The position numbers and the translations under genes are program-made. Below are positions 1 to 64,000 of a stretch of DNA of 64,000 nt, one piece after another (positions within the stretch are counted from its first letter, which is position 1; each line of letters opens with the position of its first letter). The DNA comes from Chloroflexota bacterium. GTDB taxonomy: Bacteria; Chloroflexota; Anaerolineae; Promineifilales; Promineifilaceae. The DNA lies in NCBI GenBank assembly GCA_022616275.1, contig JAKEFB010000209.1, positions 25,301 to 89,300 of the forward strand, given 5' to 3'. A model generated the notes under the pieces. The model saw nothing but the letters and a program-made list of their open reading frames with translations, had not been told where the DNA came from and made no database searches.

Positions 1-17
1 AGTGAGGGTTGCCTGGT

Positions 18-257
18 TCATAGGGTATGCTCTTTGTTGTCTAGGAGGAGAAAGGGGTGAGGGCCAGTGATGAGCCGGGCGCCGCGTTTACGGGTGAAGT
101 AGGTCCAGGCCCGTCGTTTTTCCGGGTCGGGTTCCCGTTCGGCCGCTTCGAAGGCCAGGAAGATGCGCTGGCGCATTTCAATGGCATCCTCAATCGTCTT
201 CAGCCCGGGGGCAGCCTCTTCCCAGGGCTTGCCGAAGTAGTAGGTCTGGGAGAATGA
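18..257 (-). pseudogene. Relic of a type II NADH dehydrogenase (NDH-2) with a large internal deletion
   Basis: The minus-strand frame between stops at 260 and 18 encodes a segment (TYYFGKPWEEAAPGLKTIED, then an Arg/Glu-rich helix ending EREPDPEKRR) that I recognise as the region just before the second Rossmann GGGPTG motif of FAD/NAD(P)-dependent NDH-2 enzymes. It is followed directly by AWTYFTRKRGARLITG, which resembles the extreme C-terminal tail of the same family. The intervening Rossmann core of roughly 200 or more residues is missing, and so are the N-terminal FAD-binding part and any start codon. It lies just downstream of the sensor kinase gene. What is left cannot be a functional oxidoreductase. 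The family assignment is from memory of NDH-2 sequences; the collapsed gene structure is visible in the sequence. Confidence 0.6.
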
Positions 258-281
258 TCACCTGGTGAGTCAAGGGCTGCA

Positions 282-3176
282 TCAATTCTGGCTGTCGAGG
301 TGTCGCCAGACGGCGCTGGCCAGGGTTTCCCAATCGTAGGGTTTTTGGATAAAACCGGCGATGCCCCGCCCCTGGAAGGCGCGGTTGACTTCGGCGGCGC
401 TGTAGCCGGAAGAAAGGATAACCTGCACCTGGGGATTGAGCCGTTGCAGTTCGCGAAAGGTCTCTTCGCCACTTAAACCAGGCATAGAGAGGTCCAGCAA
501 CACCAGGTCAATATCGGCCGCCTGCTCCTGGTAGAGGTGAATGCCCTTCAGGCCATCGGCCGCAGCGATCACCCGCAGCCCCTCTAGTTCCAGGATGTCG
601 CTGGCAGCTTCGCGCACGGCCGCTTCGTCATCAATGACGAGCACGGCGCCGGGCTGCTTTCTGACCGGTTGGGCCGGGGCGAGGATTGGCAGCCTGGCTA
701 CTTCCGCTTCGCTGACGGGGAATAATAGCTCAAAGGTCGTGCCCTGGCCTACCTGGCTGGAGACCGACACGCCGCCCTTATGGCCGCGCATAATACCCAG
801 CACGGCAGCCAGGCCCAGACCCCGGCCAGTGAACTTGGTGGTAAAGAAGGGATCAAAGATTTTGCCCAGGGTATTGTCGTCCATGCCGCTACCGTCGTCG
901 GCGACCTTGAGGAAAATGTACTGGCCGGGTTTCAGGGGGTCGTTTGTTTCTCGCCAGTAGTGGTTGTCGTTCTGGCCAATCAGCCGTTCGCCGGTGGTGA
1001 TGACGATGGCGCCCGGCCGGTCGCCAATGGCTTCGGCAGCGTTCAATACCAGGTTCATGACGACTTGCTGAATCTGGCCCAGGTCGCCCTCAATGGCGAC
1101 CAGAGGGTCGGCCAGCTCCCAGCGCAGTTGGACGTGCTTAGGAAGGGAGACTTCCAGCAAGGGCGTACTTTCCCGGAGAAAGGCGTTCAAATCAATCGGC
1201 CGGTGAGTAAACTGGCCCCGGCCGGAGTAAGCCAGCAACTGGCGAGTGAGGTCGGAGGCTCGTTCGGCGGCCTTGACTGCTTTTTCGACGTGTTGACGGG
1301 CTGAATTCTCGGGCGGCAGCTTGAGCAAGGCCAGGGAGGTCTGGCCGAGCATGGCCACGAGCAGGTTGTTGAAGTCGTGGGCGACACCGCCGGCGAGGAT
1401 GCCCAGGCTTTCCATCTTCTGGCCGTGGCGCAGGGCCTCTTCCGCTTGTTTGCGCTCGGTAATGTCGGTGATAAAACCTTCCAGGGCCAGCACCTCGCCC
1501 TCGGACGAATAGACGCCCTGCCCCTGTTCCCAGACCCATTTTTCCCGGCCATCTTTGTGGTAAACGCGGTAGCTCAGGCGGAATGGTTGCCGCCTGGCCA
1601 GCGCTTCCTGAACTTCATTCCACACCCGGTCGCGGTCGTCAGGGTGGATCAGGTCGCCATAATACACCTGACCGCCTATAAATTCCTCGGGCCGGTAGCC
1701 GGTCAGTTCAATGCTGCCATCGCTGACAAATTCATTGCTCCAGCGGCGGTCGTTGCGACAACGGTAGACCATCCCCGGGAGATTGCTAATGAGCGTTGAG
1801 AGGGCGCGCTGGCTTTCCTGAAGGGCTTCTTCAGCCTGCTTGCGCTTGGTGATATCGCTGATGAAACCGGCCAGGAACAACAGCCGGCCGTCGTCGTCAA
1901 AAACGCCGCCCCCGTAATCTTCCACCCAGCGCCATTCGCCAGAGCGGTGGCGGATACGATAGCTAAGTTGGAAGGAGCCCTGCCGTTTTAACTCCTCGTC
2001 ATCTTCCGGCAGAATGAAGGGGCTATCGTCAGGGTGATAGATGTCTCGAAAGGTGATGCGGTTTTCCAGGAACTCTTCTTTGGGATAGCCGGTAAGAGTT
2101 TCTACAGCGTCGTTCAGGTAGAGCATGTTAAAGGTGTAGTTGTTTTGGCAGAGATAGATGACGGCCGGGGCGTTATTGGCCAGGATGTGAAATCGCTCTT
2201 CGCTCTGGCGCAACGCTTCTTCAGCTTGCCGGTAGTCAGTCACGTCGTGTAACACACCCTGGAGCAGGCGCTGGCCCTCCAGCGCGAAGATAGTGGCAAA
2301 GACCTGGACGCTCAGTTCCCGGCCGTCGTGGCGGATTAGCCGGGTCTCGACGGCGTGTTGCTCACCCTGGATGATCCGGTCGAAAATGTGCCGGGCCTCT
2401 TCGAGGTAGCCGGCCGGGGCCAGATGGGAGAGAGGCATGGCCTGTAATTCAGCCTCGGAATAGCCGGTTAGAAGCTCGGCCCTGGGGTTGGCCGAGATAA
2501 TCCGGCGCTGTTGGGGGTTTATGACGACGATAGCGTCGTTAGAAGTTTCAAAGAGGCGGCGGTATTGCACCTCGGCCCGGTGCATGGCCTGGAAGAGGCG
2601 GGCGTTTTCCAGGGCGACGGCGATGTGGTTGGCAAAGGCGACTATAGCCGGCACATCTGCGGCCGAAAGGCCAGGTCCAAAAACGGCAAGCGTGCCAAAG
2701 AGATGCCCTTCGCTCAATAGCGGCGCGTAAATACCGGGCTGTTCCCCTAGAGAGCCGGCGATCTCTTTAGCGTACTGGCGAACGTCGAGAGGGAGGACTG
2801 GGGCAATATCGCCGCTAATGTCAGCGACAAAGAAAGCCTCTTTGGTCGTAACCAACCGCCTGTAAACATGATCTTCATCGGTGGTGAAGGATAGACCTTC
2901 ACCTTTAAAGCCAATCATTTCTTCCAGACTTTGCAGCAGATGGCCGGGGAAGGCAACAGCGCGAAAGGTGAGTTTCTTACCTTGCTCGTCGAGCAGCGCT
3001 AGAGTACCGTTTAAGCCCACCCGAGTGATCTGTTCTTTGAAAGTGTGGAGAACTTTGACTTCAGAATGGGGTGCGCGTTGCAGAGCGGCCGCGGCGGCAT
3101 TCAACGCGTGTAGAAAATCTGCTCTTCGCGTGGCAGGAACTGGTTCTTCATCAGGCTGTGCGACTGTGTACACCAT
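282..3176 (-). CDS. Hybrid sensor histidine kinase (GAF-PAS-PAS-PAS-HisKA-HATPase-REC)
   Basis: 964-aa soluble hybrid kinase with no transmembrane segment or signal peptide, so it probably senses a cytoplasmic or diffusible signal. Domains in order: GAF-like about 25-195; three PAS/PAC units about 205-320, 325-450 and 455-580, the last two of the PAS-fold-3 type (HPDD and DITxRKQAEEAL linkers); dimerisation/phosphoacceptor helix with the H-box GGVAHDFNN (His600); HATPase with N-box NLVLNAAEA near 708, G1 box DDGSGM near 760 and FTTK/GRGLGL near 778-789; and a C-terminal receiver about 843-962 with acidic VIDDE, phospho-Asp895 and Lys945. The AHDFNN H-box is typical of the NtrB-like/HPK4 class. 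No DNA-binding response regulator is adjacent, so the output partner is unknown. The gene is followed by an NDH-2 relic. The start is ATG. Confidence 0.9.
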   Translation of the reverse strand: MVYTVAQPDEEPVPATRRADFLHALNAAAAALQRAPHSEVKVLHTFKEQITRVGLNGTLALLDEQGKKLTFRAVAFPGHLLQSLEEMIGFKGEGLSFTTDEDHVYRRLVTTKEAFFVADISGDIAPVLPLDVRQYAKEIAGSLGEQPGIYAPLLSEGHLFGTLAVFGPGLSAADVPAIVAFANHIAVALENARLFQAMHRAEVQYRRLFETSNDAIVVINPQQRRIISANPRAELLTGYSEAELQAMPLSHLAPAGYLEEARHIFDRIIQGEQHAVETRLIRHDGRELSVQVFATIFALEGQRLLQGVLHDVTDYRQAEEALRQSEERFHILANNAPAVIYLCQNNYTFNMLYLNDAVETLTGYPKEEFLENRITFRDIYHPDDSPFILPEDDEELKRQGSFQLSYRIRHRSGEWRWVEDYGGGVFDDDGRLLFLAGFISDITKRKQAEEALQESQRALSTLISNLPGMVYRCRNDRRWSNEFVSDGSIELTGYRPEEFIGGQVYYGDLIHPDDRDRVWNEVQEALARRQPFRLSYRVYHKDGREKWVWEQGQGVYSSEGEVLALEGFITDITERKQAEEALRHGQKMESLGILAGGVAHDFNNLLVAMLGQTSLALLKLPPENSARQHVEKAVKAAERASDLTRQLLAYSGRGQFTHRPIDLNAFLRESTPLLEVSLPKHVQLRWELADPLVAIEGDLGQIQQVVMNLVLNAAEAIGDRPGAIVITTGERLIGQNDNHYWRETNDPLKPGQYIFLKVADDGSGMDDNTLGKIFDPFFTTKFTGRGLGLAAVLGIMRGHKGGVSVSSQVGQGTTFELLFPVSEAEVARLPILAPAQPVRKQPGAVLVIDDEAAVREAASDILELEGLRVIAAADGLKGIHLYQEQAADIDLVLLDLSMPGLSGEETFRELQRLNPQVQVILSSGYSAAEVNRAFQGRGIAGFIQKPYDWETLASAVWRHLDSQN

Positions 3177-3204
3177 TCTCGCCCCAGGTAAATTGCAACG
3201 AATG

Positions 3205-3239
3205 ACGCAAAAACTTTGCGCCGCGCAAGGTTTTTGCGT
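3205..3239. repeat. Inverted repeat upstream of the sensor kinase
   Basis: Two 16-base arms (3205-3220 and 3224-3239) pair with one mismatch across a 3-base loop. The arms are built on the ACGCAAA word also found in the hairpin at 59931-59971. It sits between the GH4 stop and the kinase start and could fold in RNA, but it has no adjacent T-run that would make it a classical terminator. Confidence 0.6.
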
Positions 3240-3305
3240 TCACGCGAATTATCGCGAAAAAGTGGTGGGCGTTGGCCCACGGGAACTCCTGCCGTGAACT
3301 GTATC

Positions 3306-4721
3306 TTACACTAAACAGGGCTTCAATTTCCACTCACCAGTAAATTGAGGCAGGTAACGGGCGAAAGCAGCCAGATAATCGTCCAGGATGGCTCGGGCCC
3401 GGCCGATGTCGTTGATCATGGGGTCTAGCAGCAGAGCCTGGAGGGCCAAGTCACGGTCGCCGGTAACGGCCGCGTCTACGACCAACTCTACCAGCGCCGC
3501 TTCACGCCGGCATAGCTCGGCAATGGCGGCCGGCAGCGGAGCCAGGTTAATGCCCTGAACGCCCAGGCCACTGACCAGGGCCGGCAACTCGACAATAGTT
3601 TCGTCCGGCAGGTTGGGGATGGCCCCAGCGTTGGGGACGTTGACGGTGTCGGCGTAGTAGTTGGCGTTGCCGGCAATCGCTTCGATCAATTCGGCCGCTC
3701 CTTCGCTGGGAACATCACGGAGTCCTTCCACTGAGAGAGAACCAGCGGCCATTTTGGCAACCATGTCCTGGCTAAAGACGCGGTAGGCCTCGTTGCCGGC
3801 CCAATCGTAGAGCCGCAAGTTGTAAAACTCCCACGGCTTACCGGCCGGGTCGTGGGTCCAGGGCAAGTATTCGCACAGGTGGGTATCGCCAGGGACAGGG
3901 CAATAGCCCAGGACACGGAAAAGCTCCAGGGTTAGCGGCTCGAAGCCGGCCGGGACGTTGTGGGCGGCAGCGCGCAGGGCCGGGTAGAGGTCCTGGCCGG
4001 TGTGCCGGTCGCGGACGTCCACCATCCAGGTGAAGTGGTTGAGTCCGGCAGCTTTGATGTCCAGGTAGTGACGGCCGAGCTGGGCCATCATTTTAATGAC
4101 GGGCACGTTGGCCGGGTCGGAATGGAGATCTACCTGGGGCGGGATCTCAAAACCGAAGTGATCGGCCAGCAGGAAAGCGGCAATGGCGTAGCCAACATCC
4201 AACTGGTGGCACTTGCCAACCGTCTTGATGCGGCTGTACTTGGCGATGGCCCGCGTGACGCGGGGCAGGGGGTTGCTGAAGTTGACGAGCCAGGCATCCG
4301 GACAGAGTTCTTCCATATCGCGGACAATGTCCATGAAGGGAGGAATTTGCCGGCAGGCGTGCATCAGGCCGCCCGGGCCGCCGTTCTCGCCGTAAGGCTG
4401 GCGCAGGCCGTGTTTGAGGGGAATTTCCCAGTCCAGGCGCCATAAGACTTCGCGGGGCGGCACTTCGATGGAAACGACGACAAAACGAGCCCCGGCCAAT
4501 ACGTCGCGACGATCGGTGCTGGCTTGAATGGCCGTGCCGGCCTGCCATTCGTCGCTCATGCGCTCGGCCACGCGGGCCATGTTGGCCAGGGCCTGGGCGT
4601 CCAGGTCCACCAGGGCCAGGCGACTGTCCTTCAAAATGGGGCTGCGCATTATGGTGGCCAGTGTGCTGGGGCCAAAGCTGGCGCTGCCGGCACCGATAAT
4701 GACAATGTTTGTTGCGGGCAT
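3306..4721 (-). CDS. Glycoside hydrolase family 4 (alpha-galactosidase/alpha-glucosidase-like)
   Basis: 471-aa cytoplasmic enzyme of the unusual NAD+- and metal-dependent GH4 family, which cleaves glycosides by an oxidation-elimination-addition-reduction route. Visible signatures: N-terminal dinucleotide-binding GAGSASFG (10-17), acidic residues at the end of beta-2 (VDLD, 38-41), the substrate/metal region ENGGPGG (112-118), NFSNP (147-151) and GKCHQ (169-173), whose Cys171/His172 match the metal-binding Cys-His pair of the family. The length is normal for GH4. Substrate (alpha-galactoside, alpha-glucoside or glucuronide) cannot be fixed by eye. The gene stands alone: no sugar transporter or regulator is adjacent. 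An AGCTATCAG-type repeat (4734-4760) lies directly upstream, with AAGGAGAACC just before the ATG as ribosome binding site. Confidence 0.88.
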   Translation of the reverse strand: MPATNIVIIGAGSASFGPSTLATIMRSPILKDSRLALVDLDAQALANMARVAERMSDEWQAGTAIQASTDRRDVLAGARFVVVSIEVPPREVLWRLDWEIPLKHGLRQPYGENGGPGGLMHACRQIPPFMDIVRDMEELCPDAWLVNFSNPLPRVTRAIAKYSRIKTVGKCHQLDVGYAIAAFLLADHFGFEIPPQVDLHSDPANVPVIKMMAQLGRHYLDIKAAGLNHFTWMVDVRDRHTGQDLYPALRAAAHNVPAGFEPLTLELFRVLGYCPVPGDTHLCEYLPWTHDPAGKPWEFYNLRLYDWAGNEAYRVFSQDMVAKMAAGSLSVEGLRDVPSEGAAELIEAIAGNANYYADTVNVPNAGAIPNLPDETIVELPALVSGLGVQGINLAPLPAAIAELCRREAALVELVVDAAVTGDRDLALQALLLDPMINDIGRARAILDDYLAAFARYLPQFTGEWKLKPCLV

Positions 4722-4733
4722 AGGTTCTCCTTA

Positions 4734-4760
4734 ATAGCTATCAGCTTTCAGCTATCAGTT
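4734..4760. repeat. AGCTATCAG-type direct repeat
   Basis: Short imperfect tandem copies of a TAGCTATCAG word lie between the divergent GH4 and acs genes. It belongs with the other microsatellite-like intergenic repeats of this window. The rest of 4761-4864 holds a GAGCGAGAGC-rich stretch and the acs ribosome binding site. Confidence 0.5.
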
Positions 4761-4864
4761 ACAGTTTTACGTTTCAGGCGTTAGTAATTATACTTGGAGA
4801 GTAGGGAGAGTAAATTGGAGTTTTGAGCGAGAGCGAGAGCAAGAGTTAAATCAAGGAGGCATGG

Positions 4865-6769
4865 ATGTCTGAAAAAAAGCAGATGGTCGGTGACGTTTAC
4901 TATCCAACGCCTGAGGTTGTGGCCCAGGCACACGTTCCCGATTACGAGAAGGTTAACAGCGCGGCCGTGGCGGACCTGGCCGGCTTCTGGGGCAGAATTG
5001 CCGCCGAGAACTTTGAGTGGTACGAGCCGTGGGAAACGGTTCTGGACGAGAGCAACGCTCCATTTTATAAGTGGTTTGTGGGGGCCAAGGTGAATATTGT
5101 TCACAATGCCCTGGACCGCCACCAGCGCACGGCCGTGCGCAACAAGGCAGCGATGATTTTTGAAGGCGAGCCGGGCGACGTGCGGGTGCTGACCTACCAG
5201 CAGTTGAACCACCAGGTCTGTAAGTTTGCCAGCGTGCTACGCTCAATGGGTGTACGAAAAGGAGACCGGGTGACGATTTACATGGGCCGTATCCCAGAGT
5301 TGGCGATTGCTATGCTGGCCTGCGCCAAGATTGGGGCGATGCACTCGGTGGTCTACGGGGGTTTTTCGACCGAGGCGCTGCACGAACGGATTGAAGACAG
5401 CCAGTCCAGGGTGCTGGTGACCTGCGACGGGGCCTGGTTGCGGGGCCAGATCGTGGAGTTAAAGAAGATTGCCAACGAAGCGGTGGATCGTTCGGCGAGT
5501 ATTGAGACGGTGATCTGCGTCAAGCGCACCGGCCAGGAAGTGGAAATGGTTGCCGAACGGGACCATTGGTACCACGACTTGATGAATCTGCCGATTGCCA
5601 GTCCGAAGGCGGCCACGGAGGTGATGGATGCCGAAGACCCGCTTTTCATTCTTTATACTTCGGGGACGACGGGCAAACCGAAAGCGATTTTGCACACCCA
5701 CGGCGGTTACATGGTTGGTACGGCGACGACGCTGAAGTGGGTGTTTGACATTAAGCCGGAGGATATCTGGTGGTGCGCGGCCGATCCGGGCTGGATTACC
5801 GGCCACAGTTATATTGTCTACGCCCCGCTGGTGTTAGGGGCGACCAGTTTTATGTACGAGGGCGCACCGACCTATCCCAACCCCGACCGATGGTGGCAGT
5901 TGGTAGCCAGGTATGGCATTACCATTTTATATACAGCCCCGACGGCTATTCGGGGCCTGATGCGTTTTGGCGAAAGCTGGCCGGAGCAACACGATCTCTC
6001 TAGCCTGCGGCTGCTGGGGACGGTGGGCGAGCCGATTAACCCGGAGGCCTGGCGGTGGTATTATCGCTACATTGGCAAGGAGCGCTGCCCGGTGATGGAC
6101 ACCTGGTGGCAAACGGAGACAGGCAGCTTTATGATTACGCCGGTGCCCAGCATGCCCTTGAAGCCCGGCTCGGCGACGCGGCCGTTCCCCGGCTTGCAGG
6201 TGGACGTGGTGGACGAGGAAGGAAATCCGGTGCCGCCGAACGAGGAAGGTTACCTGGTAGTTAAAACGCCCTGGCCGGCGATGCTGCGGACGATTTATGG
6301 CGACCCGGACCGCTACGTCAACCAGTATTGGAGCCGTTATGAAGAGCAGGGCTGGTATCTGCCTGGCGACAGCGCCAAGAAGGATGAGGACGGGTACATC
6401 TGGATCATCGGCCGGATTGACGACGTGATCAAGGTCTCCGGCTACCGGCTGGGAACGGCCGAAGTGGAGAGCGCGCTGGTCAGCCACCCGGCCGTAGCCG
6501 AGGCAGCAGTGATTGGCGTGCCCGACGAACTGAAGGGTAACATTATCAAGGCGTTCTGTATCCTGCGTCAGGGTTACCAGGGCAGCGAGAAGCTGGCGAA
6601 GGAGTTGAAGGATCACGTGGGCCACGAGATTGGACCGATTGCCAAGCCGGCGACAGTGGAGTTTGTCTCGACGCTGCCGAAGACGCGTTCGGGCAAGATC
6701 ATGCGGCGGGTGTTGAAGGCGCAGGCATTGGGGCAGGACGTGGGGGACGTTTCGACGCTGGAAGCGTAA
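4865..6769 (+). CDS. acs: Acetyl-coenzyme A synthetase
   Basis: 634-aa AMP-forming acetyl-CoA synthetase, converting acetate, ATP and CoA to acetyl-CoA, AMP and PPi. The ANL-superfamily core is intact: the phosphate-binding loop YTSGTTGKPK (about 263-272), the acetate-pocket WWCAADPGWITGHSY region, the TWWQTETG adenylation motif (about 413-420), the hinge IGRIDDVIKVSGYRLGT and the C-terminal catalytic lysine within KTRSGKIMRR (about 606-615), which is also the usual acetylation site. The length fits the family (about 630-660). Start ATG at 4865, preceded by a strong AAGGAGG seven bases upstream. The product PPi could be consumed by the membrane pyrophosphatase encoded 1 kb downstream, although the genes are convergent and not one operon. 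Confidence 0.95.
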   Translation: MSEKKQMVGDVYYPTPEVVAQAHVPDYEKVNSAAVADLAGFWGRIAAENFEWYEPWETVLDESNAPFYKWFVGAKVNIVHNALDRHQRTAVRNKAAMIFEGEPGDVRVLTYQQLNHQVCKFASVLRSMGVRKGDRVTIYMGRIPELAIAMLACAKIGAMHSVVYGGFSTEALHERIEDSQSRVLVTCDGAWLRGQIVELKKIANEAVDRSASIETVICVKRTGQEVEMVAERDHWYHDLMNLPIASPKAATEVMDAEDPLFILYTSGTTGKPKAILHTHGGYMVGTATTLKWVFDIKPEDIWWCAADPGWITGHSYIVYAPLVLGATSFMYEGAPTYPNPDRWWQLVARYGITILYTAPTAIRGLMRFGESWPEQHDLSSLRLLGTVGEPINPEAWRWYYRYIGKERCPVMDTWWQTETGSFMITPVPSMPLKPGSATRPFPGLQVDVVDEEGNPVPPNEEGYLVVKTPWPAMLRTIYGDPDRYVNQYWSRYEEQGWYLPGDSAKKDEDGYIWIIGRIDDVIKVSGYRLGTAEVESALVSHPAVAEAAVIGVPDELKGNIIKAFCILRQGYQGSEKLAKELKDHVGHEIGPIAKPATVEFVSTLPKTRSGKIMRRVLKAQALGQDVGDVSTLEA

Positions 6770-6804
6770 AGAAGTAATTCGAGTCATTGGGTAATTGGTT
6801 AGCA

Positions 6805-6837
6805 AGACCCCGCCGGTCTTCGAGACCGGCGGGGTCT
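6805..6837. terminator. Strong hairpin after acs
   Basis: A perfect 15-bp stem (6805-6819 with 6823-6837) around a TCG loop. It has no T-run, so termination may be factor-dependent or inefficient. The stem sequence is a variant of the dispersed ACCCCGCAGGTCT palindrome family (see 7444-7487). Confidence 0.6.
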
Positions 6838-6900
6838 GTGAATTGAGTCACCCTAAGGCATACCATTCAGTGCTGTGTAGCCGGCAGCCAGGGAGTCCTC

Positions 6901-7443
6901 ATGTTAAAGAGAAAAATACCTGCGTGGAGCCCACCAATTCTAATGGCAGTGTTATTTTTTGCGGCCGGTTTTGTGGTATCTCATCTTGAGAACTGGACCT
7001 CCTTTGGCCGGCCGCCCCAACCGGCTACTGAGATTCTTGCCTACGATTTTGGCTCCGTAACGGTTAAAACGTCTACTGGCGCTGTCTACCAGTGTAACGT
7101 TGATCGTATGGCGCTTCGGTATGGCTGTGATGGTTGGAGGGGGGTTGAACAGCCAGTAGATTCAGCACGAGCGCCTGTAGGGTTAGGTTACCCTTGTGGT
7201 GATTTTGCAATTCCTCCCGGGATCCCCAGGGATAGCGTTTCGCTTTGTAATGGCGCCGAGATTCGTTACACCGTACTTATAAATGGCACGGTTTGGGGCG
7301 TCTATCGTTATTTCGGTGATATGGATGTAGGTGGCCCCATTGTACTTGTCTTCCCGTGGTGTGCGGCCATTGTTGGACTCTTATTAGGCCTGATCGTGTT
7401 TGGCATGATAATGCCTGCCCTGCGCCGGCGATTTGCACAGTAA
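6901..7443 (+). CDS. Small membrane protein of unknown function
   Basis: 180 aa. I do not recognise a family. A hydrophobic helix at about 11-27 (PPILMAVLFFAAGFVVS) is followed by an extracytoplasmic-looking region of about 110 residues with four cysteines (QCN, YGCDG, YPCGD, LCNGA), and a second long hydrophobic helix at about 147-172, then a short basic tail (RRRFAQ). The cysteines could form two disulfides in an oxidising compartment. Start ATG at 6901 with GGGAG upstream. Codon use is less GC-rich than that of its neighbours, so it may be a recent acquisition. It is bracketed by two palindromes of the same repeat family (6805-6837 and 7444-7487). Confidence 0.6.
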   Translation: MLKRKIPAWSPPILMAVLFFAAGFVVSHLENWTSFGRPPQPATEILAYDFGSVTVKTSTGAVYQCNVDRMALRYGCDGWRGVEQPVDSARAPVGLGYPCGDFAIPPGIPRDSVSLCNGAEIRYTVLINGTVWGVYRYFGDMDVGGPIVLVFPWCAAIVGLLLGLIVFGMIMPALRRRFAQ

Positions 7444-7487
7444 CCACAAAACCCCGCAGGTCTTTGGAGACCTGCGGGGTTTTGTGG
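7444..7487. terminator. 20-bp perfect palindrome between convergent genes
   Basis: Perfect arms 7444-7463 and 7468-7487 with loop TTGG begin right after the stop codon of the small membrane protein gene. The inner A/T runs (AAAACCCC/GGGGTTTT) make it a plausible bidirectional terminator for that gene and for hppA on the other strand. It belongs to the AAACCCCGCAGGTCT palindrome family seen several times in the window. Confidence 0.65.
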
Positions 7488-7510
7488 TCCGGTTTCTGTT
7501 GGCGGACAGG

Positions 7511-7534
7511 CACGGTCGGAGACCGGCCTGAGCG
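7511..7534. repeat. CGGTCGGAGACCGGCC repeat
   Basis: One copy of a dispersed short palindromic repeat (GGTCGGAGACCGGCC core with CACGG before and TGAGC after). Other copies are at 46314-46332, 52991-53015, 57472-57497 and 57513-57540. Confidence 0.55.
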
Positions 7535-7543
7535 GCTATCGTT

Positions 7544-9739
7544 CTAGATGAAGAGGGGGGCCAGGACCAGGGTGATGGTAGCCAGGAGCTTGATGAGGAC
7601 GTGGAGGGAGGGGCCGGCCGTGTCTTTGAAGGGATCGCCGACGGTGTCGCCGACGACGGCGGCGCTGTGGGCGTCGGAGCCTTTGCCCAGGACCCGGCCG
7701 CTGCTGTCGGTCAATTTGCCGGCCTCGATCAGCTTCTTGGCGTTGTCCCAGGCGCCGCCGCCGTTGTTCATCAGCAGGGCGACGAGGATGCCGGCCATGG
7801 TGCCGACCATGAGCAGGCCGGCGATGGCCTCGGCGCGGAGGAGCAGGCCGACGACGATGGGCAGCCCGACGGCCAGCAGGCCGGGGGCGATCATTTCACG
7901 CAGGGCAGCGCGGGTGGAGATGTCTACAGCCCGGGCGTAATCGGGCCGGCTGGTGCCGGCCATGATGCCAGGGTCGGCCCGGAACTGGCGGCGGACTTCG
8001 GCAATCATGCCTTCGGCGGCCTTGCCGACGGCGCGAATGGCCAGGGAGGCAAAGAGAAAGACGAGCATGGCCCCAGCCAGCGCGCCGACAAAGACGGGCA
8101 CTTTGCCCAGGTCCACAGTGTGAACGGCGCGGGCCATTTCTTCAATTGCTTCGGCCGAGAGGCCGGCGGCCTCGGCCTTGGTGCGGACGACCAGCTCAAC
8201 TTTATCCAGGTAGGCGGAGAAGAGGAGGAAGGCAGCCAGGGCAGCCGAGCCGATGGCGTAGCCCTTGGTGAGGGCCTTGGTGGTGTTGCCGGCCGCGTCC
8301 AGGGCGTCGGTGCCGGCCCGGACCTCTTCGGGGGCGTTGGACATTTCGACGATGCCGCCGGCGTTGTCGGCAATGGGGCCAAAGGTGTCCATGGCCAGGA
8401 TGTAGGCGGCGGTCATTAACATACCCATGGTGGCCACGGCGGTACCAAAGATGCCGGCGACGGCGTTAGAAACGCCCAGGGCCTCGGCGGCCGACGCGCC
8501 CAGGGCGTAGCTGGCCAGAAGGGCAATGGAGATGGACAGTACCGGCAGAGCGGTGGTCTCAAAGCCGACGGCCAGGCCGGAGATGATGTTGGTGGCTGTG
8601 CCCGTCTTGCTGGCCTCGGCAATAGAGCGCACCGGCCGGTACTTGCCCTCGGTGTAATATTGGGTGATAACCAGGAAGGCAATGGCGTTGCCCAGCCCAA
8701 TGAGGCCGGCGCCAAAGAAGTTGAGCCAGACGTTGCCCAGCATCAGGTAAGTGGTGAGAGCCAGGAAGAGGACGGACAGGCCGGCGGAGATGTAGAAGCC
8801 GCGGTTGAGGGCGTTCATGGGGTCTTCGGCGTCGTTGCGCATGCGGGCGACGAAGACGCCGACCAGGCTGGCGACGATACCGAAGGAGCGCAGGACGAGG
8901 GGGAAGACTATCCAGCCGGTATTGTTGGTCACGCGCCAGATAGCCACGCCTAAAATCATGGCGCCAATGTTTTCGGCCACGGTGGATTCAAAGAGGTCGG
9001 CGCCACGACCGGCACAGTCGCCGACGTTGTCACCCACCAGGTCAGCAACCACGGCCGGATTGCGGGGGTCGTCTTCGGGGATACCCTGTTCGACTTTACC
9101 GACCAGGTCAGCGCCCACGTCGGCGGCCTTGGTGTAGATGCCGCCGCCCAGTTGAGCAAAGAGGGCGACGAAGCTGGCCCCAAAGCCAAGCCCAATAATC
9201 AAGAAGGGGGCAGCCGCCATATTGGCGTGCAGGCGGCCGTAAATCTCGAAAAGGCCCCAGACGCCCAGCAGGCTGAGGGCTACGACCAGGAAGCCGGAAA
9301 CGGCGCCGCCCCGCAGGGCGACCGTCAGGGCCTGATTCACGCCGTGGCGGGCGGCGGCAGCGACGCGGACGTTGGACTTGACGGCCGTCCACATGGCTAC
9401 CACGCCAGAGATGCTGGAGAGCAGTGCGCCAAGGAGGAAAGCGATAGCCGTCTCAATACCAAACTGGAGGGATGATACGCCCGGCACCTCGACGTAACGG
9501 TCGAAGAGGGCGATGAGCGTCCCGATGATGACGGCCGTGACCAGGGCCAGCAGGCCAATGGTGGTGTATTGGCGGCGCAAGAAGGCGATGGCTCCTTCGT
9601 AGATAGTATTGCTGACCGCCATCATTTCGGCCGTGCCGGTCTCGCGACGCAATACATCGCGGACCAGGTAAACAGCCAGGCCGATGGCGATGATGATCGC
9701 CACAGGGACGATCCAGAGTAATTCATTTCCCAATGTCAT
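7544..9739 (-). CDS. hppA: K+-independent H+-translocating membrane pyrophosphatase
   Basis: 731-aa integral membrane protein with about 16 helices that couples PPi hydrolysis to proton export. Signature cytoplasmic motifs are present: DVGADLVGKVEQGIPEDDPR, the acidic cluster GDNVGDCAGRGADLFES, the MDTFGPIADNAGG motif and the C-terminal DTVGDPFKDTAGPS. The position that separates subfamilies reads GNTTKA (lysine), followed by TKGYAIGSAAL; established family knowledge links Lys here to K+-independent proton pumps, whereas K+-dependent enzymes have Ala. Full length, start ATG at 9739. It probably recovers energy from PPi produced by biosynthesis and by acetyl-CoA synthetase encoded next to it. 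Confidence 0.95.
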   Translation of the reverse strand: MTLGNELLWIVPVAIIIAIGLAVYLVRDVLRRETGTAEMMAVSNTIYEGAIAFLRRQYTTIGLLALVTAVIIGTLIALFDRYVEVPGVSSLQFGIETAIAFLLGALLSSISGVVAMWTAVKSNVRVAAAARHGVNQALTVALRGGAVSGFLVVALSLLGVWGLFEIYGRLHANMAAAPFLIIGLGFGASFVALFAQLGGGIYTKAADVGADLVGKVEQGIPEDDPRNPAVVADLVGDNVGDCAGRGADLFESTVAENIGAMILGVAIWRVTNNTGWIVFPLVLRSFGIVASLVGVFVARMRNDAEDPMNALNRGFYISAGLSVLFLALTTYLMLGNVWLNFFGAGLIGLGNAIAFLVITQYYTEGKYRPVRSIAEASKTGTATNIISGLAVGFETTALPVLSISIALLASYALGASAAEALGVSNAVAGIFGTAVATMGMLMTAAYILAMDTFGPIADNAGGIVEMSNAPEEVRAGTDALDAAGNTTKALTKGYAIGSAALAAFLLFSAYLDKVELVVRTKAEAAGLSAEAIEEMARAVHTVDLGKVPVFVGALAGAMLVFLFASLAIRAVGKAAEGMIAEVRRQFRADPGIMAGTSRPDYARAVDISTRAALREMIAPGLLAVGLPIVVGLLLRAEAIAGLLMVGTMAGILVALLMNNGGGAWDNAKKLIEAGKLTDSSGRVLGKGSDAHSAAVVGDTVGDPFKDTAGPSLHVLIKLLATITLVLAPLFI

Positions 9740-9853
9740 GCGATTTCCTTTTCCTCCCTACTGGTTTTGGGGATAAGTGGAAGATTCTAATAGCTCTTGC
9801 CAATTCCGGCAAGGGTTTTGGAGGATGATTGTGCAAATTGGTACAAATAGTGG

Positions 9854-9880
9854 CAAGTAAGCAAGTTTGCAAGTATGCAA
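9854..9880. repeat. GCAAGTTTGCAAG microsatellite-like repeat
   Basis: Imperfect tandem copies of an AAGTTTGC/AAGTATGC word lie in the 227-base gap between hppA and the divergent deacetylase gene. The same word family occurs at 19207-19238 and inside the coding region at 23332-23402. Confidence 0.5.
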
Positions 9881-9938
9881 GTGGCAGGTGGCAGATAACT
9901 CGTAGACTCGCAACCTCAGTCCTCATTGCTATTTGGGG

Positions 9939-9944
9939 TATAAT
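9939..9944 (+). promoter_or_regulatory. Predicted -10 box for the deacetylase gene
   Basis: A consensus TATAAT lies 22 bases before the ATG at 9967. No convincing -35 box is seen at the right distance. AAAGGGATAGAGAG between it and the start can act as ribosome binding site. Confidence 0.45.
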
Positions 9945-9966
9945 AAGAGGAAAGGGATAGAGAGAG

Positions 9967-10998
9967 ATGTCTACGTTATTGGTGAGTGTGCCGGCGACGG
10001 AGCACACGCAGTATGGCCACCCGGAGAACGCCGGGAGGATTGTGGCCATCTGGCAAACACTGGAAGAAGCCGGGGTTTTGCCGGATCTGGTAGCGGTAGA
10101 GGCGCGGCCGGCTACGGTAGAACAGTTGACCCGGGTGCATACGCCTGGCCTGGTGGAGCTAGTGTGGTGGGCAGCCGGGCAGGGCGGCGGGCGGCTGGAC
10201 GCGGATACTTATACGACGCCGGCCAGTTTTGAACTGGCTAGTCTGGCGGCCGGTGGGGCTTGTGTGGCGGTAGATGAGATTATGCGTGGTGCGGCCCGAA
10301 ACGGCGTGGCCCTGGTGCGGCCGCCCGGCCACCACGCCGAGCGGGACCGGGTGGGCGGCTTTTGCCTGTTTAACAATGTGGCCGTGGCCGCTCGCCAGGC
10401 CCAAATAGCCCACGGGGTGAAGCGAGTTTTGATCATTGACTTTGACGTGCATCACGGCAATGGGACGCAGGATATTTTTTACGCCGACCCCAACGTTCTC
10501 TTTGTTTCGCTGCACCTCTACCATCGTTTCTTCTATCCCGGCACCGGCTCGGCCAACGAGATTGGCCACGGCCCCGGCCGGGGAACTACTTTAAATGTTC
10601 CCTTTCAACCGGGCGCGGGTGATAATGGTTATGCGCTGGCCTTTGAAGGGCTTATTTACAGTAAAGCGAAGGAATTTCAGCCGGAGTTCATCCTCGTTTC
10701 AGCCGGCTTTGACGCCCATTGGGCCGACCCACTAGCCTCGGCCAATCTTTCGCTCAGTGGTTATGCCCATATTGCCCGGTTTATTCTGGAAATGGCGGCC
10801 GAACTGTGCCAGAGCCGGGTATTGTTTGTGCTAGAAGGGGGGTATCATCCGGATGCGCTGGCTTATGGCGTGCTGAATGTCATTTATGCCCTTCTCGGCC
10901 GGAGTGAGATTGTAGACCCCCTGGGACCCGCTCCTAACCCGGAGCGGGATGTTACTCCTCTCCTAGAGACGCTGCGCCAACTTCACTTGCTTTCTTAG
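9967..10998 (+). CDS. Histone deacetylase family protein (zinc amidohydrolase)
   Basis: 343-aa class-II-like deacetylase of the arginase/deacetylase fold. The catalytic machinery is complete: tandem His in RPPGHHA (His122-His123), Zn ligands in DFDVHHGNGTQ (Asp160, His162) and in SAGFDAH (Asp249), and a C-terminal GGYH that carries the transition-state tyrosine. Bacterial members act on acetylated polyamines, acetoin-related substrates or protein lysines; the substrate here is open. No acetyltransferase is adjacent, but an acetyl-CoA synthetase, a classic target of reversible lysine acetylation, lies 3 kb upstream; a functional link is only inferred. The ATG is supported by a purine-rich site. 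Confidence 0.9.
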   Translation: MSTLLVSVPATEHTQYGHPENAGRIVAIWQTLEEAGVLPDLVAVEARPATVEQLTRVHTPGLVELVWWAAGQGGGRLDADTYTTPASFELASLAAGGACVAVDEIMRGAARNGVALVRPPGHHAERDRVGGFCLFNNVAVAARQAQIAHGVKRVLIIDFDVHHGNGTQDIFYADPNVLFVSLHLYHRFFYPGTGSANEIGHGPGRGTTLNVPFQPGAGDNGYALAFEGLIYSKAKEFQPEFILVSAGFDAHWADPLASANLSLSGYAHIARFILEMAAELCQSRVLFVLEGGYHPDALAYGVLNVIYALLGRSEIVDPLGPAPNPERDVTPLLETLRQLHLLS

Positions 10999-11013
10999 GT
11001 GAAAGTTTGCATA

Positions 11014-11060
11014 ATCTGTTCAAGGGTGACTGGCAATGACCAATCACCCCTTGAACAGAT
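11014..11060. terminator. Long hairpin after the deacetylase gene
   Basis: Arms 11014-11029 and 11044-11060 (ATCTGTTCAAGG-type) pair with a single bulge around a 14-base loop. No T-run follows, so it may be an mRNA end structure or part of the leader of the giant TPR gene 55 bases further on. Confidence 0.5.
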
Positions 11061-11114
11061 GGAAGAGATTGTGCTAGGAATTTGTCTGGCTGTGGCCAGA
11101 GGGGATAGCTTGGT

Positions 11115-14100
11115 GTGGCTCAAATTGCCCTACAGAATTATTTGAAACAAATAGAGGGGCTATTAGAGGAAAACCGGCTTACTGAAGTAGTTGCTCACTG
11201 TAGACACATTTTGCAGCGCCATCCACGCCACGTGGAAACATATCGGCTATTGGGGAAGGCGCTCCTGGAGCAACAGAAGTACACCGACGCGGCCGACGTT
11301 TTTCACCGGGTATTAAGCGCCGATCCGGAAGATTTCATCTCCCATGCCGGTCTGGCGATCATTTATAAAGAAGAAGGGATAGTCCCTCAAGCTATCTGGC
11401 ACATGGAACGCGCCTATGAGGCGGAGCCTTACAACGCGGCCATCCAGCAAGAATTGAAGGATTTGTACGGCCGGCGAGACGGCCTGGAGCCGGAACGCCT
11501 TAACCTGACCAGGGCGGCGCTGGCCCGGCTGTACTTCCGGGGTGGCCTTTACCAACAGGCCTCGGCCGAGCTACGCCGCATCCTGGCGGACCAGAAAGAG
11601 CGGCTTGACTTACTGGCGCTGCTGGCCGAAACGTTATGGCGCGACGACCAGCGGGTGGACGCTGTAGATGTGTGCATGAATATCCTGGATCAGTTGCCCA
11701 ACTGCATCAAGGCGAACGCTATCCTGGCTGAGGTGTGGTTAGTCACCGGCCGGATTGACGAGGCACAGGAATATTTACAGCGGTTGCGGGCCCTGACCTT
11801 GTTAGATGCACGTAGTTGCGATCCGGAAACACCCATTGGGCGAGCCTTTAGCGCCAATGGCGGCGTGGCCCTGCCAGAGCGGGTGATGATTGAGCAACTG
11901 GATTACGTCCCCAGTAGCGTACAGATGGCCGGCGAAACGTCGGATTGGGTCCAGGAATTAGGGATCGGCGAAGGAAAGGAAGTCCCGGACTGGCTCCAGG
12001 AGATAGGTGAATCAGGGAGTGAATTTTTTGGCGCCAGCGAAGAGCAGGAGGCCGGCGACGAGGGGATGCTGAATTGGCTGCGTGAGGTGGCGGTTGCTGG
12101 TGGCGATCCCTTTGCCGAGAAGCCGGTGGAGCTGTTTGGTGAAGAGACCGCCGAGGCGCCGGCCGAAACTTTCGAATGGTTTGAAGAAGCTAAAGAGCCG
12201 ACGACGACCGGGCAGCAACGGCCGGAAGAGGCGGATTGGTTAAGCGAGTTGAACGCCTCAGCGGAGGCGGATATGTGGGAGTCAATGGCGGCCGGGCAGA
12301 GTCCGGCCGCCGGCGAACGGAAGGCTGGAAAAGGCGCGGCCGATATGCCCGACTGGCTGCAGGAGTTCCAAGAGGAAACGCCGAAGGCCGAGGAGTTGGC
12401 TGAGTGGGATGCCTGGCAAGGTGAAGAAGGTGCGCCAGGCGGAACCAGTACACAAGGCGGAGCTGGCACGCCGAAAGTGACCAGTGAGCCGCAGGAAGAA
12501 GATTTCGCGGCCTGGATGAGTGAGCCGGCCGGAACAACCCAGGGCGCGGCCGAACTGGGCGACATGCCGGATTGGTTGCAAGCGCCGGACGAGGCGGCTG
12601 GCGCAGAGGAGTTTCCGGAGTGGTTGAGCGAACCGGCCGGAGAGAAGGCCGAAACGCCGGCAGCAGCGGAGCTACCGGACTGGCTGGGTGAGATGGCTGG
12701 AGAAGAAACGGCAGCGGAGGAAGGGGCCGAAGACAGCGTGCCGGAGTGGCTGAGTGAGCCGGCGGAAATGGCGACGCTTGAGTCGGCAGCTCCTGGGCCA
12801 GAAACGGAGGGGTTGCCCGACTGGCTTAGTGAAGTGGGTGCTGAAGAAACAGTCGTCGCCGCCGGTGTGCTGGATTGGCTGAGTGAGCCGGCCGGCGAGG
12901 CCACTGAAGCGGCGGAATCAGAGGAATTGCCCGATTGGCTAGGCGAAGTGGCCGGCGAGGAGACGGCCGTTGCCGGAGACAGACCAGGGTGGCTGGACGA
13001 ACTGGCCGGTGAGGCGGCCGTGGCGCCAGAGGCAGAAGAATTACCTGACTGGTTGAGCGAAACGGCCGGTGAAGAAACGGTCGTTGCCGCCAGTGTGCCG
13101 GATTGGCTGAGTGAGCCGGCCGGCGAAGAGGCGGTTGCCGCCAGTGTGTTGGATTGGCTGGGTGAGCCGACCGGCGAGGCCACTGAAGCAGCAGAATCAG
13201 AGGAATTGCCCGATTGGCTGGGCGAAGTGGCCGGCGAGGAGACGGCCGTTGCCGGAGACAGACCAGAGTGGCTGGACGAATTGGCGGGGGAGGCGGCCGC
13301 AGCGCCAGAGGCAGAGGAATTACCTGACTGGCTTGACGAAACGGCCGGTGAAGAAACGATTGTTACCGCAGGCAGACCGGAGTGGCTGGACGAACTGGCT
13401 GGAGAGGCAGCGGCAGCGCCAGAGGCAGAGGAATTACCCGACTGGCTGAGCGAAACGGCTGCTGAAGCGGCGGTTGCCGCCGGTGTGCTGGATTGGCTGA
13501 GTGAGCCGGCCGGCGAGGCCACTGAAGCGGCGGAATCAGAGGAATTGCCCGATTGGCTGGGCGAAGTGGCCGGTGAAGAAACGGCCGTTGCCGGAGACAG
13601 ACCAGAGTGGCTGGACGAATTAGCCGGTGAGGCGGCCACAGCGGCAGAGGCAGAGGAATTACCTGACTGGCTTGACGAAACGGCCGGCGAAGAGGCGGTT
13701 GCCGCCAATGTGTTGGATTGGCTGGGTGAGCCGACCGGAGAAGTGGATGAAACAGCGGCCGCAGAGGAGTTGCCGGAGTGGCTGGCCGAGACAGTGGACG
13801 TCGGGCCAGATTGGCCTGGGGACGGAAGTGGCGAAGAGAAAGATGAACAAGCGTTGTCGGGCTGGTTGAGCGAATTGGATGAGACGGAGGAAGGGGTAAT
13901 GGTTTTGACTGAAGAGCCGGAGAACGGCCAAGAGGCTCCAGAAGAAGAACTGGACGAAGCCATGAAATGGCTGGAAGAGCTGGCAGCTCAACAGGGGGCC
14001 CCACCCGGGGAATTGCCTTCACTGCTGCAGAAAAGAGAGCCGGAAGTGGAGTCCGGTGAGGAAGCGCCGGATTGGTTGCAGATGGACCTGGAGAGTGAAT

Positions 14101-16796
14101 TGCCAGGTGGTGAATCTCTGCCAGATTGGATGGGCTTGCTGGATCAAGAGCCGGCCGGGGCAGTAACAGGCGAAGAGGTGTTGTGGCCGGCAATTGAGGA
14201 TACTGGGGAACCGGCCGTGCCCAGCGACGATATTCCTGAGTGGCTGCGGGCCCAAATGCCGGAGGATTTAAGCCAGGCCACAGGTGCAGAGGAAAGTGAT
14301 GGCCTGAGCTGGCTAGATCAGATTGCCGCCGGCGAAGGGGCAGCCATTGAAGAGCCGCCAACTCTGCGCTGGGAAGAGGCCGAGCAGGAAGAGCCGGCCG
14401 GCGACCTGGCCTGGCTGGACAACTTGAGTGACCTGGGGGCCGGCGAAGTGGGAACTCTGTTTGCAGGGGAAGAAATAACGACTGAATGGGCGGCCGAACC
14501 AGCGGCCGAAGCGGAAGGTGGGTCGGAGGAAGAGATCTCAGGTCTGCTGGATGAAATGTTGGGTGAGACAGACGAGGCAATGACCTGGTTAGAGGAGCTG
14601 GCTGCCCAACAGGATGGGCCGATGGAAGAACTGCCCACGGTTGTGGACCAGGTGGAGGTTGAGCCACTGATCCTGGAAGAACCAATTGAGTTCTCCTGGG
14701 AAGAGCCGGCGGCCGAGCCATTGGCCGAGGTAGAAGCTATTGAGGAGATGGAGACCCTGGCTATACCCATGGAGGAGGTGGACCTGGCGACTCTGGCAGC
14801 CGATATTCCCGAGGACCCTGATGAGGCCATGGCCTGGCTGGAGCGGCTGGCAGCCCAGCAAGGTGCGCCGCTGGAAGAACTGCCCATGCTTGTAGACCAG
14901 ATGGAACTTGAGCCTACGCTCCTGGATGAGCCGGCCGAGCTACCTTGGGAAGAACCGGTGACCGAGCCAATGGCTGAGTCATTGGCTGAGCCGGTAGACG
15001 AGCTAATGGCTGAATTGTTCGCCGAGCCACTGATTGGGATGGAAGCGCTTGAGGAGTTAGAGGTCCCAGAGACGCCGGCCGAAGAGATGGAGCAGGCGGC
15101 CCTGACGGCCGATATTCCCGAAGATCCGGATGAGGCCATGGCCTGGCTGGAGCGACTGGCGGCCCAGCAGGGCGCGCCGTTGGAAGAACTACCAACGGTC
15201 ATGGACCAGATGAAAGTTGAACCGGCTATCCAGGAAGAGCCGCTTGAGCTGTCCTGGGAAGAGCTGGAGAGTGAGCCATCGGTTGAGACGCTGGATGAGC
15301 TGATGGCTGAATTGTTTGCCGAGCCATTGGTTGAGATGGAGGCGGCCGTATTGGAAGAGCCGATGGAAGGTTTAGGCGCGCCCGGCGAGGAGGTAGACCT
15401 GGCTACTCTGGCGGCCGAAGTTCCTGAGGATATGGACGAGGCTATGGCCTGGTTGGAGCAGTTGGCTGCTCAGCAGGGCGCACCGTTGGAGGAGTTGCCC
15501 ACGGTAGTGGACCGGATGGAGATCGAAGCAGAGGAGATGGCTTCGGCCGGCGAGCTATTGACTGAGCTGGAGCTAGAAGCCGAGGAGGTGGACCTGTCGG
15601 ACGTGGAGATGCCGGGAGACGTTGACGAAGCCCTGGCCTGGTTGGAAGAATTGATGGGCGGGCCGCCGGTAGGAACGCAGGCCGGAGCAGTGCCGCCGGC
15701 AGCGCCAGAAGTTGTGGAGGAACCGCCGACACCGGCGGTGGCCCACGATGTAGTGGCGGCGCAACGAGAGGCGGAAGCGATCCTGGCGCAGGTCGAAGCG
15801 CCAGCAGCGCCAGACGTGGAGTTGATGGGCGAGATGCCTGAGGACCCGGAGGCGGCGATGGCCTGGCTGGAGCAACTGGCCGCTCGCCAGGGCGCGCCTC
15901 TAGAGGAACTCATCTCGGTAGAGTCGGCCGGGGGTGAGGTTGAAATGCCGGATTGGGTGGCCCAGGAAATGGCACAGGCCCCACCAGAGGCGTTTATCTC
16001 CCCGGGCGAGGAAGCTCCAGAGATGGAAATAGCGGCCGAGGCCGGCGATTTTACCTGGCCGGCCGGGGTAGAAGAGACAGTCATAGCCGAGCCATTGACG
16101 TTGGAAGAACTGGCGCCGGCTTTGGAAGAGACGTTATTGCCGGAGGCGACAGCCGGTCCAGTAGAAGTGGAGGCGCCGGCGCTGGAAGAATCGTCGTTGT
16201 TAGAAGTGGACAGCGCGCTGCCTGATTGGCTGTCCTTTGAGCCAACCGGCGCAGCCAGGGCCGGAGAGATTGACTGGCTGGACGAATTTGCCGAATCGGA
16301 CGTTGATAGCTGGCTGGCGGCCGAGGAAATCATCAGCCTGGAGCTGCCGAAAACCGGGGAACTGCCACCGGAAGTAGTCAGTGGGGAACCGGCTATTGCG
16401 GTTGAGGTTGAGCCAGAAATGGCCGGGCCAGAAATGGCCGAGCCAGAAATGGCCGAGCCATTTTTAGCCGCAGCGGGCGAAGAAGAGGTAGCGTCTATAG
16501 CCGAAGCCCGGCCGGAACCGGCCCTGAGGGCGGCCGGCGCACCCGGCCGGCAGCAACAACTGGAGGCCGCTCATCGAGCGCTGGAATACGGCAATTATCA
16601 GGAAGCCGTCGAGGCATATAGTACTTTATTAAGCTCAGGGCAAAGTTTGCCGCTGTTGATTGCCGACCTGGAAGGGGCAGTGGCGGTACACGGCCGGCAG
16701 GCGACGTTACGGCGTTTGCTGGGCGACGCTTACATGCGTAACGGCCAGTTACAGAAGGCCCTGGATAGTTATCGCCAGGCGCTCGATCAAATATAA
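11115..16796 (+). CDS. Giant acidic TPR protein with Trp-acidic repeats
   Basis: 1893 aa, start GTG at 11115. N-terminal TPR/SEL-like helical repeats (about 5-240, e.g. RHILQRHPRHVETYRLLGKA, YTDAADVFHRVLSADPEDF) are followed by a very long Glu/Ala-rich low-complexity region. About 265-920 carries dozens of DWL/EWL motifs in the setting LPDWLSE..AGE. About 940-1600 carries seven spaced copies of a DEAMAWLEQLAAQQGAPLEEL unit. A C-terminal TPR pair spans about 1815-1893. No signal peptide or membrane helix, so cytoplasmic. TPR proteins with this WLE unit are, to my knowledge, typical of Chloroflexota and of unknown function. A scaffold role is plausible: TPR domains elsewhere bind Trp-acidic peptides, so the protein could self-associate. 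It is monocistronic, with long near-identical DNA repeats that invite copy-number change. Confidence 0.8.
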   Translation: MAQIALQNYLKQIEGLLEENRLTEVVAHCRHILQRHPRHVETYRLLGKALLEQQKYTDAADVFHRVLSADPEDFISHAGLAIIYKEEGIVPQAIWHMERAYEAEPYNAAIQQELKDLYGRRDGLEPERLNLTRAALARLYFRGGLYQQASAELRRILADQKERLDLLALLAETLWRDDQRVDAVDVCMNILDQLPNCIKANAILAEVWLVTGRIDEAQEYLQRLRALTLLDARSCDPETPIGRAFSANGGVALPERVMIEQLDYVPSSVQMAGETSDWVQELGIGEGKEVPDWLQEIGESGSEFFGASEEQEAGDEGMLNWLREVAVAGGDPFAEKPVELFGEETAEAPAETFEWFEEAKEPTTTGQQRPEEADWLSELNASAEADMWESMAAGQSPAAGERKAGKGAADMPDWLQEFQEETPKAEELAEWDAWQGEEGAPGGTSTQGGAGTPKVTSEPQEEDFAAWMSEPAGTTQGAAELGDMPDWLQAPDEAAGAEEFPEWLSEPAGEKAETPAAAELPDWLGEMAGEETAAEEGAEDSVPEWLSEPAEMATLESAAPGPETEGLPDWLSEVGAEETVVAAGVLDWLSEPAGEATEAAESEELPDWLGEVAGEETAVAGDRPGWLDELAGEAAVAPEAEELPDWLSETAGEETVVAASVPDWLSEPAGEEAVAASVLDWLGEPTGEATEAAESEELPDWLGEVAGEETAVAGDRPEWLDELAGEAAAAPEAEELPDWLDETAGEETIVTAGRPEWLDELAGEAAAAPEAEELPDWLSETAAEAAVAAGVLDWLSEPAGEATEAAESEELPDWLGEVAGEETAVAGDRPEWLDELAGEAATAAEAEELPDWLDETAGEEAVAANVLDWLGEPTGEVDETAAAEELPEWLAETVDVGPDWPGDGSGEEKDEQALSGWLSELDETEEGVMVLTEEPENGQEAPEEELDEAMKWLEELAAQQGAPPGELPSLLQKREPEVESGEEAPDWLQMDLESELPGGESLPDWMGLLDQEPAGAVTGEEVLWPAIEDTGEPAVPSDDIPEWLRAQMPEDLSQATGAEESDGLSWLDQIAAGEGAAIEEPPTLRWEEAEQEEPAGDLAWLDNLSDLGAGEVGTLFAGEEITTEWAAEPAAEAEGGSEEEISGLLDEMLGETDEAMTWLEELAAQQDGPMEELPTVVDQVEVEPLILEEPIEFSWEEPAAEPLAEVEAIEEMETLAIPMEEVDLATLAADIPEDPDEAMAWLERLAAQQGAPLEELPMLVDQMELEPTLLDEPAELPWEEPVTEPMAESLAEPVDELMAELFAEPLIGMEALEELEVPETPAEEMEQAALTADIPEDPDEAMAWLERLAAQQGAPLEELPTVMDQMKVEPAIQEEPLELSWEELESEPSVETLDELMAELFAEPLVEMEAAVLEEPMEGLGAPGEEVDLATLAAEVPEDMDEAMAWLEQLAAQQGAPLEELPTVVDRMEIEAEEMASAGELLTELELEAEEVDLSDVEMPGDVDEALAWLEELMGGPPVGTQAGAVPPAAPEVVEEPPTPAVAHDVVAAQREAEAILAQVEAPAAPDVELMGEMPEDPEAAMAWLEQLAARQGAPLEELISVESAGGEVEMPDWVAQEMAQAPPEAFISPGEEAPEMEIAAEAGDFTWPAGVEETVIAEPLTLEELAPALEETLLPEATAGPVEVEAPALEESSLLEVDSALPDWLSFEPTGAARAGEIDWLDEFAESDVDSWLAAEEIISLELPKTGELPPEVVSGEPAIAVEVEPEMAGPEMAEPEMAEPFLAAAGEEEVASIAEARPEPALRAAGAPGRQQQLEAAHRALEYGNYQEAVEAYSTLLSSGQSLPLLIADLEGAVAVHGRQATLRRLLGDAYMRNGQLQKALDSYRQALDQI
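11907..13875 (+). repeat. Degenerate DWL-repeat block inside the TPR gene
   Basis: Coding repeats of about 28-38 codons centred on GAC/GAA-TGG-CTG (Asp/Glu-Trp-Leu). Three copies of an approximately 80-base unit (near 12906-12987, 13186-13267 and 13516-13602) are almost identical at DNA level, showing recent duplication or gene conversion within the gene. Confidence 0.75.
13950..15920 (+). repeat. DEAMAWLEQLAAQQG repeats inside the TPR gene
   Basis: Seven copies of a roughly 25-residue unit (near 13951, 14570, 14818, 15128, 15433, 15619 and 15840), most separated by about 250-310 bases. The unit is predicted to be an amphipathic helix (WLERLAAQQG) followed by PLEELP. Copies at 14818, 15128 and 15433 differ at only a few residues. 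Confidence 0.75.
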
Positions 16797-16871
16797 ACGT
16801 AACGCGATTTGTCAAATCGGGCCACGTAGAAAAGTATAGGGGAAGTACCGGGCACTTGCTGGAGTAACTGC

Positions 16872-17321
16872 ATGGAACAAACGTTGATTCTGGTAAAGCC
16901 GGATGGTGTTCAGAGAGGGCTGGTTGGCGAGATTATCGGTCGCTTTGAACGCCGGGGGCTAAAGTTGGCGGGCATGAAGTTTATTCGTATGTCCCATGAC
17001 CTGGCTGCTCGCCATTACGCCATCCACCAGGGGAAGCCTTTTTACGAGGGTTTGATCAGTTACATTGTCTCGGGGCCGGTTGTGGCCATGGTGTGGGAGG
17101 GCAAAGACGCGGTGGCGGCAGCCCGGGCAACGATGGGGGCGACCAACCCGGTGGCGGCTGCGCCGGGTACCATCCGTGGTGATTTTGGCGTGGAAATCGG
17201 CCGGAACCTGGTGCATGGGTCCGATAGTCCCGAAAACGCCGTCCAGGAAGTAAATTTGTTTTTTGGCGCGGCGGAACTGGTGATCTGGGAGCGAGCCAAC
17301 GAGCGGTGGATTCGCGAGTAG
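16872..17321 (+). CDS. ndk: Nucleoside diphosphate kinase
   Basis: 149 aa, full length for the family. It transfers the gamma-phosphate of ATP to NDPs through a phosphohistidine. Seen directly: TLILVKPDGVQRGL at the N-terminus, nucleotide-site residues in ATMGATNP, the RGDFG loop and the catalytic NLVHGSDSPENA segment with His115. Start ATG at 16872 with weak upstream complementarity (CTGGAGTAACTG). It is convergent with rsfS and separated from it by a bidirectional terminator. Confidence 0.97.
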   Translation: MEQTLILVKPDGVQRGLVGEIIGRFERRGLKLAGMKFIRMSHDLAARHYAIHQGKPFYEGLISYIVSGPVVAMVWEGKDAVAAARATMGATNPVAAAPGTIRGDFGVEIGRNLVHGSDSPENAVQEVNLFFGAAELVIWERANERWIRE

Positions 17322-17344
17322 CCAGCGATCCGGAATACGACAGA

Positions 17345-17370
17345 AAAGAGCACCCGGCCGGGTGCTCTTT
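17345..17370. terminator. Bidirectional intrinsic terminator between ndk and rsfS
   Basis: A 26-base perfect palindrome (AAAGAGCACCCGG and its complement), flanked by an A-run on one side and TTTTTA on the other. It serves ndk on the plus strand and rsfS, whose stop codon is adjacent at 17371, on the minus strand. Confidence 0.9.
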
Positions 17371-17709
17371 TTATTGCATCCGCAAAACGACGTGGGCGTC
17401 ACCCCACAGCTCTTCCAGGTTGTAAAAGGTGCGTTTGTCGGGGCTAAAGAGATGGACGATTACATCACCATAGTCCATCAGGATCCACCCACCTTCGGCA
17501 TCCCCCTCTACTCCCCAGGGGAGCGTAGTTGCTTTTTTCTTGGCATCTTCAGCAATGCCATCGGCCAGCGCCTGAAGCTGCCGGCCGCTTTCGCCAGTAC
17601 AGATCAGGAAAAAGTCTGTAAAGAGGGCTTTGTCGCGAATATCAAGCAGAATGATATCTCCACCTTTTTTATCCAGAACTGTGTCTACCAGTAAATGGGC
17701 AAGTTCCAA
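17371..17709 (-). CDS. rsfS: Ribosomal silencing factor RsfS
   Basis: 112-aa RsfS/Iojap-family protein, which binds uL14 on the 50S subunit and blocks joining with 30S during starvation. Family features: an N-terminal helix ending KKGGDIILLDIRD, then TDFFLICTGESGRQLQALAD, the GDAEGGWILMDYGDVIVHLF core strand region with the conserved DYGD and a final FYNLEELWGDA. The length is typical. The start ATG lies within a T-rich leader that includes GGAGGTGAAA upstream on the minus strand as a strong ribosome binding site. Confidence 0.95.
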   Translation of the reverse strand: MELAHLLVDTVLDKKGGDIILLDIRDKALFTDFFLICTGESGRQLQALADGIAEDAKKKATTLPWGVEGDAEGGWILMDYGDVIVHLFSPDKRTFYNLEELWGDAHVVLRMQ

Positions 17710-17835
17710 TCCTTCCAGGTTTCACCTCCGAAGATGTAGTTTTGTAGTTATGTGGTTGTGTAGCGGTCCACACAATCACGTCATCACATTTTAGCATGGG
17801 CGTCTGGAGCGTCAACCGGACAGCAGGCTTAAGTC

Positions 17836-17896
17836 GTGCCCGGCGCGGGGTAGTAGGCGTTCATTTGGTGAGGTTATTTTGCCCCGTGCCAGGCAC
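17836..17896. repeat. Palindromic GTGCCNGGCAC element in the rsfS-xseA gap
   Basis: Arms 17836-17850 and 17882-17896 pair over 15 bases with two G-U-type positions. The right arm is itself part of the palindrome CCGTGCCAGGCACGG. It lies in the 266-base divergent intergenic region; the rest of that region holds the xseA promoter and nothing else that I can see. Confidence 0.55.
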
Positions 17897-17914
17897 GGCC
17901 GGTTCGGGAATTGT

Positions 17915-17943
17915 TTGACCGTTTGTCGAAGTCGTTTTAGAAT
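17915..17943 (+). promoter_or_regulatory. Sigma70-type promoter of xseA
   Basis: TTGACC (17915-17920), a 17-base spacer and TAGAAT (17938-17943) lie 33 bases before the GTG start, leaving a short leader with AAGGAG. Confidence 0.7.
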
Positions 17944-17975
17944 TCGAGCAAATGTTCTAGCCAGGTTAAGGAGAC

Positions 17976-19196
17976 GTGCGCCATTTAGCAGACGATTCCC
18001 TTTTTTCCAGCCCAGTCTGGACGGTCAGCGACCTGACGGTCTATATTCGGGAGTTGTTTGACATTGATTATCGCCTGCAGGACGTCCAGGTAAGTGGGGA
18101 GATCTCCAATTTCACCCAGGCGCGCTCCGGGCATTTGTACTTCACTTTGAAGGATAGCCAGGCCCAATTGAAGTGTGTGATGTGGCGCTCTTCGGCCGAA
18201 CGGCTGCGATTGCGGCCGCAGGACGGGGACGCGGTGTTGGCCCGGGGCCGGGTGTCTATCTACGAGGCCGGGGGAGTGTACCAACTGTACGTGGATAGCT
18301 TGCAGCCGGCCGGGCGGGGCGACCTGGCGCTGGCTTTTGAATTGTTGAAAGAGCGGCTGGCACTGGAAGGGCTATTCGACGCGACGCGAAAACGGCCGCT
18401 GCCAGCTTTCCCCCGCCGGATTGGAATTGTGACTTCGGCCGACGCGGCGGCGCTGCGCGATATTTTGAACGTGTTGCGGCGGCGGATGCCGCTGGTGTCG
18501 GTGCTGGTTGCGCCGACGCTGGTGCAGGGCCGGGAAGCGCCGCCGCAAATCATCAGGGCGCTACAATGGCTGGACGGGCGGGACGACATTGACGTGATTA
18601 TCGTGGCCCGGGGAGGAGGGGCCATTGAGGATTTGTGGGCTTTTAACGACGAGAACGTGGCCCGGGCGATTTGTGCGACGCGCCACCCGGTCATCTCCGG
18701 CGTGGGCCACGAAACGGATTTTACGATTGCTGACTTTGTAGCCGACGTGCGCGCTCCCACGCCTTCAGCGGCGGCCGAGCTGGCCGTGCCGGACATGGCC
18801 GAAATCGCGCTTCACGTCCAGAAACTGCGGGCCAGACTGGTCGGTAGTATGCAGGCGATGATTGGGCAACGCCGGGCGCAGGCGCAGGCCCTGTCTCGTG
18901 CTTTGGGCCACCTGAGCCCACGCACATCTCTAAACAGCAACCGCCAGCGATTAGATAGCCTGGTCGGCCGGCTGGACCAGGCCATGCAGTGGCGGTTGGA
19001 ACGCAACCGGTCGCGGCTGGCAGTAGCCCAGGCTGGGTTGGCGGCCGTTGGCCCGCTGGCGACGCTTTCCCGAGGGTATGCCATTGTCCGCCGGGCGGAT
19101 GGCCAGGTGGTGCGCTCGGTGGGTGACGTGGCCGCCGGGGAAGCGTTGCACGTGCAGGTGAGCGATGGGGAGTTTGGGGTGAGGGTTGAGGTGTAG
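17976..19196 (+). CDS. xseA: Exodeoxyribonuclease VII large subunit
   Basis: 406 aa. The large catalytic subunit of ExoVII degrades single-stranded DNA from both ends. N-terminal OB-fold (about 15-110) with VSGEISNFTQARSGHLYFTL; catalytic domain about 120-320 with RIGIVTSADAAALRDIL, the signature IIVARGGGAIEDLWAFNDE and ISGVGHETDFTIADFVADVRAPTPSAAAE; then a coiled-coil stalk and a C-terminal TLSRGYAIVR segment. GTG start at 17976, with AAGGAG three bases before it. xseB follows 55 bases downstream, so the two subunits are probably cotranscribed. Confidence 0.95.
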   Translation: MRHLADDSLFSSPVWTVSDLTVYIRELFDIDYRLQDVQVSGEISNFTQARSGHLYFTLKDSQAQLKCVMWRSSAERLRLRPQDGDAVLARGRVSIYEAGGVYQLYVDSLQPAGRGDLALAFELLKERLALEGLFDATRKRPLPAFPRRIGIVTSADAAALRDILNVLRRRMPLVSVLVAPTLVQGREAPPQIIRALQWLDGRDDIDVIIVARGGGAIEDLWAFNDENVARAICATRHPVISGVGHETDFTIADFVADVRAPTPSAAAELAVPDMAEIALHVQKLRARLVGSMQAMIGQRRAQAQALSRALGHLSPRTSLNSNRQRLDSLVGRLDQAMQWRLERNRSRLAVAQAGLAAVGPLATLSRGYAIVRRADGQVVRSVGDVAAGEALHVQVSDGEFGVRVEV

Positions 19197-19206
19197 TTGT
19201 ATAAAG

Positions 19207-19238
19207 GTGGGCGAGTTTGCGAGTTTGCGAGTTTGCAG
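19207..19238. repeat. GCGAGTTTGCGAG tandem repeat between xseA and xseB
   Basis: Three to four tandem copies of a GCGAGTTT octamer fill the short gap between the two ExoVII genes, just upstream of the xseB ribosome binding site. Related words occur at 9854-9880 and inside the gene at 20057-23581. Confidence 0.55.
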
Positions 19239-19251
19239 GTTAGAGGAGGAG

Positions 19252-19479
19252 ATGATGCAAGCGGCGATTGAGGAGTTGTCTTTTGAAGTGGCCTTGCAGG
19301 AGTTGGAAATCAGTGTGGCCCGGTTGGAGGCCGGGGATTTGACGCTGGAAGAAGCGTTGGCTCTGTTTGAACGGGGGCAAAAGCTGGCGGCTCATTGCAG
19401 TTCACAGCTTGAACGGGCTGTCTTGCGGGTGGAGCAATTAACGGCCGAGGGGGAGATTGTGGAGATAGTTGATGGTTGA
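19252..19479 (+). CDS. xseB: Exodeoxyribonuclease VII small subunit
   Basis: 75 aa, normal for XseB. Small helical-hairpin subunit that binds the XseA stalk. Family core seen: SFEVALQELEISVARLEAGDLTLEEALALFERG. I choose the ATG at 19252 because it is preceded by GAGGAGGAG and because the longer frame from 19186 only adds residues encoded by a GCGAGTTT repeat. The last codons (IVDG and the stop) lie in a GTTGATGG repeat that forms a hairpin just after the gene, so the C-terminus appears shaped by repeat sequence. Confidence 0.9.
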   Translation: MMQAAIEELSFEVALQELEISVARLEAGDLTLEEALALFERGQKLAAHCSSQLERAVLRVEQLTAEGEIVEIVDG

Positions 19480-19515
19480 TGGTTGGTAGCGGTCTGCCAA
19501 CTACCAACTATCAAC
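19475..19515. repeat. GTTGATGGTTGGTAG inverted repeat
   Basis: Arms 19475-19489 and 19501-19515 pair over 15 bases with one G-U pair. The left arm overlaps the xseB stop codon. It may serve as the mRNA end structure for xseAB. Confidence 0.6.
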
Positions 19516-19548
19516 TACTAACGTTAATGCCAGGTTAAGGTATTGCTA

Positions 19549-19577
19549 TTGAAAAGTGCTTGCGGCTGATCTATGAT
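19549..19577 (+). promoter_or_regulatory. Sigma70-type promoter upstream of the Usp-like gene
   Basis: TTGAAA (19549-19554), a 17-base spacer and TATGAT (19572-19577). The predicted leader is about 80 bases, ending in AGGGGAGGGCCC ahead of the ATG at 19667. Confidence 0.65.
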
Positions 19578-19666
19578 ATATAGAATGTAGTGGTCCCCCA
19601 TCGCTGCCTTCACACATAGTCGTTCGTTGGGGTTATTAGGGGAGGGCCCTGAACAGGAAGGCACAC

Positions 19667-20005
19667 ATGATTCAGCACAAGCAGGTTTTAGTTCCATTTG
19701 CCAGCCTGCCCTTGCCGGCCGAGACGTTTGAATCGGCCTGTACTGTTGCCAGGGCGTTATCGGCCGAAATTGTTTTGCTGCGGGTTAATCCGCCAATAGA
19801 CCCGGCTACCCAGACGACGGATTGCGAGAGCCTTTATTCAGAGTTGAAAGCCCTGCAAACCCAATTGCGGGTGTGTGACGTGGCCGTCAAAATTGAAGCA
19901 GCCAACCGTGGCGCGGACAAATTAACCGTTCCTTATGCAGCGCCGGAGGACGTGGATTTTGTCATCATAAGCGGGCGCGAGGCGGCGGCCCAGCCTTGCG
20001 CCTGA
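19667..20005 (+). CDS. Truncated universal-stress-protein-like protein
   Basis: 112 aa. The N-terminal half resembles a UspA fold: beta-1 KQVLVPFASLPLPAE, a helix ESACTVARALSAEIVLLRVN and a later DVDFVIISG strand. Full-length Usp proteins continue with the ATP-binding G-x2-G-x9-G-S/T motif, which should follow VIISG; here the frame ends within ten residues (REAAAQPCA). So it is either a shortened Usp that cannot bind ATP in the usual way or a decaying gene. It has its own good promoter and is convergent with the O-antigen-ligase-like gene. Confidence 0.55.
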   Translation: MIQHKQVLVPFASLPLPAETFESACTVARALSAEIVLLRVNPPIDPATQTTDCESLYSELKALQTQLRVCDVAVKIEAANRGADKLTVPYAAPEDVDFVIISGREAAAQPCA

Positions 20006-20056
20006 GAAACGCGCCATCCGGCAGGCAACGGCGCCAAATTCCCTCAACGGCTAAGG

Positions 20057-23000
20057 CTAATCAGCAGTAGTTGGTAGTGAATCGGTAACCAACTGGCGGG
20101 ATAGCTCCAGCGCCTCTTGCAGCGACGATTCTACCTGGGCCAGGTCGGCTACCGCCAGGGACGCTTGGGCCTGGTCGAGAAGTTCTCCGGCCCTTTCGTA
20201 GGTGGCGGCCCATCCCTCTGCAGAAGCCACCAACGCCGCTTCAAATTCCTCTAAATCTGTATATTGCTGCGCCAGCCGTTCCCAGGCCTCGGGATTGGGT
20301 GACGCAGCCCAACGGGCCAGCCCCTGGCGGAGGGCGGCAATGGCGGCCCGGTAGGTATCGGCCGTCTGGCCCTCGGCCGGGCAGGCCAGGTGGAGGCCGG
20401 CCATTTCCACGTACGTGCTGGCGTAGTAAGGGTCGGCTCTGGCCGACTCCTGGTAAAGGTCAATGGCCCGGTCACATTCCTGGCCTTGTCGGTAGACCAT
20501 GTCGGCGTATTCGTTCCAGATCACTCCATTGCGCGGGCTGAGGGTGAGGGCGGCCTGGTAGTGCGACCCGGCGGTCGCTACAAGCGCCTCTTGGTCAGCG
20601 CCGGAATCCAGCCGGGCACGCGTTGCCTCCAGGCGGGCCAGGTTAACGGTAAAGTTCGGGTGGAGAGGAAGCTGGCGCTGAGCCTGCGACAGGTGCGTTT
20701 GGGCCTCTTGCCACAAGTGGTCCTGGGCGGCCGGTTCGGCGGTAATAGAGGCTTTTTGTAAATAGGCCGATCCCAGGAGCGACCGGTAGAGCGCTTCCTG
20801 GGGGGCCATGGCCACGGCCTGTTCATAAAAGGAAATAGCCTGATCCAGCCGGACCGGGTCCCTGGCCTGGAAGGCCTGCTGGTCGAGCACTGTAGCCTGT
20901 TTATAGATAACGTCGGCCTGGTTCGGCCGGAGATTGGTCTGGTAAACGAGGTAAAGAACGAGCGGCAACAAGAGGAGGAGGCTTACCCAGCCGGCGGCCG
21001 GGTCCTTTTCACGGCGCGACCAGGAAAAGTCACTCAAGACGAGGGCCAACAAGAGCATCATCCCCAGGATGAACAGGTAGAAGAAGCCCAGGAAGTGTGT
21101 TGACTGCAACGCCTGAGCCAACTGCGGATCTAGCAGCCCGGCCGGCTCGCTCGAAGTAAAAGCTCCGGCGTAAAGCTGGAGGGCCTGGAAATAGGGGTAG
21201 GCCAGGCCAAGAATGAGAGACAGGCCGGCAAGAAGGCCGGCCGGCAAGAGGGAGTTGTTCCAGGCGCTGTCCCAGAGGCGATAGAGAGCGGCGGCAGCCA
21301 CAATGGCCAGGCTCAACCCCGCCCACAATCCGACCGCCAGGCCGAGGGGTACGGCGGCAATGAGGCCAACCAGGGCAGCCAGGGCGGCCGCTACCCGGCT
21401 GGCCGGCCGGGGCGGCACAGGGGCAATGACTCCCGACTTAGCCAGTTCTGTCAGGCTGATCAGCGTGCCAGTCAACCAGGCAGCCAGGATGAGAAGGAAA
21501 ACGAAAGGCGAAGTGGCCGGGCCGTTGCTGAAGAAGGAGCGGCGGAGAATGGTTGCAGCCGAGGAAAGGGCTGTCCCTGATTCTATGGTGAATCCCTGAG
21601 GAAAGAGGACAAATTCGTAGCCGACGACGGCCACCAACAGGGCAATGACCAGGGCGGCGGCCAGCACAGGGGCGAGCCAGCCGGGGCGGGCTGCTTTGCT
21701 CGCACCGACCGGCGGCTTTTGCTTGCGGCTCTTGCGACTGGAACCCCTACCAGGAGTCCTGTTATCTTTCCGGTTTGTCGTAACCGCTGTGGTGGTTTCC
21801 GGCCTGGCCGCTATCTCGGCCGCCGTTTGCCGGCGGCCGACGACAAAGAGGATCGCCGCCAGGATAAAGAAGAGCGTACGGGTGCCGACGATAGCAATGC
21901 CAAATTGGATTTCGACGAAGTGGGCGACGAACGCCGCCAGTAGACCGGCCAATAAGAGATAATCCGGCTGGCTAGCAGGCGCTCCGGCGGCCGGCGGCTC
22001 TCCCTTCGCCTGTCTGGCAGTGTAAAGCAGGTAGAGGAAGAGGCCGGCCACGTTCCCGGCCGGGAAAGCGACCCCCAGGTAGGCCGGGCCACGCCAGAGG
22101 AGTATTAGTGCGGCCAGAACGACTCCACCGCCCAGCCACAGGCCAACCAACAGGCCCCGCTCGAAATGAGCACGGCTCTCGAAGCCAACGCGGATCAACC
22201 CCAACCAGGAAAAGCCGTAGTAAAACAGGCCCAGGAAGAGAAACTGCCAGGCGATAAAACCGGCCAATCCGGTCATAGCCAGCACGTCCAGCGTTTCGTT
22301 GTGGGCCCGGTCTATGGCGGTATCGCGCGCTTCCAGGCTGGCAATTTCCGGGTCGTAGAAGGGACTATATACCAGGAGCAGGGTATCCGGCCCGTAGCCG
22401 AGGAAAGGGCGTAAAAAGTTAAGGTCGTCGGTCTGCCCGTCCGGGAATGAGAGCGGTTGGTGCGGCCGGATCAGGTCTACGGTGCCCTGCCAGATGAGCA
22501 CGCGTACCCGGCCGGTGCTCGTCTCCGTTTCCAGTAGCCGGCCGAAGCGGCCGAGAGTGGGATGTTGGCGCCAGCCATCCATGGCGGCCAGCAGGCTGCC
22601 CAGCAGTGGCGTTTGCCGATAGGGGGCGGTGGTGGCAGACGGCAAATTAAAGAGGATAAACCAGCCGGCCAGTAGGGTGCCCAAAACCGCGCCACCGCCC
22701 GATAACCAGCGCCAGGATCGGCCGGTTACTTTTCCCTCCCGGCGCAGGGCGACGACTAGGAGAGCAACGAATAAGCCCATTCCTGCGACCAGCCCCAACA
22801 ACGGTCCCCGGCTGCCGGACCATAAGATGGCCAGCAGTTGCAAAACGGCGACGAGGCTATAGAGCAAAATGGACAGTGTCTGGTGTATAGGGTGTGACGC
22901 GTGGCCCGGTTCGGAGGACGCTGCAGGCAATACGTTTTCCCCAATCCTGGCGGCCGTCAGGGGAAAGAGCATCGCCAGGTAGGCGGCGACAAAAATGGGA

Positions 23001-23581
23001 TGGCCCATCTGACCGATGACCCGTAACTGGACGCGCACTTGCCAGCCACCGCCCCAGGGAATGGGGTCGAGGTTGTAGCGTTGTAGGCCAGCATAAAGGG
23101 CAATAGGGACGCTGGTTAGAATGGCGGCGGTGACTGCCCGCCTCACCTGCGGCCTGGTGCGCATGGAGACCATGGTCAGGGCCATGATGGTGGCGTAGGC
23201 CAGCAAGGTATAGCTGCCCTGCAGGCGCCGGTAAGAGCCGGCCCAACTGACGGCCGGGGCAATGGACAGGGCGGTGGCCACCAGGTAAACGAGAATCAGG
23301 AGCAGGAGGGGTAAGACGAACGGCCGACTGATAAAGTCTGCAAGTCTGCGTGTGGGCGAGTCTGCATGTGGGCGAGTCTGTGAGCCGATTGCAGAGTCGC
23401 ACACTTGTTGGACCAGCCAGGCCAGGGCCATGACGAGGGCGATAGAACGCAGCAGGGAGGTTTTCTCGGCGTCGAAGACCCGGTCGGAGTAAACGTTGAA
23501 GAACAGGGGAATGGTGATAATGGCGGCAAGCCAGCCTGCTTCAATCAGGTAATAACACCAGCGCGATAGCTTGGAATTCAT
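20057..23581 (-). CDS. O-antigen ligase/polymerase-like membrane protein with C-terminal TPRs
   Basis: 1174 aa. The N-terminal half has about 10-12 transmembrane helices of the Wzy/O-antigen-ligase superfamily, with an extracytoplasmic segment containing GYGPDTLLLVY and RAHNETLDVLAMTGLAG, the His-Asn Wzy_C signature. Further hydrophobic helices span about 640-890, and the C-terminal third (about 905-1170) is a soluble TPR region (SFYEQAVAMAPQEALYRSLL, LYQESARADPYYASTYVEMA). It probably polymerises or ligates a lipid-linked glycan at the cell surface; the TPRs may recruit partners. Residues about 60-83 are encoded by a GCAAGTCTGC-type repeat inserted between the first two helices. Single gene, ATG at 23581. 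No glycosyltransferases are adjacent. Confidence 0.8.
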   Translation of the reverse strand: MNSKLSRWCYYLIEAGWLAAIITIPLFFNVYSDRVFDAEKTSLLRSIALVMALAWLVQQVCDSAIGSQTRPHADSPTRRLADFISRPFVLPLLLLILVYLVATALSIAPAVSWAGSYRRLQGSYTLLAYATIMALTMVSMRTRPQVRRAVTAAILTSVPIALYAGLQRYNLDPIPWGGGWQVRVQLRVIGQMGHPIFVAAYLAMLFPLTAARIGENVLPAASSEPGHASHPIHQTLSILLYSLVAVLQLLAILWSGSRGPLLGLVAGMGLFVALLVVALRREGKVTGRSWRWLSGGGAVLGTLLAGWFILFNLPSATTAPYRQTPLLGSLLAAMDGWRQHPTLGRFGRLLETETSTGRVRVLIWQGTVDLIRPHQPLSFPDGQTDDLNFLRPFLGYGPDTLLLVYSPFYDPEIASLEARDTAIDRAHNETLDVLAMTGLAGFIAWQFLFLGLFYYGFSWLGLIRVGFESRAHFERGLLVGLWLGGGVVLAALILLWRGPAYLGVAFPAGNVAGLFLYLLYTARQAKGEPPAAGAPASQPDYLLLAGLLAAFVAHFVEIQFGIAIVGTRTLFFILAAILFVVGRRQTAAEIAARPETTTAVTTNRKDNRTPGRGSSRKSRKQKPPVGASKAARPGWLAPVLAAALVIALLVAVVGYEFVLFPQGFTIESGTALSSAATILRRSFFSNGPATSPFVFLLILAAWLTGTLISLTELAKSGVIAPVPPRPASRVAAALAALVGLIAAVPLGLAVGLWAGLSLAIVAAAALYRLWDSAWNNSLLPAGLLAGLSLILGLAYPYFQALQLYAGAFTSSEPAGLLDPQLAQALQSTHFLGFFYLFILGMMLLLALVLSDFSWSRREKDPAAGWVSLLLLLPLVLYLVYQTNLRPNQADVIYKQATVLDQQAFQARDPVRLDQAISFYEQAVAMAPQEALYRSLLGSAYLQKASITAEPAAQDHLWQEAQTHLSQAQRQLPLHPNFTVNLARLEATRARLDSGADQEALVATAGSHYQAALTLSPRNGVIWNEYADMVYRQGQECDRAIDLYQESARADPYYASTYVEMAGLHLACPAEGQTADTYRAAIAALRQGLARWAASPNPEAWERLAQQYTDLEEFEAALVASAEGWAATYERAGELLDQAQASLAVADLAQVESSLQEALELSRQLVTDSLPTTAD
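23332..23402. repeat. In-frame GCAAGTCTGCGTGTGGGCGAG repeat within the gene
   Basis: Imperfect direct repeats (GCGAGTCTG, GCATGTGGGCGAGTCTG) encode a hydrophilic stretch (QTRPHADSPTRRLADF) in a loop of the O-antigen-ligase-like protein. The words resemble the intergenic repeats at 9854-9880 and 19207-19238, so this looks like an intergenic repeat that entered coding sequence without breaking the frame. Confidence 0.6.
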
Positions 23582-23670
23582 ATAACATCCATCGCAGACA
23601 CGGCCAGAGACAGCCTGGCAAATTACGGTAGGGCTATTGTAAATGAGGGCGGCCGGCGCGCAAAGATGGA

Positions 23671-23726
23671 AAACCTCGCAGGTTGGTGCACGAAGCGTGC
23701 CCTCAGAAACCTACGGGGTTTGTGCC
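23671..23726. repeat. Compound AACCTCGCAGGTT...GGGTTT palindromic repeat
   Basis: Outer arms AAAACCTCGCAGGTT and AAACCTACGGGGTTT enclose GGTGCACGAAGCGTGCCCTCA. The same compound layout recurs at 63676-63730. It lies upstream of the ftsY promoter. Confidence 0.6.
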
Positions 23727-23741
23727 ACATGGGCGGGACGG

Positions 23742-23750
23742 TGATATAAT
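23742..23750 (+). promoter_or_regulatory. Extended -10 promoter of ftsY
   Basis: TGATATAAT is a perfect extended -10 element (TGn-TATAAT). The -35 region is poor, as usual for this class. The predicted leader is about 80 bases. Confidence 0.65.
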
Positions 23751-23838
23751 TTCATCTTGCCTGATGTATTCGGGCAGCATGCGCCGGGGTTGGCTGACCA
23801 ATGTCCCGGCATCATTTTTGTTTAGGTGAGGGTTTTTC

Positions 23839-24747
23839 TTGTTTAAAGGTATTCGTGAATCGTTAAGCCGGACAAGACAGAGTGTCTTCGGCCAGATTGT
23901 CAACGTCCTGGGGATGGGGGAGATAACTGAAGAAACTTGGGATGATCTGGAAGCCCTGCTCATCCAGGCCGATATGGGCGTCCCGACGACGATGGACCTG
24001 ATAGAGGCAATGCGCCGGCGGGTGGAGCAGGAGGGCCTGTATCGCGCCGACCAGCTTCTCCGGGCGATGAAGGAAGAGATGCGAGCGATGCTGACCAGCC
24101 GCCAGCCGTTTGAGCTGGAGGAACCGCGCCAGTTGACGGTGGTGATGGTGGTGGGTGTGAATGGCTCCGGCAAGACGACGACGATTGGTAAGCTGGCTTA
24201 CTATTATAAGAACCGCGGCCGGAAGGTGATGGTGGCGGCCGGGGATACGTTCCGGGCGGCGGCGATTGACCAGCTTAAAATCTGGAGCGAGCGGGCCGAT
24301 GTGCCGATTGTAGCCGGGCAGCCAGGCGGCGACCCGGCAGCAACGGCATATGACGGTATCCGGGCCACCCGGGCCAGGGGACACGACTTGTTGTTTATTG
24401 ATACGGCCGGCCGGCTGCATACCAAGTTCAACCTGATGAAGGAGCTGGAAAAGGTGTATAGCGTTTGCCGTAAAAGTGTCCACGCCGCGCCGCACGAGGT
24501 GCTGTTGGTACTGGATGCGCCGACCGGCCAGAACGCCCTGATCCAGGCGACTAAGTTTAAAGAGTCGGTCAAGGTCACCGGGGTGATTTTGACGAAGCTG
24601 GACAGCACGGCCAAGGGAGGCATAGTCTTTGCTATTTACCGGGAGCTGGGACTGCCAGTGCGTTTTATCGGCACGGGGGAAGGCATCCAGGACCTGGCTC
24701 CTTTTGACCCAGACGCTTTTGTGGAAGGGTTGTTTGAAAGTGAATAA
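23839..24747 (+). CDS. ftsY: Signal recognition particle receptor FtsY
   Basis: 302-aa SRP receptor GTPase that docks ribosome-SRP complexes on the membrane. NG domain only: N-domain helices 1-95, P-loop GVNGSGKT (106-113), the DTFRAAAIDQL motif, G3 DTAGRLHT, G4 LTKLD with STAKGG and C-terminal GTGEGIQDLAPFDPDAFVEGLF. The acidic A-domain found in E. coli is absent, as in many bacteria. I use the TTG at 23839, preceded by GGTGAGG, because it gives the usual MFKGIRESLSRTR start. prfB follows 126 bases downstream, after a CGCGAAT repeat. Confidence 0.95.
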   Translation: MFKGIRESLSRTRQSVFGQIVNVLGMGEITEETWDDLEALLIQADMGVPTTMDLIEAMRRRVEQEGLYRADQLLRAMKEEMRAMLTSRQPFELEEPRQLTVVMVVGVNGSGKTTTIGKLAYYYKNRGRKVMVAAGDTFRAAAIDQLKIWSERADVPIVAGQPGGDPAATAYDGIRATRARGHDLLFIDTAGRLHTKFNLMKELEKVYSVCRKSVHAAPHEVLLVLDAPTGQNALIQATKFKESVKVTGVILTKLDSTAKGGIVFAIYRELGLPVRFIGTGEGIQDLAPFDPDAFVEGLFESE

Positions 24748-24756
24748 GCCTTTAAG

Positions 24757-24842
24757 AAATCGCGAATGACGCGAATGGGCGAATTACGCGAATAAATCTT
24801 TTTAAGATTCGCGTGATTCGTTATATTGGTGCTATTCGCGTT
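24757..24842. repeat. CGCGAATGACGCGAATGGGCGAAT repeat between ftsY and prfB
   Basis: Several CGCGAAT/ATTCGCG words in both orientations form an imperfect stem. A second, shorter copy is at 60869-60906. It may end the ftsY transcript or shape the prfB leader. Confidence 0.6.
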
Positions 24843-24873
24843 TTAAGTGCCAACCAAAAAGGACGATACAGCT

Positions 24874-25966
24874 ATGGAAGAGTTACTGACACAACTTGAG
24901 GAATTGCAGAGTACGGTGGACCACTTGCGGAGGCGTCTTTGACGTAGACGTCAAGCTGGAAAAGATTGCCGAACTGGAAAAACAGACGATGGCGCCTGAT
25001 TTTTGGCAGGATTCGGCCGCAGCGCAGGAAACGATGCGCCAGTTGACCCGGCTGCGCCGGCAGGTGGCGATCTGGGAGAAAATCGGCGACCAGTTGGCCG
25101 ACGCGCAGGAGCTGGCGGCGTTGGGCGACGATTCTTTGTATGAGGAGCTGGCCCACGAAGTGGAGGCGCTGACTAAAACCGTTCACGAATTGGAGTTCCG
25201 CGCTCTGTTCTCCGGTCCCTACGACGACGAGCCGGCTATTCTGGCTATTCACGCCGGGGCTGGGGGGACAGAGGCCCAGGACTGGGCGCAAATGTTGCAG
25301 CGGATGATTATCCGCTGGGCCGAATCGCGGGGTTTTAAGGTGGAAATCCTGGACCAGAGTCCCGGCGACGAAGCTGGGATTAAGAGCACCTTGATGTCCA
25401 TTGAGGGGGACTACGCTTATGGCTGGCTCAAATCGGAGCGGGGCGTTCACCGGTTGGTTCGGATTTCCCCTTACGACGCCTCCAGCCGCCGCCATACCTC
25501 TTTTGCCAAGGTGGAGGCCTGGCCGGACGTGGCTGAAGAGATTGAGATCGAGATTGACGAAAAGGACCTGAACATTGATCGATTCCGGGCCAGCGGCGCC
25601 GGCGGCCAGCACGTCCAGAAGAACGAGACGGCCGTGCGTATCACCCACCTGCCGACCGGAATCGTCGTTTCCTGCCAGAACCAGCGTTCGCTGACCCAGA
25701 ACCTGGAGGTGGCGATGAAAATCTTGAAGAGCCGGTTGTTTGACCTGGAGCGGCGCAAACAGGAAGCGGAAATGACAGCTTTGAAGGGCGAGGACGTTAA
25801 TGCGGAGTGGGGCAACCAGATTCGTTCGTATGTGCTACACCCTTATAAGATGGTGAAGGATCATCGCACCGATCATGAGACGGGGAATACGCAGGCTGTC
25901 TTGGACGGCCGTTTGGACGACTTCATGGAAGCTTATCTGCGACAGCGTGTTGGCCAGCCAGTCTAA
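24874..25966 (+). CDS. prfB: Peptide chain release factor 2 (programmed +1 frameshift)
   Basis: 363 aa after frameshifting. The zero frame starts at ATG 24874 (MEELLTQLEELQSTVDHL) and stops at the in-frame TGA 24940-24942 after 22 codons; the +1 frame then continues at GAC 24941 with DVDVKLEKIAELEKQTMAPDFW to 25966. RF2 recognises UGA and UAA and triggers peptide release. The GGQ loop is in SGAGGQHVQKNETAVRITHL, and codon recognition lies in the SPGDEAGIKS region. Most bacteria autoregulate RF2 through this frameshift: low RF2 leaves UGA unread and allows the shift. A start within the +1 frame (24896) would give a non-homologous N-terminus and is rejected. Confidence 0.95.
24926..24943 (+). 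promoter_or_regulatory. prfB +1 programmed frameshift site
   Basis: The slippery CTT-TGA-C (24937-24943) is the standard RF2 shift site. The Shine-Dalgarno-like stimulator, normally AGGGGG three bases before CTT, here reads CGGAGG (24928-24933) at the same spacing. The in-frame TGA followed by C is the weak termination context expected. Confidence 0.93.
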
Positions 25967-25980
25967 GGCCGTATTTTTTC

Positions 25981-26085
25981 AGGGGAACAGAGAGATACAC
26001 AGAGTAGGCACGGAGATTCACAGCGAGAACACAAAGAAAATAATCTGCGTCTATCAACGTTAATCTGCGTCCTACCCTGTTCTAG
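25981..26085. repeat. ACACAGAG / TTAATCTGCGTC intergenic repeat
   Basis: The gap after prfB carries degenerate words of the AGAGATACACAGAG and AATCTGCGTCTATCAACGTTAATCTGCGT type, which I know as non-coding dispersed repeats in environmental bacteria. No gene is seen here. Confidence 0.45.
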
Positions 26086-26119
26086 CCTATAGAGGCACTT
26101 TTATCAGGAGGTAAATACG

Positions 26120-27403
26120 ATGGACCAGGATTCAGATAAGAAACCTAATATTCGAGGGATTGCCAGGAAGATTCAGCGGGAGGTGAGGCAGGAGGTTAAC
26201 CGACCGGCTCGCGTGCCTCCCCCACCGAATCGGGCGGCAGCACGCGCCCGGCTGGCCGCTCGCAAGGCAGCGGTCCGGCAGCCGGCTGCCCCCCGGCAAC
26301 CTCAACCCCAACCCCGGCCGGCGGCTCCCCGGCCGGCGGCGTCCCGCCCGGCAGCGGGGCTCACTCCGGAAGTGAAGGCCCAGATTAGTTCCTTGCAACA
26401 ACGGTTTACGTCGCTGGAGGGCCGGTCGCAATTGAGCGACGTGTACGACGCGATTGGCGAGATCGAGCACAAGCTGACCAATCTCCCCCTCGAACTGGAC
26501 GGGCTGCGTGATCGGGGATACGTCCACTCCGGCCAGTTGGAGGACCGGCTGGCGGCCGTAGACGAACAGTGGGATGACATCCGGTCGCGGGTGGAATCTA
26601 CGTTGCAGCAGCAAGTCAACCGGCTGGATGCCGACGTGGATAGCGCCATACGCCTGGTCAACAACGCGGCTACCGGCAACGCCGCGGCCGTATCGGCCGC
26701 CGAACGAGCGGTGAGTGGGCTGGACAGCAAAATCAGCGCGGCCCAGAGGGCCGTCAGCAACCTGTATGATAACCCGAGGAATGAGCTACAGGCGGTTGAG
26801 CAGGCGATTGGCCAATCAAAGTGGATGATCGAACAGCTCGAGGAGTCGCCTGAGATTCAGTTGTATGAGGCCGAGGGACCGATTGTGGCGGTGGAGACGC
26901 AATGGCAGCGCGATGGCAAAGAAGGTCCTGAGGGTGTGCTTTACCTCACCGATCAGAGGGTGCTTTTTGAGCAAAAAGAGGAGATCAAGAAGAAGCTGGG
27001 TCTCTTTAAATCCGAGTCAGAGAAGCTTCACAAACTGCTGCTCGACATTGCCGCCTCGGACATTGAGTCTACTGCGCATAGTGAGGAGGGTGGTTTCCTG
27101 GGGATGGGTAAGGCCGACATCCTGGAGCTGGTTTGCTCCAGCAACGCGCCGGTCTCGCGGGCCAGGTTTCACCTGAAGGGGCAGAACTCTTCGGAGTGGG
27201 CCGCCCTGATTAAACGGGTCCAGAACGGCGACATTGACGCCGACCGGGCCGAGGAATACCTGGAGGCGGTGAGCGAGGCAGAAGCGGCGGCCGGTTCTTT
27301 CCCGGCCCAATGCCCCAACTGTTTTGCGGCCGTGATCCCGCCACCCCGTGGCGTCACCCGGATTAACTGCGAGTTTTGTGGTAGCGTCATTACTGCCGGT
27401 TGA
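26120..27403 (+). CDS. Coiled-coil protein with PH-like domain and C-terminal zinc ribbon
   Basis: 427 aa, function unknown. N-terminal basic and Pro/Ala-rich linker (1-80, runs of PRPAAPRPAASRPAA), then a long heptad region about 85-250 with regularly spaced Leu/Val predicted to be coiled coil, a beta-rich module about 255-375 starting YEAEGPIVAVETQWQ and containing GVLYLTDQRVLFEQ, the look of a bacterial PH/GRAM-like domain, and a C-terminal zinc ribbon CPNC...CEFC (about 399-420). No transmembrane helix. Strong ribosome binding site AGGAGGT nine bases before ATG 26120. It precedes rpoC but is separated by 348 bases with a separate promoter, so cotranscription is unlikely. A role in protein or membrane association is only inference. 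Confidence 0.65.
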   Translation: MDQDSDKKPNIRGIARKIQREVRQEVNRPARVPPPPNRAAARARLAARKAAVRQPAAPRQPQPQPRPAAPRPAASRPAAGLTPEVKAQISSLQQRFTSLEGRSQLSDVYDAIGEIEHKLTNLPLELDGLRDRGYVHSGQLEDRLAAVDEQWDDIRSRVESTLQQQVNRLDADVDSAIRLVNNAATGNAAAVSAAERAVSGLDSKISAAQRAVSNLYDNPRNELQAVEQAIGQSKWMIEQLEESPEIQLYEAEGPIVAVETQWQRDGKEGPEGVLYLTDQRVLFEQKEEIKKKLGLFKSESEKLHKLLLDIAASDIESTAHSEEGGFLGMGKADILELVCSSNAPVSRARFHLKGQNSSEWAALIKRVQNGDIDADRAEEYLEAVSEAEAAAGSFPAQCPNCFAAVIPPPRGVTRINCEFCGSVITAG

Positions 27404-27410
27404 CCCGGCG

Positions 27411-27445
27411 GGGATTGCGGGTGGGAGAACCCCACCCGCAATCCC
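27411..27445 (+). terminator. GC-rich hairpin after the zinc-ribbon protein gene
   Basis: A perfect 15-bp stem (27411-27425 with 27431-27445) starts 7 bases after the stop codon. No T-run follows on the plus strand, so it may only stabilise the transcript end. Confidence 0.55.
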
Positions 27446-27546
27446 GGCGAAAAAACCTGCCCTGGAGACAGAAGCGAGGCCAGCAAAAATTTGCCATTTC
27501 ACGTATTTTGTGATATAGTTTCTAATTCACTTCCAATCTTTTTTCC

Positions 27547-27574
27547 TTGACATATTGACGTTCACCGATAGAAT
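27547..27574 (+). promoter_or_regulatory. Sigma70-type promoter of the rpoC leader
   Basis: A consensus TTGACA (27547-27552), a 16-base spacer and TAGAAT (27569-27574). The predicted transcript starts near 27581, about 170 bases before the rpoC start. Confidence 0.75.
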
Positions 27575-27631
27575 AGAGTCATCAAGAAAGAATCAGGATT
27601 CCTGAATCATTACACTAAGGAAGGGAGAAGC

Positions 27632-27665
27632 AAGAGCGTTGGCAATAGGGCCAAACGCTCTTTTT
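27632..27665 (+). terminator. Intrinsic terminator (attenuator candidate) in the rpoC leader
   Basis: AAGAGCGTT pairs with AACGCTCTT, extended by GGC/GCC around loop AATAGG, and is followed by TTTTT (27661-27665). It lies after the promoter and 87 bases before the rpoC start, so it either attenuates rpoC or ends a short RNA of about 85 nt. A second stem, GGATTTAG with CTAAATCC, follows near 27699-27723. Confidence 0.7.
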
Positions 27666-27751
27666 CCGTGTTTATACACTTTGACCCTTTTGGTAGGATT
27701 TAGTCAGTTTAGCTAAATCCCCATCTGGAGCTTTTTGGGAGGTCACACCTG

Positions 27752-32098
<4,347 letters not shown>

Positions 32099-32124
32099 GC
32101 CGCCAGGCCGGTAGAGGTTGAATG

Positions 32125-32157
32125 AAAAGGGCGACCCGATCATCGGGTCGCCCTTTT
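32125..32157. terminator. rpoC intrinsic terminator
   Basis: A 16-bp perfect stem (AAAAGGGCGACCCGAT and its complement) with a one-base loop and T-run. The A-run on the other arm lets it also end the convergent polyprenyl synthase transcript. Confidence 0.9.
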
Positions 32158-32171
32158 TCATGTTAAGGCAG

Positions 32172-33194
32172 TTAACTCTGGCGATTAAGAAGCCGGGCGG
32201 TGAGCTGGTGGAGGGCGGTGGCGGCCGGTTCCTGGGGAGCGGCGGCGGCCAGGTGGTGGAGGGCGCTCTGGGAGTAGGCGTTTTCCTGGGCCTCGGCAAA
32301 CTCGCGCGCGCCAATGTCGTCCAGCAGGTTGGCAACGCGCTCGACAAAACCGGGGCCGTTGTCGGACTGGATGTATAGCCGGCGTAGCTCCTGGCTTTGG
32401 GCCAGGCCGTGGAGCACAGGCAGGCTCTTTTTGCGGGTGGCAATGTCGGTAGCGGCCGATTTGCCGATCAAACTTTCATCCCCCCAAATGCCCAGGATGT
32501 CGTCTCGCATCTGAAAGGCCAGGCCCAGGTCCCGGCCGAAGACGGCATAATGTTCGACGGTAGCCGGATCGCGGCCGGCGACCAGAGCGCCTAACTCGGC
32601 AGAGAGGGACAGGAGCGCGGCCGTCTTGCCACCAATCATAGCCAGGTATTCGGCCACGGTTACGTCGTGGCGTTGTTCGAAGCGCATGTCGTGGTGCTGG
32701 CCCAGGGTCAGGTGGATACAGGCTTCGTCCAGGCGGCGGGTGGCCTGAACGACGAGCGGCGCGGGCACGCCCCGCTCGGCCAATCGGTTGATAGCCAGGT
32801 GGGCGAAGGCGAACATGGCGTCGCCGGCGTTGATGGCCTGGGCCTCGCCCCAAATGCGCCAGACAGTCGGCCGGCCGCGCCGGGTGGGGCTGGCGTCCTG
32901 GATGTCGTCGTGGATGAGGGTGAAGTTGTGGATCAGCTCCACGGCCGCGGCCGCAGGGAGCGCCTGTGACCAATTCCCACCGGCCGCCTGGCAGGCCAAC
33001 AGGCACAGCAGCGGCCGGACTCCTTTGCCACTGTGGGCGGCCGGGTTCAACTGCTCGTCTACCCAGCCCATCTGGTAGTGCAGCATGCTGTGAAAGGGAT
33101 CGGGTGGCTCCTGGTTGGCATTAAGGGCGGCGCGAAGTTCTTGCTCCGCGGCCGGCAGCATTTCTTCGGCAACTGTTTTTAAAGCGTCAGACAT
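32172..33194 (-). CDS. Polyprenyl (geranylgeranyl-type) diphosphate synthase
   Basis: 340-aa trans-isoprenyl diphosphate synthase, all-helical, condensing IPP with allylic diphosphates. First Asp-rich motif DDIQD (96-100) preceded by NFTLIH, and then RRGRPTVW; second motif RDDILGIWGDE with the upstream KTA pocket residues (GGKTAALLSL). The first motif has no insertion and Phe91 lies five residues before it, a pattern that in this family suggests a C20 (geranylgeranyl) or similar product; this is inference. It is divergent from a terpene-synthase-like gene and 2.3 kb from IPP isomerase 2, so it may supply that locus as well as quinone or carotenoid synthesis. ATG at 33194. Confidence 0.9.
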   Translation of the reverse strand: MSDALKTVAEEMLPAAEQELRAALNANQEPPDPFHSMLHYQMGWVDEQLNPAAHSGKGVRPLLCLLACQAAGGNWSQALPAAAAVELIHNFTLIHDDIQDASPTRRGRPTVWRIWGEAQAINAGDAMFAFAHLAINRLAERGVPAPLVVQATRRLDEACIHLTLGQHHDMRFEQRHDVTVAEYLAMIGGKTAALLSLSAELGALVAGRDPATVEHYAVFGRDLGLAFQMRDDILGIWGDESLIGKSAATDIATRKKSLPVLHGLAQSQELRRLYIQSDNGPGFVERVANLLDDIGAREFAEAQENAYSQSALHHLAAAAPQEPAATALHQLTARLLNRQS

Positions 33195-33357
33195 AATATC
33201 TATTTATCCTTGCAGCAATGTTTGAGCGGTAATTGTACCACTTTTCTCATCGTGCCGGGTAAGGCGCAACTGACGGAAAGTGGATAAGCAATGGACGGTT
33301 TCTGGACGGCCGGGGTTTACAATTTGGAACAAATGCTCACAATATCAATATCATTTT

Positions 33358-33366
33358 TGTTATCCT
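33358..33366 (+). promoter_or_regulatory. Possible extended -10 promoter for the terpene-synthase-like gene
   Basis: TGTTATCCT fits TGn-TATnnT about 46 bases before the ATG at 33412; AACAGGAGAC supplies the ribosome binding site. The rest of the 217-base divergent region shows nothing else. Confidence 0.4.
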
Positions 33367-33411
33367 AACGACAGTGGTGTTAAAAACTTGGGCTAACAGG
33401 AGACAGAGAAA

Positions 33412-35407
33412 ATGTACGAACCAGGACTTTACCGGGTCATCTCTACAGCGGTGGAGTGTATTCGGACCAAGATGGCCGCTGTTGTGCCTTTTATGGCTGA
33501 AAGAGCGCAAGGCTGGATGGCCCAGTTATCGGGAACGGCCCGGCCGGAAGATTACTTTTTGCATCCGGTCGCTTTTCCCATGTTTCTGCTGCCGTGGTGG
33601 GCGGAAAAGACCGTTCAATCAGAACCTACTATCGCTCTGCAGTCTAACCTGGCTTACTCGACGGCTAATGGTTACTACACCATTCGCCTGATTGACAACC
33701 TGATGGATGGTGATGCCAACGCTGACGTGGCTTTATTACCATCCCTTAACTTCTTTCACACCGAATTTCAACGACCCTACCAACTCTACTTCTCGGCCGA
33801 TCACGCTTTCTGGTCGCTTTTCACTCATGTCTGGTTCCGCTCCGGCGAGTCGGCGATGGAGGATGCTGCCCTGACCGACCTGGACGAAAGCCAGTTCCGG
33901 CAGGTGGCGGCGCAAAAGGTGTGTGCAGCCAAGATCCCGGTGGCGGCCATTTGTTATGTCCACGACCGGCCGGAACTGGTCGAGCAGTGGTCACAGCTTA
34001 TAGACCTGCTGGGTTGCTGGCATCAGATGTGGAATGACCTGTTTGACTGGCACAAAGACCTGGCTCACCAGGCGCAGACCTATTTCCTGGCCGAAGCGGG
34101 GCGGCGCAAGGGGCCGGCCGAGTCGGTTGCGGGGGCATTACAGTTACCCGATTGTGCGGGTAATGGCGGCGGCGGGCATTCCCCTGGAACGACCGGTGGT
34201 AGCGGAGAAGGTCCTGGGGGCGATGCTGCTGACAGGGGCGATTCGCCAGCTCTGCCAAGAATGCCAGGAGCGGCTGGCCGCCGGCCGGGCCACGGCCGAA
34301 GAGATAGGCCTGCCGACCTGGGTAGCCTACTTTGACTTATTTGGCGAGGTTATCCAGGAGCTGAGTGGGCTGTTCTCGCTGAAGAAAGCGGCCGGCCAGC
34401 CGGGCCAGCCGGTGCGCAACGCTTTCGCGCCGTACACGAACACGCTGGCCAAGGCGGTTCAAGCGGCCGAGGATTACTTGTTGTCTGACTTAACTTTTCG
34501 CGAAGGTTGGGATACGCAACGCCATACCCTTCTTGACCGGCCGAAGGTGGTGGCCCGGGCCTTTCCAGTAGGGTTGGTTGTAGAGACCTTGTGCGCGAAC
34601 GGGCACGACATGTCTACCCCGGTGGTTGACGTTTTCCGGTGGCTGGCCGAAAGCAATTTTGGCTACTGGGAGGGTTTCTCCATCCAGCCTGATGCTGACT
34701 GCTTGGGCCTGTTGCTACGGCTCTTTCCCTACTCACCCCAGAAGGAATCTCACCACGACTTGCTCCAAAGACCGCTGCGCTGGTTAGCAGCCAATATTCT
34801 CCCTTCCGGTGAAATCCCGGTCTTTTTTCAGCAAGGGCTGGACGGGATTACTCCCGAAACCATTGTTTGGGGTAATAATTGCGTAGCGGTTGAAGTAAAC
34901 GCTTTGTTAGGGTTGATTGCTTACGATTGGGAACAATACCAGCTAATCATTGAAAAATCGGCCCTGAACCTGTTTTCCCGCCTGGTCCGAGATGGGCTGA
35001 GTCCACTTTCTCACTACCCGCCGCCATATGGCTTGTGGGGGGTATTTAACCTGATGGCCCAATTATCAGCCCAACCTATCAGCCCGGCGTTGCAACACCA
35101 GATAGAACAGGCTGGCCATAGGCTCAGGCAGCAGATGGCGCAAGTGGCGCAGGCGTGGCCGGTAACTGCCCAGAATGCGGCTTTTTGTGCCCTGGCCTGC
35201 CTGGGAAGCGCGGCCGAGCCATTGTTTGATCGCCAATGGATTACCCGGCTACTCAAAAGCCAGCGGTATGATGGTGGTTGGGATGACGAAGCTCTCTACC
35301 CAACGGCCGCTCGCGGCGGCCAGGCCCAATGGTACAGCAGCCGGACGGTGACGACGGCCTTTTGCTACCACGCTTTGCAAACGTACCAGCGGCACACAGG
35401 GGTATAA
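33412..35407 (+). pseudogene. Frameshifted two-domain terpene-synthase-like gene
   Basis: Two overlapping frames (33412-34335 and up to 35407) are parts of one protein. Removing one G from the GGGGG run at 34131-34135 joins ...GPAESVAG to HYSYPIVRVMAAAG and gives about 664 aa. The N-terminal half looks like a class I isoprenoid synthase: acidic cluster IDNLMDGD (94-101) and a second metal-type motif NDLFDWHKD (208-216). The C-terminal half resembles a terpene cyclase/prenyltransferase alpha-alpha barrel: PDADC (Asp427, Asp429; compare the DxDD acid motif of class II cyclases) and a QW-like LLKSQRYDGGW near 612-622. The flanking polyprenyl synthase and IPP isomerase 2 support an isoprenoid role. 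Whether the shift is a sequencing error, a real mutation or phase variation cannot be decided here. I cannot name the product. Confidence 0.65.
34131..34135 (+). other. GGGGG homopolymer at the frameshift point
   Basis: Five G residues within GTTGCGGGGGCATTAC. Reading with four restores a continuous, compositionally uniform protein across both frames. The frame change is needed only here. Confidence 0.7.
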
Positions 35408-35506
35408 AAGCTGTGGTACAATCGGCGCAAGAGTTAGAGTTAGAGAAGAGCGCAGGTAGCTAAGAGGCTGGCTTGGGTTTAGAACTTTGGACTGAAGGGT
35501 GAATTG

Positions 35507-35551
35507 GAGATTAGAGATTGGAGATTAGATGAATCTCCAATCTCTAATCTC
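35507..35551. repeat. Perfect 20-bp inverted repeat of the GAGATTAGAGATTGG family
   Basis: Arms 35507-35526 and 35532-35551 pair perfectly around a 5-base loop, in the 136-base gap before the IPP isomerase stop. The first 15 bases of the arm are identical to the arm of the hairpin inside a coding region at 55582-55616. Confidence 0.8.
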
Positions 35552-36620
35552 TGCTCTCCCTGCTATACAGCGGCGTTTGAGCCAGGGCAGCCAGGTCGCT
35601 AGCGCTGCTGCAGAACATGGTGACGCGTAGCTCGTCGGTGATGGCGCCGGCGGTGTCTATGACGGCCTCGACGCCGCCGTTGACGGCCGCCCGGAGGAAA
35701 TCGCCGGCGAAACCGACGAGAGAGGCGCCCAAGGCAAGGCACTTGGCCACGTCTATGCCGTTGCGGATGCCGCCACTGGCGAAGATGGGCAAATGGGGCG
35801 CGCCCCGGCGGCAATATTGGATGGAGACGGCCGTGGGGATGCCCCAGTCAATAAAGGCCCCGGCTACCCGGGCGTGGCGGGCGGTTGGGGCGCGGTGCAT
35901 TTCTACCTGGCTCCAGGAGGTGCCGCCGGCCCCAGCCACGTCAATGGCGGCCACACCGGCCGCGGCTAACTGGCGGGCGGTGTTTTCGGCAAAGCCCCAA
36001 CCGACTTCTTTGGCAATGACCGGCACGGGCAGCCGGCGACAAATTTCCTCGACGCGGGCCAGCAGCCCGGCAAAGTTGCCGTCGCCTTCTGGCTGGACTG
36101 CTTCTTGCAAGGCGTTGAAGTGGAGGATCAGGGCGTCGGCCTGGCACAGGTCCACGGCTCGCTGGCAGTGGGCCAGGCCGTAGCCATAGTTCAGTTGGAC
36201 CGCGCCCAGGTTGGCAAAGAGGAGGATGTCCGGGGCTACGTCGCGCACCTGGTAGGTGTGGGCCAGGCTGGGGTCTTCGATAGCCGCCCGCATGGAGCCC
36301 AGCCCCATGGCTATGCCTGCCTCCTGGGCGGCGGCGGCCAGAGTGCGGTTAATCTGGCGGGCTTCGGCCGTGCCGCCAGTCATGGAAGAGATAAGCAGGG
36401 GAGTATGTAGCCTTTTGCCGAATAGCAATTGAGTAGTATCTACTTCGGCCAGATTTAGTTCCGGCAGGGCCTGGTGCATAAAGAAGTAGTTTTCCAGGCC
36501 GGTGGTGAGCGCTTTGAAGGCCACGTCTTCTTCAACGTTGATGCGAATGTGGTCGGCCTTGCGCCGTTCGTGCAGGCCGGCGGCTGGGGTGGAGGAGTCA
36601 TCTTTGCCTGTCGAATTCAT
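35544..36620 (-). CDS. fni: Isopentenyl-diphosphate delta-isomerase, type 2 (FMN-dependent)
   Basis: 358-aa type 2 IDI, a TIM-barrel flavoenzyme that interconverts IPP and DMAPP using reduced FMN and Mg2+. Motifs: N-terminal [28 protein letters not shown], the [18 protein letters not shown] substrate/metal region, [20 protein letters not shown] and the FMN phosphate loop FASGGIRNG. The length and all motifs match the family. The start ATG at 36620 has no strong upstream site. The 3' end overlaps the right arm of the palindrome at 35507-35551, so the last codons share repeat sequence. It forms an isoprenoid locus with the polyprenyl synthase and the terpene-synthase-like gene. Confidence 0.95.
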
Positions 36621-36657
36621 TGCTCATTCCTCATTGGTCGCTCCTGATTTGAGTGTC

Positions 36658-36738
36658 AGTAGATCGCATTGAAACGCGGGCATCTTGCCCACCTCTGCGG
36701 ACAGGATGTCCGCGTTCCCAGGGTATTTCGATCTACTG
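36658..36738. repeat. AGTAGATCG...CGATCTACT element with AACGCGGGCAT/ATGTCCGCGTT
   Basis: Outer 10-base arms (CAGTAGATCG at 36658-36667, CGATCTACTG at 36729-36738) enclose a second inverted pair built on AACGCGGGCATCTTGCCC and GGATGTCCGCGTT. A nested palindromic repeat in the 284-base divergent gap upstream of the cytochrome operon. Confidence 0.6.
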
Positions 36739-36795
36739 AGTGTGGATGGGGAGTATACTATGGGCCGGGGGGCAGTCCAAATTCCGTGGCCAAAC

Positions 36796-36820
36796 CCCGT
36801 AGGTTTCCAAAACCTACGGG
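36796..36820. repeat. CCCGTAGGTT/AACCTACGGG hairpin
   Basis: A 10-bp stem around TCCAA, a member of the AAACCCCGCAGGT palindrome family. It is followed by TTTCTCTTTTTT and lies about 85 bases before the cytochrome operon; it could be a terminator or attenuator there. Confidence 0.5.
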
Positions 36821-36904
36821 CTTTCTCTTTTTTGGACGCCGCACGGCTATTTTTTGGACGCCTCCTGGACGGCCATTCCATTAAACTCAGCCCCTGGAGG
36901 TCTG

Positions 36905-37606
36905 ATGAATACCAAGAAGTCGCAATCGCTGCGCAGACGCCAGAATATTGGGCTGGCGGCCGGGTCTCTTTTGAGCCTGGTCGTGGTCGGCCTGTGGTTG
37001 TTGCCGGTCCATACCAGGTGGCGCACGCCAGGGCCGATGAATGTGGGCCACGAAGAGTTGCTGTGCCAGGATTGCCACCAGCCGGCCGAAGGAACTCTGC
37101 GGCAACAACTGCAAGCTAATGCCAGGTATCTATTTGGTTGGCGAGAGACGGCGGCCGCGGTTGGTTCCAGGGACGTTGACAACGTGGCCTGCCTGGCCTG
37201 CCACGACCAGCCTGACGACCGGCATCCCGTTTTTCGTTTCCTGGAGCCACGCTTTGCCGAAGCGCGCGAGGAAATCGCGCCCCAGTTTTGTCTTTCTTGC
37301 CACCTGGAGCATAACGGGGCGCGCGTCACAGTACAGGACGCCGCTTTCTGCATTCATTGTCACCAGGAGACGAAGGTAAAAGACGATCCTATTTCGACGC
37401 CCCACGAGGAACTTATTGCCGCCAGGCGGTGGGAAACGTGCCTGGGCTGCCACGACTTTCATGGCAACCACGTGATGGAAACTCCGGTAGACGTGATAGA
37501 TGCTTTCAGCACCGAAGAGATTATGGCGTATTTTGCCGGTGGGCCTCCGCTTTATTCGAACACGAAAGTCTACGTCGCCCCCAAGGAGGGCCTGACGAAT
37601 GAGTAA
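36905..37606 (+). CDS. Membrane-anchored pentaheme c-type cytochrome
   Basis: 233 aa, first gene of a three-gene overlapping operon. One N-terminal membrane helix (about 14-34) and an extracytoplasmic domain with five CxxCH heme-attachment motifs: CQDCH (54-58), CLACH (96-100), CLSCH (129-133), CIHCH (149-153) and CLGCH (179-183). Additional histidines (His49, His107, His136, His167, His186) could be distal ligands. The general look is that of NapC/cytochrome-c3-like doubled heme pairs, but I do not recognise a named family. I place the start at ATG 36905 (TGGAGG upstream); the longer frame from 36854 lacks a ribosome binding site. The next gene starts 8 bases before this one ends. Likely role: electron relay at the outer face of the membrane. 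Confidence 0.85.
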   Translation: MNTKKSQSLRRRQNIGLAAGSLLSLVVVGLWLLPVHTRWRTPGPMNVGHEELLCQDCHQPAEGTLRQQLQANARYLFGWRETAAAVGSRDVDNVACLACHDQPDDRHPVFRFLEPRFAEAREEIAPQFCLSCHLEHNGARVTVQDAAFCIHCHQETKVKDDPISTPHEELIAARRWETCLGCHDFHGNHVMETPVDVIDAFSTEEIMAYFAGGPPLYSNTKVYVAPKEGLTNE

Positions 37607-38450
37607 CAAGAGCTTTGTTGTTATTACCCTGGTCCTGGTGGCCTTGATCGTCTATTTGTTTGCCAGCGCCCCGCCTCCTCTGGCGGAAACAAGCTCCCCG
37701 ACTGCTACTATCCCGATCGAAACGGTTTTCACGATAGTGGAAGCGGAAAATGACGTGGTTCGGGGGCTGTGGACGCAGGAGATTGTTAGCGCCGGCAAAG
37801 AAGTGGGACTGGCTTTTAATGAAGAGTGGCGCAGCCGAGAGGTTGAAGCCGGACCACTGCCGGCGCTGTTTTTGCGAGAAACGGCCGGCAGCTTAGAAAG
37901 GAATCCTATCAGCCTGGGGCTATTTTTAGGCTCCGATTTTCCTATCAACGAAGCGAACCTTTTGGCCGGGCAGCAGGCTGAGATGTTCACGCGTATTCAA
38001 GGTACCCAGGAACCTCAATTTTTCTTTGCCGAAGACACGGGGTTATACGTTGCCATGTTTTCTGATGTGGCCATAACGGAAGGGTGTGTGAAATGTCACA
38101 ATGAGCATCGGCAGAGCCCGAAGAATGACTGGCAGTTAGGGGACGTAATGGGGGCGACGACATGGTCGTATCCCAAAGAAAGCGTGACTCTGGACGAGCT
38201 ACTGGCCATTATGGAGGCTCTTCGCCAGGGCGTCCGGGACGCTTACAGCGCTTACCTGGCCGAGGTGGAGACGTTTACCAATCGGCCGGAGATTGGCGAG
38301 AGGTGGCCGGCCGAGGGTTACTACCTGCCGTCAGTGGACGTGTTTATGGCTGAGGTCAGCCAACTGGCCTCAGCGCATTCGATGAATATGATTCTGGGTC
38401 TGGATAGCCAGCCAACGAGCTTTTACGTACAGGAGCAGACAACGAAATGA
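37599..38450 (+). CDS. Tll0287-like (DUF3365-type) monoheme c-type cytochrome
   Basis: 283 aa. N-terminal membrane anchor (about 6-23, VVITLVLVALIVYLFAS), then a PAS-like/Tll0287-type sensor or electron-transfer fold about 38-200 with one CVKCH heme site (163-167), and a helical C-terminal part. In this family the heme domain is often found with signalling or redox partners. The start codon overlaps the upstream cytochrome gene, with AAGGAGGG ten bases before it inside that gene, which indicates translational coupling. The following gene overlaps by 4 bases (ATGA). Together the three proteins bring five c-hemes, one c-heme and probably two b-hemes. The Tll0287 assignment is from memory of the fold's motifs. 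Confidence 0.75.
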   Translation: MSNKSFVVITLVLVALIVYLFASAPPPLAETSSPTATIPIETVFTIVEAENDVVRGLWTQEIVSAGKEVGLAFNEEWRSREVEAGPLPALFLRETAGSLERNPISLGLFLGSDFPINEANLLAGQQAEMFTRIQGTQEPQFFFAEDTGLYVAMFSDVAITEGCVKCHNEHRQSPKNDWQLGDVMGATTWSYPKESVTLDELLAIMEALRQGVRDAYSAYLAEVETFTNRPEIGERWPAEGYYLPSVDVFMAEVSQLASAHSMNMILGLDSQPTSFYVQEQTTK

Positions 38451-39004
38451 GTCTGAGAACAATGCCCAAGCTCTTCAGCAGGGCGAACGGCGACATTTTT
38501 CACTTACCTCGCCTGGCTCGATCCCCGGCGAACTTCCAATGGACGTGGAATGCCGTCGCCATTGTGTTGCTGGCCGCGTTTTTGTGGCAGGATGGATGGA
38601 ACTTTCAGTGGTCCTGGCTGCAACAGTTGCAGACCAAGGAGTGGTATAGATACCTTTCCGGTGTTGTGCTGATGATTTATATTGCCATACAATGGTTGTT
38701 GACTGTTGTGAGAGTGCGAGGCCGGACAGAGCTGGCCAAAGTTCATTATCGGCGGCACCAACGGGTCGGCGCGCTGGGGCCACTTTTCTTTTACGCCCAT
38801 TCATCAGAAATGGGTTATGCTTATGTGGCTGTGCTGAGTTCTGTCTTTTTTCTGAATCTTGCCGTCGGTCTACTTAACCCAACGGCGGTGAGGGTCAGAA
38901 GTCCCCAGTACAAATTCTGGTGGGTGGTTGGGCACGTGCTCTTATCTGTTTCGACGGCCGTCATTGCCGGCTATCACGCTTACGTGGCTTTCTACTATAA
39001 GTAG
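38447..39004 (+). CDS. Four-helix membrane cytochrome b-like protein
   Basis: 185 aa with four predicted transmembrane helices (about 31-49, 67-89, 124-143 and 157-183). Five histidines are notable: His100, His104, His118, His163 and His177. His104/His118 and His163/His177 are both 14 residues apart, the spacing that in cytochrome b561/ferric-reductase-type proteins places two axial ligands on one helix for two stacked b hemes. I infer a diheme b protein that moves electrons across the membrane, to or from the co-encoded c-type cytochromes. No NADH or flavin domain is present, so the cytoplasmic-side partner would be quinone or another protein. Starts in an ATGA overlap with the upstream gene. 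Confidence 0.6.
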   Translation: MSLRTMPKLFSRANGDIFHLPRLARSPANFQWTWNAVAIVLLAAFLWQDGWNFQWSWLQQLQTKEWYRYLSGVVLMIYIAIQWLLTVVRVRGRTELAKVHYRRHQRVGALGPLFFYAHSSEMGYAYVAVLSSVFFLNLAVGLLNPTAVRVRSPQYKFWWVVGHVLLSVSTAVIAGYHAYVAFYYK

Positions 39005-39179
39005 GGGTGTAGTTGTGTGGGGAGAGGTGGTGGTGCGGATGGGAGAGTGGGGACCCGGATCGGCAGGATTTACGGATTAGGGGGAGATGGGCATCTCTGG
39101 GGGATGGGGCATTCGCCCCTTTACTGGGGCTACGGTACAATACGCCGCTGATTTTGCCAGTACGGAAGAAGGAGAAGGA

Positions 39180-40124
39180 ATGCGTATCTTAATTACGGGC
39201 GGGGCTGGCTTCCTGGGGTCTCACCTCTGCGACCGTTTCCTGGCCGAGGGGCATACCGTTATTGCTATGGACAATATCATTACCGGCAATACGGACAATA
39301 TCGCCCACCTGGCCGGCCACGAGCGATTTTTATTTATCAAGCATAACGTCAGCAATTACATTTACGTGGATGGCCCGCTGGACGCCGTTCTGCACTTTGC
39401 CTCGCCGGCCAGCCCTAACGATTACCTGGAGCACCCAATTCCCACGCTCAAAGTAGGTTCGTTAGGCACGCTTAATGCTATTGGGCTGGCCAAGGGCAAG
39501 GGAGCACGCTTTTTACTGGCTTCGACTTCGGAAGTGTATGGCGATCCCGAGGTCAACCCTCAGCCGGAAAGTTATTGGGGCCACGTCAACCCGATTGGCC
39601 CGCGCGGCGTCTACGACGAAGCCAAGCGCTTTGCGGAGGCGATGACGATGGCTTATCACCGCTACCACGGCCTGGATACGCGCATCGTAAGGATTTTCAA
39701 CACCTACGGGCCGCGCATGAGGCTGAACGACGGCCGGGTGGTGCCTAACTTCATTTATCAAGCCCTCACCAGCCAAGCGCTGACCATTTATGGGGACGGC
39801 AGCCAGACCCGATCGTTTCAGTACTATACGGACCTGGTAGAGGGCGTGTACCGGTTGTTGATGTCGAGCGAGACCCGGCCGGTCAATATCGGCAATCCAG
39901 AGGAGATGAGTATCCTGGAATTTGCCGAGGCGGTGCTGGAGTTGACCGGCAGTAATTCGCCTTTGACCTTTATCCAGCCGACCGACAACCGGATGATTGA
40001 CGACCCGCGGGTGCGACGGCCAGACATCAGCCGGGCCCGGGAGGTGTTGGACTGGGAGCCAAAAGTGGGCCTGGCCGATGGCCTGGCGGAGACAATTGCC
40101 TACTTCCGCAACCGGGTGTTGTAA
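39180..40124 (+). CDS. UDP-glucuronate decarboxylase (UDP-xylose synthase)
   Basis: 314-aa extended short-chain dehydrogenase. NAD-binding GGAGFLGSH (8-16), catalytic STSEVYGDP and YDEAKR (YxxxK) with the family-typical [20 protein letters not shown] between, then [10 protein letters not shown] and substrate-binding DLVEG. These match UXS, which oxidises and decarboxylates UDP-glucuronate to UDP-xylose, better than 4,6-dehydratases. I choose ATG 39180, preceded by AGAAGGAGAAGG, because the usual UXS start is [11 protein letters not shown]; the longer frame from 39087 adds a non-homologous leader. TACAAT at 39136 may be its -10 box. First gene of a polysaccharide region. Confidence 0.9.
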
Positions 40125-40163
40125 GGCCGAGGGCCGGATCGCGGACCGGGTTCAGAGGAGTAG

Positions 40164-41696
40164 ATGAGAATCAGCCTGGTGAAAGCGTATGGACCGGCCG
40201 GGTTGTGGCAGCCGTGGTGGCTGGCAGTTGCGGCGCTGGCGCTGGGGCTGGTCCTGGCTCAATTACCGTTGCCGCTGGCCGGCGGCCTGGTGGTTGGCGG
40301 GGCGGCCCTCCTGATGATTCTCATCCAGCCCCTGGCTGGCCTGGCCCTGGCTTTGCTGGCCGGGCCGCTTGGCGCGCTGGAAAATATCGCCCTGGGCCGC
40401 GGCCCGCTGGACAGTGGGCAGCTTTTACTGCTGCTAACGCTGGCAGCCTGGCTCGGCCGGGGCCTGGTACGCCGGCGGATCTTCCTCCCTCGAACGTGGC
40501 TGAACCTGCCCCTGGCCGTGTTTATTGGGGTGGCCGCGGTGAGTTTGCTGGGCGCGCCGTCGCTTCTTTTTGGTTTCTTTGAGTTGCTCAAGTGGCTGGA
40601 GATGGCGCTGGTGATGGTGATGGTGGTGGATGTGACAGGGGACAGGGGGGCAGGGGGCAGGGGAGCGGCGCATACATGCGCGCAGGGGCAGGGGAGTGGC
40701 GCATACATGCGCAGGGGGGCAGGGGAGGCCTGGCTGCTGTTGGGGATGATTCTGGCAGCGGGGTTGGGCCAGGCGTTGATTGGGGTATGGCAGTTTGGCT
40801 TGCGGGGGGATGGGCCGGAGCATTTTGTCATTCTCGGCCGTTTTTACCGGGCTTACGGGACGTTTGAGCAGCCGAATCCGTATGGCGGCTACGTGGGACT
40901 GAACGCAGCGCTGGCGCTGGGCGTATTGGCCGGCGGCGTGATGGGGTACTGGCGGGGCCGGAAGGAAGGTAACGCCGGCCGGGCAATGACCTGGGTGTGG
41001 TGGGCTTTTGTCGCTTTGTGCGCGGTGGCGATGACACTGGCTGTGGTCTTTTCCTGGAGCCGGGGGGCCTGGCTGGGTTTTGCCGTTGCCCTGGTTGTCC
41101 TGGCGTTGTTTTTGCCCCGGCGGCGCCGGCTGGGTGTGGCTCTGGTGGGCGTGGCGGCCGGGCTTTTTCTGGCGGGCAACGCTCTGGGCCTCGTGCCGGC
41201 TTCAGTTGCCGGACGGTTGAATAGTTTCAGCCAGGACTTGCGTTTTGGGGACGTACGTGGAGTGGACATTAACGACGCTAATTACGCGGTGCTGGAGCGG
41301 CTGGCCCACTGGCAGGCGGCCGTGGACATGGCTCGTGATGACGTCTGGCTGGGCGTCGGTTTTGGTAATTATGAGCCAGCTTATGCCGATTATGCCCTGA
41401 TTAACTGGCCTTACGCATTAGGCCACGCCCACAATTATTATCTGAATATCCTGGCCGAGAGTGGCGTGCTGGGCGCGGCGGCTTATTTCTTGTTTTGGGC
41501 GGCCGTTTTCTGGCAAACGATTCACCTGTTGGGACGGCTGGCCTGGCCACAGCGGGGACTGGCCCTGGGTTTACTGGCGGCCTGGACGGCGTTGTCGGTC
41601 CATCACCTGGTGGATAAGTTGTACGTCAATAACGTCTACGTTCACCTGGGGGCGATGTTTGGCTTACTGCAACTGTTGGAAAGGCGTCATGGCTAA
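40164..41696 (+). CDS. O-antigen ligase-like polytopic membrane protein
   Basis: 510 aa, about 11-12 transmembrane helices. The Wzy_C region shows VGFGNYEPAYADYAL and LGHAHNYYLNILAESGVLG (the His-Asn signature), as in O-antigen ligases and polymerases, which act on undecaprenyl-linked glycans outside the membrane. Start ATG 40164 with AGAGGAG. Residues about 158-186 (TGDRGAGGRGAAHTCAQGQG and on) are encoded by two copies of a roughly 33-base GC-rich repeat and sit in a loop between helices. The next gene, a GtrA-like protein, overlaps by 8 bases. With uxs upstream and GT4 downstream this forms a surface-polysaccharide operon. Confidence 0.8.
   Translation: MRISLVKAYGPAGLWQPWWLAVAALALGLVLAQLPLPLAGGLVVGGAALLMILIQPLAGLALALLAGPLGALENIALGRGPLDSGQLLLLLTLAAWLGRGLVRRRIFLPRTWLNLPLAVFIGVAAVSLLGAPSLLFGFFELLKWLEMALVMVMVVDVTGDRGAGGRGAAHTCAQGQGSGAYMRRGAGEAWLLLGMILAAGLGQALIGVWQFGLRGDGPEHFVILGRFYRAYGTFEQPNPYGGYVGLNAALALGVLAGGVMGYWRGRKEGNAGRAMTWVWWAFVALCAVAMTLAVVFSWSRGAWLGFAVALVVLALFLPRRRRLGVALVGVAAGLFLAGNALGLVPASVAGRLNSFSQDLRFGDVRGVDINDANYAVLERLAHWQAAVDMARDDVWLGVGFGNYEPAYADYALINWPYALGHAHNYYLNILAESGVLGAAAYFLFWAAVFWQTIHLLGRLAWPQRGLALGLLAAWTALSVHHLVDKLYVNNVYVHLGAMFGLLQLLERRHG
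40636..40722. repeat. In-frame GGGGAG-GGCGCATACATGCGC duplicated repeat
   Basis: Two near-identical copies of GGGGAGYGGCGCATACATGCGC, each with the small palindrome GCGCAT-AC-ATGCGC, separated and flanked by GGGGCA/GGGGGC runs. They lie inside the O-antigen-ligase-like gene without breaking it and look like an intergenic repeat captured by the gene. Confidence 0.7.
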
Positions 41697-42204
41697 TTTA
41701 TTTACCAGCTTTGCCGGCCGGCTGGGGATGAGCCCCAAGGAAGCCGAACGGTTTTTTAAGTTCCTGGCGGTGGGAACTCTGGGCTTTGTCATTGATTTTG
41801 GCATGCTGACCCTGTTGGTGGAGCTGTTTCACGTGCCGGAACGGGTGGCCAGCCTGACCGGTCTGCCAGAAACGGTTGGCCTGGTGCTGGCCAATACCGT
41901 TTCTTTTACGCTGGCTGTGCTTAGCAACTTTTCGTTTAATCGCTACTGGACCTACCCGGAGTCGCGCAGCAAGCGCAAGCGGGTGCAGTTGCCACAGTTC
42001 ACGCTGGTGAGTGTGATTGGGCTACTGTTGAATAATGCGATCCTGGCTCTGCTACATACGCCTTTTGACCGGTTGATGGTTGCAGTGAGCTTTTTCCCAG
42101 GCAGGATTAATGGTTATATACCGGCCAAGGTAGTGGCGACCATCGTGGTGCTTTTCTGGAATTTTTTTGTGAACCGGTATTGGACGTATAGCAACGTGGA
42201 GTAA
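41689..42204 (+). CDS. GtrA-like family membrane protein
   Basis: 171 aa with four predicted transmembrane helices. GtrA family pattern: KFLAVGTLGFVIDFGMLTLL in the first helix, LANTVSFTLAVLSNFSFNRYWTY between helices 2 and 3, and a second FFVNRYWTYSN at the end. GtrA proteins are thought to flip or move undecaprenyl-phosphate-linked sugars. Start ATG 41689 overlaps the stop of the O-antigen-ligase-like gene by 8 bases, indicating coupling. The longer upstream in-frame extension from 41461 overlaps that gene and has no homologous look. Confidence 0.85.
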   Translation: MANLFTSFAGRLGMSPKEAERFFKFLAVGTLGFVIDFGMLTLLVELFHVPERVASLTGLPETVGLVLANTVSFTLAVLSNFSFNRYWTYPESRSKRKRVQLPQFTLVSVIGLLLNNAILALLHTPFDRLMVAVSFFPGRINGYIPAKVVATIVVLFWNFFVNRYWTYSNVE

Positions 42205-42233
42205 GAGATTAGGGATTGAAGATTGGAGATTAA
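42205..42233. repeat. GATTAGGGATTGAAGATTGGAGATT repeat at a gene start
   Basis: A GATTGGAGATT-type repeat fills the 18-base gap after the GtrA-like gene and runs into the first codons of the glycosyltransferase gene, providing its TTG start. Confidence 0.55.
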
Positions 42234-43383
42234 GCGGATCGGGATAGACGTGACGGCGGCCGTGACCCAGGGAGGGGGGATCGGCCGGTACACGCGGGAG
42301 TTGGTGCGGGCGCTGACCCAGATTGGAGGGAAGTATCATTATCTCCTCTTTTCAGCCCGGCCGCCGGCCGCATTGCCTGTACCCGACCCTCTGCCAACGG
42401 GACCAAACATCAGTCATCGCCAGGCTCTCTTGAATGAGCAGTGGCTATACCGGTTGTGGTACAGGCTGCGGTTGCCGTTGCCGGTCCAATGGCTGGCCGG
42501 CCGGCTGGATCTTTTTCATTCGCCAGATTTTGTGCTGCCGCCGATCAGTGGCCGGATACGGGGCCGGATTCCAACGCTGCTGACTGTCCACGACCTCTCT
42601 TTCGTTCATTACCCGGAAACGTTCACTCCAGCACTGGTCAATTACCTGAATCGGGTGGTGCCCTGGTCGGTGCGGCGGGCCAGCCACATCCTGGCCGATT
42701 CGCAGGCGACGAAGGACGACCTGGTTCGCCTGTGGCAGACGCCGACGGAGAAGGTGACGGTGCTGTACAGCGGCGTCGGCCGGGAGTTCCGGCCGGTGAC
42801 AGAGGGTAAACAACTGGCGGCGGTGCGCAAGAAGTACGAACTGGGGCCGGCGCCTTATCTGTTGAGCGTCAGCACGCTCCAACCGCGTAAGAATTACCAG
42901 ATGCTTATCCGGGCTTTCCGGCCGGTGGCCGACACGCAGCCGCACAACCTGGTGATTGCCGGGGGGAAGGGCTGGCTGTACGAGGAGATGCTGGCCGAGG
43001 TCAAGGCCCAGGGGCTGGACGGCCGGGTGAAGTTTATTGGCTTTGTCGAAGACGCTGACCTGCCAGCCCTGTATAGCGACGCTAACCTGTTTGTCTTTCC
43101 CAGCCTGTACGAGGGCTTTGGCCTGCCGTTGCTGGAGGCGATGGCCTGCGGCGTGCCGGTGGTGACCTCGAACGCATCCTGCCTGCCGGAGGTGGCTGGA
43201 GAGGCGGCGGTGCAGCTCTCACCGCACGAGCCGGCCGCCTGGACGGGGGCGATGGTTCGCCTGCTGGGCAATCCGACGCAGCGAGCCAAGCTGGTGGCGG
43301 CCGGTTTTTTACAAGCCCGGCAGTTTACGTGGCACAAGGCGGCCAGGCAACTGTTGGAGATCTATCGGCGGTTGCTGGGTTAG
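42223..43383 (+). CDS. Glycosyltransferase family 4 (group 1)
   Basis: 386-aa GT-B fold retaining glycosyltransferase. N-terminal GIDVTAAVTQGGGIGRYTREL (glycine-rich acceptor-side loop), TVHDLSFVHYPE, then the donor-side domain LLSVSTLQPRKNYQMLIRAF, VKFIGFVEDADLPALY and the EX7E motif in SLYEGFGLPLLEAMACGVPVV. It transfers a nucleotide-activated sugar in the cytoplasm; donor and acceptor unknown. The start is problematic: the frame opens with TTG at 42223 inside a GATTGGAGATT repeat, with no good ribosome binding site, and the usual family start would be near the KRIGID codons. Fourth gene of the polysaccharide cluster, ending in another repeat of the same family. Confidence 0.88.
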   Translation: MEIKRIGIDVTAAVTQGGGIGRYTRELVRALTQIGGKYHYLLFSARPPAALPVPDPLPTGPNISHRQALLNEQWLYRLWYRLRLPLPVQWLAGRLDLFHSPDFVLPPISGRIRGRIPTLLTVHDLSFVHYPETFTPALVNYLNRVVPWSVRRASHILADSQATKDDLVRLWQTPTEKVTVLYSGVGREFRPVTEGKQLAAVRKKYELGPAPYLLSVSTLQPRKNYQMLIRAFRPVADTQPHNLVIAGGKGWLYEEMLAEVKAQGLDGRVKFIGFVEDADLPALYSDANLFVFPSLYEGFGLPLLEAMACGVPVVTSNASCLPEVAGEAAVQLSPHEPAAWTGAMVRLLGNPTQRAKLVAAGFLQARQFTWHKAARQLLEIYRRLLG

Positions 43384-43420
43384 GAGATTGGAGATTGGAG
43401 ATTGGGTTATTGGTTTTTGG
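43384..43420. repeat. GAGATTGGAGATTGGAGATT repeat after the GT4 gene
   Basis: Three tandem GGAGATT words directly after the stop codon, same family as at 35507-35551 and 55562-55626. Confidence 0.55.
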
Positions 43421-43455
43421 TGTATTGGTTATTTGGTTCCGGGAGGAGTGGGATG

Positions 43456-43484
43456 TTGCCGCAGCCGTACTCAGCTACTATAAT
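43456..43484 (+). promoter_or_regulatory. Sigma70-type promoter for the 116-aa protein gene
   Basis: TTGCCG (43456-43461), a 17-base spacer and TATAAT (43479-43484), about 50 bases before the ATG at 43536. Confidence 0.65.
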
Positions 43485-43535
43485 GCAAAAATCGAACCAC
43501 ACTGTAGCAAAAGGGTAAGGTAGAGGTAAGAGTTC

Positions 43536-43886
43536 ATGATACCAATTTATCGAACCGACGGGGAATGGGTGGCTATTTACGATAAGGGCCATATTTTTAA
43601 CGTGGATGGCGAGTGGATTGGTTTTGTCGCCGGCCGGGAGGTGTTTGATCCGGGTGGGCAATACCTGGGCTTCCTGAGCGACGATCAGCGGCTGCTGCGT
43701 AAACGCTCTTTAAGCAACGAACCGCCACACCGCCAGCCGCCGCCCCGACCGGAACGGCCGAAGATGCCGATCAATATGCCCCTAGCGCCGCTGATGCGCG
43801 AATTGCCGCACCAGATTATTGATATGTTTGACGAATATTACGACCGGCTGATGTACGTTTCTGAGACGCGGCCGGATATGGATTAG
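43536..43886 (+). CDS. Small protein with beta-hairpin repeats, function unknown
   Basis: 116 aa. The first 60 residues are a repeating beta pattern (EWVAIYDKGHIFNVDGEWIG, FVAGREVFDPGGQYLGFLSD), resembling the four-stranded sheet module seen in short proteins of unknown function. A Pro/Arg-rich linker (PPHRQPPPRPERPK) and a C-terminal helix (HQIIDMFDEYYDRLMYVSET) follow. Soluble, no signal peptide. Ribosome binding site AGAGGTAAGAG before ATG 43536, and a good promoter upstream. No function can be assigned. Confidence 0.65.
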   Translation: MIPIYRTDGEWVAIYDKGHIFNVDGEWIGFVAGREVFDPGGQYLGFLSDDQRLLRKRSLSNEPPHRQPPPRPERPKMPINMPLAPLMRELPHQIIDMFDEYYDRLMYVSETRPDMD

Positions 43887-43890
43887 GGTG

Positions 43891-43942
43891 GACGACAGAC
43901 GACGGACGATGGACGGCAACGCTTGACCTGTCGTCTGTCGTC
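43891..43942. repeat. GACGACAGACGA inverted repeat
   Basis: Arms 43891-43902 and 43931-43942 are perfect complements (12 bp) in the short gap before the thioesterase gene. Confidence 0.6.
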
Positions 43943-43964
43943 TGCTCGCGCCGGACGGGTGATC

Positions 43965-44432
43965 ATGGAGGGCAAGCGGCCGGGTGAATCGCGGGTGACG
44001 TTAACCCAGTTAATGGGACCGGGGTCGGCGAACACGCTGGGCAACGTGCATGGCGGTTACATTATGAGGCTGTGCGACGAGGCGGGCGGAATGGCGGCCA
44101 CCAAGCACGCTCGCCGCCCGGCGGTCACGGTGGCGGTGGATTCGATGACTTTCCATTCGCCGGTACACATTGGCAACCTGGTGACGGTCTCGGCCGAAGT
44201 GACCTGGACCGGCCGGAGTTCGATGGAAACGCGGGTAGTGGTGACGGCCGAGGACGTGCTATCCAGTCAAGTGACTCACACGAACACCGCTTATTTTGTT
44301 TACGTGGCCCTGGGCGACGACGGCCGGCCGACCCCGGTGCCGCCGATATTGTGCGAGACGGAAGAGGAGAAAGCCCGTTATGAGCGGGCGGCCGGCCGGC
44401 AGGCGCACCGGTTGAAGCAGCGCCATCTATAG
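43965..44432 (+). CDS. Hotdog-fold acyl-CoA thioesterase
   Basis: 155 aa. Hexameric-type acyl-CoA hydrolase of the YciA/BFIT class: LMGPGSANTLGNVHGGYIM with the conserved Asn-x-x-His-Gly-Gly, the catalytic-type Asp in RLCDEAGGMAA on the long helix, and VDSMTFHSPVHIGNLVTVSA followed by RSSMETRVVVTAE. It probably releases CoA from medium or short acyl-CoAs. I take ATG 43965, which gives MEGKRPGESRVTLTQLM, since the frame upstream to 43923 is coded by an inverted repeat. The chelatase-type ATPase gene follows within 20 bases, so they may be cotranscribed. Confidence 0.88.
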   Translation: MEGKRPGESRVTLTQLMGPGSANTLGNVHGGYIMRLCDEAGGMAATKHARRPAVTVAVDSMTFHSPVHIGNLVTVSAEVTWTGRSSMETRVVVTAEDVLSSQVTHTNTAYFVYVALGDDGRPTPVPPILCETEEEKARYERAAGRQAHRLKQRHL

Positions 44433-44450
44433 CGATTGGTTACTTTGATT

Positions 44451-45635
44451 ATGGCCAAGCCAGCTTCTAAGTTGTTAGAACTTTTGCAGGACTCTTCGCC
44501 GGCCCAGCAGACGCTGCGGGCGCGGGAGGTGGACCTGGGGCTGGCCGAGGTAGAGCCGTTTCCGTTCCTGGCGATTGTCGGCCAGGAGGAAATGAAGCTG
44601 GCCCTGATCCTGGCCGTCATCAATCCCCTGGTCGGCGGGGTGCTGTTGATCGGCTCGCGGGGGACGGCGAAGACGACGGCCGTGCGGGCGTTGACCGATG
44701 TGCTGCCGGCTCGTCGCCGCAGCCTGTGCCCGCACGGCTGTACGGAGGAGATCCTGGCCGAGGAGGGCATGGCCGGTCTTTGCGAGGATTGCGCCCGGAA
44801 GGTGGGCTATGGCGAGCCACTGACCATGGAAGACCGGGTGCGGATGGTGGAGTTGCCGCTGAACGCCCGTCTGGAGGACGTGGTGGGGGGAATCAACGAG
44901 CGGATTGCCCTGGAACAACAACGGGTGCGTCTGGAACGGGGCATCCTGGCCCAGGCTGACGGCAACATTCTGTATATTGACGAGGTCAACCTGCTGGACG
45001 ACGCCGTGGGCGACGCGATTTTGGACGCGGCCGGCCAGGGTTTTTACACGGTGCGGCGTGGCCCATTGAATCTGCGTTACCGCTCGCGTTTTGTTCTAAT
45101 TGGCTCGATGAACCCGGAGGAGGGCCGTCTGCGGCCGCAGATTATGGACCGCTTTGGGCTGCGGGCGGTGGTGCGCGGCCTGAGCGATCCGGAGATGCGC
45201 TACCGGGCTTACCAGCAGGCGATTAGTTATCGCCTCCACCCGGAACGGCTGTCCGGCGCTTATGCCGGCCAGACGCTGGCCCTGGCCGAGGAGGTGAACC
45301 AGGCTCAGCAACGGCTGCCGGGTGTTACGGTTGGCGACGTGGCCCGGGAAATAGGCCTGAAGTTGATCCAGCAACTAGGGATTGACTCCGGCCGGGCAGA
45401 GATTGCTCTGTTTGAAGCGGCGCGGGCGCACGCCGCGGCCGACGAGCGAGACACAACACTGCCGGAAGACGTACAGGCAGTAGCCCTGATTGCGCTGCGC
45501 CAGCGCCGCAGTGTGGCCCTGGAAGAGTTTTTCAAGGCCCAGGAGGGCGAGGATACCCGGCTGCGCAGCCTGCTGTCCGAGAACGGGCCAACTCCCAAGA
45601 AGACGAGGCGCCGTAACGTCCAGCAGGGGACGTAA
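44451..45635 (+). CDS. Magnesium-chelatase subunit I-type AAA+ ATPase
   Basis: 394 aa from ATG 44451 (399 if the TTG at 44436 is used). AAA+ ATPase of the BchI/ChlI class: FLAIVGQEEMKLAL, Walker A GSRGTAKTT (68-76), Walker B ILYIDEVN (173-180), sensor region VLIGSMNPEEGRLRPQIMDRFGL and the arginine segments of the C-terminal lid. A Cys cluster (Cys93, Cys97, Cys111, Cys114: CPHGC...CEDC) sits in the loop after Walker A and looks like a zinc or metal site. No BchD, BchH or CobN partner is adjacent, so it is an orphan whose metal-chelatase role is not shown. The next gene starts 3 bases after this stop codon. Confidence 0.85.
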   Translation: MAKPASKLLELLQDSSPAQQTLRAREVDLGLAEVEPFPFLAIVGQEEMKLALILAVINPLVGGVLLIGSRGTAKTTAVRALTDVLPARRRSLCPHGCTEEILAEEGMAGLCEDCARKVGYGEPLTMEDRVRMVELPLNARLEDVVGGINERIALEQQRVRLERGILAQADGNILYIDEVNLLDDAVGDAILDAAGQGFYTVRRGPLNLRYRSRFVLIGSMNPEEGRLRPQIMDRFGLRAVVRGLSDPEMRYRAYQQAISYRLHPERLSGAYAGQTLALAEEVNQAQQRLPGVTVGDVAREIGLKLIQQLGIDSGRAEIALFEAARAHAAADERDTTLPEDVQAVALIALRQRRSVALEEFFKAQEGEDTRLRSLLSENGPTPKKTRRRNVQQGT

Positions 45636-45638
45636 GGC

Positions 45639-46340
45639 GTGCCCAGCGACCCGCCACGGTTTGTGTCCCGCGCGCCCGATAGAAATTTGCTTACTTCACG
45701 GGAACGAACCCAGATAGGGCTGCAATTAGGCTTCACGGCTGTTTTGTTAGGCTACTTGCTGGTCTGGTTGCCGCAACCGGTGGTAGGGCTGAGTTTCATT
45801 GGGCTGGAAATGGGGGAGTGGGTCAAATTCCTGCCCCAGGTCCAGGCGGGGGAGGTTGTTCCCGGCCGTGACCTCTTTTACCTGCCGCCGATGACGTTAG
45901 GGCTGATGATGGTTTTGTGGACAGCCGGCTGGCCTAACGGTCGCTGGCAAAGCTGGGTTATGCGGGCTGTGGCCGTGGCCGTTAGTTTGCTGGCTTTCCC
46001 CTCGTTGGACGCGATTCGCTTTGAACCGGCCGGCCAGTGGGCGCTGCGCCTGACCCTGGTTGGACTGGTGGGCCTGGCGGCCGTCCTGAGTAGCCTGGCT
46101 GGCCGTCTACCGGCACGGCTGGCTAAGAGGATGCGTTTTGGCGGGCTGGTTGTCCTGGGGTTGTTGGGGGCAGGGCTGCCAACCTGGGCCTACCTGGCGG
46201 TGCGGCCTGCGGCCAGACAGGTGCTGGCAACGCCGGTGGGTATTGGGCCAGGGGTGTGGTTGAACCTGGGGGGGCATTTACTGGTCGTGGCCGTGGCTCT
46301 GATTGAGGTATTGCGCCGGCCGGTCTCCGACCAGACATAG
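45639..46340 (+). CDS. Polytopic membrane protein, function unknown
   Basis: 233 aa, GTG start 4 bases after the end of the ATPase gene, so probably cotranscribed. Six or so hydrophobic segments (LQLGFTAVLLGYLLVWL, MTLGLMMVLWTAGW, VAVAVSLLAFPSL, LTLVGLVGLAAVLSSLA, GGLVVLGLLGAGLPTWAYL, LNLGGHLLVVAVALIEVL). I do not recognise a family. The last codons (RRPVSDQT) are encoded by a GGCCGGTCTCCGACC repeat of the dispersed GGTCGGAGACCGGCC family, so the C-terminus may have been remodelled by repeat insertion. Confidence 0.6.
   Translation: MPSDPPRFVSRAPDRNLLTSRERTQIGLQLGFTAVLLGYLLVWLPQPVVGLSFIGLEMGEWVKFLPQVQAGEVVPGRDLFYLPPMTLGLMMVLWTAGWPNGRWQSWVMRAVAVAVSLLAFPSLDAIRFEPAGQWALRLTLVGLVGLAAVLSSLAGRLPARLAKRMRFGGLVVLGLLGAGLPTWAYLAVRPAARQVLATPVGIGPGVWLNLGGHLLVVAVALIEVLRRPVSDQT
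46314..46332. repeat. GGCCGGTCTCCGACC repeat overlapping a gene 3' end
   Basis: A reverse-orientation copy of the GGTCGGAGACCGGCC element encodes the C-terminal residues of the preceding membrane protein. Confidence 0.6.
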
Positions 46341-46376
46341 AAAAAGACGATGCCGCCTGATCCAGGCACCGTCTTT
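46341..46376 (-). terminator. acpP intrinsic terminator
   Basis: Stem AAAGACG/CGTCTTT plus GCC/GGC with one internal mismatch, ending in a T-run on the minus strand. It lies between convergent genes and could act on both. Confidence 0.75.
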
Positions 46377-46416
46377 CCCTTGAACGTGATGAATGAGTGA
46401 AAATGACTGCTTGGCG

Positions 46417-46656
46417 TTAGCCGCGCATATGCTCGTCAATGTAGGTGATGGCTTCGCCGACGGTGGTAATCTTCTGCGCCTCTTCGTCCGAGATTTCGCC
46501 CTCGAATTCTTCCTCAAACGCCATGATTAGCTCTACCAAGTCCAGCGAGTCGGCTTCCAGGTCCTCACGGAAACGGGCCTGAGGCACAACCTGGTCCTCG
46601 TCAACGCCTAACAATTCCACGATAATTTCGCGCACGCGGGTTTCTGTATCGCTCAT
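46417..46656 (-). CDS. acpP: Acyl carrier protein
   Basis: 79-aa acidic four-helix carrier of fatty-acid synthesis. The phosphopantetheine attachment serine is in [12 protein letters not shown] (Ser37). Family features: [16 protein letters not shown] in helix I and [20 protein letters not shown] at the end. Start ATG 46656, with AAAGGAGAGCAC upstream on the minus strand. No fab genes are adjacent, so the gene is monocistronic; its own terminator follows. Confidence 0.97.
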
Positions 46657-46776
46657 TTAGTGCTCTCCTTTGATCATTTCTTGAAACAGCTACGCAATTT
46701 TAAGAGGGATAACCAGATTGTCAAGGGGTTATCGAAAGAAGTCATGAGGAGTGAGGAGTCAAGGTTGAATCCTTTG

Positions 46777-49700
46777 TTAGTAAAACCCCTTGTTGGTAGC
46801 AAAGTTGCGCTTCAGGTAGACGGCCAGGGCCAGGAGGAGGAAAAAGGCGTAAGCCAGGTCTACCAGGAAAAAGCTGTGGTCCACCAGGCCGTGAACGAGG
46901 ATATTGGCCAGGGCGCCGGCCAGGCCAGCGGCAACCGGCCGCCAGGCGGGTGGAACCTGGACGGGCAACCGGCGCAGGCTTTGCCAGAAGGACCAGAATA
47001 GCCAGCCGCCGCTTAACAGTCCCAAAAGACCCAGACGGGTGGCAAAGTCGAGGACAATGTTGTGGGGGTGGTTAAGGTCCGGCTCCTGCCAGGCGGCGTC
47101 GAGGATGTAGCGGCCGCGGTAGGCGTAGAGGAAGTTATCGAGGCCGACGCCGAAGAGAGGATGGTCGCGGAACATACTCAGGCTGGAGCGCCAGAGGTAA
47201 ACCCGGAGGAGGCCGGTCTCGCCAAAGGGATTGAGCCGGCCGGCCAATTGGGGAATTTGCAAGATGACGGCCAGGCCGACAACCCCGGCCAGGGCAGCGC
47301 CGGCCAGCCAGGGCCAGACGGGCCGGCCGGTGGCTCGCTGCCAAATGACAAAGACGACCAGCAGGCCGGCGGGAATGCCCAGGAAGAGCGCCCCCTTGCT
47401 GAAGGTCAGCAACGTGGCCAGACCAATGGGCAGGAGGGCGGCGGCATAGGCCAGGCGCCGATGGCCGCGGCCTAACAGCGCCATGGCCACCAACAGGGGT
47501 ATCAGACGGCCGAGGTAGAGGGCGACGTTGTTGGGCGAGCCGTAAATGCTTTGCAGACGGACCAGACCGCCTTCGGCGGTAATAACGTCGGGCGTGGCCA
47601 GCTTTCCCAGGCCAATGAGGGCCACGGCCAAACCGCCCAAGACGTAAAAGTCCAGCACCGTCCACATTTCCGCCTCTTGCAGGCGGTTCCAGCGCAGGAG
47701 GAAATAAAAGAGCGCCGGTTCCAGGACGACGACCCGCCATTCGTTGGTAGCTACATCCAGCCGTTCGGTGAAGAAGAGGGAGAGGGTGGCCACGGCGACC
47801 AGGGCCAGGACGGCATAATCGGCGTGGAGAAGTTTCACCTTGGGCCTGGCGATCCCAGTGGAAGCGATTTGGGAGCGGAAGGCTAACAGCTTCGAGAACA
47901 GGGTGGCGGCCAGGGTAGCCAGCAGGAAAATTTCCACGGGCGAAAAGCGGTAGCCGAGTATGGGTTTGGGCTTGACGAAGAACGGGGCGCTGAAGGCGAC
48001 CAGGGCCAGGCCCCAAGCCGGCCGGAAGGCCAGGAGCAGGCAGAGCAGCGCCAGGGCCAGGACGTAGACCAGGAAGGGGGGGGCAACGTAAAAGATGGAA
48101 GCGGCGGCAGCCGTCAGGACCAGTTGGCCGCCATCGCCCAGGCGGCGGTAGAGGCCGGCAACTTGTTCGCCCCAGGTCAGCCAGCCGGTCAGGGCGACCA
48201 GCGCGGCGACCAGACTAGTGAGAAGGAGCTGGCGGCGCTGGTCGAGTTGTTGGACGCGGCCGGACAGGCGCCGGGCAGGCGTTCCCCAATCGGCCCCCCA
48301 CCCGCTCCATACAGCCAGCCCCAGACTGGCCAGAGCCAGGAGGCCCATAACAAGCGTTACCGTCCGGTGGACCGTGTCCGGTGGGTGGTAGGCAACAGAA
48401 AAGCCGTTCAGCGCCCATTGACCCCAACCACGATAAGCGACCAGGGTCAGGGTATGTTCGCCTGGCGGCAGGTTACGGGCCAGCCATTCGATGGCCAGGT
48501 AGTCCTCCTCCTCGCCAGGCGAGGTGAGGACCAGGAAGGCCCCACGCTCGTCCCGGGGGAGGGCGTTGGCCGGCTGGCCATCCACAGTGGCGTAAAAACG
48601 AGCACGAAAGTCGGCCCGGCGGACACGTACGCCGGCGTCGGTGCCCCAGAAGCGGAGCATGACGCTGTCGTCGCTCTGGTTGATGTCGGCGCCAAACTCG
48701 GGCGAGAAGCGCCAGCCGCCAGCAAAGTTTTGGGCTGGGTCGGTGGGCCGGGCCAGGTAGAAGCCGGGGTGGGCTAGGGTTGAGGGTGGCCGGCTCTCTG
48801 CCAGAACAGCGGCGGTGGCCCGGCCGGCAATGGCAAAGCCCCAGCGAGGGTCGCCGGGCGGGGCGGCCGGCTGCCAGCTTTCGAGGAACATGAGGCCCAT
48901 CCAGGGCCACTCCTGGCGGGCCCGTTCGAGGGCAGCCACAGTCCAGGCAGCCTGGGTGGCTTCGTCTACCTGGCCCCAAATAGAGAGCGATCCCTGCCAA
49001 TCGGCCGGCAGGCTGTTCCAGCCCCAGTTGCCGGCCCAGAGGGCCTTGTGGCCGTCGCCGTTGCGTTCCATGACCTCACGCAGGAGGATGGCCCGGCTAA
49101 AATTCAGGGTGTCCAGGTGTACCGCCCGGTCTTCCGGTGGCGCGCTAAAGCCGTAGGGCTTGCCGGCGGCAATATCAAAGGATCCGGCCGCACCTGCTTC
49201 GTACAGCGCCTGGAGGTAGAGGGGATCGGCCAGATTGTCGGGGCTGGTTTCGGCGGTGGGGGCCAGCGGCGCGGCCACAATGAGGGCATCCGGGTCGGCG
49301 GCGCGAATGGCCTGGGCGGCTGCAGCCAGCAAGGCGGCATAACCGGCCGGATTGACCGGTTGGTTGCCCCAGTGGCTGGACAAGTTGGGCTCGTCCCAGA
49401 TGATGTAGGCGTCAAGCTGATCCTGGTAGCGGGCGGCAAAGGCGCCGGCCCAGGCGGCGTAAGCAGGTGGGTCGGCCGGGGGGGCAAAGTTATCGGCGGG
49501 GTTGCCGTCCAGCAAGGGTACCAGTCCGAGGCCGGAAGCGGCGACGGCGGCTATTAGCCGGTCGCTGGCTGCCCAGTCGAACGGCTCGGCGTAGTAAAAG
49601 GATTGTTTTAGGTGGGTAAAGCCAGCGGCCTGGATTTGGGCCAGGTTGTCGGCCAGGGCCTGGTCGTCGTAACGACTCAGGTCCACGTTAATGCCGGGCC

Positions 49701-49884
49701 TGACCCCACCGCCGGTAATGGGTAGGGGCAGGCCGCCGGGCAGGCCACGGGTGAGATATTCCTGCCTGGCCTTAAGGGCGCCCAGAGCCAGCAAGGATAG
49801 CCCGGCCACAACGAGGGCCAGGAGAGAAAGCAGGCGTCGGCGCCGCAGACGAGCTATCCTTTTACTCTCCCGGCACTGGACCAC
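46777..49884 (-). CDS. Glycoside-hydrolase-like domain fused to O-antigen ligase-type polymerase
   Basis: About 1035 aa from a GTG at 49884. N-terminal basic segment and signal-anchor helix (about 18-36), then an extracytoplasmic TIM-barrel-like domain about 62-440 resembling GH39/GH5-type glycosidases: PGINVDLSRYDDQALADNLA, DAYIIWDEPNLSSHWGN with the DEPN motif near 162 in the acid/base position, and LWAGNWGWNSL, LMFLESWQP. A beta-rich region about 445-560 follows, and then about 11 transmembrane helices with the Wzy_C signature LNHPHNIVLDFATRLGLLG near 938. I infer a protein that both polymerises or ligates and trims a glycan at the cell surface. The start overlaps the upstream lipoprotein gene by 23 bases. 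The open frame runs on to 50646, but that part only mirrors the other gene. Confidence 0.75.
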   Translation of the reverse strand: MVQCRESKRIARLRRRRLLSLLALVVAGLSLLALGALKARQEYLTRGLPGGLPLPITGGGVRPGINVDLSRYDDQALADNLAQIQAAGFTHLKQSFYYAEPFDWAASDRLIAAVAASGLGLVPLLDGNPADNFAPPADPPAYAAWAGAFAARYQDQLDAYIIWDEPNLSSHWGNQPVNPAGYAALLAAAAQAIRAADPDALIVAAPLAPTAETSPDNLADPLYLQALYEAGAAGSFDIAAGKPYGFSAPPEDRAVHLDTLNFSRAILLREVMERNGDGHKALWAGNWGWNSLPADWQGSLSIWGQVDEATQAAWTVAALERARQEWPWMGLMFLESWQPAAPPGDPRWGFAIAGRATAAVLAESRPPSTLAHPGFYLARPTDPAQNFAGGWRFSPEFGADINQSDDSVMLRFWGTDAGVRVRRADFRARFYATVDGQPANALPRDERGAFLVLTSPGEEEDYLAIEWLARNLPPGEHTLTLVAYRGWGQWALNGFSVAYHPPDTVHRTVTLVMGLLALASLGLAVWSGWGADWGTPARRLSGRVQQLDQRRQLLLTSLVAALVALTGWLTWGEQVAGLYRRLGDGGQLVLTAAAASIFYVAPPFLVYVLALALLCLLLAFRPAWGLALVAFSAPFFVKPKPILGYRFSPVEIFLLATLAATLFSKLLAFRSQIASTGIARPKVKLLHADYAVLALVAVATLSLFFTERLDVATNEWRVVVLEPALFYFLLRWNRLQEAEMWTVLDFYVLGGLAVALIGLGKLATPDVITAEGGLVRLQSIYGSPNNVALYLGRLIPLLVAMALLGRGHRRLAYAAALLPIGLATLLTFSKGALFLGIPAGLLVVFVIWQRATGRPVWPWLAGAALAGVVGLAVILQIPQLAGRLNPFGETGLLRVYLWRSSLSMFRDHPLFGVGLDNFLYAYRGRYILDAAWQEPDLNHPHNIVLDFATRLGLLGLLSGGWLFWSFWQSLRRLPVQVPPAWRPVAAGLAGALANILVHGLVDHSFFLVDLAYAFFLLLALAVYLKRNFATNKGFY

Positions 49885-51541
49885 CGCCGGGTGTCTCGGG
49901 CGTTTCTTCAGGCGGCGATGTTGTTTCCGGCGCGTCAATGGCGGTGGCCTGGCCATAGGGCGCCCAGGTGGGGTTACTGGCGACGTTATCGTCCTGGGTG
50001 ATGCGATGGATCTCGCCAGTAGCCAGGTTGAGCAGGTATAGAGCGTCGTTGTAGATGAAGACGATTTCCTGGCCGCTGCTGCTCCAGGCCATAAATTGCT
50101 GTTTTTGAGGGAAGCGGCTGTTTTCACCGGTTGGCGGGTAGACCTGACGGGCGTTGCTGCCATCCTGGTCCATAAGCCAGAGGGTATAGCTGCTACGGAG
50201 GCTATCCAGGGGGTTGGTAGCTCGCAAGAAGGCGATCTGGCTGATGGATCGGTCCGGCGAGAAGGGGTTGGCGGCGAAGGGTGACCAGAAAGGGTGGCTC
50301 CAGATGCCGGTCTGGCTGGCAAAGCGGCCGGCAACGCCACTGGCTGCATCCACTGCCCAGGTATCAAACGTGGTCGCCTCCGGATCATCGCCGGTGTGGC
50401 GGGTGTAGGCCAGGTAGCGGCTATCAGGTGACCAGGAAAGGCTGGGCACCCAGACCCAATCGGACCGGGTATTGTACTCTGTAAATTCCTGAAGACGAAC
50501 GTGGCTGGTGGCAGTCTCCAGACCAATGATACCAACTTCGTCGGCAAAGCTGTAAGCGATGAAGCGGCCGTCCGGCGACCAGACGTAATTCCCGCCCCAC
50601 CAGCCGTAGGTAGCCGGGTAAGCTTCGACCAGTTGTTCCGGCTCAAACTCGTCGTCCTCGCCGAGAGGCAAGCTGCCCAGCCAAATGTCGTTGTTGGCTT
50701 CCCAGCCGGGGGCCAGGTCAGTGGGAACGCCGGTGGTATAGGCGATTTGCGGTTGGGCTACCTGCGCCGGGTTCCAGGCAGCCCAGAGAACGTTGTCCAC
50801 GTCCAGTGGCCGGGGTTCGCCATCACGGTTGGTGGCTACGACCCACAGGCTGTTAAAAGTCAGAGTGCCGGGGGTGGTACGGGTATACAGCAGGTAATTG
50901 CCATCCGGTGAGAGGGCGAAGACGCGCTGATCCAGGTTGCCGCCGGTGCTGAGCTGCTCCGGGAAGGCGCTGGAGCCACGCAGGATGATGCTGTTGCCGC
51001 CGCTGATATAGGCCAGGTAGCCAGCAAACTCGACGTTGCCCGGCGCAGCGCCGACGCCAATCATCATGATCTCGTCTACGGCTTCTTCGACGACACTCAC
51101 CTGAGTATCCTGCCGTTCAAATTCCAGTCCATCATGGTAGACGATGCGTACGGTTATTTCTTGCAGTCCCGGCTTGCCGACCTGGAGGATCAGCGGCGGG
51201 GCGTCGGCGCTCATGGATTCATTGCGGACGCTGCGACGCTGGAAAGGAATGCTGTGCTCGATAATTTCAATGCTCTCGGTCACACGTATGATGTGGACGT
51301 TCAAGCCGGCCGAAAGGGGGGTAAATAGGGGTGGCTCGGCCAGGTCGGCCGGGTTGAGGGTGAGGCCGGCTTCGTCCAGCAGCTCACGGACGTTGCCAGC
51401 CTGGGTGGTGATTTCGCGGGTGTGACCATCGGCGGTGAGGCTGACCGTGACCGACGTGGTGACGGCAAAACCCGGGGTACGGCCGGCGCAGGCCACCAGG
51501 ACCAGGGCCAGCCAGAGCCAGACGAGCACGCGGGCCATCAA
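49862..51541 (-). CDS. Lipoprotein with DUF348/G5 domains and a beta-propeller
   Basis: 559 aa. Signal peptide with lipobox LVAC (Cys18). Residues about 25-90 look like the ubiquitin-like DUF348 module (VTVSLTADGHTREITTQAGN, VRELLDEAGLTL), followed by a G5 domain about 95-175 (IEIIEHSIPFQRRSVRNES, VRIVYHDGLEFERQDT); both occur in cell-wall-binding and Rpf-like proteins. Residues about 185-540 are WD40/TolB-type blades (VFALSPDGNYLLYTRTT, YVWSPDGRFIAYSFADE, LSWSPDSRYLAYTRHTG, QFMAWSSSGQEIVFIYND), then a Pro/Glu-rich tail. Likely attached to the outer face and binding glycan. The start overlaps the DUF2267 gene stop by 4 bases, and its 3' end overlaps the downstream glycosidase/ligase fusion. 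Confidence 0.8.
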   Translation of the reverse strand: MMARVLVWLWLALVLVACAGRTPGFAVTTSVTVSLTADGHTREITTQAGNVRELLDEAGLTLNPADLAEPPLFTPLSAGLNVHIIRVTESIEIIEHSIPFQRRSVRNESMSADAPPLILQVGKPGLQEITVRIVYHDGLEFERQDTQVSVVEEAVDEIMMIGVGAAPGNVEFAGYLAYISGGNSIILRGSSAFPEQLSTGGNLDQRVFALSPDGNYLLYTRTTPGTLTFNSLWVVATNRDGEPRPLDVDNVLWAAWNPAQVAQPQIAYTTGVPTDLAPGWEANNDIWLGSLPLGEDDEFEPEQLVEAYPATYGWWGGNYVWSPDGRFIAYSFADEVGIIGLETATSHVRLQEFTEYNTRSDWVWVPSLSWSPDSRYLAYTRHTGDDPEATTFDTWAVDAASGVAGRFASQTGIWSHPFWSPFAANPFSPDRSISQIAFLRATNPLDSLRSSYTLWLMDQDGSNARQVYPPTGENSRFPQKQQFMAWSSSGQEIVFIYNDALYLLNLATGEIHRITQDDNVASNPTWAPYGQATAIDAPETTSPPEETPETPGGGPVPGE

Positions 51542-51987
51542 CCAGTTACCTTCTCGGGCTGCGCCTCTTGCCAGAGGGCCTCTTGCCAGAGGGCACGGAT
51601 TTCCGGAGGTAGGGCCTGGACCAATTTTTCGTCGAGTTCTTTATTGACATAACGCTTAATGCCACTAAAAACGGCCATGATGGGAATGCGGGCGAACTCG
51701 GCGTTGGTGTTGCCGCTGCGCCGGCCGGCCCGCTGCTGAAATTCCTGACTGCTCATATTGGGGTTGCGGAAGTGCAGGAGCCAGAAAACTCCTTTCAGTG
51801 AGCTGGCTAACTCGGGTGGCAACACCCTGGCCAGGGCCCGCTTGGCACCGCCATCCAGGGTGGTGCCAAGGGTTTTTAGGACACCATCGCTCCAGCGCCG
51901 AGCGTGGCGGAGCGTTGGCAACCTCCCTTCCCGGCGAACGTACTCATAGTAGCCGGTTAAATCGGTCATGCCGTTTTCGCTTGCCAT
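51538..51987 (-). CDS. DUF2267-like protein
   Basis: 149 aa from ATG 51987, which has AGGAGGAG eight bases upstream; the longer frame from 52035 lacks such a site. Two similar helical halves (WSDGVLKTLGTTLDGGAKRA..LARVLPPEL and FSGIKRYVNKELDEKLVQALPPEI) fit the duplicated DUF2267 pattern. Soluble; function unknown. A 15-base tandem duplication near 51562-51592 encodes LWQEALWQEA at the C-terminus. First gene of an overlapping three-gene minus-strand operon (ATGA overlap with the lipoprotein gene). Confidence 0.7.
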   Translation of the reverse strand: MASENGMTDLTGYYEYVRREGRLPTLRHARRWSDGVLKTLGTTLDGGAKRALARVLPPELASSLKGVFWLLHFRNPNMSSQEFQQRAGRRSGNTNAEFARIPIMAVFSGIKRYVNKELDEKLVQALPPEIRALWQEALWQEAQPEKVTG

Positions 51988-52047
51988 TATTTCTCCTCCT
52001 GGTTGATTTTTACCCCGGTCGCCAGTGGCCGTCAAGGTTTCTGGAGA

Positions 52048-52094
52048 AACCTCCCGGAGATTGGTGATTTCATCGCTTAAACCTCCGGGAGGTT
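52048..52094. repeat. AACCTCCCGGAG inverted repeat
   Basis: 12-bp perfect arms (52048-52059 and 52083-52094) in the divergent region between the DUF2267 gene and rplY. It resembles the AAACC(T/C)CG palindrome family. Confidence 0.6.
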
Positions 52095-52103
52095 GATCAA
52101 AGA

Positions 52104-52132
52104 TTGACGATTTGGCTCAAATAACATATACT
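52104..52132 (+). promoter_or_regulatory. Sigma70-type promoter of rplY
   Basis: TTGACG (52104-52109), a 17-base spacer and TATACT (52127-52132), giving a leader of about 55 bases. Confidence 0.75.
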
Positions 52133-52193
52133 CTATTGTTCGCATTTTCACATACAGAAGAGCAGGAAAATTATCGAAACAGAGGTATTGAGC

Positions 52194-52847
52194 ATGTCTG
52201 AGCGAGCGAGCCTTGTCGCTGAACCGCGTGATTTGAGCGGAAAAAAAGCTAAACAATTACGCCACGATGGTTGGATTCCAGCCATTATTTACGGCCAGAA
52301 AGAGACGATTCACGTCCAGGTGGAAAATCTTCCCTTGCGGCGGGTGTTGCGGGATGCGGGCGCGACCCACTTGATTGACATCAATATCGGGAAAGAGCGC
52401 CGCACTGTCCTGGCCCGCGAGGTGCAAACCCATCCAACAAGGGGCGAGGTGTTCCACGTAGATTTTTACGAAGTTAACATGCGGCAGAAGATCGTGGTTG
52501 AGGCGGAATTGGTGGCCACCGGGACGGCCGCGCCTGAGGCTGAGGGCCTGGGCACGACGCCACTGCTGCTGCACAGCGTGGAAATCGAGTGCCTGCCTGA
52601 CAACCTGGTTTCTAAAATTGAAGTGGACCTGAGCCAGATCCGGACGACGGAAGATATGATCCACGTTCGGGACCTTCAGACACCCGAAGGGGTCACCGTA
52701 TTGACCGACCCTGAACAGGTTGTGGCCCGGTTTGAGTATGCTCTGGAGGAAGAGGCGGCCGAAGAGGAAGAAGGGATGTTCGCGCCATTGGCCGAAGAAG
52801 TGGAAGTTATCAAGAGGGGCAAGCAGGAAGAGGAATTTGAGGAGTAA
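52194..52847 (+). CDS. rplY: Large ribosomal subunit protein bL25 (Ctc/TL5 type)
   Basis: 217 aa from ATG 52194 (a TTG at 52188 is possible). Long form of bL25, which binds 5S rRNA. N-terminal 5S-binding beta domain (LVAEPRDLSGKKAKQLRHDG, WIPAIIYGQ, VLAREVQTHPTRGEVFHVDF) and the C-terminal CTC domain with DNLVSKIEVDLSQIRTTEDMIHV. It ends in a Glu-rich tail (EEEAAEEEEG, EEEFEE). Monocistronic, with a good promoter and an intrinsic terminator. Confidence 0.94.
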   Translation: MSERASLVAEPRDLSGKKAKQLRHDGWIPAIIYGQKETIHVQVENLPLRRVLRDAGATHLIDINIGKERRTVLAREVQTHPTRGEVFHVDFYEVNMRQKIVVEAELVATGTAAPEAEGLGTTPLLLHSVEIECLPDNLVSKIEVDLSQIRTTEDMIHVRDLQTPEGVTVLTDPEQVVARFEYALEEEAAEEEEGMFAPLAEEVEVIKRGKQEEEFEE

Positions 52848-52879
52848 ACTGCTCCTCACCGAAAACATAGACAGGCAAG

Positions 52880-52905
52880 GGCCGGCGATACCGCCGGCCT
52901 TTTTT
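52880..52905 (+). terminator. rplY intrinsic terminator
   Basis: Stem GGCCGGCG/CGCCGGCC around ATAC, followed by TTTTTT. Confidence 0.9.
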
Positions 52906-52940
52906 ATTCCAGAAACTCGGAAAAAATTCGGAAAGAGATT

Positions 52941-52970
52941 CCGACAAAAGTAACCTTTTTTCTCTATACT
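52941..52970 (+). promoter_or_regulatory. Promoter of the subtilase gene
   Basis: CCGACA (52941-52946), an 18-base spacer and TATACT (52965-52970), followed by a leader containing a GGTTGGGAGACCGGCC repeat variant (52991-53015) and AAGGAGG before ATG 53046. Confidence 0.55.
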
Positions 52971-52990
52971 TAACACCATGACAGGTTCTC

Positions 52991-53015
52991 CAGGCGTGGT
53001 TGGGAGACCGGCCTG
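52991..53015. repeat. GGTTGGGAGACCGGCC repeat in the subtilase leader
   Basis: A variant copy of the dispersed GGTCGGAGACCGGCC repeat, located between the predicted promoter and start codon and therefore transcribed as part of the leader. Confidence 0.5.
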
Positions 53016-53045
53016 AGCAGTTTATGAAGGAGGAAGATTTTCATC

Positions 53046-54332
<1,287 letters not shown>

Positions 54333-54361
54333 GTGAAGAGCTAGAGCGAGAGCTAGAGTAA

Positions 54362-54397
54362 GGGATGCGGCCCCAGGCCGCATCCCTTTTTTTCTTG
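54362..54397 (+). terminator. Intrinsic terminator of the subtilase gene
   Basis: GGGATGCGGCC pairs with GGCCGCATCCC around a short loop, followed by TTTTTTT. Confidence 0.92.
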
Positions 54398-54402
54398 CTA
54401 TC

Positions 54403-54431
54403 TCGACCACCGTTGGTGGATACGTTACAAT
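54403..54431 (+). promoter_or_regulatory. Promoter of the GT39-type gene, probably leaderless
   Basis: TCGACC (54403-54408), a 17-base spacer and TACAAT (54426-54431). The expected transcription start coincides within a base or two with the GTG start codon at 54439, and no Shine-Dalgarno sequence is present. Confidence 0.55.
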
Positions 54432-54438
54432 TTCGCTT

Positions 54439-56445
54439 GTGACAACACGGATGCAGGCAGTTTTCCTGGCCCTGATTTTGCTAGGGGCGGCCGTCCTGCG
54501 CCTGACGGGCCTGGATTGGGATAGTTACAACCATTATCATCCTGACGAACGGTATATTACCTGGGTGGGGACGACGATTGAATGGCCCCAGGATTGGTCA
54601 GGGGCGCTGGACCCGGTCAGGTCTGGCCTGAACCCGTTTTACTGGCCGGCCGACGCGGTTAGTGAGGGCATTGTGGTGGAACAGGGGGAACCCCGGCGCT
54701 TTGCTTACGGCCACCTGCCACTGTACCTGGGGGTGGCCTTTACCCGGTTGCTGGAACGCCTGGGGCCGGCGGTGGGGCCGAGGCTGCCGGAGGATTGGCT
54801 GCTGACGCAGGACCTTTTGAACCAGGCCGGCTGGATTGAATTTCGCCACCTGACGGCCGCCAGCCGAGCGCTGACGGCGCTGGTGGACGTGGGGACGGTG
54901 GCGCTGTTGTTCTGGCTGGGCCGCCGGCTGTACGGGCCGGCCGTGGGGCTGCTGGCGGCCGGTTTCCTGGCCGTGAACGTGATGCACATCCAGTTGGCCC
55001 ACTTTTTTACTTCCGACCCCTACCTGACCTTTTTTACGGTGGCAGCGGTACTGTTTATGATTCTGGCCGTGACGCAGCCGGAAAGTGGCCATCGCCGTAT
55101 TTTCTGGACAATGTTGGCGGCAATGACCGTCGGGCTGGCCGTGGGTTCCAAGTTCGGCGGCACTTTGCTGTTGTTGCCGCTGGCGGTGGCGATCTGGCTG
55201 GACAGGGAGCGGCCGGCGCGGCAACGGGGGTTGTGGTTGGCCGCGGCCGGGCTGGTGAGCGCCCTGACTTTTGTGGTGACGAACCCATTTGCCGTCCTGG
55301 ACTGGAACTGCCAAGCGTTAACGCCAGCGCTGCAAATCGGGCCGGCTCGGATTCCAGCGTTGAGTTGGGGTTCCTGTTACCTGCAGAACCTGGCGTTGCA
55401 AGGAACGATGGTCCAGGGGGTACGAGACGTACCGTTTGTCCGCCAGTATATCGGCACCATGCCTTACCTTTATTTCATCGAGATGCAGCTTCGCTGGGGG
55501 ATGGGGCCGTTGCTGGGGGTGGTGGCTTTTGTTGGGTTTGGGTGGGCAGTGGGGAAGAGGGTAATTGGAGATTGGAGATTGGAGATTAGAGATTGGAGAT
55601 TCCAATCTCTAATCTCTAATCTCAGAATGAACAACCCGGCCGGGTGGGTGGTGCTGGCCTGGACGGCGCCGTTTTTTGTCTCGACCGGCGACCTGCAAGT
55701 GAAGTTTATGCGTTATTTGCAGCCGTTGACGCCTTTCCTGATGCTCTACGGCGCGGCGATGATTTTGAGCTGGCGGCAGGCGCTAGGCCGGCGAGTGGCA
55801 GCCGGCGTGGTCCTGGGGGGGACGGCGCTGTATGCGTTAGCCTTCGTCAAAATTTATAGCCAGCCCCATCCCTGGATTACGGCTTCGCGCTGGTTTTACG
55901 ATAACGTGCCCCAAGGGGCGACTATTGTGAACGAAACCTGGGATGATCCGCTGCCGGATTCGCTGGCGGTGGCCGAGGGGGTGCGGCGGCGGACCGAGTT
56001 TAACACCGGTGAGGTGAACTGGTTGACGGGCACGGAGGAGGCGGACGACGAGGATAAGCTAGCCAGTAACCTGGTAGCGCTGGCCGGGGCTGATTACATG
56101 GTGCTGGCCTCGAACCGCAACTATGGGGTGATTCCCCGGCTGCCGGAGCGGTATCCATTGTCCAGCCAATATTACCCGCTGCTGTTTGACGGCCGGCTGG
56201 GGTTTGAGGTGGTCTACGCCGGCACACGGACGCCAAGCCTGTTTGGGCTGCACCTGAAGCCGGATACGTTTGGCTGGCCGGGGTTGCGGCCGCCGCCGGC
56301 CGTGGCCGAGTACCTGGACAGCCTGGCCGGCCCCAATCTCGGCCGGGCCGACGAGAGCTTTACGGTCTACGACCAGCCGTTGGTGATTATTTTAGAGAAT
56401 AGAGGGCGGCTGACGGTGGAGGAGATGCGGGCGCTATTCGAGTAG
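54439..56445 (+). CDS. GT39/PMT-type membrane glycosyltransferase
   Basis: 668 aa. GT-C fold lipid-phosphate-sugar-dependent glycosyltransferase: first helix, then an extracytoplasmic loop with the catalytic-type acidic pair in YHPDERYI (Asp36-Glu37), RFAYGHLPLYLG, and about 10-11 further helices (GPAVGLLAAGFLAVNVMHIQ, FFTSDPYLTFF), with a C-terminal soluble domain about 500-668. It transfers sugars from polyprenyl-phosphate donors to proteins or lipids outside the membrane. Residues about 375-396 (VIGDWRLEIRDWRFQSLISN) are coded by a palindromic repeat inserted between helices. The 3' end is duplicated as an 18-base tandem array that includes the stop codon. GTG start with no ribosome binding site, consistent with a leaderless mRNA. 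Confidence 0.8.
   Translation: MTTRMQAVFLALILLGAAVLRLTGLDWDSYNHYHPDERYITWVGTTIEWPQDWSGALDPVRSGLNPFYWPADAVSEGIVVEQGEPRRFAYGHLPLYLGVAFTRLLERLGPAVGPRLPEDWLLTQDLLNQAGWIEFRHLTAASRALTALVDVGTVALLFWLGRRLYGPAVGLLAAGFLAVNVMHIQLAHFFTSDPYLTFFTVAAVLFMILAVTQPESGHRRIFWTMLAAMTVGLAVGSKFGGTLLLLPLAVAIWLDRERPARQRGLWLAAAGLVSALTFVVTNPFAVLDWNCQALTPALQIGPARIPALSWGSCYLQNLALQGTMVQGVRDVPFVRQYIGTMPYLYFIEMQLRWGMGPLLGVVAFVGFGWAVGKRVIGDWRLEIRDWRFQSLISNLRMNNPAGWVVLAWTAPFFVSTGDLQVKFMRYLQPLTPFLMLYGAAMILSWRQALGRRVAAGVVLGGTALYALAFVKIYSQPHPWITASRWFYDNVPQGATIVNETWDDPLPDSLAVAEGVRRRTEFNTGEVNWLTGTEEADDEDKLASNLVALAGADYMVLASNRNYGVIPRLPERYPLSSQYYPLLFDGRLGFEVVYAGTRTPSLFGLHLKPDTFGWPGLRPPPAVAEYLDSLAGPNLGRADESFTVYDQPLVIILENRGRLTVEEMRALFE
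55562..55626. repeat. In-frame palindromic repeat inside the GT39-type gene
   Basis: Tandem GGAGATT words followed by a perfect 15-bp hairpin (55582-55596 with 55602-55616). The hairpin arm is identical to the core of the intergenic palindrome at 35507-35551. The insertion encodes about 22 residues and preserves the frame. Confidence 0.85.
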
Positions 56446-56514
56446 CGGGCGCTATTTGAGTAGCGGGCGCTATTTGAGTAGCGGGCGCTATTTGAGTAGC
56501 GGGCGCTGTTTGAG
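56428..56514 (+). repeat. 18-bp tandem array spanning the stop codon
   Basis: Four full 18-base units (CGGGCGCTATTTGAGTAG) and one partial. The first unit is the real end of the GT39-type gene (Arg-Ala-Leu-Phe-Glu-stop); the others follow in frame, each with its own TAG. Confidence 0.95.
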
Positions 56515-56530
56515 ATAACATGAGCGGCCG

Positions 56531-56559
56531 TTGACACACCCCTTACCCCCCGCTACACT
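56531..56559 (+). promoter_or_regulatory. Strong promoter giving a predicted leaderless DUF4058 mRNA
   Basis: TTGACA (56531-56536), a 17-base spacer and TACACT (56554-56559). Seven bases downstream is the A of the ATG at 56566; there is no ribosome binding site between. Confidence 0.7.
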
Positions 56560-56565
56560 ATCCTT

Positions 56566-57336
56566 ATGCGCTCGCCTTTTCCGGGCATGGACCCATACCT
56601 AGAGCACCCGGCGCTGTGGCCGGATGTGCATAATCGTTTAATTGCAGCGATTGCCGATGTGCTGTCGCCGCTGGTAGCGCCAAATTATTATGTCGGACTG
56701 GAGCGACGGACGTATTTGCTGAAGCCGGATGATGTGGTATTTATAGGTCGGCCAGACGTGGCTATTATCTCTGGCCATGAGCCAGAACGATTGAGTCGCC
56801 GGCCGTTGGCTGAGGCGGGCGTTCTGACGGTGGACGTGCCAATGAACGATGAGGTGGGGGAATACTTCCTTGAGGTGCATGAGGTGACGACCGGCCGATT
56901 GGTGACGATTCTGGAACTACTTTCGCCGGTAAATAAGTTGCACCCGGAGGGGCGGCGAGAGTACGAGGAGAAGCGGGGTCAGGTCTTTAAGGCGCGGACT
57001 AACCTGGTTGAGGTAGACCTGTTGCGAGCCGGGGAGCCGATGGCGGTGGTCGGCCGGCCGGTGGCCAGCGATTACCGTATCCTGGTCAGCCGGGGGTCGC
57101 AGCGGCCGCGGGCACAATTGTATGCTTTCAACTTGCGCCAGCCGATACCTGATTTCCCTCTGCCGCTGCTGCCGGGGGACGAGGAGCCAATCGTTGGCCT
57201 GAACGAGATCGTGAATGAACTGTACAGCCGGGCGCGGTTTGATTTGCGGTTGGATTACAAGCGGCCGCCAGTCCCGCCGCTGCGCCAGGAAGACGTGGCC
57301 TGGGCGCAAGCGCTGGTTGAAGCCTGGCAAGTTTAA
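56566..57336 (+). CDS. DUF4058 family protein
   Basis: 256 aa. The start MRSPFPGMDPYLEHPALWPD is the hallmark of DUF4058, a family common in cyanobacteria, Planctomycetes and Chloroflexota with no established function. Continues with the typical ERRTYLLKPDD, RPDVAII, YFLEVHEVTTGRLVTILELL, SPVNK, and REYEEKRGQVFKARTNLVEVDLLRAGE, a pattern reminiscent of a PD-(D/E)xK-like nuclease core (Glu..Glu-x-Leu..Lys), though activity is not shown. Soluble. Probably translated from a leaderless mRNA. Monocistronic. Confidence 0.88.
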   Translation: MRSPFPGMDPYLEHPALWPDVHNRLIAAIADVLSPLVAPNYYVGLERRTYLLKPDDVVFIGRPDVAIISGHEPERLSRRPLAEAGVLTVDVPMNDEVGEYFLEVHEVTTGRLVTILELLSPVNKLHPEGRREYEEKRGQVFKARTNLVEVDLLRAGEPMAVVGRPVASDYRILVSRGSQRPRAQLYAFNLRQPIPDFPLPLLPGDEEPIVGLNEIVNELYSRARFDLRLDYKRPPVPPLRQEDVAWAQALVEAWQV

Positions 57337-57387
57337 CCCCCTTTCGAATAGACAGAAAAGGGCATGGTAGTGGCTTTTGGCGTATAA

Positions 57388-57456
57388 GATGATACGGTCC
57401 AGTCGGAGTTGCTGGAAGGCTTTAGCGTTCCGGTCCAGCAAATTTGTGTTTCTTAA
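57388..57456 (+). pseudogene. Possible remnant of a Uma2/DUF820-type protein
   Basis: 22 codons ending in a stop (DDTVQSELLEGFSVPVQQIC) resemble the C-terminal 'S-x-L-L-x-G-F-x-V' stretch of Uma2-family endonuclease-like proteins. No start or core is left in the 313-base gap 57337-57649, which otherwise contains only repeats and a promoter. Confidence 0.3.
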
Positions 57457-57471
57457 GGGAACGTTCAGGAG

Positions 57472-57540
57472 GTGGCACGGTCGGAGACCGGCCACAGCCA
57501 GAGTAATGAAGGGGTGGCGCGGCAGGAGACCGGCCACAGC
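57472..57540. repeat. Two direct copies of the CGGTCGGAGACCGGCCACAGC repeat
   Basis: Copies at 57472-57497 (GGTGGCACGGTCGGAGACCG...) and 57513-57540 (GGTGGCGCGGCAGGAGACCG...), each with the same flanking GGTGGC and CCACAGC, so the repeat unit is larger than the palindrome core. Confidence 0.7.
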
Positions 57541-57552
57541 GCTTTTGGTCGC

Positions 57553-57581
57553 CTGACGCTTTTGGTTATCCTCGCTATAAT
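57553..57581 (+). promoter_or_regulatory. Promoter of the MFS/spermidine-synthase fusion gene
   Basis: CTGACG (57553-57558), a 17-base spacer and TATAAT (57576-57581). The expected start site is near 57588, just before an ATG at 57591 that is out of frame with the protein. Confidence 0.6.
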
Positions 57582-57649
57582 CCCCTCGACATGGCGACGT
57601 TGAGGGTTTCACTATCGAAAATCGAAAGTATTTATTTCTGACCGTCTTC

Positions 57650-59182
57650 GTGGGCGGGATGGCAACGCTGGCGGTAGAGTTTACGACCAGCCGGATGTTG
57701 CAGACTGTCTACGGGACGTCGAACATTGTCTGGGCCAACGTGATTGGCCTGGTGCTGCTGTTTCTGACGCTGGGGTATTTCCTGGGCGGCCGGCTGGCTG
57801 ACCGGTATCCCCAGCCACGATTGTTTTATAGCCTGGTGGCGCTGGCCGGCTTTAGTAGCGTCTTTTTCTTGCTGCTGACGAGCGTGATTTTGCGGCAGGC
57901 GGCGTCGGCGCTGGCGTCGGTACACGTGGGGGCGGTGGTGAGTTCGCTGGTGGCGGTGGTGCTGGCGCTGGCCGCGCCGGTGACGCTGTTGGGCTGTATC
58001 TCGCCTTTTGCCATTCGGCTGGGGGTGCGGACGGTGGCGGAGGCTGGCCGGGTGAGCGGCCGGATTTACGCCATCTCTACCTGGGGCAGCCTGTTGGGGA
58101 CGTATCTGCCGGTGCTGCTCACTATTCCCGAGGCGGGTTCCCGGTTGACGGCGGTCATTTTTGGCGGGGTGCTGCTGTTGATGGGATTGGGGGGGCTGTG
58201 GCAGAGCAGCCCGCGTCTTGGGCTGGCCGGGCTGCTGCTGCCGGCGCTGTTGGGGCCGTTTGTGGCGGCCTGGACGGCCGGCCAGATCAAGGAGTACCCC
58301 GGTCAGGTGTTTGAAACGGAGTCGGCTTATAACTACATCCAGGTCATCCGGGAGGAAGATTGTAATTACCTGCTGCTGAATGAGGGGCAGGCCTACCACT
58401 CCTTTTATTGCGAGAGCGGCCGGGTGCCGCGCATTTCGGTCTGGAGCATTATGCTGGCCGCGCCGTATTTTAACGAACCGGCGGCCGTGGGTGGTGGGCC
58501 GGTGCAGAACCTGGCGGTGATTGGGCTGGCGGCGGGAACGATTCCCAAGCAGTTTACACAGGTCTTTGGTCCGATTCCGATTGACGGGATTGAGCTAGAC
58601 CCGGAGATTGTGGCGGCCGGGCGGACCTATTTTGCTCTGAATGAGCCGAATATCAACGTGATTGTGGGGGACGGCCGGTACGAGTTGAACCAATTGGACG
58701 GCCGGTACGACGTGATTACATTGGATGCCTACAAAGTGCCCTACATTCCCTGGCATCTGACGACGCGGGAGTTTTTTGAGGAGGTCAAGGTACACCTGAG
58801 TGAGCGGGGGGCGCTGGCCATTAACGTCGGCCGGGTGCCCAACGACCGGCGGCTGGTGGAAGCGGTGACGGCGACGTTGTTGACCGTCTTCCCGACGGTG
58901 CATACGATTGACGTGCCGGGGTCGCTGAACAGTATCCTGGTGGCGACGGTCCGGCCGACGGCGGCCGGGAACGTGGCTGCTAACCTGGCTCTGCTGCCGG
59001 CCGGCACGGATCCGCTGCTGGTGGTGGCGGTGCAGACGGCAGCTAATAACCTGGTGCCAACGGTGGCGTCGGAGGTGGTTTTCACCGACGAGCGAGCACC
59101 GGTGGAGACGATGATTGATTCGATCGTCATTCGCTTTTTGCTGGAGGAGGGGCCGGAGAGTTTGCCGAGTATCGGGGGATGA
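57650..59182 (+). CDS. Fused MFS-like membrane protein/spermidine-synthase-like methyltransferase fold
   Basis: 510 aa as drawn from GTG 57650. The N-terminal 215 residues form about 7 helices (VIGLVLLFLTLGYFLGGRLA, PVTLLGCISPFAIRLGVR with the MFS-like loop), and the C-terminal domain has the Rossmann fold of polyamine synthases: LAVIGLAAGTIPKQF, IDGIELDPEIVAAGRTYF, NVIVGDGRYELNQL and YDVITLDAYK. Such fusions are called fused MFS/spermidine synthase; substrate unknown. The true start is uncertain: the frame stays open upstream and codes IENRKYLFLTVFVGG, which looks like the native first helix, but contains no ATG, GTG or TTG before 57650. GAGG at 57602-57605 would fit an ATC start at 57614. 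Confidence 0.8.
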   Translation: MGGMATLAVEFTTSRMLQTVYGTSNIVWANVIGLVLLFLTLGYFLGGRLADRYPQPRLFYSLVALAGFSSVFFLLLTSVILRQAASALASVHVGAVVSSLVAVVLALAAPVTLLGCISPFAIRLGVRTVAEAGRVSGRIYAISTWGSLLGTYLPVLLTIPEAGSRLTAVIFGGVLLLMGLGGLWQSSPRLGLAGLLLPALLGPFVAAWTAGQIKEYPGQVFETESAYNYIQVIREEDCNYLLLNEGQAYHSFYCESGRVPRISVWSIMLAAPYFNEPAAVGGGPVQNLAVIGLAAGTIPKQFTQVFGPIPIDGIELDPEIVAAGRTYFALNEPNINVIVGDGRYELNQLDGRYDVITLDAYKVPYIPWHLTTREFFEEVKVHLSERGALAINVGRVPNDRRLVEAVTATLLTVFPTVHTIDVPGSLNSILVATVRPTAAGNVAANLALLPAGTDPLLVVAVQTAANNLVPTVASEVVFTDERAPVETMIDSIVIRFLLEEGPESLPSIGG

Positions 59183-59205
59183 CGTTAAGGACTGAGGACT
59201 GAGGG

Positions 59206-59922
59206 ATGAGGAAGGTAGGGTTGAATAAGCGTTTGGCTCCTGTGGTGGGTTGGTTGGTGGTGGTGGCGATGCCGTTTTTTCTGGGCTTTACTACGGTTAC
59301 GTTGATTATCAGCGAAGCTTACCCGCGCTACCAGTACAGCAATCCCAATTTTCCCGAGGACCGTTTTGGTTTTACGCAGGAGGAGCGGTTGGAGCTGGCG
59401 TTGGTGGCGGTAGGGTATTTGCAAAGGCGGGAGCCGGCCGAAGAGGTGATTTATTTGCTGGAACAGCAACGGATCCCAGGGAGTGACGAGCCGCTGTACA
59501 ACGAGCGGGAGATCGGCCACATGACAGACGTGAAGCGGGTGACCGACGCCATCCGGCGAGGGACGCAAATCGCCGGCTTTATCGTCGCTGCCGGACTGGT
59601 GTTTTTGCTGATGCGGCCGGAAACGCGGCCGGCGGCTTATCTGGCCCTGTGGCGCGGCGGCCTGGCGACGACGGCCGTGCTCCTGGTCATTGCCTTGTTT
59701 ATCTTGTTGGGTTGGAGCATCTTTTTTGTGCAGTTCCACGAATTGCTCTTTCCTCCTGGGACCTGGACTTTTTCATATAGTGATTCACTGATCCGGTTGT
59801 TCCCAGAGAAATTTTGGTTTGACCTGGGGGTGCTCCTGAGTGCCGGCACGTTAGTGGAAGGAGTGCTGGTGGCGGCGATTGGATATTTCCTGAAGCGTCG
59901 TCACAGAGAGCAAGGAATTTGA
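59206..59922 (+). CDS. TIGR01906-like integral membrane protein
   Basis: 238 aa with four predicted transmembrane helices: about 11-33, 125-142, 150-172 and 207-230. Between the first and second is an extracytoplasmic region with YQYSNPNFPEDRFGFTQEER and NEREIGHMTDVKRV, which I associate with the TIGR01906/DUF1461 family of unknown function. Starts 24 bases after the fused spermidine-synthase gene, so the two may be an operon; the gap consists of GGACTGAGGACTGAGG repeats that also act as ribosome binding site. The stop codon overlaps the next repeat (CGCAAAG). Confidence 0.75.
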   Translation: MRKVGLNKRLAPVVGWLVVVAMPFFLGFTTVTLIISEAYPRYQYSNPNFPEDRFGFTQEERLELALVAVGYLQRREPAEEVIYLLEQQRIPGSDEPLYNEREIGHMTDVKRVTDAIRRGTQIAGFIVAAGLVFLLMRPETRPAAYLALWRGGLATTAVLLVIALFILLGWSIFFVQFHELLFPPGTWTFSYSDSLIRLFPEKFWFDLGVLLSAGTLVEGVLVAAIGYFLKRRHREQGI

Positions 59923-59930
59923 CGCAAAGG

Positions 59931-59971
59931 CGCAAAGATGCAAAGAAATAATTGATCTTTGCATCTTTGCG
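59931..59971. repeat. CGCAAAGATGCAAAG inverted repeat
   Basis: 15-bp perfect arms (59931-59945 and 59957-59971) directly after the membrane protein gene, likely acting as mRNA end structure. Related to the repeat at 3205-3239. Confidence 0.7.
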
Positions 59972-59998
59972 TCTTGATATTTTTCTTGAGAGGCGCGG

Positions 59999-60847
59999 AT
60001 GAAACAGGTGGTGATTACCGGCGTTTCGACGGGGATCGGCCGGGCGGCGGCCGAGGAGTTGATCAGGCATGGCTATCACGTCTTTGGCAGTGTGCGCAGG
60101 GAGGCGGATGGGGCCACAGCACAACAGGCGTTGGGAGAGCGGTTTACGCCGCTGCTGTTTGACGTGACCGATGAAGGGGCGATCCAGGCTGCGGCGGCCG
60201 AGGTGGAACGGGTGCTGAAAGGCCAGGGGCTGGCCGGGCTGGTCAATAACGCCGGCATTGTCGTGCCCGGCCCGTTGATGCACCTGCCGCTGGCAGATAT
60301 CCGCTACCAGTTTGAGGTTAACGTGGTGGGGGTGGTGGCCGTGACCCAGGCTTTTTTGCCGCTGTTGGGAGCAAAGAAGAACACCAGCCACCTGCCCGGC
60401 CGGATCGTCAATATTAGCTCGGTCAGCGGCCGGATTGCCTACCCGTTTATGGCTCCTTACGCCGCTTCCAAGCACGCTCTGGAGGCTCTATCCGATTCGC
60501 TGCGGCGCGAGTTGATGTTGTACGGTATTGACGTAATTGTCATTGAGCCGGGCTCAGTGCAGACGCCGATCTGGGACAAGGCGGCCGAGCTGGACGTAAA
60601 TCTCCTGGCCGATACAGACTACTTTGACATTTTGCCGGACTTGCAGCGAACGATGGTGAAGCAGGGCCGGCAGGGTATCCCGGTGGAGAAGGTGGCCCAG
60701 GTGATCCGGGAGGCGCTGGAGAATAAGCGGCCGAAAACGCGGTACGTCCTGGCCCGGGAGTGGCTGAAGGGTTGGATTTTACCGCGCTGGCTGCCCGACC
60801 GCTGGTTTGACCGGATTGTGGCGGACCGGATTGGCTTTAAAAGATGA
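59999..60847 (+). CDS. Short-chain dehydrogenase/reductase (classical SDR)
   Basis: 282 aa. Classical SDR with cofactor motif TGVSTGIG (7-14), NNAG (about 82-85), the catalytic Ser in NISSVSG, and YAASK (Tyr-x-x-x-Lys near 158-162), followed by the PGSVQTPIWDK substrate loop and a C-terminal extension with the amphipathic RWLPDRWFDRIVADR. Residue Arg31-Arg32 after beta-2 (GSVRRE) points to NADPH. Substrate unknown; the type resembles retinol/17-beta-HSD-like SDRs. ATG 59999 with GAGGCGCGG just upstream. Confidence 0.88.
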   Translation: MKQVVITGVSTGIGRAAAEELIRHGYHVFGSVRREADGATAQQALGERFTPLLFDVTDEGAIQAAAAEVERVLKGQGLAGLVNNAGIVVPGPLMHLPLADIRYQFEVNVVGVVAVTQAFLPLLGAKKNTSHLPGRIVNISSVSGRIAYPFMAPYAASKHALEALSDSLRRELMLYGIDVIVIEPGSVQTPIWDKAAELDVNLLADTDYFDILPDLQRTMVKQGRQGIPVEKVAQVIREALENKRPKTRYVLAREWLKGWILPRWLPDRWFDRIVADRIGFKR

Positions 60848-60868
60848 GAGGGAGAGGGGGTGAGGGGT

Positions 60869-60906
60869 AATCGCGAATGGCACGAATGGGCGAATGGCGC
60901 GAATTT
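60869..60906. repeat. CGCGAATGGCACGAATGGGCGAATGGCGCGAAT repeat
   Basis: Four CGAAT words in tandem between the convergent SDR and M23 genes, same family as at 24757-24842. Confidence 0.6.
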
Positions 60907-60909
60907 ATA

Positions 60910-62052
60910 TTAATTACCGAGGACAATCTCTATAAAGCTGGTTTGGTAGGGGTAGACCCAGAGTTCGATTTTGACTTTTTGGTCGCCGCTGCCGGCGGTC
61001 AGTTCATAGTAGCCGGCCTGGACGTCGTCGAGGACGAAGTTTTCGTTCCAGGTGTCGTCGGGGTTGACGGTGTCGCCAGCGTAGGTGGTGGTGGCGTTGT
61101 AGGGAGAGGGGGCGTCAATGCGGCGCAGGCTGACGGGTACTTCGTTGGCCAGAGCGCCGTCGGGCCAGGTGACCCGGCCGGCAACCACGCCCCGGTCGGG
61201 GAAGGGGTAGAGCCACAGCAGCGGGTTGCGGGTGGCGTCGTAGCTGTTCTGGCCGACGCGAACTTCAAAATGGAGATGGGGGCCGTCGGCCGTGCCAGTA
61301 GCGCCGGAGAGGCCAATCACGTCCTGGGGCTGGACGTGCTGCCCGACGGCAACGGCTACCTGGGAAAGGTGGCCGTAGAGGGTGAAGACGGGCTGGCCGT
61401 CGAGTGGAGAGTCCAGTTCCAGGACGATCAACGTACCATAAAAGTCGAAAGAGGGTCCATATAACTCCAGGCTATCGTCGCCGGCGACGCGGACGGTTCC
61501 GCTGGCAGCGGCCAGAACCGGCGTGCCGCTGGATACGTTGAACTCTACCCCATGATGGGGGCGCAACGTGCCGCCACGGGTACTACCGTAGGGGTAGGTC
61601 TTGTCGGTCCAAACGACGCTGCCTTCGGGGACCGGCCGGAGCAACCAGTAATGTTCCCAGAGAGGGGTGTTAGGCAGGGCAGGCAAGGTAAAGGTGGGGA
61701 GCGGCGTGATTGTGGGGGCTTCGGTGGCCATTGCCGGAAGTGTACCCGGTGGGGCCGACGTGACGGTGGGTCCGGCGGTGGCCAGGGCGTTGCCGGTGGC
61801 GGTGGCGTTGAGAGCGTCAGCTTCAGGCAGACGAAAGGATTGGTTATTTTGTGGCGCGGCCACGGTCATGACTAGCGGCGGAGGCATGGGAGTGGCCGTG
61901 GCCAGGGCTGGCCCGGTGGCCAATGGGGTGGTAGCAGGGAGGACAGTTGTGACTTCCGGCCGGCAGGCAGCCAGGAGAAATAGGACCAGGCCGGCTGCCA
62001 GGGTAGGCAGGCAACGGCCTGGCCGGTTCCAGATTTGTAACCTTAAAACCAA
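60910..62052 (-). CDS. M23-family (LytM/peptidoglycan endopeptidase-like) lipoprotein
   Basis: 380 aa. Lipobox LAAC (Cys30) after a hydrophobic segment; then a Thr/Pro/Ala-rich linker, and the M23 domain about 155-285: HHGVEFNVSSGTPVLAAASG, VFTLYGHLSQVAVAVGQHV, and GTADGPHLHFEVRVG. In active M23 enzymes the first zinc motif is HxGxD; here it reads HHGVE, so Glu replaces Asp while the second motif HLH is kept. A C-terminal carboxypeptidase-regulatory-like beta domain (VAGRVTWPDGALANEVPVSL) follows. The start TTG 62052 lies 3 bases after the ftcD stop, suggesting translational coupling, although a later start is possible. Likely cell-wall remodelling or a non-catalytic adaptor. Confidence 0.82.
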   Translation of the reverse strand: MVLRLQIWNRPGRCLPTLAAGLVLFLLAACRPEVTTVLPATTPLATGPALATATPMPPPLVMTVAAPQNNQSFRLPEADALNATATGNALATAGPTVTSAPPGTLPAMATEAPTITPLPTFTLPALPNTPLWEHYWLLRPVPEGSVVWTDKTYPYGSTRGGTLRPHHGVEFNVSSGTPVLAAASGTVRVAGDDSLELYGPSFDFYGTLIVLELDSPLDGQPVFTLYGHLSQVAVAVGQHVQPQDVIGLSGATGTADGPHLHFEVRVGQNSYDATRNPLLWLYPFPDRGVVAGRVTWPDGALANEVPVSLRRIDAPSPYNATTTYAGDTVNPDDTWNENFVLDDVQAGYYELTAGSGDQKVKIELWVYPYQTSFIEIVLGN

Positions 62053-62054
62053 GC

Positions 62055-63569
62055 TTAGAATCCTCCCCGTTCGGCAGCCATCTGGTTTATCTGCCTGGCC
62101 AATATTTCAGCCCGGGCCTCCAAATCGGCAACTTCTTCTTGCCACCTGGCGGCCAGGTTGCGGTCTTTCAACCCCAGGGCGTTGATTTTGACGTTCATAG
62201 TGGCAATTTGAACGGCCGTACAAGCCATCAGGCCGCCGGCGGCCGCATCGGTGACGGCGTTGGTGTTGCCAATGGCGGTGATGGTCCGGGCCAGGTCAGC
62301 CACTTTGAAGCTCAAACGGGCGACAAGCAGCGGGACTTCCCCGGCGGCAATTGTGGCCTGCTCGACGGCCGCGGTCCGCTCTTCTTCGTTCAGCTCGCGG
62401 TTTTTCCAGACGGCCATGAGGGCTTCAAAGGCGGCGGCGTCCTGGCGAACGGCGGTGGCCAGTTGGCGGCGCAGTTCGCTGGCCTGCTGGAGGACGCGCT
62501 GGGTGTCGGCTTCGACGTCGGCATACTTTTTGCGGCCGGTGGTCAGGCCGGCCACCATCTGGGCCAGGGCGGCGCCGATGGCCCCGGCCAGGGCGGCGGT
62601 GGAGCCACCACCGGGGGTGGGAGTCGCAGCGGCCGTCGCTTCCAGGAATGCGTAAGGGGTATAATCGGAGCTGTCCCCGGTTTGGGTCAGGCGAACTTCC
62701 AATACCTGTTCGTCCTTGAAATCGTCCAGTTGCAGGTACCACACGGCGGCTTCCAGCAGCGCCCTTTGCGGGGTGAGGCCAACCAACTCGGCCCTGGTAA
62801 TGGTCAGGCCGTAACGGGCGGCCTCGCAGCGGACCATTTCCTGGACCCGATAGATGGGGGTCTTTTCAAAGTCGGTCAAGTTCATGCTGACCTGGGCCTG
62901 CCCTTCGACGAGGAAACCCATGGCCTGGACGTAACGCAGCCCGCCGCTGCTGAAGCGAAGGGCGCGGGCGATTTTGTTGGCCAAGTCTACGTCGTCGCTG
63001 TTGAGGTAGACGTTGTAGGCAATGAGGAACGGCCGGACACCAATGACGGTAGCCCCCCAGGGTTTGGGCTCGGCCGGGCCAAAGTCGGGCTGGCGGTCGG
63101 GATTGGTGGCCACTTCTTCGCGCCACTTTTCGTACTGGCCACGGCGAATGTCGGCCAGTTGTTCGCGGTCGGGCCGGGTGGCGGCCGCGCCGTAAAGGTA
63201 GACGGCAATGCCTAATTCGTCGCCCACACGCTGGCCGAGCCGTTTGGCGATAGCGACACAGTCCTCAATGGTGATACCGTGAACGGGAATAAAAGGGCAA
63301 ACGTCGGTCGCGCCAAGGCGCGGGTGCTCGCCCTGGTGGTCGTCCAGATTGATGTGCCTGGCTGCTTCGGCAATGGCCCGGAAGGCGCCCTCTTCGACGG
63401 CGGCGGGAGTGCCGGTGAAGGTGATGACGGTGCGGTTGTGGTCAGGGTCGGCACTGACGTCCAACAATTGTGTGTCCGGCACGCTGCGAATGGCATCGGC
63501 GATGGCGTTGTAGACTTCCGGCCGGCGGCCGTCGCTGAAATTGGGCACGCATTCGACGATTTGTTGCAT
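62055..63569 (-). CDS. ftcD: Bifunctional glutamate formimidoyltransferase/formimidoyl-THF cyclodeaminase
   Basis: 504 aa. N-terminal formimidoyltransferase domains (1-300): IVECVPNFSDGRR, LDDHQGEHPRLGATDVCPF, GDELGIAVYLYGAAA, and VSMNLTDFEKTPIYRV. C-terminal cyclodeaminase helices (310-504) with TPTPGGGSTAALAGAIGAAL, and DAAAFEALMAVWKN. It channels the formimino group of formimino-glutamate from histidine breakdown onto tetrahydrofolate and releases ammonia. The fusion is the mammalian-type arrangement. No hut genes lie in the window. Start ATG 63569 with AGGAGAGCGCT upstream. The M23 gene follows directly. Confidence 0.95.
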   Translation of the reverse strand: MQQIVECVPNFSDGRRPEVYNAIADAIRSVPDTQLLDVSADPDHNRTVITFTGTPAAVEEGAFRAIAEAARHINLDDHQGEHPRLGATDVCPFIPVHGITIEDCVAIAKRLGQRVGDELGIAVYLYGAAATRPDREQLADIRRGQYEKWREEVATNPDRQPDFGPAEPKPWGATVIGVRPFLIAYNVYLNSDDVDLANKIARALRFSSGGLRYVQAMGFLVEGQAQVSMNLTDFEKTPIYRVQEMVRCEAARYGLTITRAELVGLTPQRALLEAAVWYLQLDDFKDEQVLEVRLTQTGDSSDYTPYAFLEATAAATPTPGGGSTAALAGAIGAALAQMVAGLTTGRKKYADVEADTQRVLQQASELRRQLATAVRQDAAAFEALMAVWKNRELNEEERTAAVEQATIAAGEVPLLVARLSFKVADLARTITAIGNTNAVTDAAAGGLMACTAVQIATMNVKINALGLKDRNLAARWQEEVADLEARAEILARQINQMAAERGGF

Positions 63570-63588
63570 AGCGCTCTCCTAAAAGTGA

Positions 63589-63640
63589 CGAGTGATGAGC
63601 AATGAGCGATGAGCAATGAGCAATGAGTAATGAGTGTGGG
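63589..63640. repeat. GATGAGCAATGAG tandem repeat
   Basis: Five to six imperfect tandem copies of an AATGAG/GATGAGC word upstream of ftcD. A shorter relative is at the start of the IPP isomerase gene region (36618-36640). Confidence 0.6.
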
Positions 63641-63675
63641 GATTTTATCAGACGGTTTTATTTGCTCAAGTGGGG

Positions 63676-63730
63676 AAAACCCCGCAGGTCGGGGCACGAA
63701 CTATCGTGCCCTCAAGACCTGCGGGGTTTG
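63676..63730. repeat. Compound AAACCCCGCAGGTC...GGGGTTT palindrome
   Basis: Outer perfect 14-bp arms (63677-63690 and 63716-63729) enclose an inner palindrome GGGCACGA..TCGTGCCC. Same architecture as 23671-23726. It lies between ftcD and the convergent-side surface protein gene and can act as a terminator. Confidence 0.8.
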
Positions 63731-63751
63731 GGTTGCTTTCACCAATTGGGA

Positions 63752-64000
63752 TTAAACCCGACGTCTGCGCCAGAGGGTCAGGCCGACGGCCGGCAACAGG
63801 AGTAGCCCACCCAACGGTAGCGCCGAGGGGAGCGCCCCGCCGGCCGGCGCGGCCGGTGCGGCCGCCGGGGTGTAGTTGTTGAAGAGCACCGGCAGGTAGA
63901 GGTCTGTGCCTGGCGATTCAACGGCGTGCAGCAGCAGCGTGGCCGGGTCCACCGGGTTGCCAAAGTCGCCGCTGAAGGTCAGGTTGGTGCTGTAGTCGCC
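63752..64000 (-). CDS. C-terminal end of a surface-anchored protein (partial)
   Basis: 82 residues and the stop; the gene runs off the right end of the window. The visible part ends as a typical bacterial sorting-type tail: extracytoplasmic NLTFSGDFGNPVDPATLLLH, an Ala/Pro-rich linker (YTPAAAPAAPAGG), a hydrophobic helix LPLGGLLLLPAVGLTLW and basic RRRRV. The layout of Pro-linker, helix and Arg cluster resembles tripartite C-terminal anchors of exported Chloroflexota proteins. The function of the body is not visible. A short in-frame ATG at 63952 is internal and not the start. Confidence 0.65.
   Translation of the reverse strand, partial: GDYSTNLTFSGDFGNPVDPATLLLHAVESPGTDLYLPVLFNNYTPAAAPAAPAGGALPSALPLGGLLLLPAVGLTLWRRRRV

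Follow-up and report, generated by a model that had tools for sequence, protein, structure and literature searches.

INTRODUCTION

In NOX proper, the FAD/NADPH domain lies in the same chain as the membrane part and C-terminal to it. Heme-copper NO reductases (cNOR and qNOR) have a catalytic subunit, NorB, with the heme-copper oxidase fold. Six transmembrane helices are described for NOX2 and SpNOX in PMC5676040 and for MsrQ-like proteins in PMC8238504; the latter also reports systems of the MsrQ-like kind that have NAD-binding domains and pass electrons to acceptors outside the cytosol. Proteins of the sCache_heme family were characterized in PMC12889525, where a tested member associated with signalling binds NO and an sCache_heme protein without an axial Cys releases NO slowly. 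A stand-alone protein with Cys/His ligation was judged there to be of the redox type and released NO fast. A Cys-to-Ala variant of the stand-alone protein was still fast in NO release, so removing the Cys is not in itself sufficient to create a tight NO site. In Bradyrhizobium, according to PMC4724949, the assimilatory nitrate reductase makes NO, and a globin-flavoprotein pair (Bjgb-Flp) in the nitrate-assimilation operon protects against NO donors.

Here we describe three genes, A, B, and C, from the window, i.e., the whole 64,000-nucleotide stretch of Chloroflexota DNA analyzed, that form a conserved module and most likely encode a relay by which cytosolic electrons reach six outer c hemes. 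No description of this gene set came up in searches of open-access papers.

RESULTS

Three overlapping genes encode predicted heme proteins.

The genes and their motifs are located in the window as follows.

36905..37606, + strand: A, pentaheme c cytochrome, N-terminally anchored (233 aa; ATG at 36905, TAA at 37606)
37064..37078, + strand: A heme motif 1, CQDCH (from the sequence)
37190..37204, + strand: A heme motif 2, CLACH (from the sequence)
37289..37303, + strand: A heme motif 3, CLSCH (from the sequence)
37349..37363, + strand: A heme motif 4, CIHCH (from the sequence)
37439..37453, + strand: A heme motif 5, CLGCH (from the sequence)
37599..38450, + strand: B, sCache_heme (Tll0287-like) protein with an N-terminal anchor (283 aa; Pfam match)
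38085..38099, + strand: B heme motif, CVKCH, residues 163-167 (from the sequence; invariant in 27 aligned sequences)
38447..39004, + strand: C, five-helix membrane protein, putative diheme b cytochrome (185 aa; motifs, conservation, and model)
38756..38800, + strand: His104-x13-His118 of C, third model helix (sequence, alignment, and model)
38933..38977, + strand: His163-x13-His177 of C, fifth model helix (sequence, alignment, and model)

As a preliminary description of this DNA had stated, the genes overlap, A and B by 8 bases and B and C by 4 bases, and a purine-rich stretch that resembles a ribosome-binding site lies ahead of each of the three starts. The same description had called A a membrane-anchored pentaheme c cytochrome, and we indeed found five CxxCH motifs and a single, N-terminal hydrophobic segment (residues 15-33). 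A matched PF09699 with 35.5 bits (cut-off, 20.6). In an alignment of 27 sequences, the five CxxCH motifs and six further His residues were invariant, and we propose that these conserved His would be enough for bis-His ligation of five c hemes acting as an electron wire. The NCBIfam cut-offs for DmsE (32.3 versus 192.2) and NrfH (17.0 versus 134.2) were not reached by A of the window, nor was that for NrfB (15.9 versus 166.6) by the A homologue of G032, a relative of the window genome.

B, previously described as Tll0287-like with one CxxCH, scored 34.0 bits with the Pfam Tll0287-like family (PF11845; cut-off, 24.1), and the structure nearest to its model was 5b82, the Tll0287 fold by which sCache_heme is recognized. 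Its hydrophobic segment spans residues 6-24. The axial (distal) Cys of redox-type sCache_heme proteins with Cys/His ligation is absent from B. Beyond residue 40, 59 of 60 aligned B sequences (one of them partial) had no Cys outside the CxxCH, and the lone exceptional Cys sits in a C-terminal extension. Met153 and Met184 were invariant across 27 sequences, and either of them might close, or ligate, the heme of B. No signalling domain was found in the whole-length B proteins P0002 and P0005; further B sequences were scanned for domains in a form trimmed to the profile. Set against the results of PMC12889525, B fits neither tested type of sCache_heme protein fully, being stand-alone and yet without the Cys. 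Separately, a gene in G032, a genome that also has the module, appeared by eye to encode a sensor histidine kinase whose N-terminal part resembles B (L008, 7390-9858; E 7e-13). This kinase is a candidate extracytoplasmic NO sensor; PMC12889525 calls the sCache_heme domain rare or absent in the phylum of G032.

C is predicted to be a membrane cytochrome with two histidine pairs.

Two His-x13-His pairs had been noted in C, together with four membrane helices. The pairs held up, and the helix count had to be revised, since the AlphaFold2 model (mean pLDDT, 86.6) has five long helices (residues 28-50, 65-91, 94-118, 126-142, and 153-183). A hydropathy scan flagged only three regions (around 70-88, 125-143, and 157-182), and the membrane location of helices 1 and 3 is a prediction that rests on the model. 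From a basic stretch seen by eye between helices 2 and 3 and from the N-terminal reductase of some relatives, we infer that the N terminus of C is inside. When C was shuffled, at least two His-x13-His pairs arose in 159 of 20,000 shuffles, so that the window by itself is only modest evidence for the pairs. Both pairs were, moreover, kept in all 59 C sequences of relatives, and the four His were among ten invariant columns in 27 sequences. Conservation and helix placement suggest that the pairs are positioned to hold two b hemes, making C a putative diheme b cytochrome. The C profile matched no solved b cytochrome. PF01794 was matched weakly by 14 of 27 C sequences, all below threshold (E up to 0.1; best, 0.0011), and not by C of the window (P0003), whose chain contains no FAD/NADPH domain. 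A NorB-type Pfam match was likewise found neither in A, B, or C of the window nor in the aligned B and C sequences.

The module is conserved and sporadically distributed.

The preliminary description had made its reading depend on the three genes occurring together in other genomes. We scanned a species-genome collection with B by means of two peptide patterns and obtained 26 loci from 93 pattern matches (Flavobacteriaceae, 19; Chloroflexota, 3; Akkermansiaceae, Thermoanaerobaculia, Proteobacteria, and other Flavobacteriales, 1 each). After omission of L019 and L021, genomes that had been used for building the profiles, all 24 remaining loci had A and C clustered with B, with an A-to-C span of no more than about 4.2 kb. 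In a sample chosen by neither A nor C, 397 genomes drawn evenly from Flavobacteriaceae (the family of L036), 31 had B (E 1e-20), and the same 31 had C (E 1e-6; hypergeometric probability, 7e-47, ignoring relatedness). The 31st of these B-positive loci was L036 itself; the other 30 were fetched, with 7 of the 30 contigs judged from their length to be already in the first set, and contained A and C in 30/30, a reductase in 30/30, and a globin in 29/30. The A-B-C set is thus a real, conserved module, and the co-occurrence on which the earlier reading depended was observed.

Closer to the window, a search of 60 near genomes, its own included, found B together with C only in its own genome and in G032; one more match to C, in G052, was discarded. 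Within the phylum, B was present in 3 of 400 genomes (the window's own, G082, and G238, whose contig ends within B) and, within the class of G082, in 2 of 41. These low counts show that the module is sporadic in Chloroflexota. A was searched for in G082 and not found, and therefore A is not universal. The tree has long branches, and the window grouped with L020, L021, and L013 at a support of only 92/76.

Relatives of the module carry exchangeable electron inputs.

The preliminary description knew of no named system with exactly these three parts and with neither a flavin nor an iron-sulfur subunit; the lack of such a subunit is true of the window and does not hold for the family. All 19 Flavobacteriaceae loci of the first set had, between C and A, an FAD/NAD reductase encoded by a gene of its own, and in the 30 sampled loci such a gene lay between C and A or was fused to A (30/30). 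A Fer2 domain was confirmed in all three loci scanned for it (L036, L042, and L085), the L036 reductase having FAD, NAD, and Fer2 domains. Fusions to the N terminus of A, ahead of its anchor, comprised NAD and Fer2 domains in L042 and FAD, NAD, and Fer2 domains in L085. In G032, Fer2_BFD, FAD_binding_6, and NAD_binding_1 were fused N-terminally to C in one chain, and Fer2_BFD and FAD_binding_6 were fused to C in the same manner in L031. An unusual architecture was seen in Akkermansiaceae (L022, 1301-2800), in which the C chain also contains a cNMP-binding domain and a BFD-type [2Fe-2S] domain (Fer2_BFD), with no FAD domain detected. Relatives thus use several exchangeable inputs: a separate reductase, a fusion to C, a fusion to A, or the cNMP/Fer2_BFD fusion. 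In these fusions, the reductase is joined to C and A on their cytosolic side; of all the evidence, this speaks most strongly for the direction of electron flow. The flavobacterial reductase of L036 scored best with NAD(P)H-oxidizing FNR-type proteins such as PaaE, its top match, and flavohemoprotein, and that of G032 likewise with NAD(P)H-oxidizing FNR-type proteins, in every case below the cut-offs.

No such reductase was seen near the module in the window, L020, L021, or L023. A search of the window genome with the G032 and flavobacterial reductases (E 0.01 and 0.001) found none at a sensitivity that a more distant FNR-type protein could escape. Since no reductase is adjacent, C of the window must be fed by an unlinked reductase or by another donor.

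In Flavobacteriaceae, the module lies with a globin and often with nitrate genes.

The gene order was regulator, globin, B, C, reductase, and A in 19/19 first-set Flavobacteriaceae loci. A Crp/Fnr-type gene was present in all 19 and in 27/30 sampled loci. Within the first-set stretches, NrtA was found in 16/19 and a NapA/NasA/NirB-type match in 11/19; within the fetched stretches of the sample, the counts were 24/30 for NrtA, 23/30 for NrtB, and 17/30 for a NapA/NasA/NirB-type match. The NrtA-type binding protein, of a nitrate-importer type, occurred in 73 of the 397 genomes, including all 31 with B, an association with a hypergeometric probability of 3e-26, ignoring relatedness. One importer ATPase of L025 passed the nitrate NtrCD cut-off (316.3 versus 291.8 bits), and the other fell just short (282.9). 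L039 and L041 have a NasA-NirB-type fusion gene in place of Nap. L036 contains a flavobacterial Nap cluster (3-6358) with subunits resembling DsrP (above the cut-off, 421.9 versus 350) and DsrO (narrowly under, 195.8 versus 200), beside which a small tetraheme protein passes the NapC/NirT N-terminal Pfam cut-off. In Flammeovirga, the set globin-B-C-reductase-A lies behind hemA, with no annotated nitrate gene within 10 kb in a gene table that is incomplete. Its products are annotated part by part as globin family protein, DUF3365, hypothetical protein, ferredoxin--NADP reductase, and cytochrome c3 family protein.

The operon of the window is flanked by an FMN_dh-type gene and an NAD-dependent epimerase gene. 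Seven neighbors were scanned; two had no match at all, and no N-oxide family was hit by any of them. No globin lies beside the genes of the window; its genome has three unlinked single-domain globins (L051, 6202-6681; L052, 6779-7210; L053, 6677-7225) that are 41 to 54% identical to the flavobacterial globin. One of them sits just before a gene matching a 4Fe-4S (DsrO-type) query. Among 11 genomes searched, G032 and G456 had one globin of this type each, and five (G082, G454, G455, G457, and G458) gave no globin match. Elsewhere in the window, at 33412-35407, near a polyprenyl-synthetase gene, two overlapping open reading frames in different frames (307 and 457 aa) look by eye like one continued protein; neither matches Pfam, and a frameshift or sequencing error is possible there. 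In G082, a gene for a sulfite-oxidase-family molybdoprotein (L017, 14583-16151; PF00174 above the cut-off) lies directly upstream of B-C. Its best NCBIfam match was SorA, far below the cut-off, and its product is a possible alternative partner where A was not found.

DISCUSSION

A trans-envelope electron relay is the preferred reading.

The preliminary description had a diheme b protein passing electrons to six outer c hemes. The module behind that picture proved to be conserved, and the relay remains its best reading: C is most likely a diheme relay like those of NOX and ferric reductases, and we hold this relay architecture, taken by itself, with good confidence. In C, helices 3 and 5 would bind two b hemes between them; C would take up electrons at the cytosolic side and hand them to A and B outside the membrane. 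There, the five c hemes of A would serve as an electron wire, and B would present one c heme in a Cache fold at the outer side. In relatives with a reductase, the chain would run NAD(P)H - FAD - [2Fe-2S] - b - b - A - B; the window would encode only its b-b-A-B part, with electrons donated by an unlinked reductase or otherwise. What the data show directly is gene conservation, motifs, domain content, and co-occurrence; heme occupancy, electron direction, and NO as the acceptor are predictions. Without the distal Cys of its redox-type stand-alone relatives, the B heme could be a site that binds and reduces a small ligand, which in Flavobacteriaceae would be NO arising from nitrate use. NO as the end acceptor is suggested by genomic context and by PMC12889525, and the globin and the frequent nitrate-use neighbors hint at a role in the removal of toxic NO in marine bacteria. 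Taken as a whole, an electron-export complex that spans the envelope and handles NO is a tentative proposal, in which we place rather less than even confidence. Several points weigh against NO as the ligand of B. The globin may be the sole NO enzyme of the flavobacterial cassette. The stand-alone protein of PMC12889525 kept its fast NO release after loss of the Cys, and B is a stand-alone protein as well; its Met153 or Met184 could close the heme. No annotated nitrate gene was seen near the Flammeovirga copy, no N-oxide family among the scanned window neighbors, no globin in five of 11 genomes, and no A in G082, and the NrtA association takes no account of relatedness. Against the relay part count the lack of a match between the C profile and any solved b cytochrome, the missing PF01794 hit of P0003, and the mere three regions flagged by hydropathy. 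In PMC4724949, nitrate reduction by NasC and growth on nitrate depend on the flavoprotein too, so that the reductase may serve other partners as well.

Other roles for the same parts have to be weighed. Electrons might go to a separate outer reductase (Nap, a nitrite reductase, or a molybdoenzyme), with B merely one more wire. Some Flavobacteriaceae loci have NapA-type genes close to the module, which would fit this, as would the sulfite-oxidase-family gene upstream of B-C in G082, where A was not found, and MsrQ passes electrons to MsrP in this way (PMC5676040). However, the NasA-NirB-type fusion replaces Nap in L039 and L041, the Nap cluster of L036 owns DsrO/DsrP-like subunits, and no single partner enzyme was seen to be conserved across phyla; we regard a separate reductase as rather unlikely. 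B could instead sense redox state or NO outside, with A and C carrying the state inward or setting that of the B heme and a Crp/Fnr-type protein as output. A pentaheme wire and an NAD(P)H reductase would be costly for sensing, B proteins P0002 and P0005 have no signalling domain, and no regulator is among the immediate neighbors of the window operon. Thus, sensing seems quite unlikely, even though a signalling-associated member of the family binds NO (PMC12889525), the Crp/Fnr-type gene accompanies nearly all flavobacterial loci at the counts given above, and a cNMP-binding domain is fused to C in L022.

It is also conceivable that C and the reductase act as a NOX-like oxidase or as a ferric or metal reductase, delivering electrons to O2 or a metal outside, with A and B extending their reach. 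The four-His pattern and the FNR partner are as in NOX and ferric reductases, and A scores weakly, below threshold, with DmsE-type and NrfB-type cytochromes; the Flavobacteriaceae context, by contrast, is a globin and often nitrate, and we judge this role distinctly improbable. Finally, outer hemes might accept electrons from a donor, and C might pass them into the cell to quinone or NAD(P)+. In principle, a heme relay can run either way, and the window, L020, L021, and L023 lack an adjacent reductase, but the flavobacterial and G032 reductases score best with NAD(P)H-oxidizing proteins (below cut-offs) and no conserved donor-oxidizing enzyme was seen, which makes electron import very improbable.

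Beyond the export relay itself, a more far-reaching version can be formulated, which we consider unlikely. It would be an NO-removing enzyme of a new class, driven by NAD(P)H and spanning the envelope, in which the reductase and the five-helix diheme b protein feed the pentaheme protein, sCache_heme reduces NO outside the cytoplasm, and the linked globin clears NO inside via the same reductase. Its A-B-C core would either be old or have been transferred widely (Chloroflexota, Bacteroidota, Verrucomicrobiota, Acidobacteriota, and Pseudomonadota), with exchangeable electron-input modules.

In the one annotated record, that of Flammeovirga, the parts are named singly, so that they are not recognizable as a single machine. 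Should the relay be correct, a multiheme, Cache-heme member is added to the NOX/MsrQ way of transmembrane electron transfer, and the stand-alone sCache_heme group gains a physiological partner and a link to nitrate use. If NO is indeed the ligand, marine bacteria would have a previously unknown NO sink. With five genes, the function of these DUF3365 proteins becomes directly testable.

Comparison with known systems.

Like NOX, ferric reductases, and MsrQ (FRD, PF01794), C has two His pairs with a spacing of about 14 residues, borne by two membrane helices. In relatives, it comes with an NAD(P)H-flavin module of the FNR type, either as a fusion or as a separate protein, and it would, as we infer, send electrons outward. 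It differs from them in having five model helices rather than six, in PF01794 scores that are only sub-threshold, in a fused reductase that is N-terminal to C or joined to A, and in its acceptors, a pentaheme and an sCache_heme protein. Unlike NOX proper, C of the window has no FAD/NADPH domain in its chain, and the flavin domains of G032 and L031 are N-terminal. C would accordingly be filed outside the family by its five model helices and sub-threshold scores and yet appears to work like MsrQ and NOX. A resembles small multiheme wires (NrfB and DmsE) in its several CxxCH motifs, small size, and weak family scores and departs from them in falling far below the cut-offs, in its own N-terminal membrane anchor, and in a distinct conserved pattern. 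B is like sCache_heme (DUF3365/Tll0287, PF11845) in Pfam score, CxxCH, and a model nearest to 5b82, whereas it has an extra C-terminal part and no distal Cys, starts with an N-terminal anchor or a lipoprotein-like start, and co-occurs with C in 31/31 genomes of the sample. Many flavobacterial loci share with Bjgb-Flp a single-domain globin, an FAD reductase, and nitrate import genes, whereas the Bradyrhizobium operon, as described in PMC4724949, includes no gene for a membrane b cytochrome, a multiheme protein, or an sCache_heme protein. By this analogy, the flavobacterial cassette looks like a Bjgb-Flp-type pair to which a trans-membrane arm has been added.
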